From positions 186,001-250,000 of the forward strand of contig NZ_WEZF01000002.1 in NCBI RefSeq assembly GCF_009177065.1: a DNA stretch of 64,000 bases. The letters are read 5' to 3'. Positions within the stretch are counted from its first letter, which is position 1, and each line of letters opens with the position of its first letter. This DNA comes from Tautonia marina. Lineage in GTDB: Bacteria; Planctomycetota; Planctomycetia; Isosphaerales; Isosphaeraceae. This document shows, one piece after another, positions 1 through 64,000 of the stretch. Made by a program: the position numbers and the translations under genes. Under the pieces are notes generated by a model. It ran no database searches. It had not been told where the DNA came from and saw only the letters and a list, made by a program, of their open reading frames with translations.

Positions 1-107
1 GCGAAGCCCCCTGCCCCGTCCTGACGATCCGAGACAAAAAACCCTCCTGATCGACGAGTCAAGGCTCCCTCCCCGATCCTCCCCTGACCCGCTCCGAGGG
101 CCCGCCC

Positions 108-1286
108 TTGCGACTCGCGCCCGCCGCTTCCATTGCTCCCTCCAAGATTCGAGCCATCGCCGCCCTGGCCGATGAGTTCCCCGGCACCCTCCGCCTCTTT
201 TACGGCGAAGACACCCTGCCCACCCCCGACTTCATCAAGCAGGCCGCTCACGCCGCGATCGACGCTGACCGCACCTACTACACCCCCAACCCCGGATATC
301 CTGAACTTCGAGACACCATCGCCCATCAGTACCATCAGTTGCACCGCGTACCCATCGAGCGCGATCAGGTAGTCGTGACCGCCAGCGGCATGATGGCGAT
401 CCACCTGGCCGTCGAAGCCACGGTCGGTCCCGGCGACTCGGCACTGGTCGTCACGCCCCTCTGGCCGAATTTCGTCGGCGCGATTCAGGTTGCGGGAGCC
501 GAGGCCATCGAAGTGCCCCTCTCCCTCAATGTCGACGGCTTCCACCTCGATCTTGACCGGCTTGAGTCGGCGCTCCGCCCCAACACGCGAATGCTTGCCC
601 TCGCCAGCCCCGGCAACCCGACCGGCTGGACCGCGTCACTTGACGACTGGCGAACACTCGTGGCCTTCTGCGAGCGGCACGACCTCTGGCTGCTGGCCGA
701 TGGCGTCTACGAGCGTATCGTCTTTGGCAGCGGATCGAGCGTCGCTCCCAGCCCGATCGAACTCGAAGCAGCCCGCCCTCGCACCATCATTGCGCAAAGC
801 TGTTCGAAAGCCTACCGAATGACCGGATGGCGGATCGGCTATGCCATCGCTCCTCCTGAGGTCGCCCCGACGCTCGCCTTCCTCCAGGAATATGCCGTCA
901 GCCACGCCTTCGGGGTCGCTCAGGAGGCCGCCCGGGTCGCCATCCGAGACGGCGACGCCTTTCTCGCCGACGCCCAGGCCCGATACGCCCGGCATCGCGA
1001 CCTCGCCGTCGATCGTCTCCGGCAAATCGACGGGGTCCAGGTTCCTGTCCCTGAGGGAGCCTTCTACGTCTTCCCGAAACTCGACGGTCTGCGCGATTCG
1101 GTCCCCCTCTGCGAGTCCCTCGTCCGAGATCACCGGGTCGGCGTCGCCCCAGGCTCGGCCTTCGGCGAAGGGGGAAAAGGTCATGTCCGCATCTGCTTCG
1201 CCGTCGATGAATCAACCTTGCTCGATGGGCTCGATCGCTTCGAAGCCGGTTGGCTCACCTTTCGAGACCGGGGATCACCCTCATGA
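108..1286 (+). CDS. Class I/II pyridoxal-phosphate aminotransferase
   Basis: A 392-residue fold-type I PLP enzyme of the aspartate aminotransferase superfamily, expected to be cytoplasmic and to transfer an amino group from an amino acid to a 2-oxo acid. The substrate cannot be told from sequence. The family landmarks are visible: SPGNPTG around residues 167-173, ADGVYE around 197-202 (the Asp and Tyr that hold PLP), and SKAYRMTGWRIGY with Lys234 as the Schiff-base lysine. Full length for the family. The start is a TTG preceded by GAGGG about 7 nt upstream, and no better ATG exists. Its stop overlaps the ATG of the Nudix gene (ATGA), so the two are probably translated together. Confidence 0.9.
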   Translation: MRLAPAASIAPSKIRAIAALADEFPGTLRLFYGEDTLPTPDFIKQAAHAAIDADRTYYTPNPGYPELRDTIAHQYHQLHRVPIERDQVVVTASGMMAIHLAVEATVGPGDSALVVTPLWPNFVGAIQVAGAEAIEVPLSLNVDGFHLDLDRLESALRPNTRMLALASPGNPTGWTASLDDWRTLVAFCERHDLWLLADGVYERIVFGSGSSVAPSPIELEAARPRTIIAQSCSKAYRMTGWRIGYAIAPPEVAPTLAFLQEYAVSHAFGVAQEAARVAIRDGDAFLADAQARYARHRDLAVDRLRQIDGVQVPVPEGAFYVFPKLDGLRDSVPLCESLVRDHRVGVAPGSAFGEGGKGHVRICFAVDESTLLDGLDRFEAGWLTFRDRGSPS

Positions 1287-1828
1287 GCGACCACCCGATC
1301 GGACAGGATGACCGGATTCTCTACCGAGGCCAGAAAATCGATCTGGCCCTCCGCCCCATTGCGCTCGCCGACGGCTCCACCGCCGAGCGCGAGGTCGTTC
1401 TACATCGAGGAGCCGTCGCCCTCCTTCCGCTGCTCGACGGCGACCGCATTTGCCTGATCCGCAACCGGCGCTATGCGATCGGCAAAACCTTGCTCGAAAT
1501 TCCCGCCGGCACCATCGACCCCGGAGAGCCCCCCGACGCCTGCGCCGCCCGCGAACTCCGAGAGGAAACCGGCTACGTCGCCGGCCGCATCACCCTGCTG
1601 ACCGAGTGGTGGGTCTCTCCCGGTCTGTTCACCGAACGCATGTATCTGTTTCGCTGCGATGACCTGCGCGAAGGTCACCACGCCCCTGAGCTGGACGAGC
1701 AGATCGAGCCGGTCGTCGTTCCCTGGCAGCAGGCCGTCAGCATGGCCCTCGACGGCCGAATCGAAGACGCGAAATCGATGCTCGCCATTCTCTACTGGGA
1801 CCGCCTCCGAAACTCCGAATCCCGCTGA
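1283..1828 (+). CDS. Nudix hydrolase, ADP-ribose pyrophosphatase type
   Basis: A 181-residue Nudix hydrolase. The Nudix box is complete at residues 76-98 (G-x5-E-x7-REL-x-EE-x-GY) and is preceded by LEIPAG, which is typical of ADP-ribose/ADP-sugar pyrophosphatases. The expected reaction is Mg-dependent cleavage of a nucleoside diphosphate linked to another moiety, for example ADP-ribose to AMP and ribose 5-phosphate. The start is the ATG inside an ATGA overlap with the aminotransferase stop. An upstream in-frame start at 1250 would overlap that gene by 37 nt and is less likely. Exact substrate is inference from the LEIPAG context. Confidence 0.88.
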   Translation: MSDHPIGQDDRILYRGQKIDLALRPIALADGSTAEREVVLHRGAVALLPLLDGDRICLIRNRRYAIGKTLLEIPAGTIDPGEPPDACAARELREETGYVAGRITLLTEWWVSPGLFTERMYLFRCDDLREGHHAPELDEQIEPVVVPWQQAVSMALDGRIEDAKSMLAILYWDRLRNSESR

Positions 1829-1962
1829 ACCGCCCCCCGGCACGGTGGTCGCCCCCATCAACAAAACCGATGACTCACGACCGTTTCGTCGCGAGCCATC
1901 GGCCTTGGTTGGTTGCTGGGAATCGAAGGGGGACCGACTGCGACGGGCCGATGCCGGGGCCG

Positions 1963-2940
1963 TCAGTCCCGAAACCGCATCACACAGGGAGTCAACACGG
2001 CGTCCTGAAGGTGCACTCCCGGCCCCGTTCGGTCACATTGGTTGAGATAGATATCATAATCAGACGAACTCACCCATCGGGTCCGTCGCCACTCGACCCG
2101 CCCATCGGTGAACAGCACATTCTGACCGGCCCCCGCGTGGTTGGGGCTGTTCCCCACCAGGATAACGCCGCCGTTGGACGCCGAACCCTTGGCCGTGTCG
2201 AGCCGGAACGGAGGCTGATCGGCCACCAGAGGGACGCGGTTTTCGACATTGAACGGCAGGGGAATCAACCGTTTGGTCTCCGGGTGAAGATTCCCAAGGT
2301 GATACGCATAATCCACCCGGAGGTCTTCCCGGCAGGATCCAGGCCCGTGCTGCTCCTGGTCGAGCAATTCGGCGAACCGAGGAAGTCCCCGAGTCGGAAT
2401 CGGTTCTCCGTCGCACGGGCAGTCCAGTGTGCGGTGATCGTGCAGCAGGCCGACTTCATTCAGAAGCACGTAGGCCGAGCCAACGTACGAGGCAGGGCAG
2501 GCCGGATCGACGTAGGGAAAGCTCTGGTGCGTGGCAGCGTACTGATTCATGGCCAGTCCGATCTGGCGGAGATTATCCGTGCAGATCAGCTTGTCAACAC
2601 TCTGTTGCTGATGACGAACCGCGGGAACCAGCGACATCATGCCAATCAGCATGACGGCCGCGGCCACTCCCACGTCCACCCATCGCATCCGAGGGCGCGA
2701 GGGGGCAAACTCCAGGATGCGGGGTTCGTCCGCATGGCGGAGCATCCGGGCCGTCGTCCGAGCCGCAAGATCGGAGGGAGGCTCGGGATCGTCCGTTTCG
2801 AGCAGCAAGGAGACGGCGCGTCGGAGCCGAGCACGCCGATCGGACAGGGAGGGGTCGGAAGCCGCGGCCAGGTCGAGCTGCTCTCGACGGTCGTCATCGA
2901 GCTGGCCGAAGGCCTCGTCAAAGAGGGCGGCGTCGTTCAT
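1963..2940 (-). CDS. Membrane protein: anti-sigma-like N-terminus joined to DUF1559-like periplasmic domain
   Basis: A 325-residue protein that overlaps the upstream ECF sigma gene by 4 nt (ATGA), the usual arrangement of a sigma factor and its regulator. Residues 1-80 are charged, helical and cytoplasmic-looking. One transmembrane segment lies at about 88-108. The outer part carries a CTDNLRQIGLAMNQY segment at about 120-134, resembling the CxxNLKQIGLAxxNY element of DUF1559 proteins, and a late NHAGAGQNVLFTDGRVEW segment resembling their H-x9-DG end. Known of the families: anti-sigma factors bind ECF sigmas at the membrane, and DUF1559 proteins are pseudopilin-like secreted proteins expanded in planctomycetes. 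Role as an anti-sigma is inferred from position. No zinc-binding HxxxCxxC motif is visible in the N-terminus. Confidence 0.75.
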   Translation of the reverse strand: MNDAALFDEAFGQLDDDRREQLDLAAASDPSLSDRRARLRRAVSLLLETDDPEPPSDLAARTTARMLRHADEPRILEFAPSRPRMRWVDVGVAAAVMLIGMMSLVPAVRHQQQSVDKLICTDNLRQIGLAMNQYAATHQSFPYVDPACPASYVGSAYVLLNEVGLLHDHRTLDCPCDGEPIPTRGLPRFAELLDQEQHGPGSCREDLRVDYAYHLGNLHPETKRLIPLPFNVENRVPLVADQPPFRLDTAKGSASNGGVILVGNSPNHAGAGQNVLFTDGRVEWRRTRWVSSSDYDIYLNQCDRTGPGVHLQDAVLTPCVMRFRD

Positions 2941-3581
2941 GGGACCGAACCGTTCTCAGTGGGACCAGCCGCTTTGGCCATTTCTGCGAGTTTGGCCACC
3001 GCGGCGTGCAGGCGAGATTTGACCGTGCCCACCGGAATCTTGAGGATTTCGGCGATTTCTCGGTACTTGAGATCCTGGTAGTACGCCAGGATCAACGTCT
3101 GGCGAAGGCCCTCGGGGAGCTTGGCGATGCTCTGGCGAACCCATTCCCGGCGCTCTTCACTCTGCATCTCGACCAGCGGGCCGGGCTCGTCACCCGTCAG
3201 CAGATCGATCAGCGCTCCCGGGTCGCGATCCGCCCCTTCGATCCGCTGATCAAGGCTCACCGTCGGATGACGGCCTGCCTTGCGCAACGCATCGACCGCC
3301 TGATGCGTCGCAATGGCATATAGCCAGGGACGCAAGGGTCGCCCGTCCTCGTAAAGCCCTCGCTTCAAATGCAACTGGAGAAACGTGTTCTGAAAAACGT
3401 CGTCGGCAAGCGCCCGATCGCCCATGTACCGCGCAAGATAGCGGTACAATTCGCGCTCGTAACGTCGAACCAACTCGTTGAAGTCCTCAGTCTGAGCCTG
3501 CTCACGATACCGACTCATGAGCATCTCATCCGATTGCTCGGTGAGGGCGTCGGCGATTGCAGGTCCAGTGGCCTTCACCAT
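2937..3581 (-). CDS. ECF-family RNA polymerase sigma factor
   Basis: About 214 residues from the chosen start. Region 2 is visible as FNELVRRYERELYRYLARYM followed by ALADDVFQNTFLQLH. Region 4 ends in a helix-turn-helix, YREIAEILKIPVGTVKSRLH. It should direct RNA polymerase to a stress or envelope regulon. The reading frame is open further upstream to 3719, but that 46-residue extension has no family similarity, so the ATG at 3581 is used. No strong ribosome site is visible there, so the start is uncertain. The downstream membrane protein is coupled by an ATGA overlap and is its likely partner. Confidence 0.88.
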   Translation of the reverse strand: MVKATGPAIADALTEQSDEMLMSRYREQAQTEDFNELVRRYERELYRYLARYMGDRALADDVFQNTFLQLHLKRGLYEDGRPLRPWLYAIATHQAVDALRKAGRHPTVSLDQRIEGADRDPGALIDLLTGDEPGPLVEMQSEERREWVRQSIAKLPEGLRQTLILAYYQDLKYREIAEILKIPVGTVKSRLHAAVAKLAEMAKAAGPTENGSVP

Positions 3582-3786
3582 GATTACGATCAATCCCGGG
3601 GGGGAGTTCGCTCCCGCCGCCCGAAAGTGTGAGAATCGCAAGAAACGGCCGCGATCGGCCCGGCCGATGGCGACCGTTGAAGCGTTCATATTGTTCCGGG
3701 AGACCCGCGGCACCGTCAAGTCAGACCCACCCGCGGATCACCCCCATCCCAGCGGCCCAATCGCGGATCGAGACCCAATCAGGCCA

Positions 3787-5250
3787 TCACGCGAAGAGCC
3801 CCGAGAGGACTCGGCCCCCCACGTCGGTCAGGCGTTCGTCTCGACCACTATGCAGGAAGGTCAGGCGCATGTGGTCGAGCCCCATCAGATGCAGAATCGT
3901 CGCGTGCAGGTCGTTGATGTGGGCAGGCTCCTCGACGGCGTTCATCCCAATCTCGTCGGTGCTGCCGAACGTCGTCCCTCCCTGGATCCCGCCCCCGGCC
4001 ATCCACATCGTGAACCCCTTGGCGTTGTGATCGCGTCCTCGGCTACCGCCCTCGCTTACCGGGGTCCGGCCGAATTCGCCCCCCCAGATTACGAGCGTTT
4101 CGTCGAGCATCCCCCGACGCTTCAAATCGGTCAGCAGGGCCGAGACGGGCTGATCGGTCAGGCCGCACATTTTTTCATGATTTTCATTCACGTCACTGTG
4201 GGCATCCCACTGCATCGCCACGGGACCACCCCCCGAGTAAACCTGCACGAACCGGACACCGCGCTCGACCAACCGGCGGGCCAGCAAACACCGCGTCCCG
4301 AAATCATTCGTCCTCGGGTGGTCGAGCCCATAAAGCCGTCGCGTCTCCTCGGTCTCGGTCGAGAGATCGACCGCCTCGGGTGCCTCGGCTTGCATCCGGA
4401 ACGCCAGTTCGTACGAGGCGATCCGGGCCGACAGTTCGGTATCGGCCGGGTCGAGGTCGGCCTCGTTCATTTCTCGGAGCAGGTCGAGCGTCCTGCGCTG
4501 CTGGCCTCTCGAAAATTCTCCGGTCGCCGGTTGCAGGTCGAGAATCGGCTTCGGTCCCGGACGGAAGAGCGTCCCTTGATACGCGGCCGGCAGGAATCCG
4601 GCCCCCCAGCACGGGGCCCCACCTTCGGGGGTTCCCTCCGGCTGAGCCATCACCACATAGGCCGGCAGGTTCTCATTCTCGGTCCCCAGACCGTAACCGA
4701 CCCAGCTTCCAAGGCTCGGGAACCCCATGAACACCCGACCGCAGTTCATTTGATAATGTGCCGGAGCGTGAATCACGCTATCGACCTGACACGATCGGAT
4801 CAGAGCGATCGAATCGGCGTGTTCTCTCATGTGCGGCACAAGGTCCGACATGTCCATCCCCGACTCGCCGTACTTCCCCCATTTCCGGGTGCTTCCCAGG
4901 CAAATCGGGTCCGCTTCGAGAAACTGACTTTCCAGCTTCCCGAAGCTCGGCGGCAAGGGCTGACCGTGCAGGCGGTTCAGTTCCGGCTTCGGGTCGAACA
5001 TGTCGATGTGGCTCGGCCCGCCGACCATGAACAGGAAGATGCACCGCTTCGCCTTCGGTGCGAAGTGCGGCACCTTCTCCGCCAACGGGTTGAGGCTTGC
5101 CCTCGCTCCGTCCGACGCCTTCGCGTCACGCTGCAACAGATCCGCGAGCGCGAGCATCCCAAAGCCCGCCCCGGTCGATTTTAAGAACGCCCGTCGGTCA
5201 ATCGGCGGCAACGGTTGCGGTCCAGGGCATCGGCGGGTCGGTCGGGACAT
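3787..5250 (-). CDS. DUF1501 family secreted protein
   Basis: A 487-residue DUF1501 protein, a sulfatase/alkaline-phosphatase-like family abundant in planctomycetes. The N-terminus has a twin-arginine-like export signal, [14 protein letters not shown] at about residues 18-31. Characteristic elements include [30 protein letters not shown], the region ending VQVYSGGG, and [16 protein letters not shown] with [17 protein letters not shown] near the C-terminus, then the ending ILHLMGLDH. It lies downstream of a DUF1549/DUF1553 gene, its usual partner; the two are thought to act together at the cell surface, but the biochemical role is not established. The 247-nt gap to that partner holds a Uma2 relic. 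Confidence 0.9.
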
Positions 5251-5304
5251 GGGAAAGCACTCAAGGGATTCGGGGTTCGCGTGGATCGGGGTCGTCGAAG
5301 CAGA

Positions 5305-5496
5305 TCAGTCTTGGACCTGATCGAGTTTGCTGAAAAGATCGCGTAGCGCCAGTGAAAAACCTGGCAGGACCAGTTCTCCATCGAGCGTGTCCGTCTCGCC
5401 GAGCAGAAGATCGTCTCGGTCCTTACGGATGACCCGCACCGTCCGCCATTTCGGATCAATGCTCCTCAACGCCTCGCTCGACCAAACCAGAGCGTC
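5305..5496 (-). pseudogene. Relic of a Uma2-family (PD-(D/E)XK-like) endonuclease, C-terminal part
   Basis: Sixty-three sense codons then a stop, starting directly after and in frame with the stop of the DUF1549/DUF1553 gene. There is no ATG, so an ORF finder would miss it. The translation contains IDPKWRTVRVIRKD, then LGETDTLDGELVLPGFSL and LRDLF. This is the C-terminal signature of Uma2 proteins: a V/I-D-P-x-x-R-T-V strand, followed by a D-x-L-D-G-x-x-L-P-G-F turn and a final helix. The N-terminal two thirds with the catalytic core are absent. The VWSSEALRSIDP stretch seems to contain a small insertion. Best read as debris of a deleted Uma2 gene between two partner genes. It could be part of the protein only if the TGA were read through. 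Confidence 0.72.
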
Positions 5497-7914
5497 TCAA
5501 GGAACATAGACAAACTCATTCCGGTTCAGCATCGCCACGGCGAAATCGACCCAGGCCGCCGCCTCGGCCGAATCAACCCCCGAAGGCTCCGGAGTCGGAG
5601 CCGCCAGGGGGGCATCTCCGTCCCGATCCTGACGATCCCTCAACATCTCGGCCTGAGAGGCGATGAAGTCGAGCGCCTGCGTCACCTCCGCCGCACTTGG
5701 GGATCGGGCCAGGACCAGGCGATACGTTCGCTCGACCCGGGCGGTGGCATCATTCGGCTCCTCGCGGAAGACACGGCCGGCCAGGGCCTTGGCCCGATCA
5801 ATGGCGAAACTGCTGTTGAGCAGGATGAGGGACTGGAGCGGGTGAGTGCTGACGTCCCGAATGGCGCACGAGGTCTGCGTGTCGGGCGAGTCGAAGGCAT
5901 CAAACAGCGGAAGCCGCACGTTCCGCTTCCGATGCAGGTAGAGCGATCGACGAACGTGCTGCGAGGGGTCGGGATGCTCCGGCCAGAGGTCCACTTCCTC
6001 CGCCTCGGTGAAGATCAGTTCCTCAACCTCGGGCGGGATCGGGGCGCGAATGCCGGGTCCTCCCATCTGCGGGTTCAGCTCTCCGGTGACGGCGAGCAAG
6101 TGATCGCGCAACGACTCGGCTTCCAGCCTGCGGCGATCGACCCGAGCGAACAGGAGATTGTCGGGGTCGTCCTCCGCCTGGCTCCGGAACACGTCTCCCA
6201 ACCGGGCGATCTCCGCCGGATCCTCCACCACCGACCGTCTCGGGTCGGAGGCTTGCCGGTAGGTGGTCGAGGTGACGATCAGGCGGTGGATCGGCTTGAG
6301 CCGCCAGCCGTTGACGATCAGTTCCGAGGCAAGCCAGTCCAGCAGCTCCGGGTGAGACGGGAATTCCCCTCGGACCCCAAAGTCGCTCGGCGAGGCCACG
6401 ATCCCCCGGCCGAGGTGATGCTGCCAGAGCCGGTTCACGATCACCCGAGCCGTCAGCGGATTCTCAGGACGGGTCATCCACTCGGCTAGTGCTGCTCGTC
6501 GGCCGGTTCGGCCGTCGATCGGCTCGACCCCTTCGTCAAAGGCGTCCGCTCCCATGTTCGCCAGGACGACCCCCAGGGGCCTCGGCTCGACCTTCGGGCC
6601 CAGGTTGTACGGATCGCCTCGGCGATACACGAAGGTCTCGGGCGCTTCCACCGCGCCGTCCGCCTTCGATTCGGCAAGGGCCATGACCTTGGCCGGGGGC
6701 GGTGGCAGCGTTTGCTCGATCTCGAAGATCGCCCGCTTCAGCCGTTCTCGTTCGGCATGATCTTCCGGATTCTCAGCAACAGCCTCGGCCAGTTCTTCCC
6801 AGGGAATTCTCAGCGCCCGCTGGGCTCCGGCGGCCATCTTCTTCTGAATCGGCGTGCGATCCTCGTCCGGAATGGCCAGCACGGCCCGTTCCTCGTCCGT
6901 CAGACCCGATTCCTTCTGGGCGAGCAGAGCGGCCCGATACGGGGCCTCCAGTGCCGCCTTGGCCTCCTTCAAGGGCTTGGTCCGGGCCGCCACCTCCTCC
7001 TCGGCCGCCTTGTAGGCGGCCCGTTCCTCGTCGGTCGAAATCGGAAGCTCGACCATCTCGGCGGCCTCAAAAAAGGCCTGGAGCCGGTAGTAGTCGGTCG
7101 TCGGGATCGCGTCGAACTTGTGGTCATGACATTTCGCGCACCCGATCGTCAGACCCATGAAGACCGAACCGACGGTCCCGGTCACTCCCGACAATTCCGA
7201 CTGCCTGCGAACTTTCGGGTCAATGTTTCCTCCCACGACCTCCCGAGGTCCGCATCGGCCGAACCCGGTCGCAATCAGGGCCGATTCGTCCTCCGGAGCC
7301 AGCTCATCGCCGGCAAGTTGCAGGGAGAGAAACCGGTCGTACGGCAAGTCATCGTTGAGGGCCTTCACAACCCAGTCCCGATAGCGCCAGGCGTCGGGAC
7401 GGTCGGCATCGAGTTCGAAGCCGTTCGAATCGGCATAGTGGGCCAGGTCGAGCCAGTGCTGCGCCCATCGTTCGCCGAAGCTCGGACGTTCGAGCAGGGA
7501 TTCGACCAGCCGCTCGTATGCATCAGGTCGATCGTCCTGGAGGAACGCCTCCACCTCCTCGGGAGTCGGCGGCAAGCCGGTCAGGTCGAACGTCAGGCGA
7601 CGGATCAAGGTGATCCGGTCGGCTTCCGGCGCGGGCTCGAACTCCAGCGCCTCGATCTCAGAGAGGATGAAGCGGTCGATCGGGTTGCGGATCCAGGAGG
7701 GGTCGCTCACGTCCGGCGGCTCGGGCCGCTCGACCGGGAGGTAGGCCCAGTGCGTTCGCTGTTCCTCGGAGAAGGACTCCGCAGGAGCGAGTGAGCTCTC
7801 CGAATCGCTTGCGGTCGCTCCGAGAGCAACAGACACAGACACACCGAGCAATCCAACCAGGATCGAACCCAGACCGATTCGATCCCCTCGCCAGGGGTGG
7901 CGATCGAGGCGCAT
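5497..7914 (-). CDS. DUF1549/DUF1553 domain protein without N-terminal cytochrome domain
   Basis: A secreted protein of about 805 residues with a signal/anchor segment near residues 14-34. DUF1549 follows: [39 protein letters not shown], and a CAKCHDHKFD CxxCH motif. A charged Glu/Lys/Ala-rich linker comes next, then DUF1553 (VNRLWQHHLGRGIV, SPSDFGVRGEFPSHPELLDW, and a late LQSLILLNSSFA). The PSCyt1 cytochrome domain found in many relatives, and in the second copy of this window, is absent. The start at 7914 has GGAG 8 nt upstream; the longer frame from 7971 adds an Arg/Ser-rich stretch. It partners with the DUF1501 gene downstream. Function is unassigned. Confidence 0.88.
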   Translation of the reverse strand: MRLDRHPWRGDRIGLGSILVGLLGVSVSVALGATASDSESSLAPAESFSEEQRTHWAYLPVERPEPPDVSDPSWIRNPIDRFILSEIEALEFEPAPEADRITLIRRLTFDLTGLPPTPEEVEAFLQDDRPDAYERLVESLLERPSFGERWAQHWLDLAHYADSNGFELDADRPDAWRYRDWVVKALNDDLPYDRFLSLQLAGDELAPEDESALIATGFGRCGPREVVGGNIDPKVRRQSELSGVTGTVGSVFMGLTIGCAKCHDHKFDAIPTTDYYRLQAFFEAAEMVELPISTDEERAAYKAAEEEVAARTKPLKEAKAALEAPYRAALLAQKESGLTDEERAVLAIPDEDRTPIQKKMAAGAQRALRIPWEELAEAVAENPEDHAERERLKRAIFEIEQTLPPPPAKVMALAESKADGAVEAPETFVYRRGDPYNLGPKVEPRPLGVVLANMGADAFDEGVEPIDGRTGRRAALAEWMTRPENPLTARVIVNRLWQHHLGRGIVASPSDFGVRGEFPSHPELLDWLASELIVNGWRLKPIHRLIVTSTTYRQASDPRRSVVEDPAEIARLGDVFRSQAEDDPDNLLFARVDRRRLEAESLRDHLLAVTGELNPQMGGPGIRAPIPPEVEELIFTEAEEVDLWPEHPDPSQHVRRSLYLHRKRNVRLPLFDAFDSPDTQTSCAIRDVSTHPLQSLILLNSSFAIDRAKALAGRVFREEPNDATARVERTYRLVLARSPSAAEVTQALDFIASQAEMLRDRQDRDGDAPLAAPTPEPSGVDSAEAAAWVDFAVAMLNRNEFVYVP

Positions 7915-8683
7915 GGGCCATCTCCGAGAGCGTGACGGGCGGGAAGTGCTCAGGCGAATGGGGAGGGGCATCGCCCGGCCGGAAGGAGTCTCAATGCAGA
8001 ACGGGCAGGATTCGTGATCTCTCTATTGTGACGACCAATTCCCCTCTCGCCAAGCGCCGAGTTCGGACGAGCCCCCAATTGCCTCGCCTCGTTCGCAACG
8101 CCGGGGATCGGTCGGTCCCGTTCCTTGAACGAGGCGCAAGGTTTGGCCTCCTCGACGATTGAGGCCCCTCCCCTCCTCAACCTGCCTTCTGTGTTCCTTT
8201 CGATTGTCCTGGCACCGGTTCTCCCGCAAAACAAAAAAACTGGCCTCATCTCGCCCTGAAACCGAACCGGCCGACCCTCCAAGTTCGCAAACAAGAACAC
8301 ACCAGGCAATATCGACACAAACCCAATTTGAAAGAAAACTTACGCAAAACAATCCGATCGCAACACCACCGCTTGCGTGGTCAACCGTTCTCTGCTGGTC
8401 ACCACGTCCTCGGCAGGGGATTCCGTGGTGATTCAATAAACGGAACGAAGCCAAACCGATCGACAAAACCTTTTTAAGATTCAAGGGTTTACGACCATGA
8501 CATCGAGCGATCCCAGGCGTTCCGGACGTGGAACGACCGGGGTGATCGTGTCCTCGATGTCGAGTCAGGCCGGTCTTCCAGGCAATCCCGGGGAGGAGCG
8601 GTGGCAACCGGGTTAGCTCCCCCGTAAGATTTCATGATCCGGTAACCTTTGTCGCTTCATCTCTTCTGATCCAACCGCCACTG
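7915..8683. other. Gene-free divergent intergenic region
   Basis: About 770 bases between two divergently transcribed genes. The part from about 8210 to 8480 is clearly richer in A and T than its surroundings, with short A runs. Several open frames exist here, including a 194-codon one on the minus strand (8023-8607), but none has recognisable domains, a signal sequence or a convincing ribosome site. It probably holds the two opposed promoters. I could not identify a specific promoter, riboswitch or structured RNA. Confidence 0.5.
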
Positions 8684-9673
8684 ATGGCTAACTTCTCCCG
8701 ATCCGAGACCGGACCGGCTTCGCTCCTGGCGACCCGACGCGCGCTCCTGATGCTCTCGACCGTGGTCCGGCTGGGCCTGATGGCCGTGGGTCTGGGATTG
8801 GTCCTCGACCGCACGCAGACCTTGCTGTCAGACATGCAGCTCACCTGGGGAGAGCGGGTGGTCATGGGGATCGCCCTGGTCGCCTACGGTGGTGGATTCG
8901 CCCTGGCCGGCTGGGTGGCGGATCGGTTGCTCAAGGCCCTGGCTGAACTCATCGGCCTGATGGTCGATCAGGCCGAGTCCTCCGCCGTCACCGCTCGCCT
9001 GCTCGAACGAGAGGTCGCGCCGAGCCTCGCCCGGATTGCTCTGGCCGTTGAGCGGCTTTCATCGAACCCGGCTCCGGGAGCGGATCAGGCCCTTGAGCAG
9101 CGGCAAGCGATCGCCGTCGCCGGGGTCCGTCAGGCCATCGACGAGGGTCGTTGGGAGCGGGCCGATCGTCTCATCGCAAGCCTTCGGAGAGACTTCCCCC
9201 AGACTCCCGAGGCCGACGAACTGGCTGAGGAAGTGACTCAAGGCCGCCAGCAGACCATCGACCTCCTCAAGGGTCGTCTCGATGCCGCTCGAACCGTGAA
9301 CGACCCTGATCAGGTTCTCACCTATCGCGACGAGCTGACGCTGCATCTTCGAGGCGAGGAGCTGAAGCAGCTTGATCGCCAGGTCGTCGGCTGGCTGATC
9401 ATGCTCATCCAGAAACGGCTTCGGGCCGGTGGCGTTCAGGCCGAGGTGGTCGAGCTTGCCACTCGAACCGCCGAGAGCTTCGGAGATACCCCCGAGGGTG
9501 CCAGCCTGCGGGCCTCGCTGCCTACCCTTCGCCGCAGCGCGGGCCTCTGCCCGAAGTGCTCCCGAGCCTATACCGGCACCGAAGATGCATGCCCCGAGTG
9601 CCTCCGAGCGGTTCCGAGTCGAGCCGCGGGTTCCCCCTCGATCGGGTCCCCCGCCCCGGAGAACGCTCCATGA
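8684..9673 (+). CDS. Membrane protein with C-terminal zinc ribbon
   Basis: A 329-residue protein of unknown function. Two transmembrane helices lie near residues 22-45 and 60-80. They are followed by a long, mainly helical, charged cytoplasmic region (about 85-275) that could be coiled coil. A zinc ribbon, CPKC then CPEC fourteen residues later, sits at about 290-310, and the tail is low-complexity. The stop overlaps the ATG of the next gene by 4 nt, and that gene begins with its own zinc ribbon, so the two probably act together. I do not recognise a named family. Confidence 0.72.
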   Translation: MANFSRSETGPASLLATRRALLMLSTVVRLGLMAVGLGLVLDRTQTLLSDMQLTWGERVVMGIALVAYGGGFALAGWVADRLLKALAELIGLMVDQAESSAVTARLLEREVAPSLARIALAVERLSSNPAPGADQALEQRQAIAVAGVRQAIDEGRWERADRLIASLRRDFPQTPEADELAEEVTQGRQQTIDLLKGRLDAARTVNDPDQVLTYRDELTLHLRGEELKQLDRQVVGWLIMLIQKRLRAGGVQAEVVELATRTAESFGDTPEGASLRASLPTLRRSAGLCPKCSRAYTGTEDACPECLRAVPSRAAGSPSIGSPAPENAP

Positions 9674-10830
9674 AGTTTCGACGGACGTGTACCCACTGCC
9701 AAGGCACCTTCCTCGTCACGGAGGAACGTCTTGGCCAGCTCGTCACCTGCCCGAAGTGCGGCCAGGAGTCGAGATTGCCCGCAACCCTCGGCGAGCTCAC
9801 TCAAACTTCCCCCCAGAGTGATCCCGAAGCGTCCCCGACTCCCTCGGTCCTGATCGGCCCGGCTGAGCTTGAGGCCGAGGAGACCGAACCCTCGACCGCC
9901 CGACGCCGAAAACGGCTGATCCCCTTCCTGCTGGGAGCCATCGGCGGCCTGCTGGTCGCGGCCTTGATCTTCTGGCCGATCTTCCGCTGGTCGGCCCCGG
10001 ATGCGCGGGATCTCGCGGATCTGCCCGATGCTCCCCGCCCGATCGACCCGGTCGAGCGGACGGCCCGGACGTTCCTCGACGCGCTCGTTGCCCAGGACGC
10101 GGAGACCATCGATCGACTCGCGGTCCTGACCGATCCTCCGGCGATCGCCTCGTTCGAGGATGTCCAGCGCGATCCGAGCGAAGACGAGACGATCCGAGGA
10201 TCGTTCGCCCCATTGGCCGAGTTGAACCGTCAGATTGCCTCGAACTACACCTACGATCCCGCGATCGACCGCTTCCGCAATGCCAACCCGCTCGGCGTCG
10301 CGGCTGACTTCATGGATGACGCCGAGCAGCTCCGGCAGGAGAACGAGGCGGCAGACATCTATTCCCGGATCGCCGGCGGCACGGCCGATGAGCAGCTTGA
10401 CGCGGCGGTCGAGTTCGCCGAGCAATTCGCCAAGCTGACGCAGAACGCCTTGCCTCGTAAGGAACTGGTGCCGACTTACGCCCAGCTCGTCGAGGACGCC
10501 GACCCACCGCTCCCCCCCGAGGCCGAAGCCCTCGCACTGACCTTTGGTGAGGAGACGGCGACGTGGGAAGAGTTGCTGGATCGGCCCTTCTTCACGATCA
10601 AGGCCGACGGTCCCTTCGTCCTCGATCGAGCCGAGGCGGTCGCGACGATTCAGGATCGGTTGGCCTCGCCGGGCGACACACCTCGGCGGTTACGGCTCGG
10701 CCTGGCTCGATTTCGGCTCGATGCCATCGACACCGGCTGGAAGGTCGTTTCGGCTCGCCGAGAAGACCCCGCTCCTCCGACCGATTCCACCGAACCATAT
10801 CGCTCGCCCGGACTCGAGGAGGGCCCTTGA
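9670..10830 (+). CDS. Zinc-ribbon single-pass membrane protein
   Basis: A 386-residue protein that starts with a zinc ribbon (CTHC then CPKC, residues 6-30) of the MJ0042/FmdB-like type common at planctomycete N-termini. A Glu/Thr/Pro-rich linker and one transmembrane helix at about 84-106 follow. The remainder is probably extracytoplasmic: about 260 residues with an Asp/Glu-rich helical region and two possible NTF2-like alpha/beta segments, such as ARTFLDALVAQDAETIDRLA. The start is the ATG in the ATGA overlap with the previous gene; a longer frame from 9556 overlaps that gene deeply and is rejected. Function unknown. Confidence 0.75.
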   Translation: MKFRRTCTHCQGTFLVTEERLGQLVTCPKCGQESRLPATLGELTQTSPQSDPEASPTPSVLIGPAELEAEETEPSTARRRKRLIPFLLGAIGGLLVAALIFWPIFRWSAPDARDLADLPDAPRPIDPVERTARTFLDALVAQDAETIDRLAVLTDPPAIASFEDVQRDPSEDETIRGSFAPLAELNRQIASNYTYDPAIDRFRNANPLGVAADFMDDAEQLRQENEAADIYSRIAGGTADEQLDAAVEFAEQFAKLTQNALPRKELVPTYAQLVEDADPPLPPEAEALALTFGEETATWEELLDRPFFTIKADGPFVLDRAEAVATIQDRLASPGDTPRRLRLGLARFRLDAIDTGWKVVSARREDPAPPTDSTEPYRSPGLEEGP

Positions 10831-11046
10831 TCCGCCGTCGAGACCGGAATGGCGGGGACGACCGGTAGCAATCGGTCACTTCGGCAGGTTCGAAAACTTG
10901 ACCGACCCCAAGTCGTCGGCTACGAATCCTTTGTCATGTTTCGAGGTTGCAACGCCTTGGGACTCCCCTGGCTCGCCTCCTCTCAGTCGTTCCGTTGGAC
11001 CTGTTGCCACCTCACCCGACCCGATTGCCGCAGAGGACTCGTCCCC

Positions 11047-12705
11047 ATGATTCGCCGACTCGCGCTGGCCTGGGCGGCCCTCGGCACCCTGGCCCTGGCC
11101 GTAACTGCCGATGGCCAGCCCATCGAAACCCATCGGATTCTTCCCGACCGAACCGCTTTGGGGCGGGTGGGTCTGGAACGCTCATGGTTTGCCACCGTCC
11201 CCCTGCAATCCGGGCTGGAGCAGGTCGACCATCTGAGTCTCACGACCGACGGGACGCAAATCTTCGCCCAGACGACCGAAGCCAACCTGTACTGCTACGA
11301 CTCGGAAACCGGTCGGATGCTCTGGAAGGCCAACCTTGGACCTGCCAGTGGCCTGGCTCAGGATGTGGGCACGAATTCAACACTTGCATTCGCCACCAAC
11401 GGCAACTACATCTTCGCCCTCGACCGGGCGACCGGCCGGCAGGTCTGGGTGGAGCGGATGGAAGCCAATGCCTCCTCTCCGATCGTGGCGACCGACGAAC
11501 TTGTGTTTATCGGTGAGGACAATGGCAAGTTGCTGGCCTTCTCGTTGAAGCCGGCCGAGGACCCGCGATTCCAGAAGGAAACGGGCGCTCCGGGCGGCTT
11601 CGCCTGGAATTTTTCGACCAACGGGCCGATCACGGCCGAGCCGGTCGCCACGCAGTTCGTGGTGGCGTTCGCCTCAACCGGGGGCAAGCTCTACGTCACT
11701 CGGTATGACCCGCCGTCGATCCTGCACCGTTCTCAGGACATCGGGCCCCTGACTGCCTCGATGGGAACCTACGGGTCCGGCCCGGAAAGTCTCCTGGTCG
11801 TTCCTTCAATGAATCGGAATCTCTACGGGATCAATCTCTTTACCGGAGAGCAGAAGTGGGTCTTCTCCACGCGATCGCCAATCTCTGCTCAGCCGCTCGT
11901 CGGAGGCGGTGATGTGACGATCACCCGCCGCGTTCCTGAGCGTCGGACCCAGACCATCATTGGAACCGACCTGAAACCCTATGAACAGGAATACACGGAG
12001 GTCGTCGAGCAAGACGAGGTATTGCCGATGCCTCCGACGGTCTACGTCCTCAGCGATGATGGCGACCTGTACGCCGTAAACCCAGACACGGGCGAGTCGC
12101 GCTGGACTTCCGTGGTTCCGATTCCCGGAACCGAGCAGGAACGGGTCGATCCTCGAACCGGTCGTACCGTGGTCATCCCCGGCACGGCCCAACTGGTGAC
12201 CAACGCATCCACCGGTGAACCGGTGACGCAGGCCCGGGGTGTCCGGACCGGGGCCGAGCAGATTCTCGCGCTCTCTCCGTCTCGGGTGTATCTCAGGACT
12301 CAGTACGGCGATCTGGCGATCGTCGATCGTGAATCCGGAGAACTCGTGGCCGGTCCTTCCGCGACATTCCAGCGGGCCGGTGTTGATCTGCGTCGGTACG
12401 CGATCACGACGACCAACGATTCTCATGATCGCATGTACCTGGCCAGCCCTCACGGGTCGATCGTTTGCCTTCGAGAGTTCGGCTCGACCTCCCCGGTTCC
12501 GTTGCGGGCGGAATCAACCTCCCCGTTCGGCTATCTTCGAGACGAGGAAGGGTCCACCGGCGCCACCCCACCTCCTGTTCCGTCGGCACCGTTCGGCAAC
12601 GATCTGGCTCCGGACGATAACCAACCCGCCGACGCGGACAATCCGTTCGACGTCGGCTTTGGGGCTCGCCCCTTGCCTCGGAATATCACCACGCAGCGAC
12701 GCTAA
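11047..12705 (+). CDS. PQQ-like beta-propeller repeat protein (BamB-like)
   Basis: A 552-residue exported protein. It opens with a signal peptide (MIRRLALAWAALGTLALAVT, residues 1-20) and then has repeated PQQ-type blades, for example YCYDSETGRMLWKANLG, FALDRATGRQVWVERM, YGINLFTGEQKWVF and YAVNPDTGESRWTSVV. Such propellers occur in quinoprotein dehydrogenases and in BamB, the outer-membrane assembly factor. No dehydrogenase active site is evident, so a structural or binding role outside the cytoplasm is more likely. The C-terminal 60 residues are Pro/Asp-rich and probably disordered. The start at 11047 is chosen for the signal peptide; upstream codons in frame show no similarity. An intrinsic terminator follows. 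Confidence 0.85.
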   Translation: MIRRLALAWAALGTLALAVTADGQPIETHRILPDRTALGRVGLERSWFATVPLQSGLEQVDHLSLTTDGTQIFAQTTEANLYCYDSETGRMLWKANLGPASGLAQDVGTNSTLAFATNGNYIFALDRATGRQVWVERMEANASSPIVATDELVFIGEDNGKLLAFSLKPAEDPRFQKETGAPGGFAWNFSTNGPITAEPVATQFVVAFASTGGKLYVTRYDPPSILHRSQDIGPLTASMGTYGSGPESLLVVPSMNRNLYGINLFTGEQKWVFSTRSPISAQPLVGGGDVTITRRVPERRTQTIIGTDLKPYEQEYTEVVEQDEVLPMPPTVYVLSDDGDLYAVNPDTGESRWTSVVPIPGTEQERVDPRTGRTVVIPGTAQLVTNASTGEPVTQARGVRTGAEQILALSPSRVYLRTQYGDLAIVDRESGELVAGPSATFQRAGVDLRRYAITTTNDSHDRMYLASPHGSIVCLREFGSTSPVPLRAESTSPFGYLRDEEGSTGATPPPVPSAPFGNDLAPDDNQPADADNPFDVGFGARPLPRNITTQRR

Positions 12706-12758
12706 GCGTTCGCCGCTCCCTCACGTTTCGCCTCCACTGACGTTTCTTCGAGTTCCTC

Positions 12759-12800
12759 GGATTCGGGGCGCCTGTTGCAGCAGGCTCCCCGAATCCTTTT
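12759..12800 (+). terminator. Intrinsic terminator after the PQQ-repeat gene
   Basis: Ten-bp perfect arms ggattcgggg and ccccgaatcc, extended inward by gcctg/caggc after one mismatch, followed at once by TTTT. It lies 54 nt after the stop codon and before purH, so it should separate the two transcripts. Confidence 0.8.
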
Positions 12801-12878
12801 GCGCGTTCGATCCCTGGACCGAGCAAGATCACGCGACCGGCAGCGGATCGACCCTGATGAATGAGGCCCCGAACCGCG

Positions 12879-14477
12879 ATGTCTGACACCAACACCCCGA
12901 TCCGCCGAGCCCTCCTGAGCGTCTCAGACAAGCGGGGACTTCTTGAACTGGCCCGGGCCCTCGCCGATCGAGGGGTCGCCTTGCTAGCCAGCGGTGGCAC
13001 CCGAACCGCCTTGCTCGATGCCGGGCTTGAGGCCGAGGAAGTCTCAGCCTACACCGGCAGCCCTGAAATCCTCGGAGGCCGGGTCAAGACCCTTCACCCA
13101 AAGATTCATGGAGGGATTCTCGCGCGTCGGGACTTGCCTGACGACCTGACGACCCTGACGGCTCACGGAATCGAGCCGATCGACCTCGTGGTGGTCAACC
13201 TTTATCCGTTTGAAGCAACCATCGCCAGGCCGGGCGTCACGGACGACGAGGCGATCGAGAAAATCGACATCGGCGGCCCGAGCTTGATTCGGGGGGCGGC
13301 CAAGAATCATGCGCATGTCGTCGTCCTGACCGACCCAGACCAGTACCCCGCTTTCCTGGAACACCTGGCCCAGCACGACGGCACCACTCAGGAGTTCCGT
13401 CGAGCCCGTGCGCTGGATGCGTTCCAGAAAACCGCACACTACGATCAGGCGATCTCCTCGTACCTGGCCGGTCCCTCCTCCGACGCTGACCCGAAAGGGT
13501 TTCCGGACACGCTCGCTCCCCGGTTTGTGCTGCGGACCTCCTTGCGATACGGCGAGAACCCTCATCAGCGGGCCGCCTTCTACGTCGAACCGCAAACGGC
13601 CGGACCAAACCTGGCCTCGGCAACCATCAGGCACGGAAAAGAACTTTCGTATAACAATATCCTCGACCTCGACAGCGCTCTCCGGTTGATTCGATGCTTC
13701 GAGGAGCCCGCCGCCTGTGTCTTGAAGCACAACAACCCCTGCGGTTCGGCGATTGGCTCGACCCTGGCCGAGGCGTTTGAGCGGGCCTACGACGGTGACC
13801 CGGTCAGCGCATTCGGAGGGATCGTCGGCCTGAATCGCCCGGTCGATCTGGCGACGGCCGAACGAATGGTCAGCCCCGGCCGTTTCATTGAGTGCATTGT
13901 CGCCCCGGGCTTTGAGCCCGATGCCTTCGAAGTCCTGACCACTCGGCCGACCTGGAAGAACAGCGTTCGCCTGGTTGAGCTGGGCGTGCCGATTGGCCCC
14001 GGAGCAGGTCCGGCTGCAGGTCTCGACCTTCGACGCATCGAAGGAGGCTTGCTCGTTCAGGACTGGGACACGATGCAGGCCGATCCGCTGGCCGAGGGTC
14101 GGGTCGTCAGCAAACGCCCACCGAACGATCGCGAAGCGATCGACCTGGCCTTCGGCTGGAAGGTCTGCCAGTCGGTCAAGTCGAACGCCATTGTGCTGGC
14201 CAGTGACGGGCAGATTGTTGGCGTCGGGGCCGGGCAAATGAGCCGCCTCGACTCGGTCGAGATCGCCGTCAAGAAGGCGGGGCCCCGGGCGGCCGGTGCG
14301 GTCCTTGCGTCTGATGCCTTCTTCCCGTTCCGAGACGGTCCCGATGCGGCCGCAGCCGCCGGCATTACCGCGATCATCCAACCGGGAGGTTCCCGGCGGG
14401 ACGAGGAAGTCATCGCCGCCTGCGACGAGCACGGCATCGCCCTGATCTTCACCGGCCGCCGCCACTTCCGGCACTGA
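12879..14477 (+). CDS. purH: Bifunctional AICAR formyltransferase / IMP cyclohydrolase
   Basis: A 532-residue PurH carrying out the last two steps of IMP synthesis: formylation of AICAR by 10-formyl-THF, then ring closure. The N-terminal MGS-like cyclohydrolase domain has ALLSVSDKRGL and GGRVKTLHPKIHGGIL. The formyltransferase domain has RYGENPHQ, the KHNNPCG motif with the catalytic Lys-His pair, SAFGGIV, KSNAIVLA and DAFFPFRDG. Length is standard. The ATG at 12879 starts at the conserved N-terminus; an in-frame ATG 18 nt upstream is possible but has no better ribosome site. It appears to be a single-gene unit, converging on the ZIP gene. Confidence 0.96.
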   Translation: MSDTNTPIRRALLSVSDKRGLLELARALADRGVALLASGGTRTALLDAGLEAEEVSAYTGSPEILGGRVKTLHPKIHGGILARRDLPDDLTTLTAHGIEPIDLVVVNLYPFEATIARPGVTDDEAIEKIDIGGPSLIRGAAKNHAHVVVLTDPDQYPAFLEHLAQHDGTTQEFRRARALDAFQKTAHYDQAISSYLAGPSSDADPKGFPDTLAPRFVLRTSLRYGENPHQRAAFYVEPQTAGPNLASATIRHGKELSYNNILDLDSALRLIRCFEEPAACVLKHNNPCGSAIGSTLAEAFERAYDGDPVSAFGGIVGLNRPVDLATAERMVSPGRFIECIVAPGFEPDAFEVLTTRPTWKNSVRLVELGVPIGPGAGPAAGLDLRRIEGGLLVQDWDTMQADPLAEGRVVSKRPPNDREAIDLAFGWKVCQSVKSNAIVLASDGQIVGVGAGQMSRLDSVEIAVKKAGPRAAGAVLASDAFFPFRDGPDAAAAAGITAIIQPGGSRRDEEVIAACDEHGIALIFTGRRHFRH

Positions 14478-14522
14478 TTGCCCTGTCGGCGCAGTCTGTC
14501 CAGCGGGGACTCGGAAAGCGCA

Positions 14523-15332
14523 TCAGCCGAGCGAGACGTCCAGCACCATCATGACGGCAAAACCGGCCATCGTCCCCAGCGTAGCGAGGTCGGTGTTGCC
14601 TTGCTGCTGACTTTCGGGCACCAGTTCCTCGACCACCACGTAGATCATCGCCCCAGCCGCAAAGGCCAGTGTGTAGGGAAGCAAGGGCCTGACGAACAAA
14701 ACCGCCGCCGCGCCGATGACCGCGGCGATCGGCTCGACCACTGCGGAAAGCTGGCCGTACCAGAATGCCTTGAACCGACCGACCCCTTCGCCCCGAAGGG
14801 GAAGCGCAACGGCAACTCCTTCCGGAAGATTCTGAAGTCCGATGCCGATGGCCAGGGCAATGGCCCGGCCGAGTGAGCCCTCGATGGTTCCGTGTTCGGT
14901 GGCGCCGAAAGCGACGCCGATCGCCAGCCCCTCGGGAATGTTGTGCAAGGTGATCGCCAGGACAAGCAAGGTTGACCGTTGCCAATGAGTCTTGATTCCC
15001 TCGGCACGATCCCGCTTCAGACCGGGATGAAGATGCGGGAGCCATTGGTCGGCCAGCCGAAGCACCAGACCACCGAGCAGGAACCCGAGGGCTGCCGGTC
15101 CCCACCCCGAACCTCCGAGATCGCGGGACAGGTCAATCGCCGGGATGAGGAGTGACCAAACGCTTGCAGCGATCATCACCCCGGACGCAAAGCCGAGCAT
15201 CGCATCGAGGACTCGACGATCCATCGACCGAGTGAGCAAGACGAGCGAGGCCCCAAGGGCGGTCACCCCCCAGGTCAACCCTCCGGCCATCAGCGATTGA
15301 ACGATGGGATTGAAGTCGGCAAACGCGTTCAT
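14523..15332 (-). CDS. ZIP-family divalent metal transporter
   Basis: A 269-residue integral membrane protein with about eight hydrophobic helices. The ZIP signature is intact: [13 protein letters not shown] at about residues 134-146 in helix 4, with the metal-binding His and Glu, and [12 protein letters not shown] in helix 5. A short His-containing loop ([12 protein letters not shown]) precedes helix 4. It should import zinc or a similar divalent cation across the inner membrane. It converges on purH and lies downstream of the DUF1501/DUF1800 pair on the same strand, with only 63 nt between, so it may be co-transcribed with them. Confidence 0.92.
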
Positions 15333-15395
15333 GGCTGGGTTGTACCCGCACGAAGCGGAATCAGCAACACCCCGATGCGGCGAGGGGTGATGCCC

Positions 15396-16652
15396 TCAAG
15401 AGGTCGAGAGCAGAGAGACGGGCGCGAAGCCCTCACCAATGATCGGAGCTGAAGGCACCCCAAGCCACTCGTCGAGAAGGGAGGCATAGAGGCTCCGGAA
15501 ATCGGTCTGGTACTTGAGATCCCCCTCGTCGAGATCGTCGAGGCTCGGATGCTCTCCGATCAAACCTACCTGAGCAACAGGGCCAACCACGAACACCGGA
15601 GCGGCGGCCCCGTGGTCGGTCCCGTTCGAGGCATTCTCGGCAACCCGACGCCCGAACTCGCTAAAGACGAGCACCGCGACCCGACCGGCCTGGCCGTCCT
15701 GGGCAAGATCCTCGTGGAAGGCGGCGAGGGAATCGGCCAGTTCGTTGAGGAGCGCGGCATGGGTGGCTAGCTGATTGGCGTGCGTGTCGTAACCGTCTTG
15801 CCGGGTGTAATAGATCCGGGTTCCGAAGCCGGCCTTGATGATTCGGGCGATCTGTTCGAGCCGGCGAGCCAGGTTGAAGTTGGGATAATTGGTCTCCCCC
15901 CCCTGCCCCGCGGCGACCTCTTCGAGCCGGGCACTCGCCTCGTAAGCCGCCAGCGTGCTGCGACGGAGGAACCCGAGCAACGGGTCGTCGCTTCGATCGA
16001 CTCCGGCGACCTCATTCAAAGCGGATCGGGTCGAATCCTGCTCGGCCGAGGAACCGTTTGCCTGGAGACGGAACTGGTCGATTTGCTCCATTGAAGGGAC
16101 CTCGACCCTCCGGGCTCGGAGGGCGAGGGGAAGTCGGCCGCCACCGACATGAAGCGCGGGGGAATCGGAGCCGGGGCTGGGAGGATCGGCGTCGAGGACC
16201 CGGCCAAGCCATCCGGTTTCGAGCGCCTCGGGGTGAGAGTCCGTCCGGGCGGTTTCCCAGATCTCCATGGATCGGAAATGGGAGCGATCGGGGTTCGGGT
16301 AACCCACGCCCTGCACGATGGCCAATCGCCCGTCTTCGAGGAGCTTGGCCATTTGCCCCATGCTCGGGTGCAAACTGATGTCGTCGGTAACTCGATGGAG
16401 TTGCCCGGTCGGCAGGCGGAGTCGGCGACGATTGCGAACGTAGCCGTCGATGCCATGCGGAACGACTGTATTCAACCCGTCATTCCCTCCGACCAGCTGA
16501 ACGACGACCAAAATCCGGTCGTTCGACTTTGCCGCGCCCCGGGCGGCTCGGGCCGATTGTGCCAGGAAACCAGGAATCGTGACGCCTCCCATCGAAACCA
16601 AGGAGGAGGCAGCCAGGGAGGAGCGAAGGAACTGGCGGCGATGGAGGCTCAT
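15396..16652 (-). CDS. DUF1501 family protein (partner of DUF1800)
   Basis: A 418-residue DUF1501 protein. It has an N-terminal export signal (HRRQFLRSSLAASSLVSMGG, residues 4-23), then VVVQLVGGNDGLNTVVPH, and a C-terminal VLVFSEFGRRVAENAS..TDHGAAAPVF region, which is the metal-site-like SEFGRR..DHG element of the family. It belongs to the shorter subtype that travels with DUF1800, different from the other two copies in this window. DUF1800 lies 62 nt upstream on the same strand. The biochemical role is unassigned; an outer-surface hydrolase or scaffold is the usual guess. Confidence 0.9.
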   Translation of the reverse strand: MSLHRRQFLRSSLAASSLVSMGGVTIPGFLAQSARAARGAAKSNDRILVVVQLVGGNDGLNTVVPHGIDGYVRNRRRLRLPTGQLHRVTDDISLHPSMGQMAKLLEDGRLAIVQGVGYPNPDRSHFRSMEIWETARTDSHPEALETGWLGRVLDADPPSPGSDSPALHVGGGRLPLALRARRVEVPSMEQIDQFRLQANGSSAEQDSTRSALNEVAGVDRSDDPLLGFLRRSTLAAYEASARLEEVAAGQGGETNYPNFNLARRLEQIARIIKAGFGTRIYYTRQDGYDTHANQLATHAALLNELADSLAAFHEDLAQDGQAGRVAVLVFSEFGRRVAENASNGTDHGAAAPVFVVGPVAQVGLIGEHPSLDDLDEGDLKYQTDFRSLYASLLDEWLGVPSAPIIGEGFAPVSLLSTS

Positions 16653-16714
16653 AGTTTGATCCTTGGAGCGATTTGAGTTTCGGACATTCGAGGCAGGCCC
16701 GCGTTCTGTTTCGA

Positions 16715-18061
16715 TCAGGCGAGCTGATATTCGGGGGAAGTGAGCACGAGGGTCGCCACCTCGCGGGCCGATCCCTTGATGCGGTTGCGAACCTCGGAAG
16801 ACAACGTCTCCTGGACGAGCAGCTTGGTGTAAAAGGCCGCAGGGTCATCGGCCTGACCGTGGCGGGCAGGAAGAGCTTCAGGATCGAACCGCCGCCGGTC
16901 GTTCATCAGAGCAAGGATGGTGTTCGATCGAGCGAGCGTGGTCGTGGTATTGATCCAGGCCGGACCGCCATCCCAGCCGGCGACGCTGGGAGGGGCAAAC
17001 AATCGCTGTCCCATTCGCGAGCAAGCTTCGGCAAGTTCGTTGGTGGAAACCGTCGGCGAGACAATTTCCAGAGCGCGGATGGTGCCGACGGCGAACTCGA
17101 CCGGACTCTTGACCCGCTTGCGTCGCATCGAGGGATCGAAGAACAGGCGGGAATGGAGGATCATGGACACGGGGACCATCGTGTCGTAGCCGGAGTTGCG
17201 ATAGGCGTCCGCCAAGGGGTCGATCAAGGCGTCGGACGGCTCGTCAACCTCGCTGAGCAAGAGCGCGAACAGTTTCCGGCAGAGGAACCGGGCACAGGCC
17301 GGTTGGTCCAGGAGAATTGAGGCCACCGCATCGCCATCGAACGACCCGGTCTGACCTAGAATGGATTTTTCACCGGCGTCGAATTCGCGGGAATCGTGGC
17401 GGTATCGCCCTTGAACGACGAAGGTGCCGGTGAAGGCTCGGGCGGCCTCCTGCACATCTCGCTCGCTGTAGTGACCCCGTCCGAGCGTGAACAGTTCCAT
17501 GACCTCCCGAGCGTAGTTCTCGTTCGGATGCTCTTTCTTACTGGCGGTGGCGTCGAGCCAGAGCAGCATGGCCGGATCTTTCGCCATCGAGCGGAGCAAG
17601 TCCGCAAATGAACCGAGTGCGTGCCGCCGAAGCAATTCGTTTTGCTGACGCATCAAGGACGGTTCGTTCACCTTTTCAACGGAGGTGGCAAAATGATCAT
17701 GCCAGAACAAAGTCATCCGTTCCCGAAGGGGAAAGGGCGTGTGAATCATTCGGTAGAGCCAGGAAGCTTGCAAACCGGTCGGCCCAGCCGCGGCTCCCGG
17801 CCCTCTGGCCAGCGCGTCCATGAGGTTGTCAAACGATGCGGCGGGCGAGCCGTCGAGGGCTTCCGGCTCACCGTGAAGCAAGCGGTCGATGCTGGCCTCG
17901 GGCCCCTCCTCAAGATCGCGCTGAAGGACCTCCCAGGAAGGGGAAAATCCGGCCCGCCGGTGCAGATGAGCGACCCGATCGAGGTCCCAGGGATCGGTGT
18001 CTGACGCCTGGAATGGTGTCCAGGCATGACGGGGATCGTCCTGCAAGGTTCGCAGACGCAT
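16715..18061 (-). CDS. DUF1800 family protein
   Basis: A 448-residue DUF1800 protein. Recognisable elements are VAHLHRRAGFSPS near residue 31, MTLFWHDHFATS, NENYAREVMELFTLGRGHYSERDVQEAARAFTG split around position 199, and GWDGGPAWINTTT near the end. Relatives occur throughout planctomycetes next to DUF1501, as here, with the DUF1501 gene 62 nt downstream on the same strand. No signal peptide is obvious, which is common in this family. Function is not established. Confidence 0.9.
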   Translation of the reverse strand: MRLRTLQDDPRHAWTPFQASDTDPWDLDRVAHLHRRAGFSPSWEVLQRDLEEGPEASIDRLLHGEPEALDGSPAASFDNLMDALARGPGAAAGPTGLQASWLYRMIHTPFPLRERMTLFWHDHFATSVEKVNEPSLMRQQNELLRRHALGSFADLLRSMAKDPAMLLWLDATASKKEHPNENYAREVMELFTLGRGHYSERDVQEAARAFTGTFVVQGRYRHDSREFDAGEKSILGQTGSFDGDAVASILLDQPACARFLCRKLFALLLSEVDEPSDALIDPLADAYRNSGYDTMVPVSMILHSRLFFDPSMRRKRVKSPVEFAVGTIRALEIVSPTVSTNELAEACSRMGQRLFAPPSVAGWDGGPAWINTTTTLARSNTILALMNDRRRFDPEALPARHGQADDPAAFYTKLLVQETLSSEVRNRIKGSAREVATLVLTSPEYQLA

Positions 18062-18170
18062 GATGACTCCACCAAACTCTCAGAACCGAACGCTTGGATA
18101 GAACCGGTGCGAGCCTCGCGGTTGCTGTCTGATGCTGATCGACAACCGCGAGCCCGCCTTCGACCGTCGA

Positions 18171-19958
18171 TCAGTCGTCAAGCTCACCGAGCTGGAATTG
18201 CAGGGACAGTGAGGAATGCTCGGGGGTGTCCACGAGACGCATTTCCCCCTGGCCGAGGTATCGAAGCAGGGCGGCCAGAACGGTCACATCGCGCTCGGCG
18301 GTGGAGCGATCATTGCCGCGTTCGAGCATATTCTGAAGGATCAGGCGTTCCCGGTTCACCTGAACCAGATCGGCCAGGGCGGGACCGTCGGCCGTCATGA
18401 GGAGGGTGGCGTCGATCGTCTCGGGATCGGGTTCGGCCTGAATTGCGTCGATCAGGGATCGGGTCAATCCGACGCTCGAACTGAGAATGAAGCGGCCGTT
18501 CAGCTCGGCGATGGACGGGCTGAAGTTGTGCCGGTAGTGGACTTCGGCCGGTTCCGCCTGGTCGTCGTCGGCGGCGGGGGGAGGAGGCATGAAGGTCGCC
18601 AGGGAGATGGACTGATTCTTGTAGGTCTCCGATCCGAGCATTAACGGCGGGGCTCCGGTTTCCGAGGCGCCGAGGTTAACAAGCCCCAGGAACGACTGAA
18701 ACGCGACCCGCAACCGCTGGGCGAATTCCGGTCGATCGGGGTCGAGCTCAACGACCAGGGCGAAGGCCGGAAGCTTCAATTCGGGTAAGGGGTCCATCGC
18801 CTCGTAGTCCTGGACCGCCGCGACGAGCTGCCAATGGTGGCCAAGCGGTTCGAGGACCGAGTCGCCAAACTCTCGGCCGCCGAAAAAGGTCCCGGCGAAG
18901 GAATCGAGCTGGGCGAGGTTTTGAAGGGCTTCCGGGGGCAGCAACTCCTCTCGAACCTCCCAGAGCGCCGACTGATCGCGCCAGAGGTTAATGGTGGCGA
19001 GAAGTCCATCGACCTTCAGCGGAGCCGGGGCACCAGCGCCCTGAGGGGGGAGGAAGCGGGCCATTGCCTCCGATCGGCCGTCCTCGGGGGTGTCGAGGGT
19101 CAGATTCAGGGCCAGGAGATCGTCGGTCCAGTCGAGGGTTGCCGAGGCGAACGGGGTCTGGCGAATCAGGTCGATCCAGGCGCCGAATAGGAGCATGGCA
19201 CCGGCGTCGGGCTCATCGCCGGAGAAGCGATCGGGGTCGAGCTCCCGGAGGCGATCGACTCGAGCAAAGGCCCAGGCCAAGGGGTCAGGCTCGGGCCTCG
19301 AATCGGCGAAGGCGGGGGAATCGGTCAGTCGATCCTGGTCATCGAGGTGGCGGTCGAGGATCGCCTGCAATCCGGATCGGCTATTGGAAAGGATCAAGCG
19401 GCCATCAACGATGGCGTGGGCTTCTTCATTCGAGAGACTGTAGCCGGTCATTCCTCGGTGATCGAACTCGGCGATCGGATCGGGAGCCCCTTTTCCCTTG
19501 GCGTCTTCGCGGGCAAGCGAGACGAGCGTCGAATGGGCCTTTTCGAGAAACGCGGCGTCTGACGGCGTGACGACGAGGACCAGCCGAGGCGGGTCGGCCT
19601 CCTCGATCCCCAGAACCACTCCGCCACCGATGAGAGTTCGTAACCCTTCCTCCCAGGTGGTGCCGAGCTGTCCAGCGACGAAGGTGGCAACCTGACGCAG
19701 CTCATTCAATTGCGGATTGTCGAGCGCATCGGCATAGCCGGGAATCGTGCCGAGGAAGGCTTGCACCCGGTCGGAGGTAATCCGGTCAAAAAGCCGCTCA
19801 GGCTGAGGAACCTCCAGGTAGACGAGCGGGTTTGGAGGAAGAAACGCGGCGCCGGATGTGTCGTGATCGTCTCGGGCGAACCCAGGAGCGCCATTGGCCA
19901 AGACGAGTGAGGCCGACGCCACCACTCCAACGACGAGGTGTTTGATGATGGAAGTCAT
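18171..19958 (-). CDS. Secreted DUF3352-like hypothetical protein
   Basis: A 595-residue exported protein, with a signal peptide in the first 30 residues (HLVVGVVASASLVLANGAPG). The body alternates strands and amphipathic helices. It opens with NPLVYLEVPQPERLFDRI, a pattern seen in planctomycete proteins with DUF3352-like or related folds. GYSLSNEEAHAIVDGRLILS and a second similar GRFILSSS segment late in the protein suggest two related halves. A Pro/Asp-rich insertion lies at about 500. The start at 19958 is chosen for the signal peptide; the frame is open to 20072 without similarity. Function unknown. Confidence 0.7.
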   Translation of the reverse strand: MTSIIKHLVVGVVASASLVLANGAPGFARDDHDTSGAAFLPPNPLVYLEVPQPERLFDRITSDRVQAFLGTIPGYADALDNPQLNELRQVATFVAGQLGTTWEEGLRTLIGGGVVLGIEEADPPRLVLVVTPSDAAFLEKAHSTLVSLAREDAKGKGAPDPIAEFDHRGMTGYSLSNEEAHAIVDGRLILSNSRSGLQAILDRHLDDQDRLTDSPAFADSRPEPDPLAWAFARVDRLRELDPDRFSGDEPDAGAMLLFGAWIDLIRQTPFASATLDWTDDLLALNLTLDTPEDGRSEAMARFLPPQGAGAPAPLKVDGLLATINLWRDQSALWEVREELLPPEALQNLAQLDSFAGTFFGGREFGDSVLEPLGHHWQLVAAVQDYEAMDPLPELKLPAFALVVELDPDRPEFAQRLRVAFQSFLGLVNLGASETGAPPLMLGSETYKNQSISLATFMPPPPAADDDQAEPAEVHYRHNFSPSIAELNGRFILSSSVGLTRSLIDAIQAEPDPETIDATLLMTADGPALADLVQVNRERLILQNMLERGNDRSTAERDVTVLAALLRYLGQGEMRLVDTPEHSSLSLQFQLGELDD

Positions 19959-20268
19959 GGTGCTTCGTTCCCCGGTGCGAGCCTGACCTCCGACCCCAGG
20001 CCGGGATCGGGCAACGCGAGATGTTCGGCGATCGATACCGGGCCGGCGCTTCGGAAGTTTCAAGAACACCAATCGGAAGCGTCCCGGAGCCTCTCATGAG
20101 GGACGTTTCGCAAACGCACCCATAAACCTTGCTCGATTGTTGAGATCAGGTTAGAATTCTTGCGTTCCTTCTCGTTGAGCAGACCCACAATCGGGTGTCG
20201 GTCCTTTGAGGAGGGCAGCAGACCTCCTCGCGTTCCAGAACGTTGTGTTCCGCGAACCCCAGGATGCG
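19959..20268. other. Divergent promoter region between the DUF3352-like and FHA genes
   Basis: A 310-nt stretch without a gene. The left half is GC-rich. The stretch 20100-20160 is more AT-rich and contains a plausible plus-strand promoter, listed separately. Translation upstream of the FHA start is in frame from a TTG at 20206, so the FHA protein could be 21 residues longer. Confidence 0.45.
20129..20157 (+). promoter_or_regulatory. Candidate housekeeping (sigma-70 type) promoter for the FHA gene
   Basis: TTGCTC, a 17-nt spacer, then TAGAAT (five of six matches to the -10 consensus; the -35 is weak). It lies about 110 nt before the chosen FHA start. Pattern match only. Confidence 0.4.
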
Positions 20269-20796
20269 ATGAAAGCCGAATTGATCCCGGAGAACGGCGA
20301 TCCTCCGATCCCGGTCACACGAGACATCACGGTCGTTGGCCGCCGGAACGGATGCGATCTCTGGATCGACCACCCGTCGATCTCGAAGCGGCATTGCGTG
20401 CTGGTGAGAACCTCGGGGCTGCTGATCTTGCGCGATCTGGCCTCGACCAACGGCACGAAGGTTAAGGGCCAGCGTGTTCGATGGGCCGCGCTGCTTCCGG
20501 GAGACAAGGTAAGTCTGGGAAGTTACAAGTTCCGGATTTACCTGGGGCCGGATGATGCTCCAAGCCCGTCGGAGCTTCAGTTCCGAGCGCCGGAACCGAT
20601 CATGACCGGATTTGCTCCGCCCACGCCGCCGATCGCACAGGCGGTTTCCGATCTGCCGAATCCCGATGCCCCGGAACTTCCGGTGGACGACGAGGACGGT
20701 CAGAATGACCATCCGCTTATGGGAGACGACGACGGACAGTGGGAAAAGCTCCCCACGCCGTCGGGCGGCAATCAGTTCTTCATCGAACTCGAATGA
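20269..20796 (+). CDS. FHA domain protein
   Basis: A 175-residue protein with one forkhead-associated domain in residues 1-95. The phosphothreonine-binding elements are visible: VVGRRNGCDLWIDHPSISKRH (glycine-arginine turn and Ser/His loop) and RDLASTNGTKVKGQRV. The C-terminal 80 residues are Pro/Asp-rich and acidic, and end in FFIELE. It should bind a phosphorylated partner in the cytoplasm, probably linked to the Ser/Thr kinases common in planctomycetes; no kinase is adjacent here. The ATG at 20269 has AGGA about 6 nt upstream. A TTG at 20206 would add 21 residues. Confidence 0.87.
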   Translation: MKAELIPENGDPPIPVTRDITVVGRRNGCDLWIDHPSISKRHCVLVRTSGLLILRDLASTNGTKVKGQRVRWAALLPGDKVSLGSYKFRIYLGPDDAPSPSELQFRAPEPIMTGFAPPTPPIAQAVSDLPNPDAPELPVDDEDGQNDHPLMGDDDGQWEKLPTPSGGNQFFIELE

Positions 20797-20854
20797 ACCG
20801 AGATGCCGGCGGAGGTGCCGAGCATCAAGGAATCTCACGGGCGACTTCGGGTCA

Positions 20855-20885
20855 GGCGAGCCCTCGGTACAAACCGGGGCTCGCC
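20855..20885. terminator. Hairpin between convergent FHA and csrA genes
   Basis: Arms ggcgagccc and gggctcgcc, continued by cggt/accg with a single bulged T and an ACAA loop. There is no T tract on either side, so it is a terminator by position rather than by full consensus. It lies 59 nt after the FHA stop. Confidence 0.5.
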
Positions 20886-20954
20886 CGCGCTGCTGCATCT
20901 CTGAGAGGGGTTAACGACGAGGAGAGCGGCCGACTGGCGTGAGTTTCGGCGGGA

Positions 20955-21224
20955 TCAAGGCCCTTCGGGTCGTGGCCGTCGCGACTCTCGCCGCAGCGGT
21001 GGACCGTTCAGGCGGTCGATCCGGCGGGCCTCCTGGGGATCCAGGCGGCTGGCTTGCCGATTCTCGCGCTGGATGGCCTCGTACACCTCCTGACGGTGTA
21101 CGGAGATCTCGATCGGGGCCGCGATCCCCAACCGGACCTTATCGCCCCGTATATCCACCACGGTGATGACGATGTCATCGCCGATGATGATGCTTTCGTC
21201 GCGGTGTCGGGACAGGACCAGCAT
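20955..21224 (-). CDS. csrA: Carbon storage regulator / translational repressor CsrA
   Basis: An 89-residue CsrA. MLVLSRHRDESIIIG at the start and IEISVHRQEVYEAIQ at 39-53 are diagnostic. Leu4 and Arg44, the RNA-contact residues known from E. coli CsrA, are kept. The family protein is about 61-75 residues; the extra C-terminal tail here is Arg/Pro-rich and basic. CsrA binds GGA motifs in mRNA leaders and blocks translation. The start has GGAG 8 nt upstream. fliW lies 158 nt upstream on the same strand; FliW is the protein antagonist that frees or inhibits CsrA in flagellated bacteria. Confidence 0.95.
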   Translation of the reverse strand: MLVLSRHRDESIIIGDDIVITVVDIRGDKVRLGIAAPIEISVHRQEVYEAIQRENRQASRLDPQEARRIDRLNGPPLRRESRRPRPEGP

Positions 21225-21382
21225 GGACTAGGCTCCTTCCTCCTGCCAGCGACGGACGTGCCCATCCCTGGCCACGTCGTCCGTATTGTCGGCAGACTTC
21301 AACGGGGCCGCCGGGCGGACCCGCCGTGGGCACACCTTCAGAGCATGCCCCCTTTGCCAGTTGCCCGGCGGATACCTCCGCG

Positions 21383-21853
21383 TCACGCAGTGGCGCGAAG
21401 TGCCGTGGGTCCGGGCAGCAGGGTCGGCGAATCTTCCGGCTCCCCCAGCGGGAACCGGACGGCGTAGCGACTTGAGGTCAACACCAGTTGCCGGCCGAGC
21501 CGGCGAGCCAGGTTGAATACCAGGGGCCCCTGGAGGTTGACGGTCAGCCCCTGTTCACCGTGGTTCAGGATGACGTAGACGAGCGGTTCGCCCGCTTCAT
21601 CCAGCTCCAAGGCTGTCCGATCGCCGGGACGAAGCTCGACCCGGTAATCCGCGACGGCCACCTGCGGCATCACCATCGCAAAGGCCAGGTCCGGGTCGGC
21701 GGTGGACTGGAGCCAGACCAGCCCATCCACCTCCGAATCGGGCCAGAGCACAAACTGCGTGGTGCCTCGGAATCCGACCAGGCCCTCGGGAATCTGAACG
21801 ATGTCCAGTTCCCGTACCTGAATGGGTCCGAAGCGTGTCGTGACGATGTTCAC
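21383..21853 (-). CDS. fliW: Flagellar assembly factor FliW
   Basis: A 156-residue FliW. Family features are TTRFGPIQVRELDIVQIPEGLVGF split around residue 20, then FVLWPDSEVDGLVWLQS, DPDLAFAMV, and VYVILN..LTVNLQGPLVFN. FliW binds CsrA and flagellin in a switch that couples flagellin secretion to flagellin mRNA translation. The C-terminal 30 residues are an extra Pro/Leu-rich tail. The start is GTG with GGAGGG 9 nt upstream. csrA follows on the same strand. No other flagellar gene is in the window, so the pair is an isolated regulatory unit here. Confidence 0.92.
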   Translation of the reverse strand: MNIVTTRFGPIQVRELDIVQIPEGLVGFRGTTQFVLWPDSEVDGLVWLQSTADPDLAFAMVMPQVAVADYRVELRPGDRTALELDEAGEPLVYVILNHGEQGLTVNLQGPLVFNLARRLGRQLVLTSSRYAVRFPLGEPEDSPTLLPGPTALRATA

Positions 21854-22231
21854 TTCCTGTTTCCCTCCCTGGTCGGACGGCCCGGCGATCCGGCCCGATC
21901 CGATCCTGGCACGCCCCCGATCGAGCCGGTCCGAGGTCCGATCCCCAAGAGTGATCGGTCCGGTCGGTGATCGCGGACGGCCACGACGCCTTGCCGCGGA
22001 GACGGGCCCGCACCTCGCTCGGCTCCTGCCGAAGTCGGATGACGGGACTGACCGCCGGTGTTATCGACCCTGAAGGCTCGGGCGGCCCACCGCCGAATCG
22101 GGGTTTTTGCCGACCATCGACCACCTGAGAAGGCCGCGACGATCGGCCCGGTCGTAACGGTCGGTCGAGCCCCCCGGGTCATGGCGCAGTTCGCCACCGG
22201 ATCGGGAGAAACCTGGGTCCGGTCGAGAGGA
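21854..22231. other. Gene-free spacer upstream of fliW
   Basis: A 378-nt spacer between fliW and the end of the DUF6807 gene, both on the minus strand. The open frames across it have no domain and no convincing ribosome site. It presumably holds the fliW-csrA promoter. I see no clear -10/-35 or structured element. Confidence 0.4.
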
Positions 22232-23566
22232 TCAGGAGGATCGGATCGTGAGAGAGACGGTTGGGGACTCGGCAAAATCGCGCCAGCCCCGTTCATTGAG
22301 CGCTTCGTTGGGATGCCCATCGTGAATCAGGACACGGTATCGGAAGACGACCGGCGATTCCGTTCCAATGGTGACTGACTCATCGTGGCTGGGCACGAAG
22401 CAGAAGAAGGGAATCCGGGTCGGATGAATCCGGGCGGGGGTCGGGTGGTGCAGGTTCGTCGGGTGGTCGAACATGGCAGCCCCGGCGTATCGGTCGGAGC
22501 CCTCGGTGACAGGGCCGGTCAGGTCGACCCAGCGGGCCGGCTGCTGATCTCCTGCCACCCGGTCGAGGCCCTCGCTGGTCAACACGTCGAGGACCCCTTG
22601 GGGCAAGAATGAATCGGGGCCGCGATAGGCCATCCCCCCGTATCGGTACGGAGGCAGGACCAAAGGGGTCTCGGTCGCCTGCTGGGTGCTGGTCAGGTCG
22701 AACAGGCGGTAGGGAGTACCTGGAATGTCGAAGACCTCCACATCCCAGCGCTCCCGAAGCACGACGACGGGATCGTTGTCGGGGCGGCTGGCTTCCCAGC
22801 GATGGAAGGTCGAGAACCGGGCGGAGACGGGGCCGGTGGTGACGGGGCCGAGCCGATCGAAATGGATCTTGCCCGAGCCGTTCTGGATATTCCAGAAGTC
22901 TGGCTGGAGATCGCCGACCGAGGTCTTCGTGTAGGCGAGAAAGAAGCCTCGGTGATGGGGGTGCGACTCGGCCGAGTAGTCTCCCGTGACAAGTGCTCCC
23001 GAGGGGGCGAAGGCGGGATGAATGTAAGCCGATCGCGGCTGGTTTGGATTGGGGTGATCGGGATGCCTCACCGGCGCCATGTTGTAGCGGAAGACGGGAT
23101 CGTCGCTTCGGAACAGCTCCAGGTGTCCTTCCGAGGTCGTCTCGAACCTCCAGACAACCGGGGGATCGGTTGGCGGAGTCCCTGGTTCAAGACGGAACGT
23201 CCGACGGGCACCGGCCGAAGTACGGGCGGGGAGAATCCAGAGCAGTCGCACATGGTCGATCTGAGCTTCCGGCCGATCGACCTGCGCAACCACGGTCTGG
23301 CCGGGATTGTCGAGGTCCTTGAACGTGACCTGCCCTCCTTTGGTGGCGATCGGGTCAAGCCAATCGGCCCAATCCTGAGGAATTTCGTCTTTCTGGATCG
23401 AGATTTGCACCGGAGTCTGTACGCGATCGAACCGGCCCGCATCGACCGTCAATTCGAGACGCGACGTCGGAGCGTCTGCTCGGACCAGATTCCAGGAACC
23501 AAGACCAAGCGCAAGGGCGGTCACAAGCCCGCCGAAATCCGATCGCAGTCGTCCGAATTGTTCCAT
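22232..23566 (-). CDS. DUF6807 (PmoA-like) secreted protein
   Basis: A 444-residue exported protein, with a signal peptide in the first 30 residues ending VRADA. The middle matches the DUF6807/PmoA-like family: HPAFAPSGALVTGDYSAESHPHHRGFFLAY is the conserved region, and RWDVEVFDIPGTPYRLFDL with YRYGGMAYRGPDSF follows. Despite the PmoA name given to some members, there is no copper-site similarity to methane monooxygenase. In planctomycetes these proteins accompany carbohydrate catabolism. The C-terminus (FCFVPSHDESVTIG) fits a beta-sandwich, sugar-binding fold. Specific function unknown. Confidence 0.82.
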   Translation of the reverse strand: MEQFGRLRSDFGGLVTALALGLGSWNLVRADAPTSRLELTVDAGRFDRVQTPVQISIQKDEIPQDWADWLDPIATKGGQVTFKDLDNPGQTVVAQVDRPEAQIDHVRLLWILPARTSAGARRTFRLEPGTPPTDPPVVWRFETTSEGHLELFRSDDPVFRYNMAPVRHPDHPNPNQPRSAYIHPAFAPSGALVTGDYSAESHPHHRGFFLAYTKTSVGDLQPDFWNIQNGSGKIHFDRLGPVTTGPVSARFSTFHRWEASRPDNDPVVVLRERWDVEVFDIPGTPYRLFDLTSTQQATETPLVLPPYRYGGMAYRGPDSFLPQGVLDVLTSEGLDRVAGDQQPARWVDLTGPVTEGSDRYAGAAMFDHPTNLHHPTPARIHPTRIPFFCFVPSHDESVTIGTESPVVFRYRVLIHDGHPNEALNERGWRDFAESPTVSLTIRSS

Positions 23567-23721
23567 GGCTGTCCTCGTCGCCGCGGTCGATCTGAGAAGG
23601 AATGGTTCCGCCCGGTCGGTTGCCTGACGGGCCGCACTCGATGAGGATACGATGACGGAAGCGACGGCGGGAGAGCCTTGCTTGTTGCTCGTGAATGGGA
23701 CTGAACCACGAAAGGATTACG

Positions 23722-24135
23722 ATGGCCCTCCTCGAAGGCTTGACGAAGAACCAGGCCGAACTTCGGCCAGATGCCTCAGATGATGATCTCAGACCGCTCG
23801 CCCTGTCGTTGCCTCCGGTCCACGCGGTGACCTGGGCTCAGCGCATCATTGCCGGATGGCCGCGCTGGAAGGTCGAGGCGGTTTACGAGGATCGCGCGAT
23901 GATCCACGCCACCCACACGACTCGCCTGTTGCGCTTCGTGGACGATGTGCATCTGGTGTTCGAGCCGGATTCCCGGGGATCGCTGCTGATGGCCAAAAGC
24001 CAGTCCCGGATCGGCAAGGGAGACCTGGGGCAGAACGCGAGAAATCTCAGAGCCCTCGTCCGAGGACTTCAGAAAGAAGATCAGCACCGCCGAGCTCGAT
24101 TGGCCGAGGGGGCAGAGATCAATACCTCGTCGTGA
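23722..24135 (+). CDS. DUF1499 family protein
   Basis: A 137-residue DUF1499 protein, cytoplasmic by sequence. The family elements are HAVTWAQRIIAGWPRWKVEAVYEDRAMIHAT spread over about 38-70, LRFVDDVHLVFEPDS and the SQSRIGKGDLGQNARNLRAL motif. The ATG at 23722 has AAAGGA 6 nt upstream, which decides the start over an in-frame ATG at 23695. It converges on the DUF1571 gene. Function unknown; relatives are small single-domain proteins. Confidence 0.85.
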   Translation: MALLEGLTKNQAELRPDASDDDLRPLALSLPPVHAVTWAQRIIAGWPRWKVEAVYEDRAMIHATHTTRLLRFVDDVHLVFEPDSRGSLLMAKSQSRIGKGDLGQNARNLRALVRGLQKEDQHRRARLAEGAEINTSS

Positions 24136-24172
24136 GATCGAGGTCGCTCGTTCCCCCTCCCGTCCTGGTTGG

Positions 24173-25135
24173 TCAGTAGCGCTGAAATCCGTAATCGGGA
24201 TTGGTCGGATCGAAGTCAAGCGACGAGAAGGTGACATCGAAGTCGACGTTCTCGTAATGATAGCGCTCGGCCAGTTGCAGTTCGCCGTCGTCACATCCCG
24301 GCTGCGGCCAGTCGTAGCTCACAATGTGGAGGGGGATGAGCAACTCGGGGCAGTAGCGGATCTCGACGTAGGCGAACGGGCGATCGTCGGCATAGGACGC
24401 ATGCGAGTGCGTTGAGGAGTACCAGAGTTTACCGTTCTCGTCGATTTCTCGGTCGAGAATGGTTTCCGCCAACGGGTCGTTCAGGTCGAGTTGGCGGTAG
24501 TGCAGCAGCTTGCGAGCGAGGTGTTCCAGACCGGCCTCGGTGATCGGATGCCGATTTTCCGCCAGGGCGATCGGCCCGTGCGGATCAACCTTGAGGCGAG
24601 GAAAGAACCGCCGGGTCCAGTCACCATTGTGGGCGAGCAGGTGATTGTCAAAACGCCCCTCATGGTAGAGCGCTTCCTTGCCGGGCTTGGGAGCTTCGAA
24701 GCGAAGATAGACGGCAAAAGGGTCGTGCTTCACCTTGATTTGAAGCGACTGCTCGGGCCCCAGCTCACCCTTGATCCGTTCCTGGCGCTTCAAGCTGGCC
24801 GAATACCCATCCACCTGATCGAGCTTGCGAACGGCGTGCTCCATGAAGTCGAGCAAATACTGCTTGGCTTCCTGACCTTCGATCCGTTGCTCGGGCCAGT
24901 CGGGCAGGAGATCGGGCTGGTCTGAGGCCTCGGGCTCGGCGTTGAGGCCCACCAGGGAGGGCTCGGGGGATTGCTTGAGAACCGCCCGTCGAGCGACGTC
25001 TGGCTCAAGCGACTCAAGCGAAGGAGTCAACCACCAACAGACTCCTGCCACGAGGCCCATCGGCACCATAAGACTCGGAACCGCGACCCACCATCGGCGA
25101 GTTGTGAGACAGGCGGAGGCCCGATTCGCGACCAT
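24173..25135 (-). CDS. DUF1571 family secreted protein
   Basis: A 320-residue protein with a hydrophobic N-terminal signal/anchor at about residues 15-35 (VAVPSLMVPMGLVAGVCWW). DUF1571 follows, recognised by SASLKRQERIKGELG, the SLQIKVKHDPFAVYLRFEAP region, RFDNHLLAHNGDW and a late RYCPELLIPLHIVSYDWP. The ATG at 25135 has GAGGAG 7 nt upstream and is preferred to the open frame from 25231. DUF1571 proteins are planctomycete-enriched and may have a lipoprotein-carrier-like fold, but their role is unproven. Confidence 0.87.
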   Translation of the reverse strand: MVANRASACLTTRRWWVAVPSLMVPMGLVAGVCWWLTPSLESLEPDVARRAVLKQSPEPSLVGLNAEPEASDQPDLLPDWPEQRIEGQEAKQYLLDFMEHAVRKLDQVDGYSASLKRQERIKGELGPEQSLQIKVKHDPFAVYLRFEAPKPGKEALYHEGRFDNHLLAHNGDWTRRFFPRLKVDPHGPIALAENRHPITEAGLEHLARKLLHYRQLDLNDPLAETILDREIDENGKLWYSSTHSHASYADDRPFAYVEIRYCPELLIPLHIVSYDWPQPGCDDGELQLAERYHYENVDFDVTFSSLDFDPTNPDYGFQRY

Positions 25136-26823
<1,688 letters not shown>

Positions 26824-26888
26824 GCGGACGGCTCGGTCTCCTGACCTCTCGAACCGAGAGAGAAGGAGCCTTCCTCGTGTAAGTTTGG

Positions 26889-26913
26889 GTCCGCGAAGGC
26901 ACGATTCGCGGAC
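26889..26913 (+). terminator. Stem-loop downstream of thiC
   Basis: Nine-bp perfect arms gtccgcgaa and ttcgcggac around a 7-nt loop, 65 nt after the thiC stop. There is no T tract, so this is a possible terminator or 3-prime end structure only. Confidence 0.42.
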
Positions 26914-27035
26914 TCACTCAAGCCCCCCAACAGGCTTCAGGCGCGGTTAGGCACGCAAGGTCGAGTGCGAACGGTTGCCAATGGCCGCGCGGCGTGCTTG
27001 AACCGAGTTGAGAACACCCTTGACGGAGTCTTCTT

Positions 27036-27242
27036 GTGTCGGACCATCGCAAGGTCCTTTCGGCGACCGGCCTGGCGTTTATTGCGCTGGGCCTGGTGGC
27101 ATTCAGTCTGGGGATGGTCAGTTCGTGGATGAACGTCCAACTCCCGATCCCAGCCTATGGAATGCTCGGCGGAGCCGGTCTGATCCTCTCGGGCATCGGC
27201 TTGATGATCGTCAATCGAGGTGATTCAGGCCGAGCGAAGTGA
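27036..27242 (+). CDS. Small two-helix membrane protein
   Basis: A 68-residue protein with two hydrophobic helices (about 9-29 and 41-60) joined by a short loop with PIPAYG, and charged ends. The start is GTG with GGAG 7 nt upstream. No named family is recognised. It is a plausible real gene because of the ribosome site, the clean membrane topology and the positive-inside C-terminus. It stands alone between thiC and the convergent amidotransferase-like gene. Confidence 0.65.
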   Translation: MSDHRKVLSATGLAFIALGLVAFSLGMVSSWMNVQLPIPAYGMLGGAGLILSGIGLMIVNRGDSGRAK

Positions 27243-27310
27243 ACGGCGGTCGATGCCCGACCATCGGCCGTGCTGACGGAGGTCAGAAGGACTTCAATAG
27301 GCGGGCCGGC

Positions 27311-27349
27311 CTCGGGTCGAGACGCGCCTCCTTGCGCATCCGACCCGAG
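27311..27349. terminator. Hairpin between convergent genes
   Basis: Nine-bp arms ctcgggtcg and cgacccgag with an inner gcgc/gcgc pairing. It lies between the ends of the small membrane protein gene and the amidotransferase-like gene. No T tract follows on either strand. Confidence 0.45.
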
Positions 27350-27429
27350 CCGAACCCCTCAGTACAGGGCACCCGAACTGGCCGCGGGAGATGGTGCGGC
27401 CCCGATCGGGCAAGGATGTTGAACCAGGC

Positions 27430-28200
27430 TCAGGCCGCTTTGACCTTCGTCGGGAGGACCCGGCGGAAGCCACGGTCAGACGCCTGAATGAACGCTTCGA
27501 GGAGTTGCGTGTCGAGCGAAATGTGGCCTTCATTCTCAGGGTGCCACTGCACGCCGACGCACCACCACTCGTCCATGTCGTGATATTCGTAGGCTTCGAT
27601 CAAGCCATCCGGCGCGTGGGCCGCGGGCCGGAACATGGCGGCGAGCTTGCGAATTCCCTGGTGATGGTAGCTGTTGACCCGGATTTCCCCCTCGCCGTAA
27701 ATTTCTTCGAGCAGGGTTCCCGGTTCCATGACCACGATGTGCCGATGGGCGCCGCCGTGAGGATCGCGGTGCGGAATGGCGCGAGGCAAGTCTTCGGGGA
27801 CGTGGACGTACAGGCCGCCGCCGTGCTCGACGTTCATTTCTTGCATGCCGAGGCCGATGGCCAGAGTCGGCAGGTGTCGCTTGGCGGCGAGGCGGCAGAG
27901 CAGGCGGTCGGAGGCCTCCCGACGTTCGGACATGACCTTGACCGACTGGTGCGGGGCCACATTTTGCTTGCGGGGGTCCATGTCGTCACCACCGGTGAGG
28001 ACCAGACCATCGAGCCGATCGAGGATCGGAGCGACCTCGGGCTCTCGGAACATCGGGGGAATCAAGACCGGGATTCCACCCGCGGTCAGAATGGCGTCGT
28101 AGTAGCCGGTCTGGACGATGGAGTGCGGCAGCTGGCCTCGGCCAGTGCCTTGAAGGTCCATGTTGATCCCAATCAGCGGCCGATCCTTCTCCTTCGTCAT
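27430..28200 (-). CDS. Class I glutamine amidotransferase-like (PuuD/peptidase C26 type), catalytic Cys replaced
   Basis: A 256-residue protein matching the gamma-glutamyl-GABA hydrolase family: GGIPVLIPP, RLDGLVLTGGDDMDP, a nucleophile-elbow region followed by NVEHGG, RVNSYHHQ, and GVQWHPE near residue 216-222. The family hydrolyses gamma-glutamyl amides with a Cys-His-Glu triad. Here the elbow reads AIGLGMQ (residues 114-120) where the family has GICxGMQ, so the nucleophile is Gly116. His220 and Glu222 remain. The codon is GGC and the gene is otherwise intact. Either it is not a glutamine amidase or it works as a binding protein. Start fits a short KEKDRPLIGIN N-terminus. Confidence 0.82.
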   Translation of the reverse strand: MTKEKDRPLIGINMDLQGTGRGQLPHSIVQTGYYDAILTAGGIPVLIPPMFREPEVAPILDRLDGLVLTGGDDMDPRKQNVAPHQSVKVMSERREASDRLLCRLAAKRHLPTLAIGLGMQEMNVEHGGGLYVHVPEDLPRAIPHRDPHGGAHRHIVVMEPGTLLEEIYGEGEIRVNSYHHQGIRKLAAMFRPAAHAPDGLIEAYEYHDMDEWWCVGVQWHPENEGHISLDTQLLEAFIQASDRGFRRVLPTKVKAA

Positions 28201-28741
28201 GGCATCCTTCCTTGATGACGGAGTGGTGTTGCCGGCACCCTGCTGGTCGTGACGATCGAGCGGCCGTGGGCCAAACGGTTGTCACGATGGCTTGCGACGA
28301 GAGCTTGCGTCCTGGACTCAAGGTTGGGAGCAGGTTCTCAGGGCAAACCGTGCCGACGTTCGAGATACGCGAGAAAGCCGCAACGGGGGAAACGAGCCGG
28401 TCCCGGGTTGTTCCATCAGTCTCGACCGGCCCGATCGAGCGAGGGGGAGTCTATCGCTCCGATCCGAGCGATACCAACGCTTTTTCTTGCACTTGAGGAA
28501 GATTGCGCACCTGACCCCAATTCGGGAAGCGAGGTGCGCGGTCTACCCTTCCCGGTGAGGTCATCGACCCCGGACCTTGTCCCGATCGGGCCGCACCGCG
28601 CACCCCGAGTTGAATCGGAGAGCGCGCTCGCACGGAGGGTTTCTTTGCGTCCGATCAAAACGAGAAGGACCCGGCGGCCTCGTTCGCAAGCGAGCGGGCC
28701 ACCGGGTCCAGCGGGTCGTGATCAACCGAACAATCGCGAGA
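28201..28741. other. Long spacer between the amidotransferase-like and cytochrome genes
   Basis: A 541-nt stretch without a supported gene; the open frames are Arg/Pro/Ser-rich shadows. The right end contains the terminator of the cytochrome operon, listed separately. Another 8-bp inverted repeat (gcgcacct/aggtgcgc) lies near 28505-28539. The left end is presumably the promoter region of the minus-strand amidotransferase-like gene. Confidence 0.45.
28653..28709 (-). terminator. Strong intrinsic terminator of the Rieske/cytochrome b-c operon
   Basis: On the minus strand, GGACCCGGTGGCC pairs with GGCCGCCGGGTCC, giving a 13-bp stem with one G-U wobble. It is followed by TTCTCGTTTT. It begins 32 nt after the cytochrome gene stop. 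The wobble pairs only in minus-strand RNA (the plus strand has an A-C mismatch), which fits termination of the minus-strand operon. Confidence 0.8.
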
Positions 28742-30847
28742 TCAGTCGGTCTGTTCCGGGGCGTCCACGGCGATCGCAGCGGCTTCCGGTTCCGCGGCAG
28801 AGGCGTTCTCCGAGGCCCGAAGGGGGAGGAAGTCTCCCTTCAGCAATCGGATGACAACGTCCAGGTCTTCCTGGGTCAGCTGCCCCTCGAATCCGGGCAT
28901 CTGCTCGTGATCGGCCAGGTAGCCATAAAGATCACGGGCGCCGGGTTCCTCAATCATGCGGCGGGTCCAGGTGTCCGAGCCCCATCCGTACAGGTTCGGG
29001 GCATCGACACCGGTGCCGTCCGCCCCGCCGAGCCCCCAGAAGTGGCAGTTCGCGCACTCGTTCATGTAGTGCTCGTAGCCGGGGTGCTGGTTCTCGGGGT
29101 CCTCGAACTGAAGCTCCCAGGCTGCCGCCGAAATGCCTTCACGGTACGGAATGACGTACTCGACGAAGAAGTCGGCCACCGCGTCGAGTTGCTCGGGGGT
29201 GAGCTGAGACTCGGCCTTCCATTCGGTCATGCCCGAGCATTGCGGGACGAGGCCGAAGTATTTGGGAGACGACGGGTCTTCCAGCAAGCCCCGAATCCAG
29301 TCGCGCGTGCCGAAGCCTTCCAGGTCGGAGGCCGACTGGATAGCCTCGGTCTGGACGATCACATGGGAACGGCCCTCGACCAGTTCGGCCTCGACCCGTT
29401 CACCACCAGCATTCCGACCCTTGAGAACGACCGTGGTCTGGGTGACATCGCTCGCGTCTCGCGTGATTTCTTCGGCGTCGAAGTCCTCGGGTAAGGCGAA
29501 CGCCAGCGCCCGGAGGACGGAATCGGAGAGCGGTTCGCCGAGGTCGGCGAAGCGAGACGGATCGGCCGCGGCGAGATCCTCCGCCGAGGGCTGCGCGACC
29601 TGCATCTGGACCCGAACCTTGCCACCGTAGGCATGGCAGCTCAGGCAGTTCGCTTCCAGAAGGTTCATGCCCCGAGATAAGGGATCGCGGGCCATGAGGT
29701 AGCCTGCTCCTTCCGGAGGAAGACCGTGGGCCGAGGCGAGTTGGTCGGCCCGATCGCGCTGCTCGTCGGCCTCCTGGCGGGCAAGGATGAAGGCCGCGTC
29801 GTTCCAGTCAGCCACCAGGGCCTTGGTCATCAAGTAACCAGCACCGCCCAGCACCCCGAAAATCAGGGCACAGGCCCCGAAATGGATCAATCGTTTCGGA
29901 AAGAGTCGGTCGAGGATCGGCAACAGAAACAGGATCGTGACGATCGCGCCCGGAATGACCATCGTGCCGATGATCTCGGTATCGCTCTCGAACTCATTGA
30001 GAAGTTGGTAGAGCGCGAGGAAGTACCACTCAGGACGAGCGGGGTAATCGGTCCCGGTCGGATCGGCCGGGGCTTCAAGCCCTGCGCCACCCTCATAGAT
30101 CACCACGCCAAGCAAGATCGCGAGGACGAGGCCGATGGCCGCCAGGTTGTAAAACGCCTGGGAGGGCCAGTAGGTGTCGGTCCGCTCGGGTCGATCCTTG
30201 CCGTTCAACCCATGACGACGAGCCAGGGCCCAGTGTCCAAGCAAGGCGAGGACAATGACCAGCGGCAGGACGCCGACGTGCAAACCATACAGTCGGGTGA
30301 GCGTCTGATTGCCGTACTCGATCCCGCCGACGAGGACCTGCTGCGCAAGCGGGCCGATCACGGGAGTCGTGCCGGCGATATTCGTGGCGACTCGGGTGGC
30401 CCAGTAGCCCTTCTGGTCCCACGGCAAGAGGTAGCCGGTCAGGGCCAGGCCAAGGACGGCGAACATCATGATCAGGCCAAGCCACCAGTTGAACTCTCGG
30501 GGGGCTCGGTAGGACGCCCGCACGATCGTTTGCACCAGGTGCAGGGCCAGCAATATGACCACGGCCGAGGAGCCGAAGTGGTGCAAGCCCCGAATGACCC
30601 AGCCCAGCATCATCTCGCGCTCGATGAACCAGACGCTCCCCCAGGCGTGGGAGGAGGACGGCACATACGAGGTCATGAGCAATAGGCCGGTGATGAGCTG
30701 AATCAGGAACGCTCCGGCCAGTGCCGAGCCGAAGACGTGTCGCAGCCCGGCACCGCCTCGGACCGGCTCCTCGGAAAGGCCGGAGACGCGCGAGACGAGT
30801 CCGGTCCGGGCATCGATCCACTCTGAGAACTGGCTTCGGTTACGCAA
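28742..30847 (-). CDS. Cytochrome b fused to di-haem cytochrome c (bc/b6f-like complex)
   Basis: A 701-residue quinol-oxidising complex subunit. Residues 1-345 are a full cytochrome b with about eight membrane helices. Haem b ligand His pairs are visible at about 89/103 and 190/205; the 15-residue step of the second pair is the spacing known for b6. The quinol-site PEWY motif is at about 272-275. A soluble part follows with two c-type haem sites, CLSCH at 401-405 and CANCH at 598-602, and likely distal Met residues near 540 and 650. The TTG start at 30847 has AGGAG about 10 nt upstream and overlaps the Rieske stop by 8 nt, so the two are coupled. A frame reaching 30907 is less likely. Confidence 0.9.
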   Translation of the reverse strand: MRNRSQFSEWIDARTGLVSRVSGLSEEPVRGGAGLRHVFGSALAGAFLIQLITGLLLMTSYVPSSSHAWGSVWFIEREMMLGWVIRGLHHFGSSAVVILLALHLVQTIVRASYRAPREFNWWLGLIMMFAVLGLALTGYLLPWDQKGYWATRVATNIAGTTPVIGPLAQQVLVGGIEYGNQTLTRLYGLHVGVLPLVIVLALLGHWALARRHGLNGKDRPERTDTYWPSQAFYNLAAIGLVLAILLGVVIYEGGAGLEAPADPTGTDYPARPEWYFLALYQLLNEFESDTEIIGTMVIPGAIVTILFLLPILDRLFPKRLIHFGACALIFGVLGGAGYLMTKALVADWNDAAFILARQEADEQRDRADQLASAHGLPPEGAGYLMARDPLSRGMNLLEANCLSCHAYGGKVRVQMQVAQPSAEDLAAADPSRFADLGEPLSDSVLRALAFALPEDFDAEEITRDASDVTQTTVVLKGRNAGGERVEAELVEGRSHVIVQTEAIQSASDLEGFGTRDWIRGLLEDPSSPKYFGLVPQCSGMTEWKAESQLTPEQLDAVADFFVEYVIPYREGISAAAWELQFEDPENQHPGYEHYMNECANCHFWGLGGADGTGVDAPNLYGWGSDTWTRRMIEEPGARDLYGYLADHEQMPGFEGQLTQEDLDVVIRLLKGDFLPLRASENASAAEPEAAAIAVDAPEQTD

Positions 30848-31373
30848 GGGGAATCTTCTCCTCGGTCCCGGTCCGGAAGCGGTGGAACTTGACCCGGATC
30901 TCGGCATTGGGGTCGTTGGGGTCGATCGGCTCGACCTCCAGGGTGTCCATCCCTCGGGGAGAGATCCGGTTCACCCTCGAACCGTCAAGTTCGAAGAAGC
31001 TGGCATGGCAAGGGCAGAGGAAGCCTTTGCCATCGCCCGAAACCTTGATCTTGCAGGCCAGGTGCGGACACTCGGCCGACAGGGCAAGAACCGGTTCGGA
31101 AGCTCCCTCGGGCTGGCGAACCAGCCATACGGTCCCGACCGGCGTGGCAGGATAGCTGACCCAGGCGTCGCGTTGTTCCTCGATAATCGAGAACGAGCGC
31201 GGCTGCCCTTCGACCAGATCACCCAGCCTGGCCAGGGTGCGGAAGTCGGAGTCATCCGTTCGGCGTTTCAGGAGGGGCGAAAGCAGGTAGGCCACGCCCG
31301 GCACGGCCAGGACCAGGCCGATCAGGGCGCCGATCGCGGCGGCCCCAAACTGGAACCATTGACGACGATTCAT
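30840..31373 (-). CDS. Rieske 2Fe-2S protein of the bc complex
   Basis: A 177-residue Rieske protein. It has an N-terminal membrane anchor (about residues 8-31, preceded by NRRQWFQFG, a Tat-like RR). The cluster boxes are complete: CPHLAC at 102-107 and CPCHASF at 120-126, giving Cys102, His104, Cys120 and His123 as ligands and Cys107/Cys122 as the disulfide pair. It passes electrons from quinol to the cytochrome c part of the downstream fusion protein, with which it overlaps. The start at 31373 is chosen by the anchor; the open frame to 31562 is Pro/Arg-rich and unlike the family. Confidence 0.94.
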   Translation of the reverse strand: MNRRQWFQFGAAAIGALIGLVLAVPGVAYLLSPLLKRRTDDSDFRTLARLGDLVEGQPRSFSIIEEQRDAWVSYPATPVGTVWLVRQPEGASEPVLALSAECPHLACKIKVSGDGKGFLCPCHASFFELDGSRVNRISPRGMDTLEVEPIDPNDPNAEIRVKFHRFRTGTEEKIPLA

Positions 31374-31647
31374 CGGTTCGCGGTCTCTCCGGTCGAGCGG
31401 GGAGGGACAAGGCGGGGGGATCGCGTGGGGCGGTCGGACCAGTCGAGCCGGCGTCGACGCCGGAGCGGGGCGGGTGGCCACGATCTGATGTAAGGATCGC
31501 GGCCGGGCGGGGGGTTCGAGGCGCGGCGGGTTATCGAACGCCTCCCCACGCGAAGACTTCAAGTAAACGCTATCGTAACGGTGGCAGATGGGGCGCCGCC
31601 AGGGGTTACTGCAACCTTTGATTCAGCGCACGATCGGGCAAGGAGGC

Positions 31648-32646
31648 TCAGGAGCGAACCTCAAGACCCATCATCGGTCGAAGCGCCCGGAGGACCCGCT
31701 CTCGGGAATCCGAGAGAGGATCGGGCATCAGGACCCCTGCGGCGGCCCGGTGTCCCCCGCCTCCGAACCGTCCCGCGAGTTCAGCCACGTCGATGGCGCT
31801 TCGGGATCGCAGGCTAACCTTCACTCCTCCTCGGAGCTGTTCAATGAGGAGCATGGCCACCTCCACGCCGTTGATGGCCGCGAGCTGGTCGATCAGATCC
31901 TCGGTGTCCGAGGGAATTGCCCCGGTCTTGGCCAGGTCGTCCTTGGTGACACTCGCATGCGCGACCCGACCATCGAGGGCCAGGGTCAGCCCCGAAAGGA
32001 CCCGGCCAACCAGCCGCATGCGGGCGGCCGTGTTGCGTTCGAAGAGCGCTCGATAAAGCTCATGGATGGGAGCGCCGGCCTCTGCCAGTTCGGCGGCGTC
32101 TCTCATGGTTTCGGGGGTGACATTGGAATGCCGAAACCAGCCGGTGTCCATCGCGATGGCGGTCAATAATCCGTTCGCCATTGTCGGCGAAGGGGACGCG
32201 CCAAGGGCCCGAATGGCTCGGAGAACCAACGTTCCGGTCGATTCGGCCGAGACATCCTTGAAGACCAGGGCCCCGAGATCGTCCTCGCTGAGATGGTGGT
32301 CGATCACCACCTTCGTTCCCTTGAATCCTCGGACGAACTCGGCCATCTCACCGAGCTGCGACCAACTGGAGAGGTCAAGGATGATGAGGACCTCGCGGTC
32401 GGCCAGCGATTCCGGTCGAATCTCTGCAAAACGCTCAAAGAACCTGGGGCGAGGAGCCAAAAACTCGTAGCGAGGGGGAAGCGGACTGGCGTTGACCACC
32501 CGAACATCCTTGCCTCGCTGCTCCAGAAGTCCGGCCAGCCCCACCTCAGAGCCGAGTGCGTCGCCGTCGGGCCGAACATGCGTGGTGAGAAGGAACCGCT
32601 GGTGGGTGTCAATCAACGTTGCCAGGGAAGACCAGTCCAGTTCCAT
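31648..32646 (-). CDS. DHH-family phosphoesterase (NrnA-like nanoRNase / pAp phosphatase)
   Basis: A 332-residue DHH/DHHA1 protein. The metal-binding motifs are HVRPDGDALGSEVGL near residue 23, a middle ILDLSSW Asp, and VIDHHLSED (the DHH motif); the C-terminal DHHA1 substrate loop is GRFGGGGHRAAAG. Relatives degrade 2-5 nt RNAs and dephosphorylate 3-prime-phosphoadenosine 5-prime-phosphate in the cytoplasm. A GGAG lies 7 nt before the ATG at 32646; the adjacent GTG at 32649 is an alternative. It sits between the SDR gene upstream and the Rieske gene downstream, all on the minus strand. Confidence 0.9.
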   Translation of the reverse strand: MELDWSSLATLIDTHQRFLLTTHVRPDGDALGSEVGLAGLLEQRGKDVRVVNASPLPPRYEFLAPRPRFFERFAEIRPESLADREVLIILDLSSWSQLGEMAEFVRGFKGTKVVIDHHLSEDDLGALVFKDVSAESTGTLVLRAIRALGASPSPTMANGLLTAIAMDTGWFRHSNVTPETMRDAAELAEAGAPIHELYRALFERNTAARMRLVGRVLSGLTLALDGRVAHASVTKDDLAKTGAIPSDTEDLIDQLAAINGVEVAMLLIEQLRGGVKVSLRSRSAIDVAELAGRFGGGGHRAAAGVLMPDPLSDSRERVLRALRPMMGLEVRS

Positions 32647-32745
32647 CACGATGCTCCGGGGCAGGCCACGATCAAATCGGCATTGTAAGACGACTCGCCT
32701 CGCTCTCGCAATGACGGCCGTTTCATCCGAACCACCGAGACGGCA

Positions 32746-33729
32746 TCAGGTGGTGTACTCATTCACCCGGAAGCGGTGGAGGTTCTCTCGAACCCAGGCG
32801 ATGGTCTCGTCGAGACCCTCATCGAGCGAGTACTGGGGCGTCCATCCCCAGAGTTCCGTTGCCAGAGCGGTTCCGGCGAGGAGTCGGAGAACCTCGCTGG
32901 CCGGCGGCCGGATGCGTTGCGGGTCGGTCTCCACCTGGAGCGGCGTGCCAAGCCGCTGGCCGATGCGATCGACCAGCTCGCCGATCGAAACGTCGTCTCC
33001 CCGGCCGATGTTCACCACCTGTCCGATCGCCCGATCGCACGAGGCGATCGAGACAAAACCGGCGGCGGTATCCTTGACATACGTGAGATCCCGTCTCGGC
33101 TCCAGGCTTCCAAGCCGAATCGACGGCCGGGTGAGCGCCTGGCTGATAATCGTCGGGATGATCGCTCGGGCCGATTGCCGGGGTCCGAACGTGTTGAATG
33201 GACGGAGAATCGCCACCGGCAGCTCAAAGGATCGGTGATAGCTGAGTCCCAGGGCATCGGCTCCGACCTTGCTCGCCGCGTAAGGGGATTGCGGCTGCAA
33301 GGGATGCGTCTCATCGATCGGGACTCGCTGGGCCGTGCCGTAGACCTCGGAGGTGGAGGTCAACACCACTCGGTCGAGTGCTTCGCTGGCCCGACAGGCA
33401 TCGAGGACATGGGCCGTGCCCGTGACATTCGTTTGCACCACGTCGAGCGGGTTCTCGTACGAGTACGGGATGGCGATCGACGCTCCGAGGTGAAAGACCC
33501 AGGATTGCCCCTGAACGGCGCGGCGGATGGCCTCGGGGTCCTTGAGATCGCCTCGGCGAACCTCAACGGAACTCTTGATTTCATCAGGTAATGCGTCGAG
33601 ATGCCCGCGATCGTCCCGGCCATTGTATCGGACGAAGGCACGCACGGTGTGTCCGTCTCTGACCAGCCGCTCGACGAGATGACTGCCGATGAATCCGCCG
33701 GCACCGGTGACGAGGACCGTCCTTCCCAT
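32746..33729 (-). CDS. NAD-dependent epimerase/dehydratase (extended SDR)
   Basis: A 327-residue extended short-chain dehydrogenase. It has VTGAGGFIGSHLVERL at the N-terminus (the GxxGxxG nucleotide site), HLGASIAIPYSYENP, TSTSEVYG, and the catalytic SPYAASKVGAD with the YxxxK pair, then RPFNTFGPRQSARAIIPTI in the C-terminal substrate domain. It resembles nucleotide-sugar 4-epimerases and 4,6-dehydratases used for surface polysaccharides; the exact sugar cannot be told. The ATG at 33729 begins at the Rossmann strand; the frame open to 33885 has no similarity. It heads the minus-strand run that continues to the phosphoesterase and bc-complex genes. Confidence 0.9.
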   Translation of the reverse strand: MGRTVLVTGAGGFIGSHLVERLVRDGHTVRAFVRYNGRDDRGHLDALPDEIKSSVEVRRGDLKDPEAIRRAVQGQSWVFHLGASIAIPYSYENPLDVVQTNVTGTAHVLDACRASEALDRVVLTSTSEVYGTAQRVPIDETHPLQPQSPYAASKVGADALGLSYHRSFELPVAILRPFNTFGPRQSARAIIPTIISQALTRPSIRLGSLEPRRDLTYVKDTAAGFVSIASCDRAIGQVVNIGRGDDVSIGELVDRIGQRLGTPLQVETDPQRIRPPASEVLRLLAGTALATELWGWTPQYSLDEGLDETIAWVRENLHRFRVNEYTT

Positions 33730-34013
33730 CCCTAGGCACTCCCCTGCCCCGAGCCGACCGGGGCGCATCCTCTCGGAAGCGAATTCGACGGAATTGTCCT
33801 GAGCCTGAAGTTCGCAACATCCTACGGCGGATTGCCGAAACGGCCAACGCGAATCCGAATCTCGGCCCAATCGGCAATAATTCACTGAAGCCCCAAGCCG
33901 ATGCTGACCGATGAAGTTGATGCGATACCGAGACGCTCCGCTCTCGGGTGGAGCGGTACAATCGAGGGTATCGTCACGATCGACGGCCTAAACCGTGACA
34001 GGGAGATTCCTGA

Positions 34014-34727
34014 ATGGCCTTCCGCTTCCTCCTGGTGGGTGCTGTGGCTGCTCTTGGGTTCGATTTGCCGCAAGGCATCGACGTGGAGGCCTGGGCCCAA
34101 TCGGGACGAGCTTGGTGGCACGCGAGAGCCGCGGAGTTCGAGGCAAGGCACGGGATCACGCTGGCCGGGCTTGAGGATTCGTCCTCGACCAGCCCGGCTG
34201 CTGTCGTTGAGCCCGAAGCTGTTGTCCCGGACGCTGATGCGGCCTTCGCCACGGTGATCGAGGATGTTGTCGCGGCCTTCGCGGCCGATGGGCCAATCGA
34301 GGAACGAGGGGAACCGGAGACGTCGTCGCAACTCGTCGCGGGTGTTGACGATGCCGCCTACGGTCCTGAGTTTGCCGATGCCCTGAACCGCTGGGCCGAC
34401 GGGCTGTCCGAGCCGGAGGATCCGGCAACACTCGTCGCCGAGGCGAGTGACAGTGCCTTGGAATTCGGGGACGATCTGATGACCGCGTCGATTTCCGGTG
34501 TGGCCGGTTCGGCGTTTGCGTCTTCAGTCGATGAGGAGGAAAACGCCTCTGACCTGATCGCCTCAACGACCCTGGTCGTTGGGGATGGTGAGGAACCGGA
34601 GACGATCGAATCCACAGCGACTGGCGAGCCGCGATTGGTCAAGGCGGTTCAGTTGACGGGTCAGGCCCTTCAGGCCTGGTTCTCGTTGATTCAACCCGCC
34701 AGTCCCGCGGCGGTGCCGGCCTCCTGA
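34014..34727 (+). CDS. Acidic hypothetical protein with signal-like N-terminus
   Basis: A 237-residue protein with a short hydrophobic N-terminus (FRFLLVGAVAALGF). The rest is low-complexity and highly acidic, rich in Ala, Glu, Asp and Ser, with few basic residues. Helical stretches recur (AFATVIEDVVAAFAADG, EFADALNRWADGL). AGGGAG lies 8 nt before the ATG. No known domain is seen. It may be a secreted or periplasmic disordered protein. A perfect 16-bp hairpin terminator lies 79 nt downstream. Confidence 0.62.
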   Translation: MAFRFLLVGAVAALGFDLPQGIDVEAWAQSGRAWWHARAAEFEARHGITLAGLEDSSSTSPAAVVEPEAVVPDADAAFATVIEDVVAAFAADGPIEERGEPETSSQLVAGVDDAAYGPEFADALNRWADGLSEPEDPATLVAEASDSALEFGDDLMTASISGVAGSAFASSVDEEENASDLIASTTLVVGDGEEPETIESTATGEPRLVKAVQLTGQALQAWFSLIQPASPAAVPAS

Positions 34728-34806
34728 ATGGGGGCTTCATCCGCGATCGCGACGGATCCGGCACGCTGTTGAGCCCGCCGGAATCGGATCGCCCCGAACC
34801 TAGAGG

Positions 34807-34843
34807 AAACGGCCCGAGCGACTCCTTGTCGCTCGGGCCGTTT
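34807..34843. terminator. Bidirectional intrinsic terminator
   Basis: A perfect 16-bp inverted repeat, aaacggcccgagcgac and its complement, around a 5-nt loop. The right arm ends in TTT on the plus strand, and the left arm gives TTT on the minus strand. It separates two convergent genes and can serve both. Confidence 0.85.
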
Positions 34844-34906
34844 CTCGTGGTTCACGAAGGAATTGGGAATGACACGATGAGTATGAGCCTCCTCGTGCGC
34901 TGGAGA

Positions 34907-35242
34907 TCAGGAACGATCCGGAGAATCGACCGTGCCGGACTCCCCCGGGACTGATCTGGACTTCTCGTACCCCAGTGAACGTGCCACGTCGAGGACCTCG
35001 CCGAACGAGGGGAAGGTTTTGCCGCTTCGCACCTTGAATTGCTGCATCGCGTTCATGAATTCCAACTCTTCGGGAGTATATTGTTTCTCGAAGGTTGTCG
35101 GATCAATTCTCCTCCTTCGCTCCTTCCGAGCGGGACGGGCTTGTTCCGGGACCTCACGACGTTCGTGAAAGCAGCTATTGGGAGGAAAGTTCTCGAAATC
35201 GAATTCGGACCCTCCTCCCAACGTCGATCGATTGTCGGCCAT
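34907..35242 (-). CDS. Small conserved hypothetical protein
   Basis: A 111-residue, charged, soluble-looking protein. The C-terminal half has a compact helical motif, YTPEELEFMNAMQQFKVRSG then TFPSFGEVLDVARSLGYEK. This pattern (a YTxEExEFMxAM helix, then FPxxxEVLxVxRSLGYxK) is one I associate with small planctomycete proteins of unknown function; the second half looks like a winged or HTH-like helix pair. The start is the ATG at 35242 with GGAGG 10 nt upstream; the longer frame to 35329 is Arg-rich and unlikely. A role in DNA or protein binding is inference only. Confidence 0.68.
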   Translation of the reverse strand: MADNRSTLGGGSEFDFENFPPNSCFHERREVPEQARPARKERRRRIDPTTFEKQYTPEELEFMNAMQQFKVRSGKTFPSFGEVLDVARSLGYEKSRSVPGESGTVDSPDRS

Positions 35243-35713
35243 TGGCCGCGAGCCTCCCCTACGTTCGGACGGACACCGCCGAATCCAGTCGCGTCGACCG
35301 TGGGCAAGGAATTTTTTCTCCTGGACCACGACCGGCTTGCATCATCCGACTTCGGAGATGATTCCTTGGTGTTTTGTCCTCTGAGGGAGATCTAGGTCGA
35401 TCGGCGACACCTGTCAAACCGACACGATTGACCCGGAAACCGGATTGGTGAGCTGAAGCAACGCGCGAGGTTCTGACCCGTGTGGCATAATGGTCAACAG
35501 ACGAGCGGCGACCCCCGACGGAGCGTGGCGCGACGGCGGTGCGAGTCGGGCCGGGGTCGCCCTTCGCTCGATTCTGCCGAGAAGGCCGCTCGGGTTTCCA
35601 AGGTCCCGGCGTGGCTCGAATCTCGGTGATCCCGAATTCTTCAGGATGGTCCCATCGCGCCCCTACCGGTCCCGAACACACCGGCATCTCAAGCACCGGA
35701 GAATTTTAGACTC
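35243..35713. other. Divergent intergenic region
   Basis: A 471-nt stretch between the small conserved gene (-) and the TPR/STN-like gene (+). A CATAAT hexamer near 35487 resembles a -10 box but has no recognisable -35 at the right distance. No gene, repeat or RNA is supported. Confidence 0.4.
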
Positions 35714-37333
35714 ATGTCCCGAACCGCGCGATCGTGGAAAGGGGCCGGGCCCGCGACCCTGCTCGGCTGCCTGCTGACTGGTTCGATGGCTCTGGGTGGA
35801 ACCTCGCCCGAGGGCCTCTCCCGTCAATTGATCGATCTGGGTCATCAGGCCGAAGCCCAGGGCCAGCTCGACCAGGCCGACCGCTTTTTCCGTAAGGCCC
35901 TGGAACTGGACCCGACCAGCACCCAGGCCAATGAGGGCGTCAAGCTTGTGGCCCTTCGTCTCCAGGATGCGGTCGCTCCGCAACTGGGTGACGAAGCCGG
36001 AGCCAGCATTGAACGAGCCCAGGGACTTCAGCAAGTCCTGGTCGATCAGCTCAATGCCGATATCCGAGGTCGGATCAACCGAGCCCGAGCCCTGCTCCGC
36101 CAGAACCAGCCGGAGGCCGCGGAAACCACCCTCCGTCTGGCCCTGACCGCCCTGGAAACCGCCGATCAGGTTCCGGATTCGGTCGTCGACCAGTTAGGTC
36201 GTGAACTCCGGATCGAGTTGCTTCAAACGATCCGACGTTCCGAAGAACTCGCTCAGCGGCAAGCGGAGCTGATCCGCCTGGAATCCGCCGCTCAGCGAGA
36301 GATGGATGCCGTCTCGGCTCTCCTTCGGACTCAGGCGACCGTCCGGGAACTGATGATCCAGTTCAACACCCTGATGAACGAGGGCGTCTTTGCCGTCCTC
36401 GACAACCGGGGAACCGGAAACATTGTCGAGAACTCTCAGCCGTTCTTCGATGCTCGTCTGCTGGCACAGTCGGCAAACGCCCTGCTGCCTCGCGAGACGG
36501 CGCCGAGGGCCGGGATGTTCGTCTCGACCTCTCTCGGATTCCTTTCACAAACTCGTGCCTACGAGGAATTGAAGGAATTCCGCTACATGGCGACCATGCT
36601 CGACGTCGACCGGGCCTCGGTTCCCTTCCCCGACCTGATCACCATCGAGTATCCGCCTGCCGATGTCTTCCGCGAAATCTCGGAAAAGCGAATCGCCCGA
36701 TACGAGGTCGCGGACCTGGCCGAGCGTTCGGAACTGACGCTGGAAATTCAGCGTCGGCTCGAACAACCGATTTCGATGCCGTTTGATACCGATACCCCGC
36801 TGTCGGACGCCCTGGAATACATTCGCCAGGCGACCGCCGACGAGAAGCTGATCAACGGCATTCCGATCTATGTTGACGAGATCGGCCTTCAGGAAGCTGA
36901 GCAAAGCCTCCAGTCCCCGATCAAGATGAACCTGGACGGCATTCCGCTCAAGACGACCCTGCGGCTCATGCTCGACCAGCTTGACCTCTCCTACACCGTC
37001 TACGACGACCTCCTGGAGATTACCGCGAAGGGCTCCGAACGTCGTGGCACCCTCATCCGCGTCTACCCCGTGGCCGACCTGGCGATCATCCCCATGTCCC
37101 TGATGATGGGCGGCGGTGGCGGCGGCATGGGTATGGGCGGCGGCATGGGCGGCATGGGCATGGGCGGTATGGGCGGCGGCATGGGTGGCATGGGCATGGG
37201 CGGTATGGGCGGCGGCATGGGCGGCATGGGCGGCGGCATGGGCGGCATGATGGGAGGTGGCATGATGTCCATTCCCGTCGCTCCCGAGTCGACCGGAGAT
37301 GCACTTGCTCCCCAGGAAAAAAAAAGCAACTGA
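35714..37333 (+). CDS. Secreted TPR / STN-like domain protein with Gly-Met-rich tail
   Basis: A 539-residue protein with a signal peptide (about residues 10-28). One or two TPR-like helix pairs follow (GHQAEAQGQLDQADRFFRKA, LELDPTSTQAN), then a long helical region to about 250. Near 350-440 lies an STN-like domain: ISMPFDTDTPLSDALEYI, IPIYVDEIGLQEAEQ, IKMNLDGIPLKTTLRLML. This is a planctomycete-typical block related to the secretin/TonB N-terminal fold. The last 80 residues contain about 55 residues of almost only Gly and Met, encoded by 36-bp repeats. It ends in a short Lys-rich tail. Probably periplasmic or envelope-associated; exact role unknown. Two hairpins follow. Confidence 0.8.
   Translation: MSRTARSWKGAGPATLLGCLLTGSMALGGTSPEGLSRQLIDLGHQAEAQGQLDQADRFFRKALELDPTSTQANEGVKLVALRLQDAVAPQLGDEAGASIERAQGLQQVLVDQLNADIRGRINRARALLRQNQPEAAETTLRLALTALETADQVPDSVVDQLGRELRIELLQTIRRSEELAQRQAELIRLESAAQREMDAVSALLRTQATVRELMIQFNTLMNEGVFAVLDNRGTGNIVENSQPFFDARLLAQSANALLPRETAPRAGMFVSTSLGFLSQTRAYEELKEFRYMATMLDVDRASVPFPDLITIEYPPADVFREISEKRIARYEVADLAERSELTLEIQRRLEQPISMPFDTDTPLSDALEYIRQATADEKLINGIPIYVDEIGLQEAEQSLQSPIKMNLDGIPLKTTLRLMLDQLDLSYTVYDDLLEITAKGSERRGTLIRVYPVADLAIIPMSLMMGGGGGGMGMGGGMGGMGMGGMGGGMGGMGMGGMGGGMGGMGGGMGGMMGGGMMSIPVAPESTGDALAPQEKKSN
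37106..37266 (+). repeat. Gly-Met coding repeats (36-bp units)
   Basis: Within the preceding gene, two 36-bp units at 37133-37168 and 37169-37204 differ by one silent change, and a partial third unit follows from 37205. Each encodes twelve residues made only of Gly and Met. The flanks from 37106 to 37266 continue the same composition irregularly. This is likely to vary in copy number by slippage. Confidence 0.85.
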
Positions 37334-37343
37334 ACCCGCTGAA

Positions 37344-37376
37344 GTCTGGGTCGGACGATTCTAATCCGACCCAGAC
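37344..37376 (+). terminator. First hairpin after the Gly-Met gene
   Basis: Twelve-bp perfect arms gtctgggtcgga and tccgacccagac with a 9-nt loop, starting 11 nt after the stop. It has no T tract. Confidence 0.5.
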
Positions 37377-37396
37377 CGCCCAGTTTCAGGATCTTC

Positions 37397-37449
37397 AAGC
37401 AGGCCGAGCCGCCTATGGTCGTCAAGACCGAGGCGGACTCGGCCTGCTT
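37397..37449 (+). terminator. Long hairpin ending 10 nt before the next ATG
   Basis: An 18-bp stem (aagcaggccgagccgcct with its complement, one bulged A) and an inner ggtc/gacc pair. The right arm ends in CTT on the plus strand. It could terminate the upstream transcript or fold in the leader of the next gene. Its closeness to the ATG at 37459 leaves no room for a ribosome site. Confidence 0.55.
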
Positions 37450-37458
37450 CGTGTTGCG

Positions 37459-38691
37459 ATGGTCCAGGAACGGGACTCTCCGGGACGCCGATCGGGGGCC
37501 GAGGGTCCGAAAGTCTCGTCACGATCCGAGAAGGCTGCCGAGGAGGAGGCTCCGCTGATCCGCCGCCAGCCGACCGACCAGGAGCTGGCGACCTGGGCCG
37601 CCCATTTCAAGAACCGGGAGACATCGGCAAGGGACCTGCTTGAGACGGTCGTTCGTCTCAAGAGCAAAGGGCAGATGGCGGAGGTCGAAGCCGCCTTGAG
37701 GGGCTACCTGGATCGGCCGGATGTGCCGAAGGAAGCCTGGATGTATCAAATGCTCGCGGTCATCTTCGACTACAACCAGGCGGACCCCGCCTTCGTCCAG
37801 CAGGCGCTTGGCTATGCGGCAATGGTGGCCGATCGTCCCGGGGAAGAGGGAACCCCGGAGAGCCTTCTGACGATTGTGGATCTGATGGCCGCCCGAGACG
37901 TGTTCGAGATCGAGGTGCCGCTCGGAAACGGCCGAAGCCGGACGATCCGGGTCGCGGAACTGCTTGACCACGCCGCCGAACGCTTGCCAGGCCGAGCCGA
38001 TCCGTGGATCAAGTCGCTTGATCTGGCCGAGCGGCAACTCGATGCCGACCGCATGGCCCGAGCGGTCGAGGGCTTGATGGAACTCGGCTGGCCCGGCGTC
38101 GATGACGCCTGGCGCAACGAATGCCGACTCCGGGCCATCGCGCTGGCCAGGCGGCTCCGGGAGGCTGGTCGAACCTCGGACGCCGACATGCTCATCGCTC
38201 GTCTCGAAGCTGCTGAACCTCGTGATCTTTACGCTCGACTGAGCTGGAACGGCTTCGGTGATCTGGATCTGCTCGTCGATGAACCCCTGGGAGCCACGGC
38301 CCGCCTCTCGACCCCTCGAACCGTCTTCGGTGGCGCCTTGATCAAGAACGGCCGAGGGTCCGACGCCGAGGAGATTTACGTCTGTCCCCGAGGCTTCGAC
38401 GGCACCTACCGCTTCCGGGTCGAAACAATCGTCAGTGACCCTGATGAGCCCATCACCGCGGCCACGCTTGAGATCATCACTCACGAAGGAGGGGCCGAGG
38501 AGCGGGTGCAGACCTTCGCCATCAATCCAAGCAACCCGATGCCCGTGGAGGTCATCCTCGAAGGGGGGCGACGAACGGAGGTCTTACCCTACGTGGTTCC
38601 CAAGGTAATGATTGTGGAGGATCCGGAAGAACCCTTGACCTCGGGCACTCCTCCCGAAGGCTCGACCCCGGAACCCTCGGAGCCTCGCTGA
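37459..38691 (+). CDS. Hypothetical protein with helical repeats and a DUF2135-like C-terminal domain
   Basis: A protein of up to 410 residues. Residues 1-35 are charged and low-complexity. About 45-260 form helical, TPR-like repeats (for example GQMAEVEAALRGYLDRPDVP and QALGYAAMVADRPG). Residues of about 265-350 resemble the DUF2135/YfaP beta domain: LSWNGFGDLDLLVDEPLG, then EEIYVCPRGFDGTYRFRVE. The tail is Pro/Glu-rich. There is no signal peptide and no ribosome site before the ATG, because a long hairpin ends 10 nt upstream, so the true start may lie downstream. It follows the Gly-Met STN-like gene and probably shares its role. No enzyme motif is seen. Confidence 0.68.
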   Translation: MVQERDSPGRRSGAEGPKVSSRSEKAAEEEAPLIRRQPTDQELATWAAHFKNRETSARDLLETVVRLKSKGQMAEVEAALRGYLDRPDVPKEAWMYQMLAVIFDYNQADPAFVQQALGYAAMVADRPGEEGTPESLLTIVDLMAARDVFEIEVPLGNGRSRTIRVAELLDHAAERLPGRADPWIKSLDLAERQLDADRMARAVEGLMELGWPGVDDAWRNECRLRAIALARRLREAGRTSDADMLIARLEAAEPRDLYARLSWNGFGDLDLLVDEPLGATARLSTPRTVFGGALIKNGRGSDAEEIYVCPRGFDGTYRFRVETIVSDPDEPITAATLEIITHEGGAEERVQTFAINPSNPMPVEVILEGGRRTEVLPYVVPKVMIVEDPEEPLTSGTPPEGSTPEPSEPR

Positions 38692-38754
38692 GGCTCCACC
38701 CCCGACACGGAAGGTTCTGACCGGCAGCCTCTCTCCGGTCGCTCGGGCAGACTC

Positions 38755-38783
38755 TTGGATCAGCCGGAAGGCTCCGCTATAGT
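38755..38783 (+). promoter_or_regulatory. Candidate sigma-70 type promoter for the HtrA-like gene
   Basis: TTGGAT, a 17-nt spacer and TATAGT (five of six matches to the -10 consensus). It lies 124 nt before the chosen ATG and after the stop of the previous gene. It is the best promoter match I found in the window. Confidence 0.5.
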
Positions 38784-38906
38784 GAGAATTCGAACCAGAT
38801 GTGAGCCTTGCCGGTTCTCACCTCTGGTGTCTCGCCCTTGCCCGAGGATCGGGCTGAGTCGCGATCGACCAGGACGATCGACCCTGAGTCGGAAGGATTC
38901 CCAACG

Positions 38907-40460
38907 ATGCGACGAGCCGACGACCCCCGACGCGACCGGATCGGTAGCTCAGGGATCGCCCGAACGGTCTCCGTGGGTCTGATCGTCCTGCTCATCACTC
39001 CGAGCATGCCAGGACAGGATGCACCGGACCTGGCATCCATTGCATCCGAGTTCCGACACGCAGCCGCTCGGGTCTTGCCAGGTGTTGTGGTCGTGGGTGG
39101 ACACCATCCTGTCAGCCAGCTCAGCCTGGAACGCTCGATGCCTACCGTTTCGGGAGGATCGGGTGTGGTCATCGACGCGGGTCGTGGTCTGATCCTCACG
39201 GCCAATTCGGTCGTCGAGGAAGCGAGCACTCGCCCGGGGCAGACCCTTCGGGTGACCTTGCCCGATGGCCGCTCGCGGCCGGTTGTTGACCTGCGGCAAG
39301 ATCCGGCCAGCGATCTGGCCCTGATCGAGATTGATCCGACGGGTCTGGATCTGCTCGCCCTGGAGTGGGGATCTTCCGAGACGCTGGAGCCGGGCGACCT
39401 GGTTCTGAGCGTCGGCCAGGCATGGGGATTTTCTGGCACGGTCAGCCTCGGGGTCGTCAGCGGTCTGCGACGCTCGTCCGGTTCGAGCGTCCACCGTGAT
39501 CTGATCCAGACCGACGCTCTGATCGCTCCAGGAAGCGCAGGCGGCGCCCTCGTTGATGGACAGGGCCGACTGGTGGGAATCACGCTGGTCGTTCCCGGCG
39601 TCTCGGATCGTTTCGACCGGATCGGGTTCGCGGTTCCGAGTGATCGGGCCCGACGAATTGCATCGGACCTGACCGACCGAGGCCAGGTTCGCCGCATGGC
39701 GATCGGGGTGCGGGTCGCCGGGATCGATCAGGAGCAGGCCGCAATGCTGGAACCCACCGGCGCGGTTCGGATCGACACAGTGGTGGTTGATGGCCCCGCA
39801 GACCGGGCCGGATTGCTTGCTGGCGACCTGATCCTCTCTGTGGATGAACAGCCCATTGGATCCCCTGCCGATCTCATTGCAAGCGTCGAATTCGCCTCGG
39901 ACGATCAACCGTTGGTTCTCGGAGTCCTCCGAGACGAGCAACGCATGACGTTGAACGTCCAGCCGGAACCGGTACTCACAGCCCTTGATCGAGGCTCAGG
40001 CCCAATGGGGAGCGTCCCGGCTCCGGTCGAGCCGAATCCGCCTCGTATCGATGATCCGACACCTCGCCTTCGACTCCCGGAACCGGCCACCTCGCGTGAT
40101 CCGACCCGGTTTCCCAGCCTCGGCCTCCGTCTCGAGGAGCCTTCCTCAGCTCTGACCCAACGCTTTGGGTTGGAACCGGAAGTCTCGGGAATGGTGATCG
40201 TGGGAATCACCCCCGGAGGCCCCGCGGATCTCGGGGGACTGGAGCCGGGAATGGTCGTGACAGACGTCCTCGATCACCGCATTCGATCCCTGGCCGATTT
40301 TCGAAAAGCGGTGGCCCTTGTCCCGGTCGACCGGGATCTGATCCTCCGCATCCAGCATCGCGGGCGATCGGAATTCCGGGTGATTCTTCGCAATCTCGGC
40401 TCCGTGCCAGACCGCTCGCCAGATCCTTCTCCTTCCGGGAGTGACGGAACGCTGAATTGA
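38907..40460 (+). CDS. HtrA/DegP-like secreted protein with two PDZ domains; catalytic His and Ser missing
   Basis: A 517-residue protein with a signal peptide (about residues 16-36), a trypsin-like domain (about 50-255) and two PDZ domains (about 265-350 and 415-505; the second includes GMVIVGITPGGPADLGGLEPG). The fold landmarks GSGVVIDAGRGLILT and SDLALIEID are kept, including Asp136. The catalytic His of the family TNxHVV motif is Ser101 (TANSVV), and the Ser of PGNSGGPL is Ala211 (PGSAGGAL). It should therefore not be a serine protease; a chaperone, scaffold or peptide sensor is possible. The start at 38907 has GGAAGGA upstream. A sigma-54 regulator gene follows 145 nt later. Confidence 0.88.
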   Translation: MRRADDPRRDRIGSSGIARTVSVGLIVLLITPSMPGQDAPDLASIASEFRHAAARVLPGVVVVGGHHPVSQLSLERSMPTVSGGSGVVIDAGRGLILTANSVVEEASTRPGQTLRVTLPDGRSRPVVDLRQDPASDLALIEIDPTGLDLLALEWGSSETLEPGDLVLSVGQAWGFSGTVSLGVVSGLRRSSGSSVHRDLIQTDALIAPGSAGGALVDGQGRLVGITLVVPGVSDRFDRIGFAVPSDRARRIASDLTDRGQVRRMAIGVRVAGIDQEQAAMLEPTGAVRIDTVVVDGPADRAGLLAGDLILSVDEQPIGSPADLIASVEFASDDQPLVLGVLRDEQRMTLNVQPEPVLTALDRGSGPMGSVPAPVEPNPPRIDDPTPRLRLPEPATSRDPTRFPSLGLRLEEPSSALTQRFGLEPEVSGMVIVGITPGGPADLGGLEPGMVVTDVLDHRIRSLADFRKAVALVPVDRDLILRIQHRGRSEFRVILRNLGSVPDRSPDPSPSGSDGTLN

Positions 40461-40605
40461 CCCTTTTTTTTGAATCCCGGAGATTCCCGGCGAGCCGTCT
40501 TTCGGCCTTGTCGTTGTCAACTCCCTTGGCTCGTTGCTCAACCAGACGATCGGACTCGGGAACGGCCGAATCCCAATCGGTCCACCCGGCAAGGAGTGCC
40601 CCCGC

Positions 40606-42040
<1,435 letters not shown>

Positions 42041-42042
<2 letters not shown>

Positions 42043-42066
42043 TCCGAGTTTCGAGATCCTCGGATC
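42041..42066. terminator. Hairpin between convergent genes
   Basis: Eight-bp arms gatccgag and ctcggatc around a 10-nt loop. It overlaps the stop codon of the sigma-54 regulator and lies 29 nt before the end of the opposing gene. There is no T tract. Confidence 0.4.
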
Positions 42067-42095
42067 GAAGGCGACTCCATTCCACCTGCGAACGA

Positions 42096-43406
42096 TCAGG
42101 GCAACGGCACGTCGGTAAATTCAAACTCCAACGGGAGTTCCAGCACGGCTCCCGGGGTTTCATAAACAAGCTGATAATCCGAAGGCTTGCCCGGCGCATC
42201 CACGAACAGGTATTGAAACGCCATCGAATTGGCAGATGCACCGATCTGATTGAACCCGCCGTTCTGTTCAAAACGCGAACCATCGGGCCGTTGAAGCCAG
42301 AGGCGATTGTTGAACAAGCCCTGACGGTACGTCTCAAACGCCTCGGATTGCCCCTCGTACGTGACGCGAACATCGACCTTCCAGACGAACCCGTCGACCT
42401 CAACCCGTCCCACGGAAACGGTCACGTCTCCTTGTTCCTGAGAAGGGGTCGGGGTTCCCAGGTCGAGCCGAAAGACCTCGTTGCCCGACGGGACGGTCAA
42501 GGTCGCCCGAACCTTCAGACGGTCGATTTGCTGGGCCTTGCGATCGGGCGAGGCCATGTTCAGATTCAATTCCGCAGTGGGATTTTCAGGCCGAAGGACC
42601 ACCGTCCCAGCCTCCTCGGAAACACTGGGCATGACCTCCTGACCACGATCATCAACGATTTCGACATTCGACACATCAAGGTTCATCAACATGGGACGCA
42701 AGCGCGGCTCCCAGACGACCATCACCTGGGCGTTGGTCGATCGGGCTCCGGTCGTCAGGTCGTGTTGTGCGGCGATCTGATTGAGCGACACTCGAAAAGG
42801 GCCGGTGTAGATCGTCGGAGCCGACCCAGTTCCCTCTCCCTCTCCGTACTCCATTGCCCCTTGCGTGAGCAGGCCGATGGTTCCGTCTCCGGTGTAGAAG
42901 ACCGGTTCAAGCCCGGCCTTTTCGGCGATCAGATCAAACGCCTCCAGAAAGGGAAGGTCGTTGATTTGCAGGTCCAAGGCGGGGTTGGTTGCATCCTGAC
43001 CGTACAGTTCCCGGAGGTCGGAGATGCGGTTTCCCGACTGACGTTGCAACTCCCGAAGGACCTCAGACAATCGAATTCCATCCCCCTGGATCGTGATTCG
43101 AGAGGCCTCGGAGACGTTCTCGGTGCTCGCGACCTCCAGGGCCGAGCGAATGCGCGCGAGACGGTCCCGAAGGTCTGCTTCGTCAACCTCGGCGGGATCG
43201 GGCAGCAACGGCAGAATGCGAGCGCCAAGCTTCGTCAACGCCTGTTCGGCATTGTCGCGCGTCTCGGTTCCTTCCTCTCCCAGTTGCTCGACGAGCTGCG
43301 CCACCCGGTCGCGGAGCGCCGCGCTCACCTCCTGGGCCACTCCAAACGATGTCAGGGTCCCGAGAATCACCAAGGAGAACGCCACTGGCCCGATTGGGGT
43401 CGTCAT
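42096..43406 (-). CDS. Secreted hypothetical protein with STN-like region
   Basis: A 436-residue exported protein, with a signal peptide over about residues 5-24 ending GVAQ. A helical stretch (ALRDRVAQLVEQLGEEGTET then LTKLGARILPLLP) recalls HEAT-like repeats. An STN-like block follows near 105-190 (ITIQGDGIRLSEVLRELQRQ, LDLQINDLPFLEAFDLIAEK), the same idea as in the Gly-Met protein 5 kb away. The C-terminal 200 residues are beta-rich (VSVGRVEVDGFVWKVDVRV). Planctomycete-typical and of unknown function. The start follows the signal peptide. Confidence 0.72.
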   Translation of the reverse strand: MTTPIGPVAFSLVILGTLTSFGVAQEVSAALRDRVAQLVEQLGEEGTETRDNAEQALTKLGARILPLLPDPAEVDEADLRDRLARIRSALEVASTENVSEASRITIQGDGIRLSEVLRELQRQSGNRISDLRELYGQDATNPALDLQINDLPFLEAFDLIAEKAGLEPVFYTGDGTIGLLTQGAMEYGEGEGTGSAPTIYTGPFRVSLNQIAAQHDLTTGARSTNAQVMVVWEPRLRPMLMNLDVSNVEIVDDRGQEVMPSVSEEAGTVVLRPENPTAELNLNMASPDRKAQQIDRLKVRATLTVPSGNEVFRLDLGTPTPSQEQGDVTVSVGRVEVDGFVWKVDVRVTYEGQSEAFETYRQGLFNNRLWLQRPDGSRFEQNGGFNQIGASANSMAFQYLFVDAPGKPSDYQLVYETPGAVLELPLEFEFTDVPLP

Positions 43407-43643
43407 CGTCGCCTCCTGATCGCGAGCATCGGCTTCAGAAGGAGCCGATCCAAGACCGCGTCCCAGATCGCGTCGGCCGGCTCCTGGTCAGTCCGAATCA
43501 TATCGGCTTCCGCACGTGGTGGCCAGGGTCCGCGATCGAGGTGAGGGATCGAGCCACTCCAGCTGATCCAAGGACTCGACGAATCGGATCGGGCCGAAAA
43601 CGCAGGCGGGTCGTATTGACGGCTGTTTCCGTCGCGAACTTCT

Positions 43644-44114
43644 TCAGCGCGAGCTGCGTGGGATCAATCCCCAGACCGAACGGAAAATCCCCCGCACGAG
43701 CCACCCCACAATCGGCCCGCAGAGCGCACCGAGCACCGAGCCGACTGCCGCGCCGGCCATGCAAGCGGTCGCAACGTGACCGGTCATTGGTTGTTCAAAC
43801 CGTCGCAGGACCGCGCATCCGACCAGAAGGGCGGAAGGGATCATCGCCAGCATTCCCAACCGAAACGCGTCCATTCCCGCCCGTTCCGGATCGCGCTGAA
43901 CCAAGGCCATCGAGGCGACCATCGTCAGCCCGATCGGAAGGATCATCAGCGGCCAGAACATCGCCCATGCACGGGTCCTGACGAATGCTGCGGCCACAAT
44001 TCCCGTGACGAACCACGAGATGATCGCGATCCGAGCGAGCGTTTCGGGGCGATTGCGGATGAGTCGGCTCAGGAGGTCGGACTCTGGGGCTGCCCTCACC
44101 CTTGGCGTCCTCAT
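43644..44114 (-). CDS. Four-helix membrane protein coupled to cyanophycinase
   Basis: A 156-residue protein with four hydrophobic helices (about 28-45, 52-70, 86-103 and 117-142) and Arg-rich ends. The ATG lies inside an ATGA overlap with the stop of the cyanophycinase gene, so translation is coupled. No named family is recognised. The glycine-rich last helix pair (ACMAGAAVGSVLGALCGPIV) suggests close helix packing. Function unknown; a transport or anchoring role for the peptidase product is only a guess. Confidence 0.68.
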   Translation of the reverse strand: MRTPRVRAAPESDLLSRLIRNRPETLARIAIISWFVTGIVAAAFVRTRAWAMFWPLMILPIGLTMVASMALVQRDPERAGMDAFRLGMLAMIPSALLVGCAVLRRFEQPMTGHVATACMAGAAVGSVLGALCGPIVGWLVRGIFRSVWGLIPRSSR

Positions 44115-45775
44115 TGCCGTTCGTCCGCGAGGACCGGCTCGACTCGAACACGATCGACCAGATCGAATCGGCTGCCAGCGTCGAGGATTTCGGTGCGGGG
44201 CGAATCATCGTCCGCGCGCTCACTTCGGGAAAGGACGTGGACCGCCCCTCGACCGACCACCTCTCCGGTCTTTCCCTCAACGATGAACGCCGTTCCCTCA
44301 TCAATTCCAAGCCCCAGGATCTGGGGAAAGCGATTCACAACCTCCGCAAGATCCGGGAATCGATTGCGCTGGCTGAAGTGCTGGTCAATCGCCACGCCGG
44401 GGAGAAACGCGAAGCCTCGCTCGTAGCCTTCGGCCATCATGTCCCAGTTGCCCAGCGGATTGCCTCGAACAAGATACTCTCCCTGGATCGTTGCTCCTGC
44501 CGAGCTACCGCCGATCACCCCGCCTCGACGCAACACCTCATGGAACAAGGGAACAATTGAGGTTCCCTCGTAGCAATCCACAAAACGCCATTGCCGCCCC
44601 CCACCGAACCAGATGCCCGTGGCTTCTCGAAGCATGGCCAGTTGCTCGGGCGTTTCGATTTCCTCGGGCTGTCGCCCATAAAGGACTCCAACCGACCGCA
44701 CTCCCCGCTCCTCGAACATCTTCACGCCGGGCACGAACCGAGGAATGGGGGGAATCCTGCCTTCGGAAGCGGTCGGAACCACCACGATTCGAGCTTCCGA
44801 GCCGCCTGCCAGGTCCACGAATCGATCGAGGACCTCGTCCGGTAGGGCTCCGCCCCCGACGATCACGAGCGCCCCGGCCTCGACCTGAGGGGGGGCCATG
44901 AGCGCTGGTGGAAAGTCGCCGGTGACGCGATCGCGGACGGAGCGGCGCAAAGCCGTCAGATCGGCCACGTCTCCGCCCTTGAGAATCTGCTCGGAGGCGG
45001 GCCGGGAGTTTGAGGAGGGCATCACGATCGTGACACTCGATTGCCCAACCACCGCCATTCGACGCCCGGCCACGATCAGTGCGGTCTGCTCATCAATCCC
45101 AATCCCGAACCGATCCGGGTGTTCGTTGACGACCCCTTGCAACCTCGGTTTGCGATTCCGGGCGAGAAGGTGCTGATCGATGATCGCATCGGGAAGCAAG
45201 TTGAACCCTTCTCCTCGTTCTGCCTTGGGGTTGCCGCCGGTGATCATCACCTGGGTCATGATCGCCGCCCCTGCCGAGGTTCCGCCGATCACTCCCCCTC
45301 GTTCCAGAACTGCAACGACCTCCTTTTCGACAGCGGTGCCGAGATAGGCGCTCGCCAGGCGCGACTGATCGCCACCGCTGAACCAGACCGCGGTAGCCAC
45401 CTTCAGTGGCGCCACCAATGCGGGATCATTCGCCTGGTCTCGATCACGCGTATGGAGAACGGAGACATGATTGAAACCACGTTGATTCCAAAGGGTGACC
45501 GCCTCGTCGTCCGGTTCCTCATTGGCCGAGGCGCTGGCCGTGGGAATGACAACGAGCCGGGCCTCGGCTCCGGCAAGGGCCCGGAAGGCGTCGATCGCCT
45601 CCCCCGGAATGCGACCGCCCCCGACGATTACAAGAGCGCCGGCAATGCCCTCCGGATCGATCCGGGGCAGCGTCGCTCCTTCACGTGCCTCGATCGGGCT
45701 CGTGAGCGCGACCGAGATCCCCAGAACGATGGTTGCACAGCAGGTGAGGAATGATCGTGACACGTTGGGTTCCAT
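44111..45775 (-). CDS. Tandem-domain cyanophycinase-like protein (peptidase family S51)
   Basis: A 554-residue exported protein (signal peptide about 8-30) with two complete S51 domains, at about 43-255 and 300-515. Cyanophycinases cut cyanophycin into beta-Asp-Arg dipeptides. Domain 1 has GGTSAGAA (Ser167), DQHLLARNR (His202) and GIDEQTAL (Glu229). Domain 2 has GGSSAGAT (Ser425), DQHFSQRNR (His466) and GIDEGTAF (Glu493). Both therefore keep the presumed Ser-His-Glu residues. Known cyanophycinases have one such domain of about 270 residues, so this is an internal duplication. The substrate could instead be another isoaspartyl peptide. The next gene is translationally coupled. Confidence 0.88.
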   Translation of the reverse strand: MEPNVSRSFLTCCATIVLGISVALTSPIEAREGATLPRIDPEGIAGALVIVGGGRIPGEAIDAFRALAGAEARLVVIPTASASANEEPDDEAVTLWNQRGFNHVSVLHTRDRDQANDPALVAPLKVATAVWFSGGDQSRLASAYLGTAVEKEVVAVLERGGVIGGTSAGAAIMTQVMITGGNPKAERGEGFNLLPDAIIDQHLLARNRKPRLQGVVNEHPDRFGIGIDEQTALIVAGRRMAVVGQSSVTIVMPSSNSRPASEQILKGGDVADLTALRRSVRDRVTGDFPPALMAPPQVEAGALVIVGGGALPDEVLDRFVDLAGGSEARIVVVPTASEGRIPPIPRFVPGVKMFEERGVRSVGVLYGRQPEEIETPEQLAMLREATGIWFGGGRQWRFVDCYEGTSIVPLFHEVLRRGGVIGGSSAGATIQGEYLVRGNPLGNWDMMAEGYERGFAFLPGVAIDQHFSQRNRFPDLAEVVNRFPQILGLGIDEGTAFIVEGKTGEVVGRGAVHVLSRSERADDDSPRTEILDAGSRFDLVDRVRVEPVLADERQ

Positions 45776-45794
45776 CGCACTCTGTGATTAAGGG

Positions 45795-47264
45795 TCAGGC
45801 CAGCAGCTTGGTGGCCACCGTTCCTCCCACATCGGTCAGGCGGAAGTTTCGACCCTGCGAGGTAAAGGTCACGCGGGTATGATCGAGGCCGAGGAGGTGG
45901 AGAATCGTGGCGTGAAAGTCGTTGACGTGCATCGGGTCCTCGACGGCATGATAGCCGAGATCGTCGGTTCGGCCGTAGGTAGTGCCTCCCCGAACCCCGC
46001 CACCAGCCATCCAGGCGCAGAAGGCCTCCTTGTGGTGATCGCGGCCGGCGGTGCCACGATCCCCCTGGAGCATGGGGGTCCGGCCGAATTCTCCGGTAAA
46101 GATGACGAGGGTGTCATCGAGGAGCCCGCGCTGCTTTAAGTCCTGGATCAACGCCGCGCAAGGCTGGTCGATCTCCCTGGCCTTGTTGGGCAACCCGTTG
46201 AAGATGTTGCCATGGTGATCCCAGTCGGCATTGAACAGTTGCACGAACCGGACGCCGCGCTCGACCAGCCTACGGGCGAGCAGGCAATGATTCGCAAAGC
46301 TCGCGCGGCCAGGCTTGGTCCCGTAAAGTCGATGAATGTGAGGCGGCTCGGACGCCAGATCGACGAGTTCCGGCACCGAAGATTGCATCCGGTACGCCAT
46401 CTCGTACTGGGCAATGCGCGTGGTGATCTCGGGGTCGCCGACCGTGTGAAGCCGTTCGGTGTTCAACTCGCGGATCCCGTCGAGGATGGTTCGGCGATCG
46501 GTCGATGACATCCCAGGAGGGTTTGAGAGGAACAGGACCGGATCGCCTCCGTCTCGGAACTCGACCCCTTGATGCACGGTTGGCAAGAAGCCGCTGCCCC
46601 AGAGATTGCTCCCCCCGCCCGCGAGCTTGCCGGTCAGCATGACAACGAAGCTGGGCAGGTCGTCGGCCTCGCTCCCCAGTCCATAGCTGACCCACGAGCC
46701 AAGGCTCGGGCGGCCCAGCTGACCGAATCCGGTTTGAAGAAACAATTGCGCGGGGCCGTGATTGAATTCCTCGGTCTTGAGGGTCTTGATCACCGCCAGG
46801 TCGTCGGCCACGCCCGCCAGGTGAGGAAGCAACTCGGAAAGCTCAAGGCCCGACTCGCCGTGACGATCAAAGCGAAACCGAGTTCCGAGCAGTTTCGGAT
46901 GCCCCCGGAGAAAGGCGAAGCGCTGGCCTTCGAGCAGTGATTCCGGACAGAGTTGACCGTCGTACGCGACCAGTTCCGGCTTGTACTCGAATAGATCAAG
47001 ATGCGAAGGTGCCCCCACCATATGCAGGAAAATCACGTTCTTTGCCCGAGGAACATGATGCGTCGGTCGGGGGCCTCGCACGTCCGCGGCCATCACGCCT
47101 CGATCTCGGTCGAGCATGGCCGACAGCGCGATGGCTCCCAGGCCCATCCCTGATCGTCGAAACAGTTCGCGACGGGTCAATCCGATGCGTAGGTGATCGA
47201 TCGAGTTCATGGGAACGGGTTCCAAGGCTGAGGGGGTCCGATCAGCTCGCTCGGGAAGCGTCAT
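45795..47264 (-). CDS. DUF1501 family secreted protein
   Basis: About 489 residues. A Tat-like signal ([20 protein letters not shown]) is followed by [22 protein letters not shown], a long middle region with [21 protein letters not shown] split around residue 200, and [18 protein letters not shown] with [17 protein letters not shown] near the end. The ATG at 47264 is inside an ATGA overlap with the stop of the upstream DUF1549/DUF1553 gene, which is why it is chosen. The ATG at 47210 would place the signal at the very N-terminus, as in relatives, and cannot be excluded. The role is unassigned; the pair arrangement is typical of planctomycetes. Confidence 0.88.
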
Positions 47265-49792
47265 TCCCTGGTAATCGTCTCGTCGAGATTCAAGAGCACA
47301 TTCGCCACGCCGAGCCAGGCCGCCCAGGCAGCCGGATCGATCGTCGGATCGGTGGGATCGCTCAGCAGGGCCTTCGCTGCTCGGGGATCGTCGGAATAAC
47401 GATCGTGCAGGGTGTTCCAAACATTGGTCAACGATTCAATCTCCGACGAGGTCGGCGAGCGGACCAGGCAGAGGCGAAAGGCATGGATCAGGCGGTCGTC
47501 GAAACTGTCCTCGGGGTGTTCCGTCAGGAGCCGGCGGGCCAGGGCGCGTGCAATTTCGACGTAGGCCGGATCATTGAGCAGGGTCAACGCCTGGAGCGGC
47601 GTATTGGTTCGCGAGCGTTGGACAAGACATTGCGAGCGATCGGAAGAATCGAAGGCAACGAAGCTCGGATAGGGAGCGCTTCGTCGCCAGATGGTATACA
47701 AACCTCGACGATGACGGTCGGGGCCGGTGCTGGTCCGATAGGTATTATCCACCAGGCCGGTCACGCGCCAGATGTTCTCCGGCTGAGGAGGGAAGACCGG
47801 CGGTCCCCCCATCGTTTCCGAAAGCAAACCGGCGGCAAACAAGGCATTGTCTCGGATCGTCTCAGCATCGAGTCGGAATCGAGCCCCTCGGGCAAATAAC
47901 GCGTTGTCCGGGTCACGCTCGAGCAGTTCGCTTGAGACCGCGGAGGATTGCCGATACGTACGCGAGGTCACGATCAGGCGATGCAGATGCTTGGTTGACC
48001 AGCCCGATTCGACGAACTCGACCGCCAGCCAGTCGAGAAGATCGGGGTGCGAGGGCCGGGCCCCTTGCGTCCCGAAGTCCTCTGGCGTCGTCACCAGTCC
48101 GCGACCGAAGAAGGCGAGCCAGGCCCGGTTGACTGCCACCCGACCGATGAGCGGATTTGCGGGATCCACGAGCCATTGAGCCAATCCGAGGCGATTCCTC
48201 GGCGCCTCTGCTGGCAACGGATGAAGTATCTCGGGAACGCCCGGCTGAACCTGTGGGCCCGGGTCGAGAAAATTCCCCCTCTTCATGAGGAACGTCGGCC
48301 GGGGCTCATCCAGTTCAATCATGACGAGCGAGCGGGCCGGCGCCAGGGCTTCGAGCTGTTCGTCCAGTTCGGCCAGGCGTTGTCGAGCCGTCGCCAGCTC
48401 GGGATGATCGGCAACCAGGTGGTTCTTGAGCGTTTGTTGCTGGGCCTTGCTCCGATCCTCGTCAGCAATGGCTAGCACCTTCTGAATCGGTGCGGGAAGA
48501 CGGGCAAGCCGTTCCGGATCGAGGCGAAGCTGCTCCTCCCACTCGAACCGGCCATTCCAGACCTGATCGGTCAGCGTGTTGAGATGTTCAACGAGGGGGC
48601 CGCGACGATTGGCCAATTCCTCGCGCCGGGCCACGACTTCGGCGGAGGAGGGAATTTCCATCGCCGGACCCGTGAAATCGAGTTCCGACGTGTTCCCCTC
48701 GGTCCGGAAGATGGTTTCGATCGGCGTATTGTTGAAGTAGGCGAAGAGTTGATAGTATTCGCGCTGGGTGATTGGATCGTATTTGTGATTATGACACTGA
48801 GCGCAGGCGATGGTCGACCCGAGCCAGACGGTCGCCATGGCATTGACCCGATCAACAACACCGTTGACGCGGTTTTCCTCCTGATCCACGCCCGCCTCGA
48901 CGTTGACCGGATTGCCCCGGTTGAAGCCGGTCGCGATGCGCTGGTCGATCGATGCGTCGGGAAAGAGATCGCCGGCGAGTTGCTCGACGGTGAACTGGTC
49001 GAACGGCATATCGGCATTCAGCGCCTGGACGACCCAGTCACGGTAGGGCCAGACATCCCGAAACCCATCGCGTTGAAATCCGTTCGAATCGGCAAATCGA
49101 GCCAGGTCGAGCCAGGGGGTCGCCCACCGCTCGCCGTATCGAGGGGAGGCGAGCAGGCGATCGACGATCCGATCGTAGGCGTCGGGTCGTTCGTCCTGGA
49201 GAAAGGCATCCACCTCCTCGGGAGTCGGCGGCAAGCCGGTAATGTCGAGCGAGAGGCGGCGGATGAGGGTTGCTCGATCGGCCTCGGGAGATGGTTCAAT
49301 CCCAACCTTATTCAGTCGGGCTCGAATGAACCGATCAATCGGGTTTCGACACCACTCCTGATCCCCAATGTCGGGCAAGTCCGGGCGAACCGGAGGGAGG
49401 TACGCCCAGTGATTCGATGCGGGTTCGTCGTCCCCAGGCCAGTCGGCCCCCTGCGCAATCCAGGCTCGAATCGCCTCGATCTGCGCGGGGGCCAGACGAT
49501 TCCCCGAGGGAGGCATTCGATCGAGTTCGTCGTGCGATTCAACCCGGAACCACAACTCGCTCGCATCGGGATCACCCGGCACCAGAGCCGGCTCTCCCGA
49601 GTCTGTCGGCAGCAATGCCTCGCGTCGGGAGGTCAGGAGCAGCCCCCCCTTTCGGTCCTCCGAACCGTGACAGCCGAGACAGTGAGCCTCGAAAATCGGA
49701 CGGATGGTCCGATCGAAGTCAATCGGCTCCTCGGCACGTGAGGGAATCGAAGCAACGATGCAGCAGAACAGAAGAAGCCGACGCTGTACCAT
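47261..49792 (-). CDS. PSCyt1-DUF1549-DUF1553 protein
   Basis: An 843-residue secreted protein with a signal peptide (about 1-20). A planctomycete cytochrome c domain (PSCyt1) follows, with the haem site CLGCHG at about 38-43 and the later RMPPSGN Met region near 92. DUF1549 comes next ([49 protein letters not shown]), then a linker and DUF1553 ([44 protein letters not shown]). This is the full domain set; the copy at 5.5 kb lacks the cytochrome. It is coupled by ATGA to the DUF1501 gene. An electron-carrying surface role is inferred from the haem site. Confidence 0.92.
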
Positions 49793-50086
49793 CGTGGTTC
49801 ATCCGGATCAGAGTCACAGGAACCTCAGTGTGAGGCAGGTCGATCGGCGAACGACGGTTCTTCTTCACGCTAACGTACGCCCCCGGATGTCGCAATTCTG
49901 GAGTCGAAAACCGTTGATTTTCGTCGGTGAGCGATTTCGTCTGCTGAGTGGAGGCACCGGTCTTCCTCGAAGTCTTTCTCCCGAGAACTCGAAAAGAGCG
50001 TCATCTCGCCCCGTGTGAGGCGATGCGTTAGGATAATGCCATCCGCGATTCTTTCTGACAGAACTGAAACCGCCCGAGATCGTTCG

Positions 50087-53000
50087 ATGCCTGCCTTCCG
50101 CAAACTCCTGGTCGCCAACCGAGGCGAAATCGCCATCCGGATCTTCCGCTCGGCGCACGAGCTGGGAATCCGGACTGTTGCGATTTACTCGCACGAGGAC
50201 CGCTTCGCCATGCATCGGCTCAAGGCCGATGAGGCGTACCATGTTGGGAAGCCGGGCGAGCCGATCCGCAGTTATCTCGGAATCGAGAACATCATCGCCT
50301 TGGCCGTCGAGAAAGAGGTCGACGCCATTCATCCCGGCTACGGCTTCTTGAGCGAGAATGCCACCTTCGCCCGGGCCTGCCAGGAAGCCGGGATCGTCTG
50401 GGTCGGGCCGAGGCCCGAGCTGCTCGACATGCTCGGCGACAAGGTCGCGGCGCGGAAGCTGGCCGAAGAAGCCGGCGTCCCCATCCTCGGCGGCACGAAA
50501 GAGCCGGTTTTGCCCGGCCCGGAGGCCCACGCCAAGGCCGAGGCGATGGGATACCCCGTCATCGTCAAGGCCGCGATGGGAGGCGGTGGTCGTGGGATGC
50601 GTGTCGTCGAGTCGGCCGACGAACTCGACAACGCCCTCGATCAGGCCCGGCGCGAGGCGCAAACGGCCTTCGATTGTCCCGACGTGTTCCTCGAAAAGTT
50701 CATTCGGCACGCGAAGCACATCGAGGTTCAGCTCCTCGGCGATCAGCACGGGAACCTCGTGCATTTGTACGAGCGTGATTGCTCGGTGCAACGGCGGCAC
50801 CAGAAGATTATTGAGATCGCCCCGGCCGCCAGCCTTGACCCGAAGCTCCGCGAGGCCATCTGCGACGCGGCTATCAAGCTCGGTCGCCACTGCGGGTACG
50901 ACAACGCCGGGACGGTCGAGTTCCTCGTTGATACCGACGCCAACTCCTTCTCGTTCATCGAGGTCAATCCTCGGATTCAGGTCGAGCACACGGTGACGGA
51001 GATGATCACCGGCGTCGATCTGATCAAGAGCCAGATTCTCATCGCCGGGAACACTCCCCTCTCCGATCCGGAAATCGGGCTCCCCAGCCAGGATGCCGTC
51101 GAGGTTCACGGCCACGCCTTCCAGTGCCGGATCACCACCGAGGACCCGGAGAACAACTTCACACCCGACTACGGGCGAATCACCTCCTACCGATCTCCCG
51201 GCGGCATGGGTCTGCGGCTCGACAGCGGCACGGCCATCACCGGAGCGATCGTCACGCCCTTTTACGACTCGATGCTCGTGAAGGTCAGCGCTCAGGGCAG
51301 GCGGTTCATCGACGCCGTGAATCGGATGAAGCGGGCGCTCGACGAGTTCCGCATTCGAGGGGTGAAAACCAACATCCCGTTCCTGCTCAACGTCATCGAC
51401 CACCCCGACTTCGCCGCCGGTCGTTGCACGACAAGGTTTATCGATCAGACCCCGGATCTTTTTATCTTCCCCAAGCGGCTCGACCGCGCCAGCCGATTGC
51501 TCAGTTTCGAGGCCGATGTCGCCGTCAACGGCTTCCCCGGCGTGACCCGGCCGAGTGGCTACACTCCCGATCCCGAGCCGGATCCCCCGGCGTATGATCA
51601 CACCGCCACGCCCCCCGATGGCTCTCGCCAGCGCTTCAAAGCCCTTGGCGCCGAGAAGTTCGCCGCCTGGGTTCGAGAACAGCCTCACCTGCTGCTCACC
51701 GACACGACCTTCCGAGACGCCCATCAGTCGTTGCTCGCCACCCGAATGCGGACCCGAGAGATGCTCCGGGTGGCCGCCGCCTACGCCCGCAATTGCCCCG
51801 AGCTGTTCTCGATCGAAATGTGGGGCGGAGCGACCTTCGACACTTCGATGCGATTCCTCAAGGAAGACCCCTGGGAACGCCTCGTCCAGCTTCGCGAGGC
51901 GATTCCGAACATCCTCTTCCAGATGCTCCTGCGCGGTTCGAATGCCGTCGGCTACACGAGCTATCCGGATAATGTCGTTCGGGCCTTCGTCAAGGAAGCG
52001 GCCGACGCCGGGATCGACCTGTTCCGCGTGTTCGACTCGCTGAACTGGGTGCCGAACATGGAGGTCTCGATCGAGGCCATCCGCGAGTCGGGTGCCCTCT
52101 GCGAGGCCGCCATCTGCTACACCGGCGACATTCTCGACCCGAAGCGCACCAAGTACGACCTGAAGTACTACGTCTCGATGGCGAAGGAGCTGGAAAAACG
52201 GGGTGCGAACCTCATCGCCATCAAGGACATGGCCGGGCTCTGCAAGCCCTATGCGGCCGAGCAGTTGATCAAGGCCCTTCGTGAGGAGGTCGGCCTGCCG
52301 ATCCACTTCCACACCCACGACATCGGCGGCGCCCAGGCGGCAAGCGTCGTGAAAGGGGCTGAGGTCGGGCTCGACATCGCCGACGGCGCGGTTGCGTCCA
52401 TGTCTGGCCTGACCTCGCAGCCGAGCCTCAACGCCATCGTCGAATCCCTCCGCTTCACCCCGAGGGATTCGAAGGTCAACCCCGCCCGCCTCATCGAGAT
52501 GAGCCAGTACTGGGAGGCCGCCCGAGCCCTCTACGCCCCCTTCGAAACCGGCCAGAAAGCGCCCTCGGCCGAAGTCTACGCTTACGAAATGCCCGGTGGC
52601 CAGTACACGAACCTTTTCCAGCAGGCCAAGGCCCTCGGCCTCGACGATCGCTGGCCAGAGGTCTGCGCGATGTACGCCGAGGTCAACCTCTTGTTCGGCG
52701 ACATCGTCAAGGTCACCCCCTCGTCCAAGGTCGTCGGCGACATGGCCCTGTTCATGGTCGCCAACAACCTGACCGCGGAAGACGTGGTTGACGAGAACCG
52801 CGAGCTGGCCTTCCCGGAAAGCGTGGTGGAGTTCGTCGAAGGTCGCCTTGGTCAGCCCCCAGGGGGATTCCCCCCGCTCGTCCAGCAGCGCATTCTCAAG
52901 GGCCGACCGGCAATGACCGACAGGCCAGGCAAGGACCTTCCTCCGGCCGACCTCGACGACGCCCGGCGGAAAGCGTCGGAGCTGCTCGGTCACGAGGCGA

Positions 53001-53536
53001 CGGTTCGAGACGCCTTGAGCCTCTTACTCTATCCGCGTGTCTTCCCCGAGCTGGCAAACCACCTGAGAAACTACTCCGACACCTCGGTCTTGCCCACGAC
53101 CGTCTTCTTCTTCGGCCCGGAGATCGGCGCGGAGCATCCGGTCGAGATCGAACAGGGCAAGACCTTGATCGTGAAGCTTGTGGCAATCGGCGAGCCCCAC
53201 GTCGACGGCACCCGCACCGCCTTCTTCGAGTTGAACGGGCAACCTCGCGAAATCATCGTGCCCGACCGCTCGCTCGCCTCGGCCGTCAAAACGGCTCCGA
53301 AGGCCGACCCGGGCGATCCGAACCAGATTGCCTCCCCCCTGCCCGGCCTGGTCGTGGGCGTGGCGGTCTCGGCGGGCGATCCGGTTCGCAAGGGCCAAAA
53401 GCTGCTCTCGATCGAGGCGATGAAGATGGAGACAACCCTCTACGCCGAGCGTCCCGGTCGGGTGGCCGAGGTCCTCGCCTCGGTCGGTCTCCAGGTCCAG
53501 GCCGGTGATCTTCTCATCCGGATGACCGACTCCTGA
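50087..53536 (+). CDS. pyc: Pyruvate carboxylase
   Basis: A 1149-residue biotin enzyme making oxaloacetate from pyruvate, bicarbonate and ATP, to refill the TCA cycle or feed gluconeogenesis. The biotin carboxylase domain spans 1-450 (KLLVANRGEIAIRIFRSAHE, the GGGGRGM ATP-grasp loop, EVNPRIQVEHTVTE). The carboxyltransferase domain (about 530-800) has LLTDTTFRDAHQSLLATRMR with the metal-site Asp, and FHTHDIGG. The biotin carrier domain ends the protein with EAMKMET, Lys1113 being the biotin site 36 residues from the C-terminus. Length is standard. The ATG at 50087 begins at the conserved N-terminus. The biotin ligase gene follows 30 nt downstream. Confidence 0.97.
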   Translation: MPAFRKLLVANRGEIAIRIFRSAHELGIRTVAIYSHEDRFAMHRLKADEAYHVGKPGEPIRSYLGIENIIALAVEKEVDAIHPGYGFLSENATFARACQEAGIVWVGPRPELLDMLGDKVAARKLAEEAGVPILGGTKEPVLPGPEAHAKAEAMGYPVIVKAAMGGGGRGMRVVESADELDNALDQARREAQTAFDCPDVFLEKFIRHAKHIEVQLLGDQHGNLVHLYERDCSVQRRHQKIIEIAPAASLDPKLREAICDAAIKLGRHCGYDNAGTVEFLVDTDANSFSFIEVNPRIQVEHTVTEMITGVDLIKSQILIAGNTPLSDPEIGLPSQDAVEVHGHAFQCRITTEDPENNFTPDYGRITSYRSPGGMGLRLDSGTAITGAIVTPFYDSMLVKVSAQGRRFIDAVNRMKRALDEFRIRGVKTNIPFLLNVIDHPDFAAGRCTTRFIDQTPDLFIFPKRLDRASRLLSFEADVAVNGFPGVTRPSGYTPDPEPDPPAYDHTATPPDGSRQRFKALGAEKFAAWVREQPHLLLTDTTFRDAHQSLLATRMRTREMLRVAAAYARNCPELFSIEMWGGATFDTSMRFLKEDPWERLVQLREAIPNILFQMLLRGSNAVGYTSYPDNVVRAFVKEAADAGIDLFRVFDSLNWVPNMEVSIEAIRESGALCEAAICYTGDILDPKRTKYDLKYYVSMAKELEKRGANLIAIKDMAGLCKPYAAEQLIKALREEVGLPIHFHTHDIGGAQAASVVKGAEVGLDIADGAVASMSGLTSQPSLNAIVESLRFTPRDSKVNPARLIEMSQYWEAARALYAPFETGQKAPSAEVYAYEMPGGQYTNLFQQAKALGLDDRWPEVCAMYAEVNLLFGDIVKVTPSSKVVGDMALFMVANNLTAEDVVDENRELAFPESVVEFVEGRLGQPPGGFPPLVQQRILKGRPAMTDRPGKDLPPADLDDARRKASELLGHEATVRDALSLLLYPRVFPELANHLRNYSDTSVLPTTVFFFGPEIGAEHPVEIEQGKTLIVKLVAIGEPHVDGTRTAFFELNGQPREIIVPDRSLASAVKTAPKADPGDPNQIASPLPGLVVGVAVSAGDPVRKGQKLLSIEAMKMETTLYAERPGRVAEVLASVGLQVQAGDLLIRMTDS

Positions 53537-53566
53537 TCGTTCGCTTCCCGAGGAGATCACCCCCCG

Positions 53567-54328
53567 ATGCCCGCCGGTTGGTCCGTCATCCGGCTTGGCG
53601 AGGTCGCTTCCACCAACGACCTCGCCAGGCAACACGCCCTGAATCCGATTGATCCGCCCACCTCTCCCCTGGTCTTCCAGGCCGATCGCCAGACCCAGGG
53701 TCGCGGTCGAGGATCAAACGCCTGGTGGTCCGACACGGGGAGCTTGACCTTTAGCGTCCTGCTCGACCCCTCGGCCTTCGGCCTGGAGGACCGGCACACG
53801 CCGCTTTCCTCGCTCGCAACCGCCGTGGCGGTGATCGAAACCGTCGAGCCGTGGGTCGATCGGGGCTCCGTCGCCCTCCGCTGGCCGAATGATGTCGAGA
53901 TCGACCACCGGAAAATTGCCGGCATTCTTCCCGAGCGCATCAACGGCCCGATCGGCCCAAGACTGATTATCGGTATCGGTTTGAACGTCCGGAGCAACCT
54001 CGACGACGCTCCCGACGAGGTCCGTCGCATGGCCGCTGCGCTCACCGAGTTCTCAGATCGAGCGATCTCGCCCGACGAACAGGAATCCCTGTTCGATCAC
54101 CTCCTCGAACGGCTCGATGCAAACCTCCGCTTACTCGCTCAGGACGATCCTGGCCTCGCCAGGTCGTGGGCCTCGCGGGACCAGCTGCGCGAGGCTCCCG
54201 TACGCATCGATCTGGGTGGCGAGATCGTTGAGGGGCTCGGTGGAGGGATTGGACCGGACGGGGGCCTTCGCATCCGGACCAATGCCGAAGATCGGGTGGT
54301 GTATGGGGGACGGATCCTCCGCGATTGA
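53567..54328 (+). CDS. birA: Biotin--[acetyl-CoA-carboxylase] ligase (BirA type, no DNA-binding domain)
   Basis: A 253-residue biotin protein ligase. VASTNDLARQHA, then QADRQTQGRGRG at about 38-49 (the GRGRG biotinyl-AMP loop), LRWPNDVEIDHRKIAGIL and IGIGLNV are diagnostic. It activates biotin with ATP and attaches it to a Lys in a biotin carrier domain. The N-terminal helix-turn-helix of E. coli BirA is missing, so this is the class I, non-repressor type. Its position 30 nt after pyruvate carboxylase on the same strand indicates co-transcription with its main target. The C-terminal SH3-like domain is short. Confidence 0.94.
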   Translation: MPAGWSVIRLGEVASTNDLARQHALNPIDPPTSPLVFQADRQTQGRGRGSNAWWSDTGSLTFSVLLDPSAFGLEDRHTPLSSLATAVAVIETVEPWVDRGSVALRWPNDVEIDHRKIAGILPERINGPIGPRLIIGIGLNVRSNLDDAPDEVRRMAAALTEFSDRAISPDEQESLFDHLLERLDANLRLLAQDDPGLARSWASRDQLREAPVRIDLGGEIVEGLGGGIGPDGGLRIRTNAEDRVVYGGRILRD

Positions 54329-54590
54329 GCCGACTCAATGCGTACGCCTCGGTCGACGCCTCCCGGGGTGAGCCGCACCTCAGCCCTCGTCAAGAAGCAG
54401 TCCATTCTCGGAATCTTCGGAAGAAGTCCGTCAAAAAATGGCCCCACGCGCCGTAGAGTCGTTCGATACCCAGGGCCGACCCGCGAAGCGATTCAAGGGG
54501 CCCGCAAGGCCGATTGCGGGAGCCTGTTCCACGATTGTCTATTGGTGACTGCGTCTTCCTCGATTTCGAGCATCCAGCAGGGAGTGTCTC

Positions 54591-55835
54591 GTGCCACGCC
54601 TGGCCTACTTCGTCAATTCGTACCCGATGCCGAGCCAGACGTTCATCCGGCGAGAGATCGGCTCACTGGAGGCGCAAGGCATCCCGGTCATCCGCTACGC
54701 GATCCGGGATTCGGGCCTCCCTCGGGTCGATCCGGACGATCAGGCCGAGTACGAGAAAACCCGCCGCCTGCTCGACTCCAGGGCCTTCGGCCTGCTCGGG
54801 GCCCTCGTCGCCACGATCTTCACTCGACCGGTGCGGTTTGTTCAGGCCCTCTCGGCGGCCTGGCGGTTGGGCCGTCGATCCGAACGTGGCCTGGCCTATC
54901 ACCTCATTTACCTTGCCGAGGCCTGTCTGCTCCGGCGCTGGGCTGATCGAGACGGAGTCAGTCACCTCCACGTGCACTTCGGCACCAACTCGGCCACGGT
55001 CGCCCTGCTCTGCCGACGACTGGGCGGCCCGACTTACAGCGTCACAGTCCACGGCCCCGAGGAGTTCGACGCCCCCCGAGCCCTCTCGCTTGCCGAGAAG
55101 GTGCGGCATTCCGCGTTCACCGTTGCCATCAGCTCGTTCGGCCGGAGTCAACTCTGGCGATGGGCTGATCCGGGCGACTGGGAAAAGATTCACGTCGTCC
55201 GATGCGGCCTGGCGGTTGATTTCCTCGATCGTCCCCCGAGCGACCCTCCCGAGGCCCCTCGGTTCCTCAACATCGGCCGACTCGCCCCCGAGAAGGGCCA
55301 GCTGGTTCTGATCGAGGCCGCGGCCGAGTTGCTCCGCCGAGGGCGCACCTTCGAGTTGACCCTGGTGGGCGACGGCACCTTCCGACCGATCCTGGAAGAT
55401 CTGATCGATCGCCGAGGCTTGCGCGATCACGTGCGCCTTGCCGGCTGGCAAAGTAGCGCCCAGGTCCGGGAGGCCCTGGAAGGAAGCCGGGCGCTGGTGC
55501 AATCCAGTTTTGCCGAAGGGCTTCCGGTGGTCATCATGGAAGCTCTGGCCCTGCACCGCCCGGTCATTTCGACCACGATCGCGGGCATTCCAGAATTGAT
55601 CCGCACCGGAGAGTCGGGCTGGCTCGTTCCGGCCGGATCAGTCTCCGACCTGGCCGACGCGATGGAATCGGCCCTCGACGCCACCCCCGCCGTACTCCGT
55701 CAGATGGGAAGCCTCGGCGCGGCCCGCGTCGCCGCCAACCACGATGTTCGCCGCGAGGCGGCTCGCCTGGCCGAACTCTTCCCAGGAATCGAACCGAGCC
55801 GGCTCCCGAAGGAACCGGCTCACCTCTCGGCCTGA
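54591..55835 (+). CDS. Glycosyltransferase, group 1 (GT4-like)
   Basis: A 414-residue GT-B glycosyltransferase. The N-terminal domain begins LAYFVNSYPMPSQTFIRREI. The C-terminal nucleotide-sugar domain has FLNIGRLAPEKGQLVLIEAA, LTLVGDGTFRPILEDLI and SFAEGLPVVIMEALALHRPV with the E-x7-E pair typical of GT4. It probably adds a sugar to a lipid-linked or surface glycan at the cytoplasmic face of the membrane; donor and acceptor are unknown. The GTG start has GGGAG 7 nt upstream. It converges on the DUF4380 gene with a gap of only 3 nt. Confidence 0.92.
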   Translation: MPRLAYFVNSYPMPSQTFIRREIGSLEAQGIPVIRYAIRDSGLPRVDPDDQAEYEKTRRLLDSRAFGLLGALVATIFTRPVRFVQALSAAWRLGRRSERGLAYHLIYLAEACLLRRWADRDGVSHLHVHFGTNSATVALLCRRLGGPTYSVTVHGPEEFDAPRALSLAEKVRHSAFTVAISSFGRSQLWRWADPGDWEKIHVVRCGLAVDFLDRPPSDPPEAPRFLNIGRLAPEKGQLVLIEAAAELLRRGRTFELTLVGDGTFRPILEDLIDRRGLRDHVRLAGWQSSAQVREALEGSRALVQSSFAEGLPVVIMEALALHRPVISTTIAGIPELIRTGESGWLVPAGSVSDLADAMESALDATPAVLRQMGSLGAARVAANHDVRREAARLAELFPGIEPSRLPKEPAHLSA

Positions 55836-55838
55836 CGA

Positions 55839-56867
55839 TCAGTCACGAATCAAAAGGGGCAAGACAGCCTCGATCGTCTCCTCGGCACCGTCACCCGCCT
55901 CGACATCGCGAACCAGCTCCCAGCGCTCGACGTGCTCGACCACCTCTCCCGGTCCGAGCCGGACGAGCGGCCCAAGGGTTTCGAGTTCGAGCATGTCTTC
56001 GTTGGTAAACGTCTCGTAATTGACCCCTCGGTCGGGATAAACCCTCCCCGAAAGATACGGAAACCGCTTGATGAACAGCGTTCCGTCGTTCAGATAGCCG
56101 ACCACGCCGAGCGGGGTCGAGATCCCCAGTTTCGTGGGGCCTCGATCGCTCTGCGGGTCTTGCCGAAGGGTCAGGGCCTTGGTTCCGAAGGTCCAGCGTG
56201 GGTCCTGGAAATCGAAGTAGGACCAGAGCGTCAGACCGAGTTGCGGCGCGAACATCTCGGCCGTGGCGTTCTCGGCCCCGCCGGGATGCGGGGCTTTCGG
56301 CGGCAAGGGGATCACCTCAATCCCGCCCGGCGCCATCACCGACAAGGCCCAGATGGCCAGTTCGGTCGGCTGGCGGCTGGCGTTGCGAATGCGGTGGATC
56401 ACCGTGGTCTCGGTCCCCGAAGGAGCGAGCGTGATCTCCATTTCCTTCTGGAACTGGAAGGTCGGGTCGGGCGGCAAGATGACGCGGACTTGCCCCGGTC
56501 CGATCTGTTCGTACTGGACCGGGCCGTTATCCGGAACGTAGGTCCGTGCCGGATCTTCGGGGCTGACCCAGAGGCGGTGCCCCCCCCGAATCTGCCAGCC
56601 GGACTCGCCGGAACCGCCGAGCTGGTCCTGGTAAAGCTTGAACACGTTCTCGCCGTCGGTCAGCCGATAACTGATCACACGGGGGCCGACGTCGAGCGTC
56701 ACGATCAGCTCGGCCTCGCCATTGCTGAGCTTGACGTTGTTCTTCCAGCCGCGAAACTCGACGATCTCCACGGTGACGTCCTCCTGCGCGGCGGCCGGAA
56801 CAGGCCCGGCGGCAATCAGCCCGGCGGCCGTCGCCAGGGCGCCGGCCGTGAGTCGTAGCGGTCGCAT
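55839..56867 (-). CDS. DUF4380 family secreted protein
   Basis: A 342-residue exported protein with a signal peptide of about 28 residues ending AAAQ. The DUF4380 body starts with EIVEFRGWKNNVKLSNGEAE and VTLDVGPRVISYRLTDGENVF, includes IRGGHRLWVSPEDPARTY and IHRIRNASRQPTELAIWALS, and ends with a GRVYPDRGVNYETFTNEDML strand region. The fold is related to galactose-mutarotase-like beta-sandwiches, so sugar binding outside the cytoplasm is plausible. No catalytic claim is made. Convergent with the glycosyltransferase. Confidence 0.85.
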   Translation of the reverse strand: MRPLRLTAGALATAAGLIAAGPVPAAAQEDVTVEIVEFRGWKNNVKLSNGEAELIVTLDVGPRVISYRLTDGENVFKLYQDQLGGSGESGWQIRGGHRLWVSPEDPARTYVPDNGPVQYEQIGPGQVRVILPPDPTFQFQKEMEITLAPSGTETTVIHRIRNASRQPTELAIWALSVMAPGGIEVIPLPPKAPHPGGAENATAEMFAPQLGLTLWSYFDFQDPRWTFGTKALTLRQDPQSDRGPTKLGISTPLGVVGYLNDGTLFIKRFPYLSGRVYPDRGVNYETFTNEDMLELETLGPLVRLGPGEVVEHVERWELVRDVEAGDGAEETIEAVLPLLIRD

Positions 56868-57061
56868 GGTCGCGATCCTCGGTCGTCTCGGGTGATGAAG
56901 TCCAGAACGAGATGCGGACGGTTGTCATCAGCCGGGCCTCGACCGGCTGCGAACCGCTCGCCAACGGTCGCACGGCGACCGCCGCTTGTCAAAGGGCCGG
57001 TGGTCGATTTCCGAAGGGTCAGGCGCCTCTGGCCTCGGCAAGTACGAAGGAGCCCGTCACG

Positions 57062-58549
57062 ATGAGCCGTTGTCGAGCCGTCCGAGCCGGAATCATGTCG
57101 CTGGCGATTGCGCTGCTTGTGGCAATCGCCCCGGCATCGGCCGATTTGCTCTATTTCGCCGAGGGGGGAGAGGCTCGATTACCCGTCGAGATCGAAGGTG
57201 ATATCGTTCAGGTCATCACCCCTGACGGCTCAATCCCGTTTCAGACCGAGGATTTCCGAGCCATCGTTCCCGGGTTCTGGCCGGAGCACGAGTGGCCCGG
57301 GCGTCGTCGGCAGGCCGAGGCCGGCGACGCCTCGGACCGATTCCGGGCGGCCTGGTGGGCCATCGAGCACGGATTGACCCTCGAAGGAGTCGCCCTGCTT
57401 CGAGCGGCCCATCAACTCGACCCGACACTTGAGCCGGCGCCCCGCCTCGTCTCGATCCTCGATCACCTGAATCAACCCGCCCAGACCCCAAACCTGACCG
57501 CGCTCCGCAAGGTCCTCCGTTCCAACTTCAAGGTCTCCGAGACGCCTCGACTGCTCCTCCTCCATCAGCACGACGATGCCGAGGCAACCGAGCGACTGGC
57601 CTTACTCGATCGCATCGTGACGACCTTTTATCTGACGTTCACCACCCTCGGGTTCGAGTTGCGCGTTCCGTCCGAGAAGCTTGTGGCCGTCTGGTTCGCC
57701 GAGGAATCCGATTACCGGGCCTTCGTGCGCCGAGAGGCGGGCGACGCCTTTCTGACGACCCGAGGCTATTATCATCCGACCCGTCGCGTCGTGTTCGTCT
57801 CCGACAGCCGAAGCCGGCCCGAATTTCAGCGATCGACCACCGAGCTTCGCCGTCGCCTCGACGAACTCGATCAGGCCGAGCGATCCCTCGCCGACGTGCC
57901 CCCTTCAGCCCGGTTTCGTCTCAGCCTGTCCGGCGAACGTTCCCGGGCAGTCAACCGGAGCGAGGCCGAGCAGCGCCTCGATGCGTTGCGACGCGACACG
58001 CAGCGGAAACTCCTGCTTCAAACCCTGGAACAACGGCGTTCGGATCAGGCCGCAGCCGTTCACGAACTGGTTCATCAACTGGTGATCGCCTCGGGACTGG
58101 CGCCTCAGTACGATCAGTTCCCGATCTGGCTTCACGAAGGGATTGCCATGCAGTTTGAGGCGTTCCGGGGAGACCAGTGGGCCGGACTCGCCGAAGCGCC
58201 AAGCCACCGGATCGACCAGTGGCGTCGGCTACGATCGGTTCCCGCCATCGACGCGATCGTGCGCGATCAGGGCTTCGGCCAGGGCTATGCTCCCGCGCCT
58301 TACGCCGCGGCCTGGGCCCTGGTCTTCCACCTTCGCACGAAACAGCCCGAGGGGTTCATCGCGGTGCTCGATCAGCTTCGGAATCCCCGATCCGGCAACG
58401 GTGATCAAGGTGCGGCCGCCTTCCAGGCCGTCTTCGGCCAGGATCCAGAAAATCTGCGTCGGGAATGGATTGAGAATCTCCGGACCCTTCGCACACCCAT
58501 CGAGGAAAATGCACCGCCTCGGTCGAGGAATCGAAGCCCAGGGACTTGA
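57062..58549 (+). CDS. DUF1570-type secreted metallopeptidase-like protein
   Basis: A 495-residue exported protein with a signal peptide (IMSLAIALLVAIAPASA at about 11-27). Helical repeats follow (AWWAIEHGLTLEGVALLRAA). A gluzincin-like domain has the zinc motif HELVH at 334-338 and, 21 residues on, HEGIAM with Glu359 as a likely third ligand; LAPQYDQFPIWLHEG is typical of DUF1570. A C-terminal helical part follows. AAGGAG lies 9 nt before the ATG at 57062, which is preferred over the open frame from 56912. It is expected to be a zinc peptidase of unknown substrate in the periplasm or outside. Confidence 0.87.
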   Translation: MSRCRAVRAGIMSLAIALLVAIAPASADLLYFAEGGEARLPVEIEGDIVQVITPDGSIPFQTEDFRAIVPGFWPEHEWPGRRRQAEAGDASDRFRAAWWAIEHGLTLEGVALLRAAHQLDPTLEPAPRLVSILDHLNQPAQTPNLTALRKVLRSNFKVSETPRLLLLHQHDDAEATERLALLDRIVTTFYLTFTTLGFELRVPSEKLVAVWFAEESDYRAFVRREAGDAFLTTRGYYHPTRRVVFVSDSRSRPEFQRSTTELRRRLDELDQAERSLADVPPSARFRLSLSGERSRAVNRSEAEQRLDALRRDTQRKLLLQTLEQRRSDQAAAVHELVHQLVIASGLAPQYDQFPIWLHEGIAMQFEAFRGDQWAGLAEAPSHRIDQWRRLRSVPAIDAIVRDQGFGQGYAPAPYAAAWALVFHLRTKQPEGFIAVLDQLRNPRSGNGDQGAAAFQAVFGQDPENLRREWIENLRTLRTPIEENAPPRSRNRSPGT

Positions 58550-58589
58550 CACCGAGCGTCCCCCCGCAACCAGAGCTTCGTCGGGTGTC

Positions 58590-58617
58590 TTGCTCCCGGC
58601 GTTGTTTTTGGTAGATT
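58590..58617 (+). promoter_or_regulatory. Candidate promoter for the TPR/alpha-CTD gene
   Basis: TTGCTC, a 16-nt spacer and TAGATT, about 94 nt before the ATG. The -35 hexamer is the same as in the FHA-gene candidate promoter. Pattern match only. Confidence 0.38.
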
Positions 58618-58710
58618 AGACTCTTTGACTCGCACGGCTCCCCGTCTGCGCCGGTCATCGACGAACCGGATGACAGATTGGTGGCCGGAGCGTTGCATTG
58701 AGGCAAGCCG

Positions 58711-60075
58711 ATGACCGACCAGATGACCTCCGACGTCCGGGCCTTGATGGACCGCGACCCGTTCGACCTCTCCACCGTGGTCGATTTGCGCGAGTTGCTC
58801 GGCCGCGATCCCTCGCGCTACCGGACCCTCCGAGAGGCCGTTCAGAACATCAAGGACCGCGCCCAGGGAGGTGAACTGGAGCCGGATCTTCAACTCCGCC
58901 TCGGGGTCGCCGAAGTGCTGCACGGCCATTATCTCCAGGCCCTCGAACACCTGGAGAAGGCCGGGGATAGCGGCATGGCCCACTTCCATCGCGGTCTGGC
59001 CCTGGAAAACCTCCAGCGCTGGGAAGAAGCCGCCGACGCCTTCGCTGCTGCCGGCGAATCGGACTACGACGCCAAGCTCGCCACCCTGCACCGAGCCGGT
59101 GCCATGCGGCGGGCGGGCAAGCCGGACGTGGCTCGATCGCTGCTCAAACAGCTCGAAGGTCAGGCCGACGGCAAGGCCGAATACCATTATCAGATCGGCT
59201 GCCTCTTGGCCGACGATCGCGAGCAGATCGAAGCCGCCGCCGCCTTCGAGCGCGCCCTGGAACTCGACCGCGACCATACCGGCGCCCTGTTCCAACTGGC
59301 TTACATCAACGACCTTTACGGCAACGATGATGTCGCCGTCGATTACTATCGCCAGTGCCTCCGCCATCCGCCCATTCCCCTGGCCGCCCTCATCAATCTC
59401 GGCATCCTGCTCGAAGATGACCAGCGGTATCGAGAGGCGGAAACCTTCTACAACCAGGTCCTCGATCACCTCGGCAACGAGCCCCGCGCCCGGCTCTACG
59501 CCAAGGACTGCCGCGCCAGTCGCGACATGTACTACGACGAGAGCCTGGAAAAGCAGTACGACCGGCTCCGCACCTTGCTTGAAATCCCCGTGACCGACTT
59601 CGAGCTTTCGGTTCGTAGCCGCAACTGCCTGCGAAAGATGAACATCCGGACGCTCGGCGACTTGACCCGAACCACGGAGGTCGCCTTGCTGGCCTCCAAG
59701 AACTTCGGGGAAACGTCGCTGTCCGAGATCAAGCAGATCATGGACACCAAAGGGCTTCGCCTCGGCATGGCTCTCGAATCGGCCGAGCGAGGCCCGGCGC
59801 TGTCCCGCCCCTCGCATCACGCCCCGGCTGCGAGTGGTCCTTCGGCGATTGAAGTTTCTCCCGAAGAACGAGCCATCCTGGGTAAACCGATCAGCGAGTT
59901 GAACCTGTCGGTTCGATCGCGCAAGTGCATGTCGAAGTTGAACCTCCAGACGATCGGCGACCTTGTCAGCCGAACCGGAGACGAATTGCTCGAATGCAAG
60001 AACTTCGGCGTAACCTCGCTGAATGAGGTGCGGGAGAAGCTCTCAGAGATGGGGCTCAAGCTGCGGAACGACTAA
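58711..60075 (+). CDS. TPR protein with two tandem RNA polymerase alpha-CTD domains
   Basis: A 454-residue protein, cytoplasmic by sequence. Residues of about 60-270 form TPR repeats (VLHGHYLQALEHLEKAGD, AAAFERALELDRDHTGALFQ). Two domains like the C-terminal domain of the RNA polymerase alpha subunit follow, at about 294-356 and 394-454, split by a Pro/Ser linker. Both have the LSVRS..C..LGDL..L..KNFG..SL pattern. By alignment to E. coli alpha, copy 1 keeps the DNA-contact residues Arg265 (R302), Asn268 (N305), Gly296 (G333) and Ser299 (S336). Copy 2 keeps the Arg but has Lys (405) at Asn268. Alpha-CTD binds UP elements and activators, so a role in transcription is likely but inferred. Confidence 0.88.
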   Translation: MTDQMTSDVRALMDRDPFDLSTVVDLRELLGRDPSRYRTLREAVQNIKDRAQGGELEPDLQLRLGVAEVLHGHYLQALEHLEKAGDSGMAHFHRGLALENLQRWEEAADAFAAAGESDYDAKLATLHRAGAMRRAGKPDVARSLLKQLEGQADGKAEYHYQIGCLLADDREQIEAAAAFERALELDRDHTGALFQLAYINDLYGNDDVAVDYYRQCLRHPPIPLAALINLGILLEDDQRYREAETFYNQVLDHLGNEPRARLYAKDCRASRDMYYDESLEKQYDRLRTLLEIPVTDFELSVRSRNCLRKMNIRTLGDLTRTTEVALLASKNFGETSLSEIKQIMDTKGLRLGMALESAERGPALSRPSHHAPAASGPSAIEVSPEERAILGKPISELNLSVRSRKCMSKLNLQTIGDLVSRTGDELLECKNFGVTSLNEVREKLSEMGLKLRND

Positions 60076-60150
60076 TCGGATCAGAGGGCTGTTGGTGTCC
60101 TTTCGCTTCCCCAGCCCTCTTTCCCAAATGACCCGCGAGCCCGAAGACGC

Positions 60151-61278
60151 ATGGCCGCCCCCGTTCGATTCGAATTGCTCGCGGTCGACTCCGGTTCGGC
60201 CGCGCGCTGTGGTCTGCTGCACACCCCCCACGGGACGGTTGAAACGCCGATCTTCATGCCGGTCGGCACCCAGGCAACCGTCAAGGGAGTTGTCCCCGAT
60301 TTGCTCCGGGCGTCGGGCAGTCGAATGCTCCTCGCCAACACCTACCACCTGGCCCTGCGGCCCGGCGAGGCGGTGGTCGAACAGCTTGGCGGCCTGCATC
60401 GATTCATGGCCTGGGACGGTCCGATCCTGACCGACTCGGGTGGTTTTCAGGTCTTCAGCATGAGCGACCGTGTCACCCTCTCCGAACGAGGAGTGGCGTT
60501 CCGGTCGCATCTTGACGGTAGCCTGCTCGATTTGACCCCCGAGCGGGCCATTGCCATTCAGGAAGCCCTGGGTGCCGATGTGGCGATGGTCCTCGATCAT
60601 TGCCCCGCCTTACCGGCCGAGAAAGCCGCCATCGCCGAGGCCACCGATCGCACCGTCCGATGGGCCAAGCGTTGCAAGGAAGCCCGGACCCGCCCCGATC
60701 AGGCCGTCTTCGGGATCGTCCAGGGAGGAGCCCATGCAGACCTCCGAGGCGAGTGCGCCGAACGCCTCGTTGAAATCGGGTTCGATGGCTACGCGATCGG
60801 CGGCGTCAGCGTCGGCGAGTCTCCCGAGGAGATTCGCAAGGCACTTGAGGTCAGTACCCCCCATTTGCCCCCAGACCAGGCCCGCTATCTGATGGGGGTC
60901 GGTCGGCCGCAGGATGTCCTCGATGCGATCGCCGCCGGGGTCGACATGTTCGACTGCGTCTTGCCGACTCGAAACGGCCGCAACGCCACCTGCCTGACCA
61001 TGCAGGGCACGGTTCGCATGCGCAATGCCGTCCACAAGACCGACTCCCGTCCCATCGAGGAGGGGTGCCACTGTCCCGCCTGCTCTCAGTTCAGTCGGGG
61101 GTACATCCGCCATCTGTTCCTCGCCGACGAGATGCTCGGCCCAATTCTGGCCTCGGTCCACAACCTGGCATTCTTGCACCGGCTCGTTTCTCGGGCTCGG
61201 GAAGCGATCCAGGCAGGCCGTTACGTCCAATTCCGAGCGGAGACGCTTGAAGCCCTTGGCCCGTCGTCGGTAAAGTGA
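60151..61278 (+). CDS. tgt: Queuine tRNA-ribosyltransferase
   Basis: A 375-residue Tgt, which swaps guanine-34 of GU(N)-anticodon tRNAs for the queuine precursor. Landmarks are TPIFMPVGTQATVKGV, the catalytic ILTDSGGFQVFSM with its first Asp, LDHCPALP, GGVSVGE and PTRNGRNA. The zinc site is CHCPACSQFSRGYIRHL near 310-327 (three Cys and a His). Length and order are standard. It is followed by yajC and secDF, a common arrangement. The ribosome site before the ATG is weak. Confidence 0.96.
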   Translation: MAAPVRFELLAVDSGSAARCGLLHTPHGTVETPIFMPVGTQATVKGVVPDLLRASGSRMLLANTYHLALRPGEAVVEQLGGLHRFMAWDGPILTDSGGFQVFSMSDRVTLSERGVAFRSHLDGSLLDLTPERAIAIQEALGADVAMVLDHCPALPAEKAAIAEATDRTVRWAKRCKEARTRPDQAVFGIVQGGAHADLRGECAERLVEIGFDGYAIGGVSVGESPEEIRKALEVSTPHLPPDQARYLMGVGRPQDVLDAIAAGVDMFDCVLPTRNGRNATCLTMQGTVRMRNAVHKTDSRPIEEGCHCPACSQFSRGYIRHLFLADEMLGPILASVHNLAFLHRLVSRAREAIQAGRYVQFRAETLEALGPSSVK

Positions 61279-61368
61279 TCCGATTGTCTGGCGGCGAACG
61301 GTGCACCGATCGCCGATCCAGTGACACCGTACCGTCCGACCGATTCGAAGAAACGACGATCCCCGACC

Positions 61369-61743
61369 ATGCCCGGCACGATCTGCTCGCTCATTCCGGT
61401 GTGCTTCGCCCAGGCGGCCCAGGGGGCCGGTGGCGAGGCATCGATGTCTCCGATGATGGTGCTGCTCGTGCAATTCGGGCCAGTGCTGCTCCTGGCCTTC
61501 TTCCTGTTCTTCTGGCTGCCCATGCGTAACCAGAAGCGCCGCATGGCGATGATCCATGCCTTGAAGAAGAATGACCGCGTGCTCACGGAGTCGGGCATTT
61601 ACGGAACGGTGGTGTCGGTCGATGAGAAGGCTGACAAGATCGTGCTTCGGATCGACGACGAGAAGGGGGTCAGGCTGACCTGCCGCAAGACGAGTGTTGT
61701 CGGCCTCGTCGACGCGGGAGCGACGGATAAGAAAGCCTCCTGA
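61369..61743 (+). CDS. yajC: Preprotein translocase accessory subunit YajC
   Basis: A 124-residue YajC. One transmembrane helix (VLLVQFGPVLLLAFFLFFW, about 30-48) is followed by LPMRNQKRRMAMIHALKKND and VLTESGIYGTVVSVDE, the conserved cytoplasmic domain. YajC joins SecDF at the Sec translocon. The N-terminus is longer than usual and includes CFAQAAQGAGG. Starts at 61369 and at a GTG at 61321 are both possible; neither has a strong ribosome site. The gene sits between tgt and secDF on the same strand. Confidence 0.92.
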   Translation: MPGTICSLIPVCFAQAAQGAGGEASMSPMMVLLVQFGPVLLLAFFLFFWLPMRNQKRRMAMIHALKKNDRVLTESGIYGTVVSVDEKADKIVLRIDDEKGVRLTCRKTSVVGLVDAGATDKKAS

Positions 61744-61905
61744 GCGGAAGCCCCTCTGACGGTTCTCACGCCGGAACCTCGGGGCGGCAATCGTCAAGGC
61801 AATGATCTTCAATGACGATCGGATCGGGACGGGGCTGGGCCGCTCCGCCCCGGGCCGGACGGGGACGCATCTCCCCCCTCGCCGTGCGGCCCCCAAGGAC
61901 CTGCC

Positions 61906-64000
61906 ATGAAGAATGTGACCTCTCGCCTGATCCTGATCGCCCTTGCAGCCGTCTCCGGCCTGGCGATCCTCTTCTCTCAGCAACTCGGCCTGAGTGATGA
62001 GCGCCCGTTGAAGCTGGGCATCGACCTTTCCGGCGGCACGATCCTGGTCTACCAGGTCGAGGAACAAGCCGGCGAGCAGGTCGACCTGAACGAACTCGTG
62101 GCAGCCCTGAAGCGGCGCATCAATCCCGAAGGGGTGTTCGACATCACGATCCGACCCGTCGGTCAGGATCGGGTCGAAATCATCATGCCCGAGGAGATGG
62201 CCAACCAGGCCGAGGAAGTCAAGCGCAAGCTGACCGAGGAAGGCTCGCTCGCCTTCCGGATCCTCGCCTCGACCAATCGTGCCGCCGACTTCCCGTCTTA
62301 CCTCAATCGTCTGAACCGAGACACCGATCCGATCGTCGATCGGTTGCCGGTCGTCACCTCGCCCGGCTCTGAGACCGAGAGCTTCCGCTGGGCGAAAGTC
62401 GGCGAGGAACTCGTGGTGCCCTCCGCCAGCGGCACCCCGACCTCGGTGAGTGAACAGACCATCACCGACACCAATGCCGACTGGGAGCCGAACCGCTTCC
62501 GAGGCTTGCAGGTCGTTCTGCAACGCTCTGGAAGCGCCCCCTCCGCCCGATTCGAGATCGAGCGTAACACGAACGACACGCTCGTCCTTCGCCAACCGCA
62601 CCAGCTCGAATCGAGCGCCATTACCGGCTACTCGATTGACTACGCCGACGGCCCGAACCAGATCATCGACCCGATCCGGGAGTGGCCCACCAATCGCTAC
62701 TCCGGTCTCCCCGTGGTTCTGGAAGGTCTTCGAGACGGTGAGCCGGCCACGCTGACTGCCGAGATCTCCGGCAACACATCCAACACCTTCACCCTGACTG
62801 AAGCGCACGGGCTCGAATCCGTCACCTCTTACCGCCTGGCATACAACCCAAGCGGCATCGCCGTGGGGCCGGACGGAGTTTCGATCACTCCCGAAGCCGC
62901 TGGAGACTGGATCGTCCGGGGCGTGCCGGTTCCCACCCAGCCGGGCCTCACCGAGTACTTCGTCCTCTACGAGGTCCCCCGAGAATCGCAGGATGTGACC
63001 GGTGACATGCTCGATCGGGTCTACCCGACCACCGATGAGCAGCTCCGGGCCGCCGTCGGGTTCAACCTCGATCCGACCGGATCGCGACGCTTCGGCAACC
63101 TGACCGGACGCTATCGCCCTCGCCAGGAAGGGGCCTTCCGGTTCAACCTCGCCATCCTCCTCGACGGCGAGATCATGTCGGCCCCCCAGATCAACGACCG
63201 CATCACCGACCGCGGCATCATCACCATGGGAGGTCGCGGCAGCCAGGCCACCGAACAGGTCAACTATCTGATCGATATCCTCCGGGCCGGAAGCTTACCG
63301 ATTGCCTTGCAAAGTCCTCCGCTTCAGGAGGAGACGATCGGCCCAACCCTCGGCGAAGACACGATTCGCAAGGGGGTCTACGCAATCACGATTGCCCTGG
63401 GCCTCGTTCCGCTGTTCATGCTCGTGTATTACCGAGTCGCGGGCTTGATCTCGGTCATCGCCTTGCTCTTGAACATGGTCTTGCTGCTGGCCTCGATGGC
63501 CCTGACCGGCAGCTCGATCACCTTGCCTGGTCTGGCCGGTCTGGCATTGACGATCGGCATGGCCGTGGATGCGAACGTCCTCATCTTTGAACGGATGAGG
63601 GAAGAACGGGACCGGGGTGCACCACTCGGCCAGCAGATCCGCAACGGCTTCGGCAAGGCCTGGTCCACGATTCTCGACTCGAACGTCACGACGATCCTGA
63701 CGGGCATCGTCCTCTGGTCGGTCGGGACCGAGGAGGTCAAAGGGTTCGCCCTTGTGACGATCATCGGCCTGCTCTGGAACCTGTTCACGGCCGTCTTCGT
63801 CTCTCGAACGCTCTTCGACCTGGCCTATCAACAAGGCTGGATCAAGCGGCTCAGCATGCTCCGGGTCCTGAGCAAGACGAACATCGACTTTGTCGCCCCC
63901 CGACGCTACTGCATGGCCGGTTCGCTCCTGGTCATTGCGCTCGGGCTGACGGTGTTCTTCAACCGAGGAGGTGCCGACCAGCGGGGCGCGATGTACAACA
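61906..64000 (+). CDS. secDF: Protein translocase SecD-SecF fusion (partial, runs off the window)
   Basis: At least 698 residues, open at the window end. The first helix (SRLILIALAAVSGLAILFS) leads to LKLGIDLSGGTILVYQ, the SecD D1 motif. A large periplasmic region follows up to about 450, longer than in many SecD, with an insert around 125-340. RFNLAILLDGEIMSAPQIND and the helices with LTIGMAVDANVLIFERMREE and a late SVGTEEVKGFA are SecD membrane motifs. After the last SecD helix the protein continues with KTNIDFVAPRRY and a new helix, the start of a SecF half, so this is a SecDF fusion. It uses the proton gradient to pull proteins through the Sec channel. AAGGA lies 7 nt before the ATG. Confidence 0.93.
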   Translation, partial: MKNVTSRLILIALAAVSGLAILFSQQLGLSDERPLKLGIDLSGGTILVYQVEEQAGEQVDLNELVAALKRRINPEGVFDITIRPVGQDRVEIIMPEEMANQAEEVKRKLTEEGSLAFRILASTNRAADFPSYLNRLNRDTDPIVDRLPVVTSPGSETESFRWAKVGEELVVPSASGTPTSVSEQTITDTNADWEPNRFRGLQVVLQRSGSAPSARFEIERNTNDTLVLRQPHQLESSAITGYSIDYADGPNQIIDPIREWPTNRYSGLPVVLEGLRDGEPATLTAEISGNTSNTFTLTEAHGLESVTSYRLAYNPSGIAVGPDGVSITPEAAGDWIVRGVPVPTQPGLTEYFVLYEVPRESQDVTGDMLDRVYPTTDEQLRAAVGFNLDPTGSRRFGNLTGRYRPRQEGAFRFNLAILLDGEIMSAPQINDRITDRGIITMGGRGSQATEQVNYLIDILRAGSLPIALQSPPLQEETIGPTLGEDTIRKGVYAITIALGLVPLFMLVYYRVAGLISVIALLLNMVLLLASMALTGSSITLPGLAGLALTIGMAVDANVLIFERMREERDRGAPLGQQIRNGFGKAWSTILDSNVTTILTGIVLWSVGTEEVKGFALVTIIGLLWNLFTAVFVSRTLFDLAYQQGWIKRLSMLRVLSKTNIDFVAPRRYCMAGSLLVIALGLTVFFNRGGADQRGAMYN

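Follow-up and report, generated by a model that had tools for sequence, protein, structure and literature searches.

The window analysed here, a stretch of 64,000 nucleotides of Tautonia marina, encodes a TPR protein that carries two RNA polymerase alpha C-terminal domains (alpha-CTDs) in tandem, the first of which (CTD1) is the constrained copy while the second (CTD2) drifts, decays or is lost. The parts are of known kinds; the combination of TPR and alpha-CTD, together with its pattern of constraint, appears to be new. We give an even chance to the reading that the protein is a trans-acting accessory promoter-binding factor of Planctomycetota, in which a detached pair of alpha-CTDs is borne on a TPR arm.

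Architecture and predicted fold

The open reading frame at positions 58711-60075 (+) is complete from ATG to stop and encodes 454 amino acids. In a Pfam scan, PF03118 (RNA_pol_A_CTD) matches two stretches of the protein at 140.5 bits (E 1.4e-41, cut-off 23.8), and several TPR models exceed their cut-offs in the N-terminal part, where the repeats stand in tandem. PF03118 likewise matches 69/69 members of the family alignment (A1). The TPR solenoid spans residues ~58-257 (58882-59481, +), as delimited by the Pfam TPR matches, the helices of the model and the conservation of the groove, and is followed by a helical connector, residues 258-289 (59482-59577, +), drawn from the model and from conservation, in which Asp266 (149/150) and Asp276 (147/150) are near invariant. 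CTD1 comprises residues 290-353 (59578-59769, +), on the agreement of Pfam, phmmer, alignments and model. A linker at residues 360-381 (59788-59853, +), with pLDDT <50 in the AlphaFold model, leads to CTD2 at residues 390-454 (59878-60072, +), placed by Pfam, alignments and model. The two copies share 46% identity over 65 residues, and CTD1 is 45% identical to the CTD of the one ordinary RpoA encoded in the 7.07 Mb T. marina genome. A scan around the gene for promoters and terminators found none.

The NCBIfam RpoA models align best with their own C-terminal ends, from which it follows that the alpha N-terminal domain (NTD) is absent; the RpoA model TIGR02027 scores 129.7, below its cut-off of 227.8. 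The arrangement described by the first-pass annotation, two tandem alpha-CTDs behind TPRs and no alpha NTD, is therefore confirmed. A second rpoA is rejected on the absence of the NTD, and for the same reason the protein should not assemble into RNA polymerase as alpha does. A phmmer search with the C-terminal 171 residues returned 52 PDB sequences at E <=1, which are named as alpha chains of RNA polymerase apart from one that is called just 'DNA-directed RNA polymerase'.

The whole-protein AlphaFold model has a mean pLDDT of 89.3 and a pTM of 0.62, with low confidence at residues 1-3 and 360-381. The 50 Foldseek matches listed for it are TPR-type or other helical-repeat chains, TPR solenoids on top, so that this search is uninformative on the CTDs. 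A model of the two CTDs alone, built with 48 of the 69 alignment rows, has a mean pLDDT of 81.1, and the 50 matches listed for it are RNA polymerase or alpha-CTD entries. CTD1 (model residues 1-75) aligns to 9zum_B, a Caulobacter alpha-CTD on A/T-rich DNA, with Z 12.7 and 2.4 A over 74 residues. CTD2 (model residues 103-170) aligns to 3n97_C, an E. coli alpha-CTD with sigma4 and UP DNA (Z 12.2, 1.6 A, 68 residues), and to 1lb2_E, an E. coli alpha-CTD with CAP and DNA (Z 12.5, 0.9 A, 66 residues). Each copy thus superposes on solved, DNA-bound alpha-CTDs at Z 12-13. The first-pass annotation had allowed that the domains might prove to be generic helix-hairpin-helix (HhH) modules; both model as alpha-CTDs, and some other HhH module is rejected since they retrieve alpha-CTD profiles as well as alpha-CTD structures. 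By homology, Arg302 of CTD1 is predicted to be exposed. The fold alone is no proof of DNA binding, since some CTD2s retain the domain without the contact residues.

Distribution, ancestry and a phage-borne copy

The whole-protein query matches 291/294 Planctomycetota genomes at E <=1e-5, and 155/155 of the genomes with completeness of at least 90% and contamination of no more than 5%. A match at E 1e-5 may be to the RpoA CTD alone, hence a stricter count, made by eye, in which 277/294 genomes reach 1e-29 or better. Fourteen of the 294 have only weaker matches by the same count, possibly to RpoA or to a contig-edge fragment, and the three without a match are 59-72% complete. Two of the fourteen are 90-92% complete: one (G143) has, at a contig edge, a fragment that includes CTD2 and the end of CTD1, and the other (G031, 90% complete) gives short or weak matches only, without a clear TPR-CTD gene. 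Among the matches listed, 65 of the 69 genomes that are at least 95% complete have at least three alpha-CTDs at E 0.001, a count of domains per genome irrespective of two sharing one frame; the remaining four have two, belong to one family (f45) and have a TPR protein with CTD1 only. One RpoA plus two TPR-protein CTDs is the pattern in the rows listed. The fusion of TPRs with two alpha-CTDs, which the first-pass annotation had proposed to look for across planctomycetes, is accordingly widespread. Separately, one genome with 5% contamination (G058) holds two full-length rpoA-like genes (C343:11892-12860 and C26:32544-33518), a pairing that could be due to contamination.

Of the best 80 of 363 relatives found by contig scan, 78 bear planctomycete names, one is a 'bacterium' and one is 'Candidatus Nealsonbacteria', a record that is probably misnamed. 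The closest of these 80 is a locus of Tautonia sociabilis, at 85% identity. On plasmids, 78 records match the query and none covers 80% of it in one place; the 20 listed cover 27-35%, within the CTDs, and those with an annotation are genes for RNA polymerase alpha. A plasmid-borne homologue is therefore rejected as far as these records go.

In a domain tree, CTD1, CTD2 and the planctomycete RpoA-CTD each occupy one side of a branch (99/96, 98/94 and 99/92), a result to be read as rough, the domain trees having 64 columns and bootstrap values that have not settled. Of the 150 family members it includes 25, and of the 32 RpoAs 24; compared with a second domain tree, it leaves out E. coli, two stand-alone domains and L121, L140, L141, L148 and L152, which include three long CTD2 branches, and adds L035, L037, L068 and L093. 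In the second tree, CTD1 and CTD2 again each take one side of a branch (94, 91), and RpoA needs two changes, since the stand-alone domains fall within it. Three separate clades imply that the two-CTD form probably predates the split of the sampled Planctomycetota; as far as these sequences indicate, the tandem CTDs are probably ancestral. Chance or a recent fusion is rejected on the wide spread and the three distinct clades.

The gene also appears to hold an old position. Upstream lies a gene for a DUF1570 protein, and downstream tgt (queuine tRNA-ribosyltransferase; 60151-61278, +; Pfam TGT 4e-150) starts 75 bp past the stop. Among 120 loci, 80 named and 40 unnamed, the most frequent downstream same-strand neighbours are a tgt-like gene in 62 (adjacent in 56), a SecDF-like gene in 42, a YajC-like gene in 40 and a RuvA-like gene in 23, always adjacent, where the ruvA, ruvB, queH, yajC, secDF, spoIID and kdsA labels were given by eye and HMM tests cover the tgt and DUF1570 proteins of the window. 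Four loci (L121, L140, L143 and L152) have the order TPR-CTD gene, RuvA, RuvB, QueH, SpoIID-like. It looks as if the gene heads a ruvAB/tgt/sec group of long standing rather than being a recent insertion. The neighbours had at first been taken to give no functional clue. They (tgt, secDF, ruvAB) indeed name no transcription pathway, but the recurrent place ahead of tgt-yajC-secDF or ruvA(-ruvB) is a sign of old vertical inheritance, and to that extent the earlier view does not hold.

In IMG/VR, a search with the family alignment turned up a free-standing CTD of this family on two contigs of 43.9 kb and 9.6 kb (IMGVR_UViG_3300033978_000436 and IMGVR_UViG_3300034019_001535), identical over 78 residues (L238:8001-8234, +). 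Its identity to the best-scoring CTD2 is 74%, to CTD1 55% and to RpoA CTD 53% (of 150, 150 and 32 sequences, respectively); it nests inside the CTD2 clade in a 12-row set (99/99), and its positions 265 and 268 are Arg and Lys. The larger contig is very likely phage, as it has a gene for a terminase large subunit (phrog_675, 4.5e-54) near the CTD and also encodes a dATP/dGTP diphosphohydrolase and a pyrimidine-dimer glycosylase. Judged from its sequence, the phage CTD is probably a captured host domain, and the identical stretch on both contigs probably reflects one virus lineage and one capture event, not a trend. Among annotated phages, a query with the CTD region matches 20 records: two with an rpoA annotation, two Salmonella records of >500 kb with an alpha-subunit gene, and the rest unannotated. 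The phage copy is an independent hint that CTD2 contacts something whose contact benefits a phage.

Contact residues, constraint and proposed function

The residues that contact the UP element, R265, N268, C269, G296, K298 and S299 in E. coli alpha numbering, are all present in CTD1 except K298, which is Thr; in CTD2, N268 is additionally replaced by Lys. CTD1 has Arg302 (=265), Asn305 (=268), Cys306 (=269), Gly333 (=296), Ser336 (=299) and Glu339 (=302), and CTD2 has Arg402, Lys405 (at 268), Cys406, Gly433, Ser436 and Glu439. Both residue claims of the first-pass annotation are borne out: copy 1 keeps the equivalents of Arg265, Asn268, Gly296 and Ser299, and copy 2 keeps the Arg with Lys in place of Asn268. 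Thr in place of E. coli Lys298, which the first-pass annotation did not mention, is common to CTD1, CTD2 and the T. marina RpoA, which reads Thr298 and Thr299. The sigma-contact pair Asp259/Glu261 is kept in CTD1 (Asp296, Glu298) and is Glu/Asn in CTD2.

These assignments hold across the family. In 110 rows of CTD1, R265 and C269 occur in 110, N268 in 109, and N294, G296, T298, S299 and E302 in 110 each; the 40 more distant members keep the same contact positions in 39-40/40. In CTD2, Arg265 is present in all 110 rows and in 40/40 of the distant members, and position 268 is Lys in 100 and Arg in 9 of the former and K19 R15 N3 H2 S1 in the latter. Lys dominates this position, so Lys405 is a family trait and not an accident, and contact residues that are maintained across 150 aligned members are not due to chance. 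In E. coli, R265 and N294 are DNA contacts and D259/E261 act with sigma70 R603, and Thermus RNA polymerase, with an alpha-CTD that lacks some DNA-binding residues, shows no UP-element stimulation (PMC5511352). The T. marina RpoD has a counterpart of R603 (...HPVRS...), located by eye against the E. coli sequence. In the same genome the RpoD C-terminal model has eight matches at E <=1e-20, one of them above the cut-off, which indicates several sigma-70 paralogues.

Constraint falls unevenly on the protein. In 18 genomes with both proteins, the median pairwise identity of CTD1 is 68.9%, against 54.1% for RpoA CTD, 51.4% for RpoA NTD, 37.4% for TPR residues 180-270, 36.7% for CTD2 and 21.1% for TPR residues 60-180, and CTD1 identity exceeds that of RpoA CTD in 127 of 153 genome pairs. 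In the 12 genomes for which both loci were retrieved, to which the larger set adds six divergent ones, the values are 75.4% for CTD1 and 57.4% for RpoA CTD. Position 259 is acidic in 18/18 CTD1s versus 10/18 RpoAs, and position 261 in 17/18 versus 14/18. Twenty-two weak or divergent genomes were searched again and 19 gave a match; of nine complete CTD1s among the most divergent members, seven read ELSVRSRNC and keep K-N-F-G-(E/D)-T-S-L, the exceptions being one with Thr at 268 (G284) and one with several contacts lost (G244). CTD2 has lost most of its contact residues in the four members of family f13 that were read (L204, L205, L207 and L209) and also in L206, and keeps them except at position 268 in L203 and L208. 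In four genomes CTD2 is gone altogether: the f45 members L193, L194, L195 and L196 have TPRs and CTD1, and the protein ends soon after CTD1. Of the earlier picture of two CTDs with different contacts, the difference in residues stands, and their equal partnership does not: constraint falls on CTD1, and CTD2 is subject to drift and, in one lineage, has disappeared.

A second conserved surface lies in the TPR arm. In the groove of the last two repeats (residues 190-257), F194 is kept in 147/150 rows, D201 in 120/150, E235 in 148/150 and D236 in 147/150, and the mean groove entropy of these repeats is 1.55 and 1.14 bits, against 2.16-2.69 for the four preceding ones, the groove residues being defined by TPR position numbering. 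The acidic character of the groove points to a conserved partner segment, probably basic, as its ligand.

In the promoter-factor reading that we prefer, CTD1 would most likely grip the A/T-rich, UP-element-like minor groove beside the -35 box and touch the main sigma factor at its region 4, in the manner of the alpha-CTD of RNA polymerase. The partner segment would be held by the last two TPRs, and CTD1 might thereby recruit this partner to promoters, or else retain polymerase there. CTD2, with Arg265 and Lys or Arg at 268, may be an accessory that offers a second, less specific grip on DNA or a lineage-variable protein contact, and lineages would be free to alter or drop it. The suggestion that the protein acts in trans like a regulator, with the TPRs as a binding arm, thus gains support as a possibility from its spread, the alpha-CTD models and the conserved groove. 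A bolder form, offered tentatively and as clearly less probable, is that the TPR-CTD1 unit serves as a third, mobile alpha-CTD on many promoters, reading UP-like DNA and sigma region 4 under stricter constraint than the CTD of RpoA, and that at least one phage subverts it with a captured CTD2. If true, Planctomycetota would have shifted part of the promoter job of the alpha-CTD to a separate protein.

The conservation of CTD1 could instead be due to a protein partner that recognises the same face. Taken further, the protein would be an adaptor among proteins: its CTDs would dock to activators, polymerase or NusA-like factors and bind no promoter DNA, and its TPRs would link transcription to another machine, for example translation or secretion. 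We think this unlikely, though it is the strongest of the alternatives. Alpha-CTDs do serve as protein docks as well (Spx, CAP and coupling-factor complexes are among the fold matches), the CTD2 domain is retained in several lineages that have lost its DNA residues, the phage has CTD2 alone, and the YajC-like and SecDF-like genes stand downstream in 40/120 and 42/120 loci. Docking alone, however, would not need the DNA-contact set of CTD1, and positions 265, 268, 269, 294, 296, 298, 299 and 302 are kept in 149-150/150 rows, which disfavours a role in docking only.

Less probable again is a decoy or titrator that would repress polymerase by sequestering activators or UP elements. With no assembly domain attached, the two alpha-CTDs could bind the same DNA as RpoA, in competition with it, and the phage CTD2 shows that free-standing copies exist; a conserved TPR groove, however, would be superfluous for a pure decoy. 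The decoying of activators, which the first-pass annotation had raised, looks unlikely in particular: positions 287 (Q54 A35 N6 and others) and 317 (F40 A33 N13 L11 and others), which are activator-facing in the E. coli alpha-CTD, vary in the 110 rows of CTD1, in which the sigma-facing pair is kept. Least probable is a DNA-repair or recombination factor partnered with RuvAB as an HhH-type DNA binder. In its favour, the alpha-CTD does belong to the wider helix-hairpin-helix fold and a RuvA-like gene is adjacent in 23/120 loci, with a RuvB-like gene next in four (by eye); against it, the adjacent gene is more often tgt (56/120), the Pfam scan finds no HhH family in the TPR-CTD protein up to E 0.1, and CTD1 keeps the sigma-contact residues.

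Comparison with known systems

Among the titles listed by full-text searches of open-licence papers, none is recognisably about a TPR plus alpha-CTD protein, which may nevertheless have been described elsewhere. For Planctopirus limnophila there is a genome-wide study of essentiality (PMC10632474), and the excerpts of it do not name the TPR-CTD protein, nor do those of a Verrucomicrobium essential-gene paper, a PVC signature paper and an alpha-solenoid survey. Several known proteins share single features with it. BREX PglW (NF033442, PDLC02512) has a model that contains an alpha-CTD-like stretch and shows weak similarity to the CTDs, but is a far longer kinase of a defence system; it is rejected on its whole-protein score, 20.4 bits where the cut-off is 990, as is a defence protein in general, PADLOC giving only the weak PglW match.

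Stand-alone alpha-CTD proteins (NCBIfam NF005841/PRK07758, a 95-position model) likewise have an alpha-CTD without an NTD, but consist of a single short domain and have no TPR. Two such frames are seen in planctomycete-type genomes, of 131 amino acids at L161:1369-1761 (+) and of 113 amino acids at L197:1102-1440 (-); their domains group among the RpoA-CTDs on a long branch and not with the TPR-CTD family. Another genome (G294) has a long open reading frame (L162:1087-3165, +) with two alpha-CTD-like domains and a sigma-70 region 4 in a single protein (Pfam 3.1e-12 and 1.9e-10).

In overall plan, the protein resembles the RRNPP quorum sensors (AimR, PlcR) and MalT, in which a helical-repeat arm for sensing or binding, a TPR peptide receptor in the RRNPP type, is joined to a DNA-reading HTH domain. 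The difference lies in the C-terminal part, which here is a pair of alpha-CTDs; Pfam gives no HTH family at E values up to 0.1. No RRNPP or MalT-type regulator is known to carry alpha-CTDs. If the promoter-factor reading is right, a detached alpha-CTD would serve a whole bacterial phylum as a general promoter factor, and transcription would be controlled at a level that is not known from other bacteria.

Among the closest known systems is the alpha subunit of RNA polymerase itself. With its CTD (PF03118; E. coli RpoA ~250-329) the TPR-CTD protein shares sequence, predicted fold and, in CTD1, the residues for sigma contact and, apart from Lys298, for DNA contact; unlike alpha, it has no NTD, carries the domain in tandem copies with Thr298 and, in CTD2, Lys or Arg at 268, and its domains form clades of their own.
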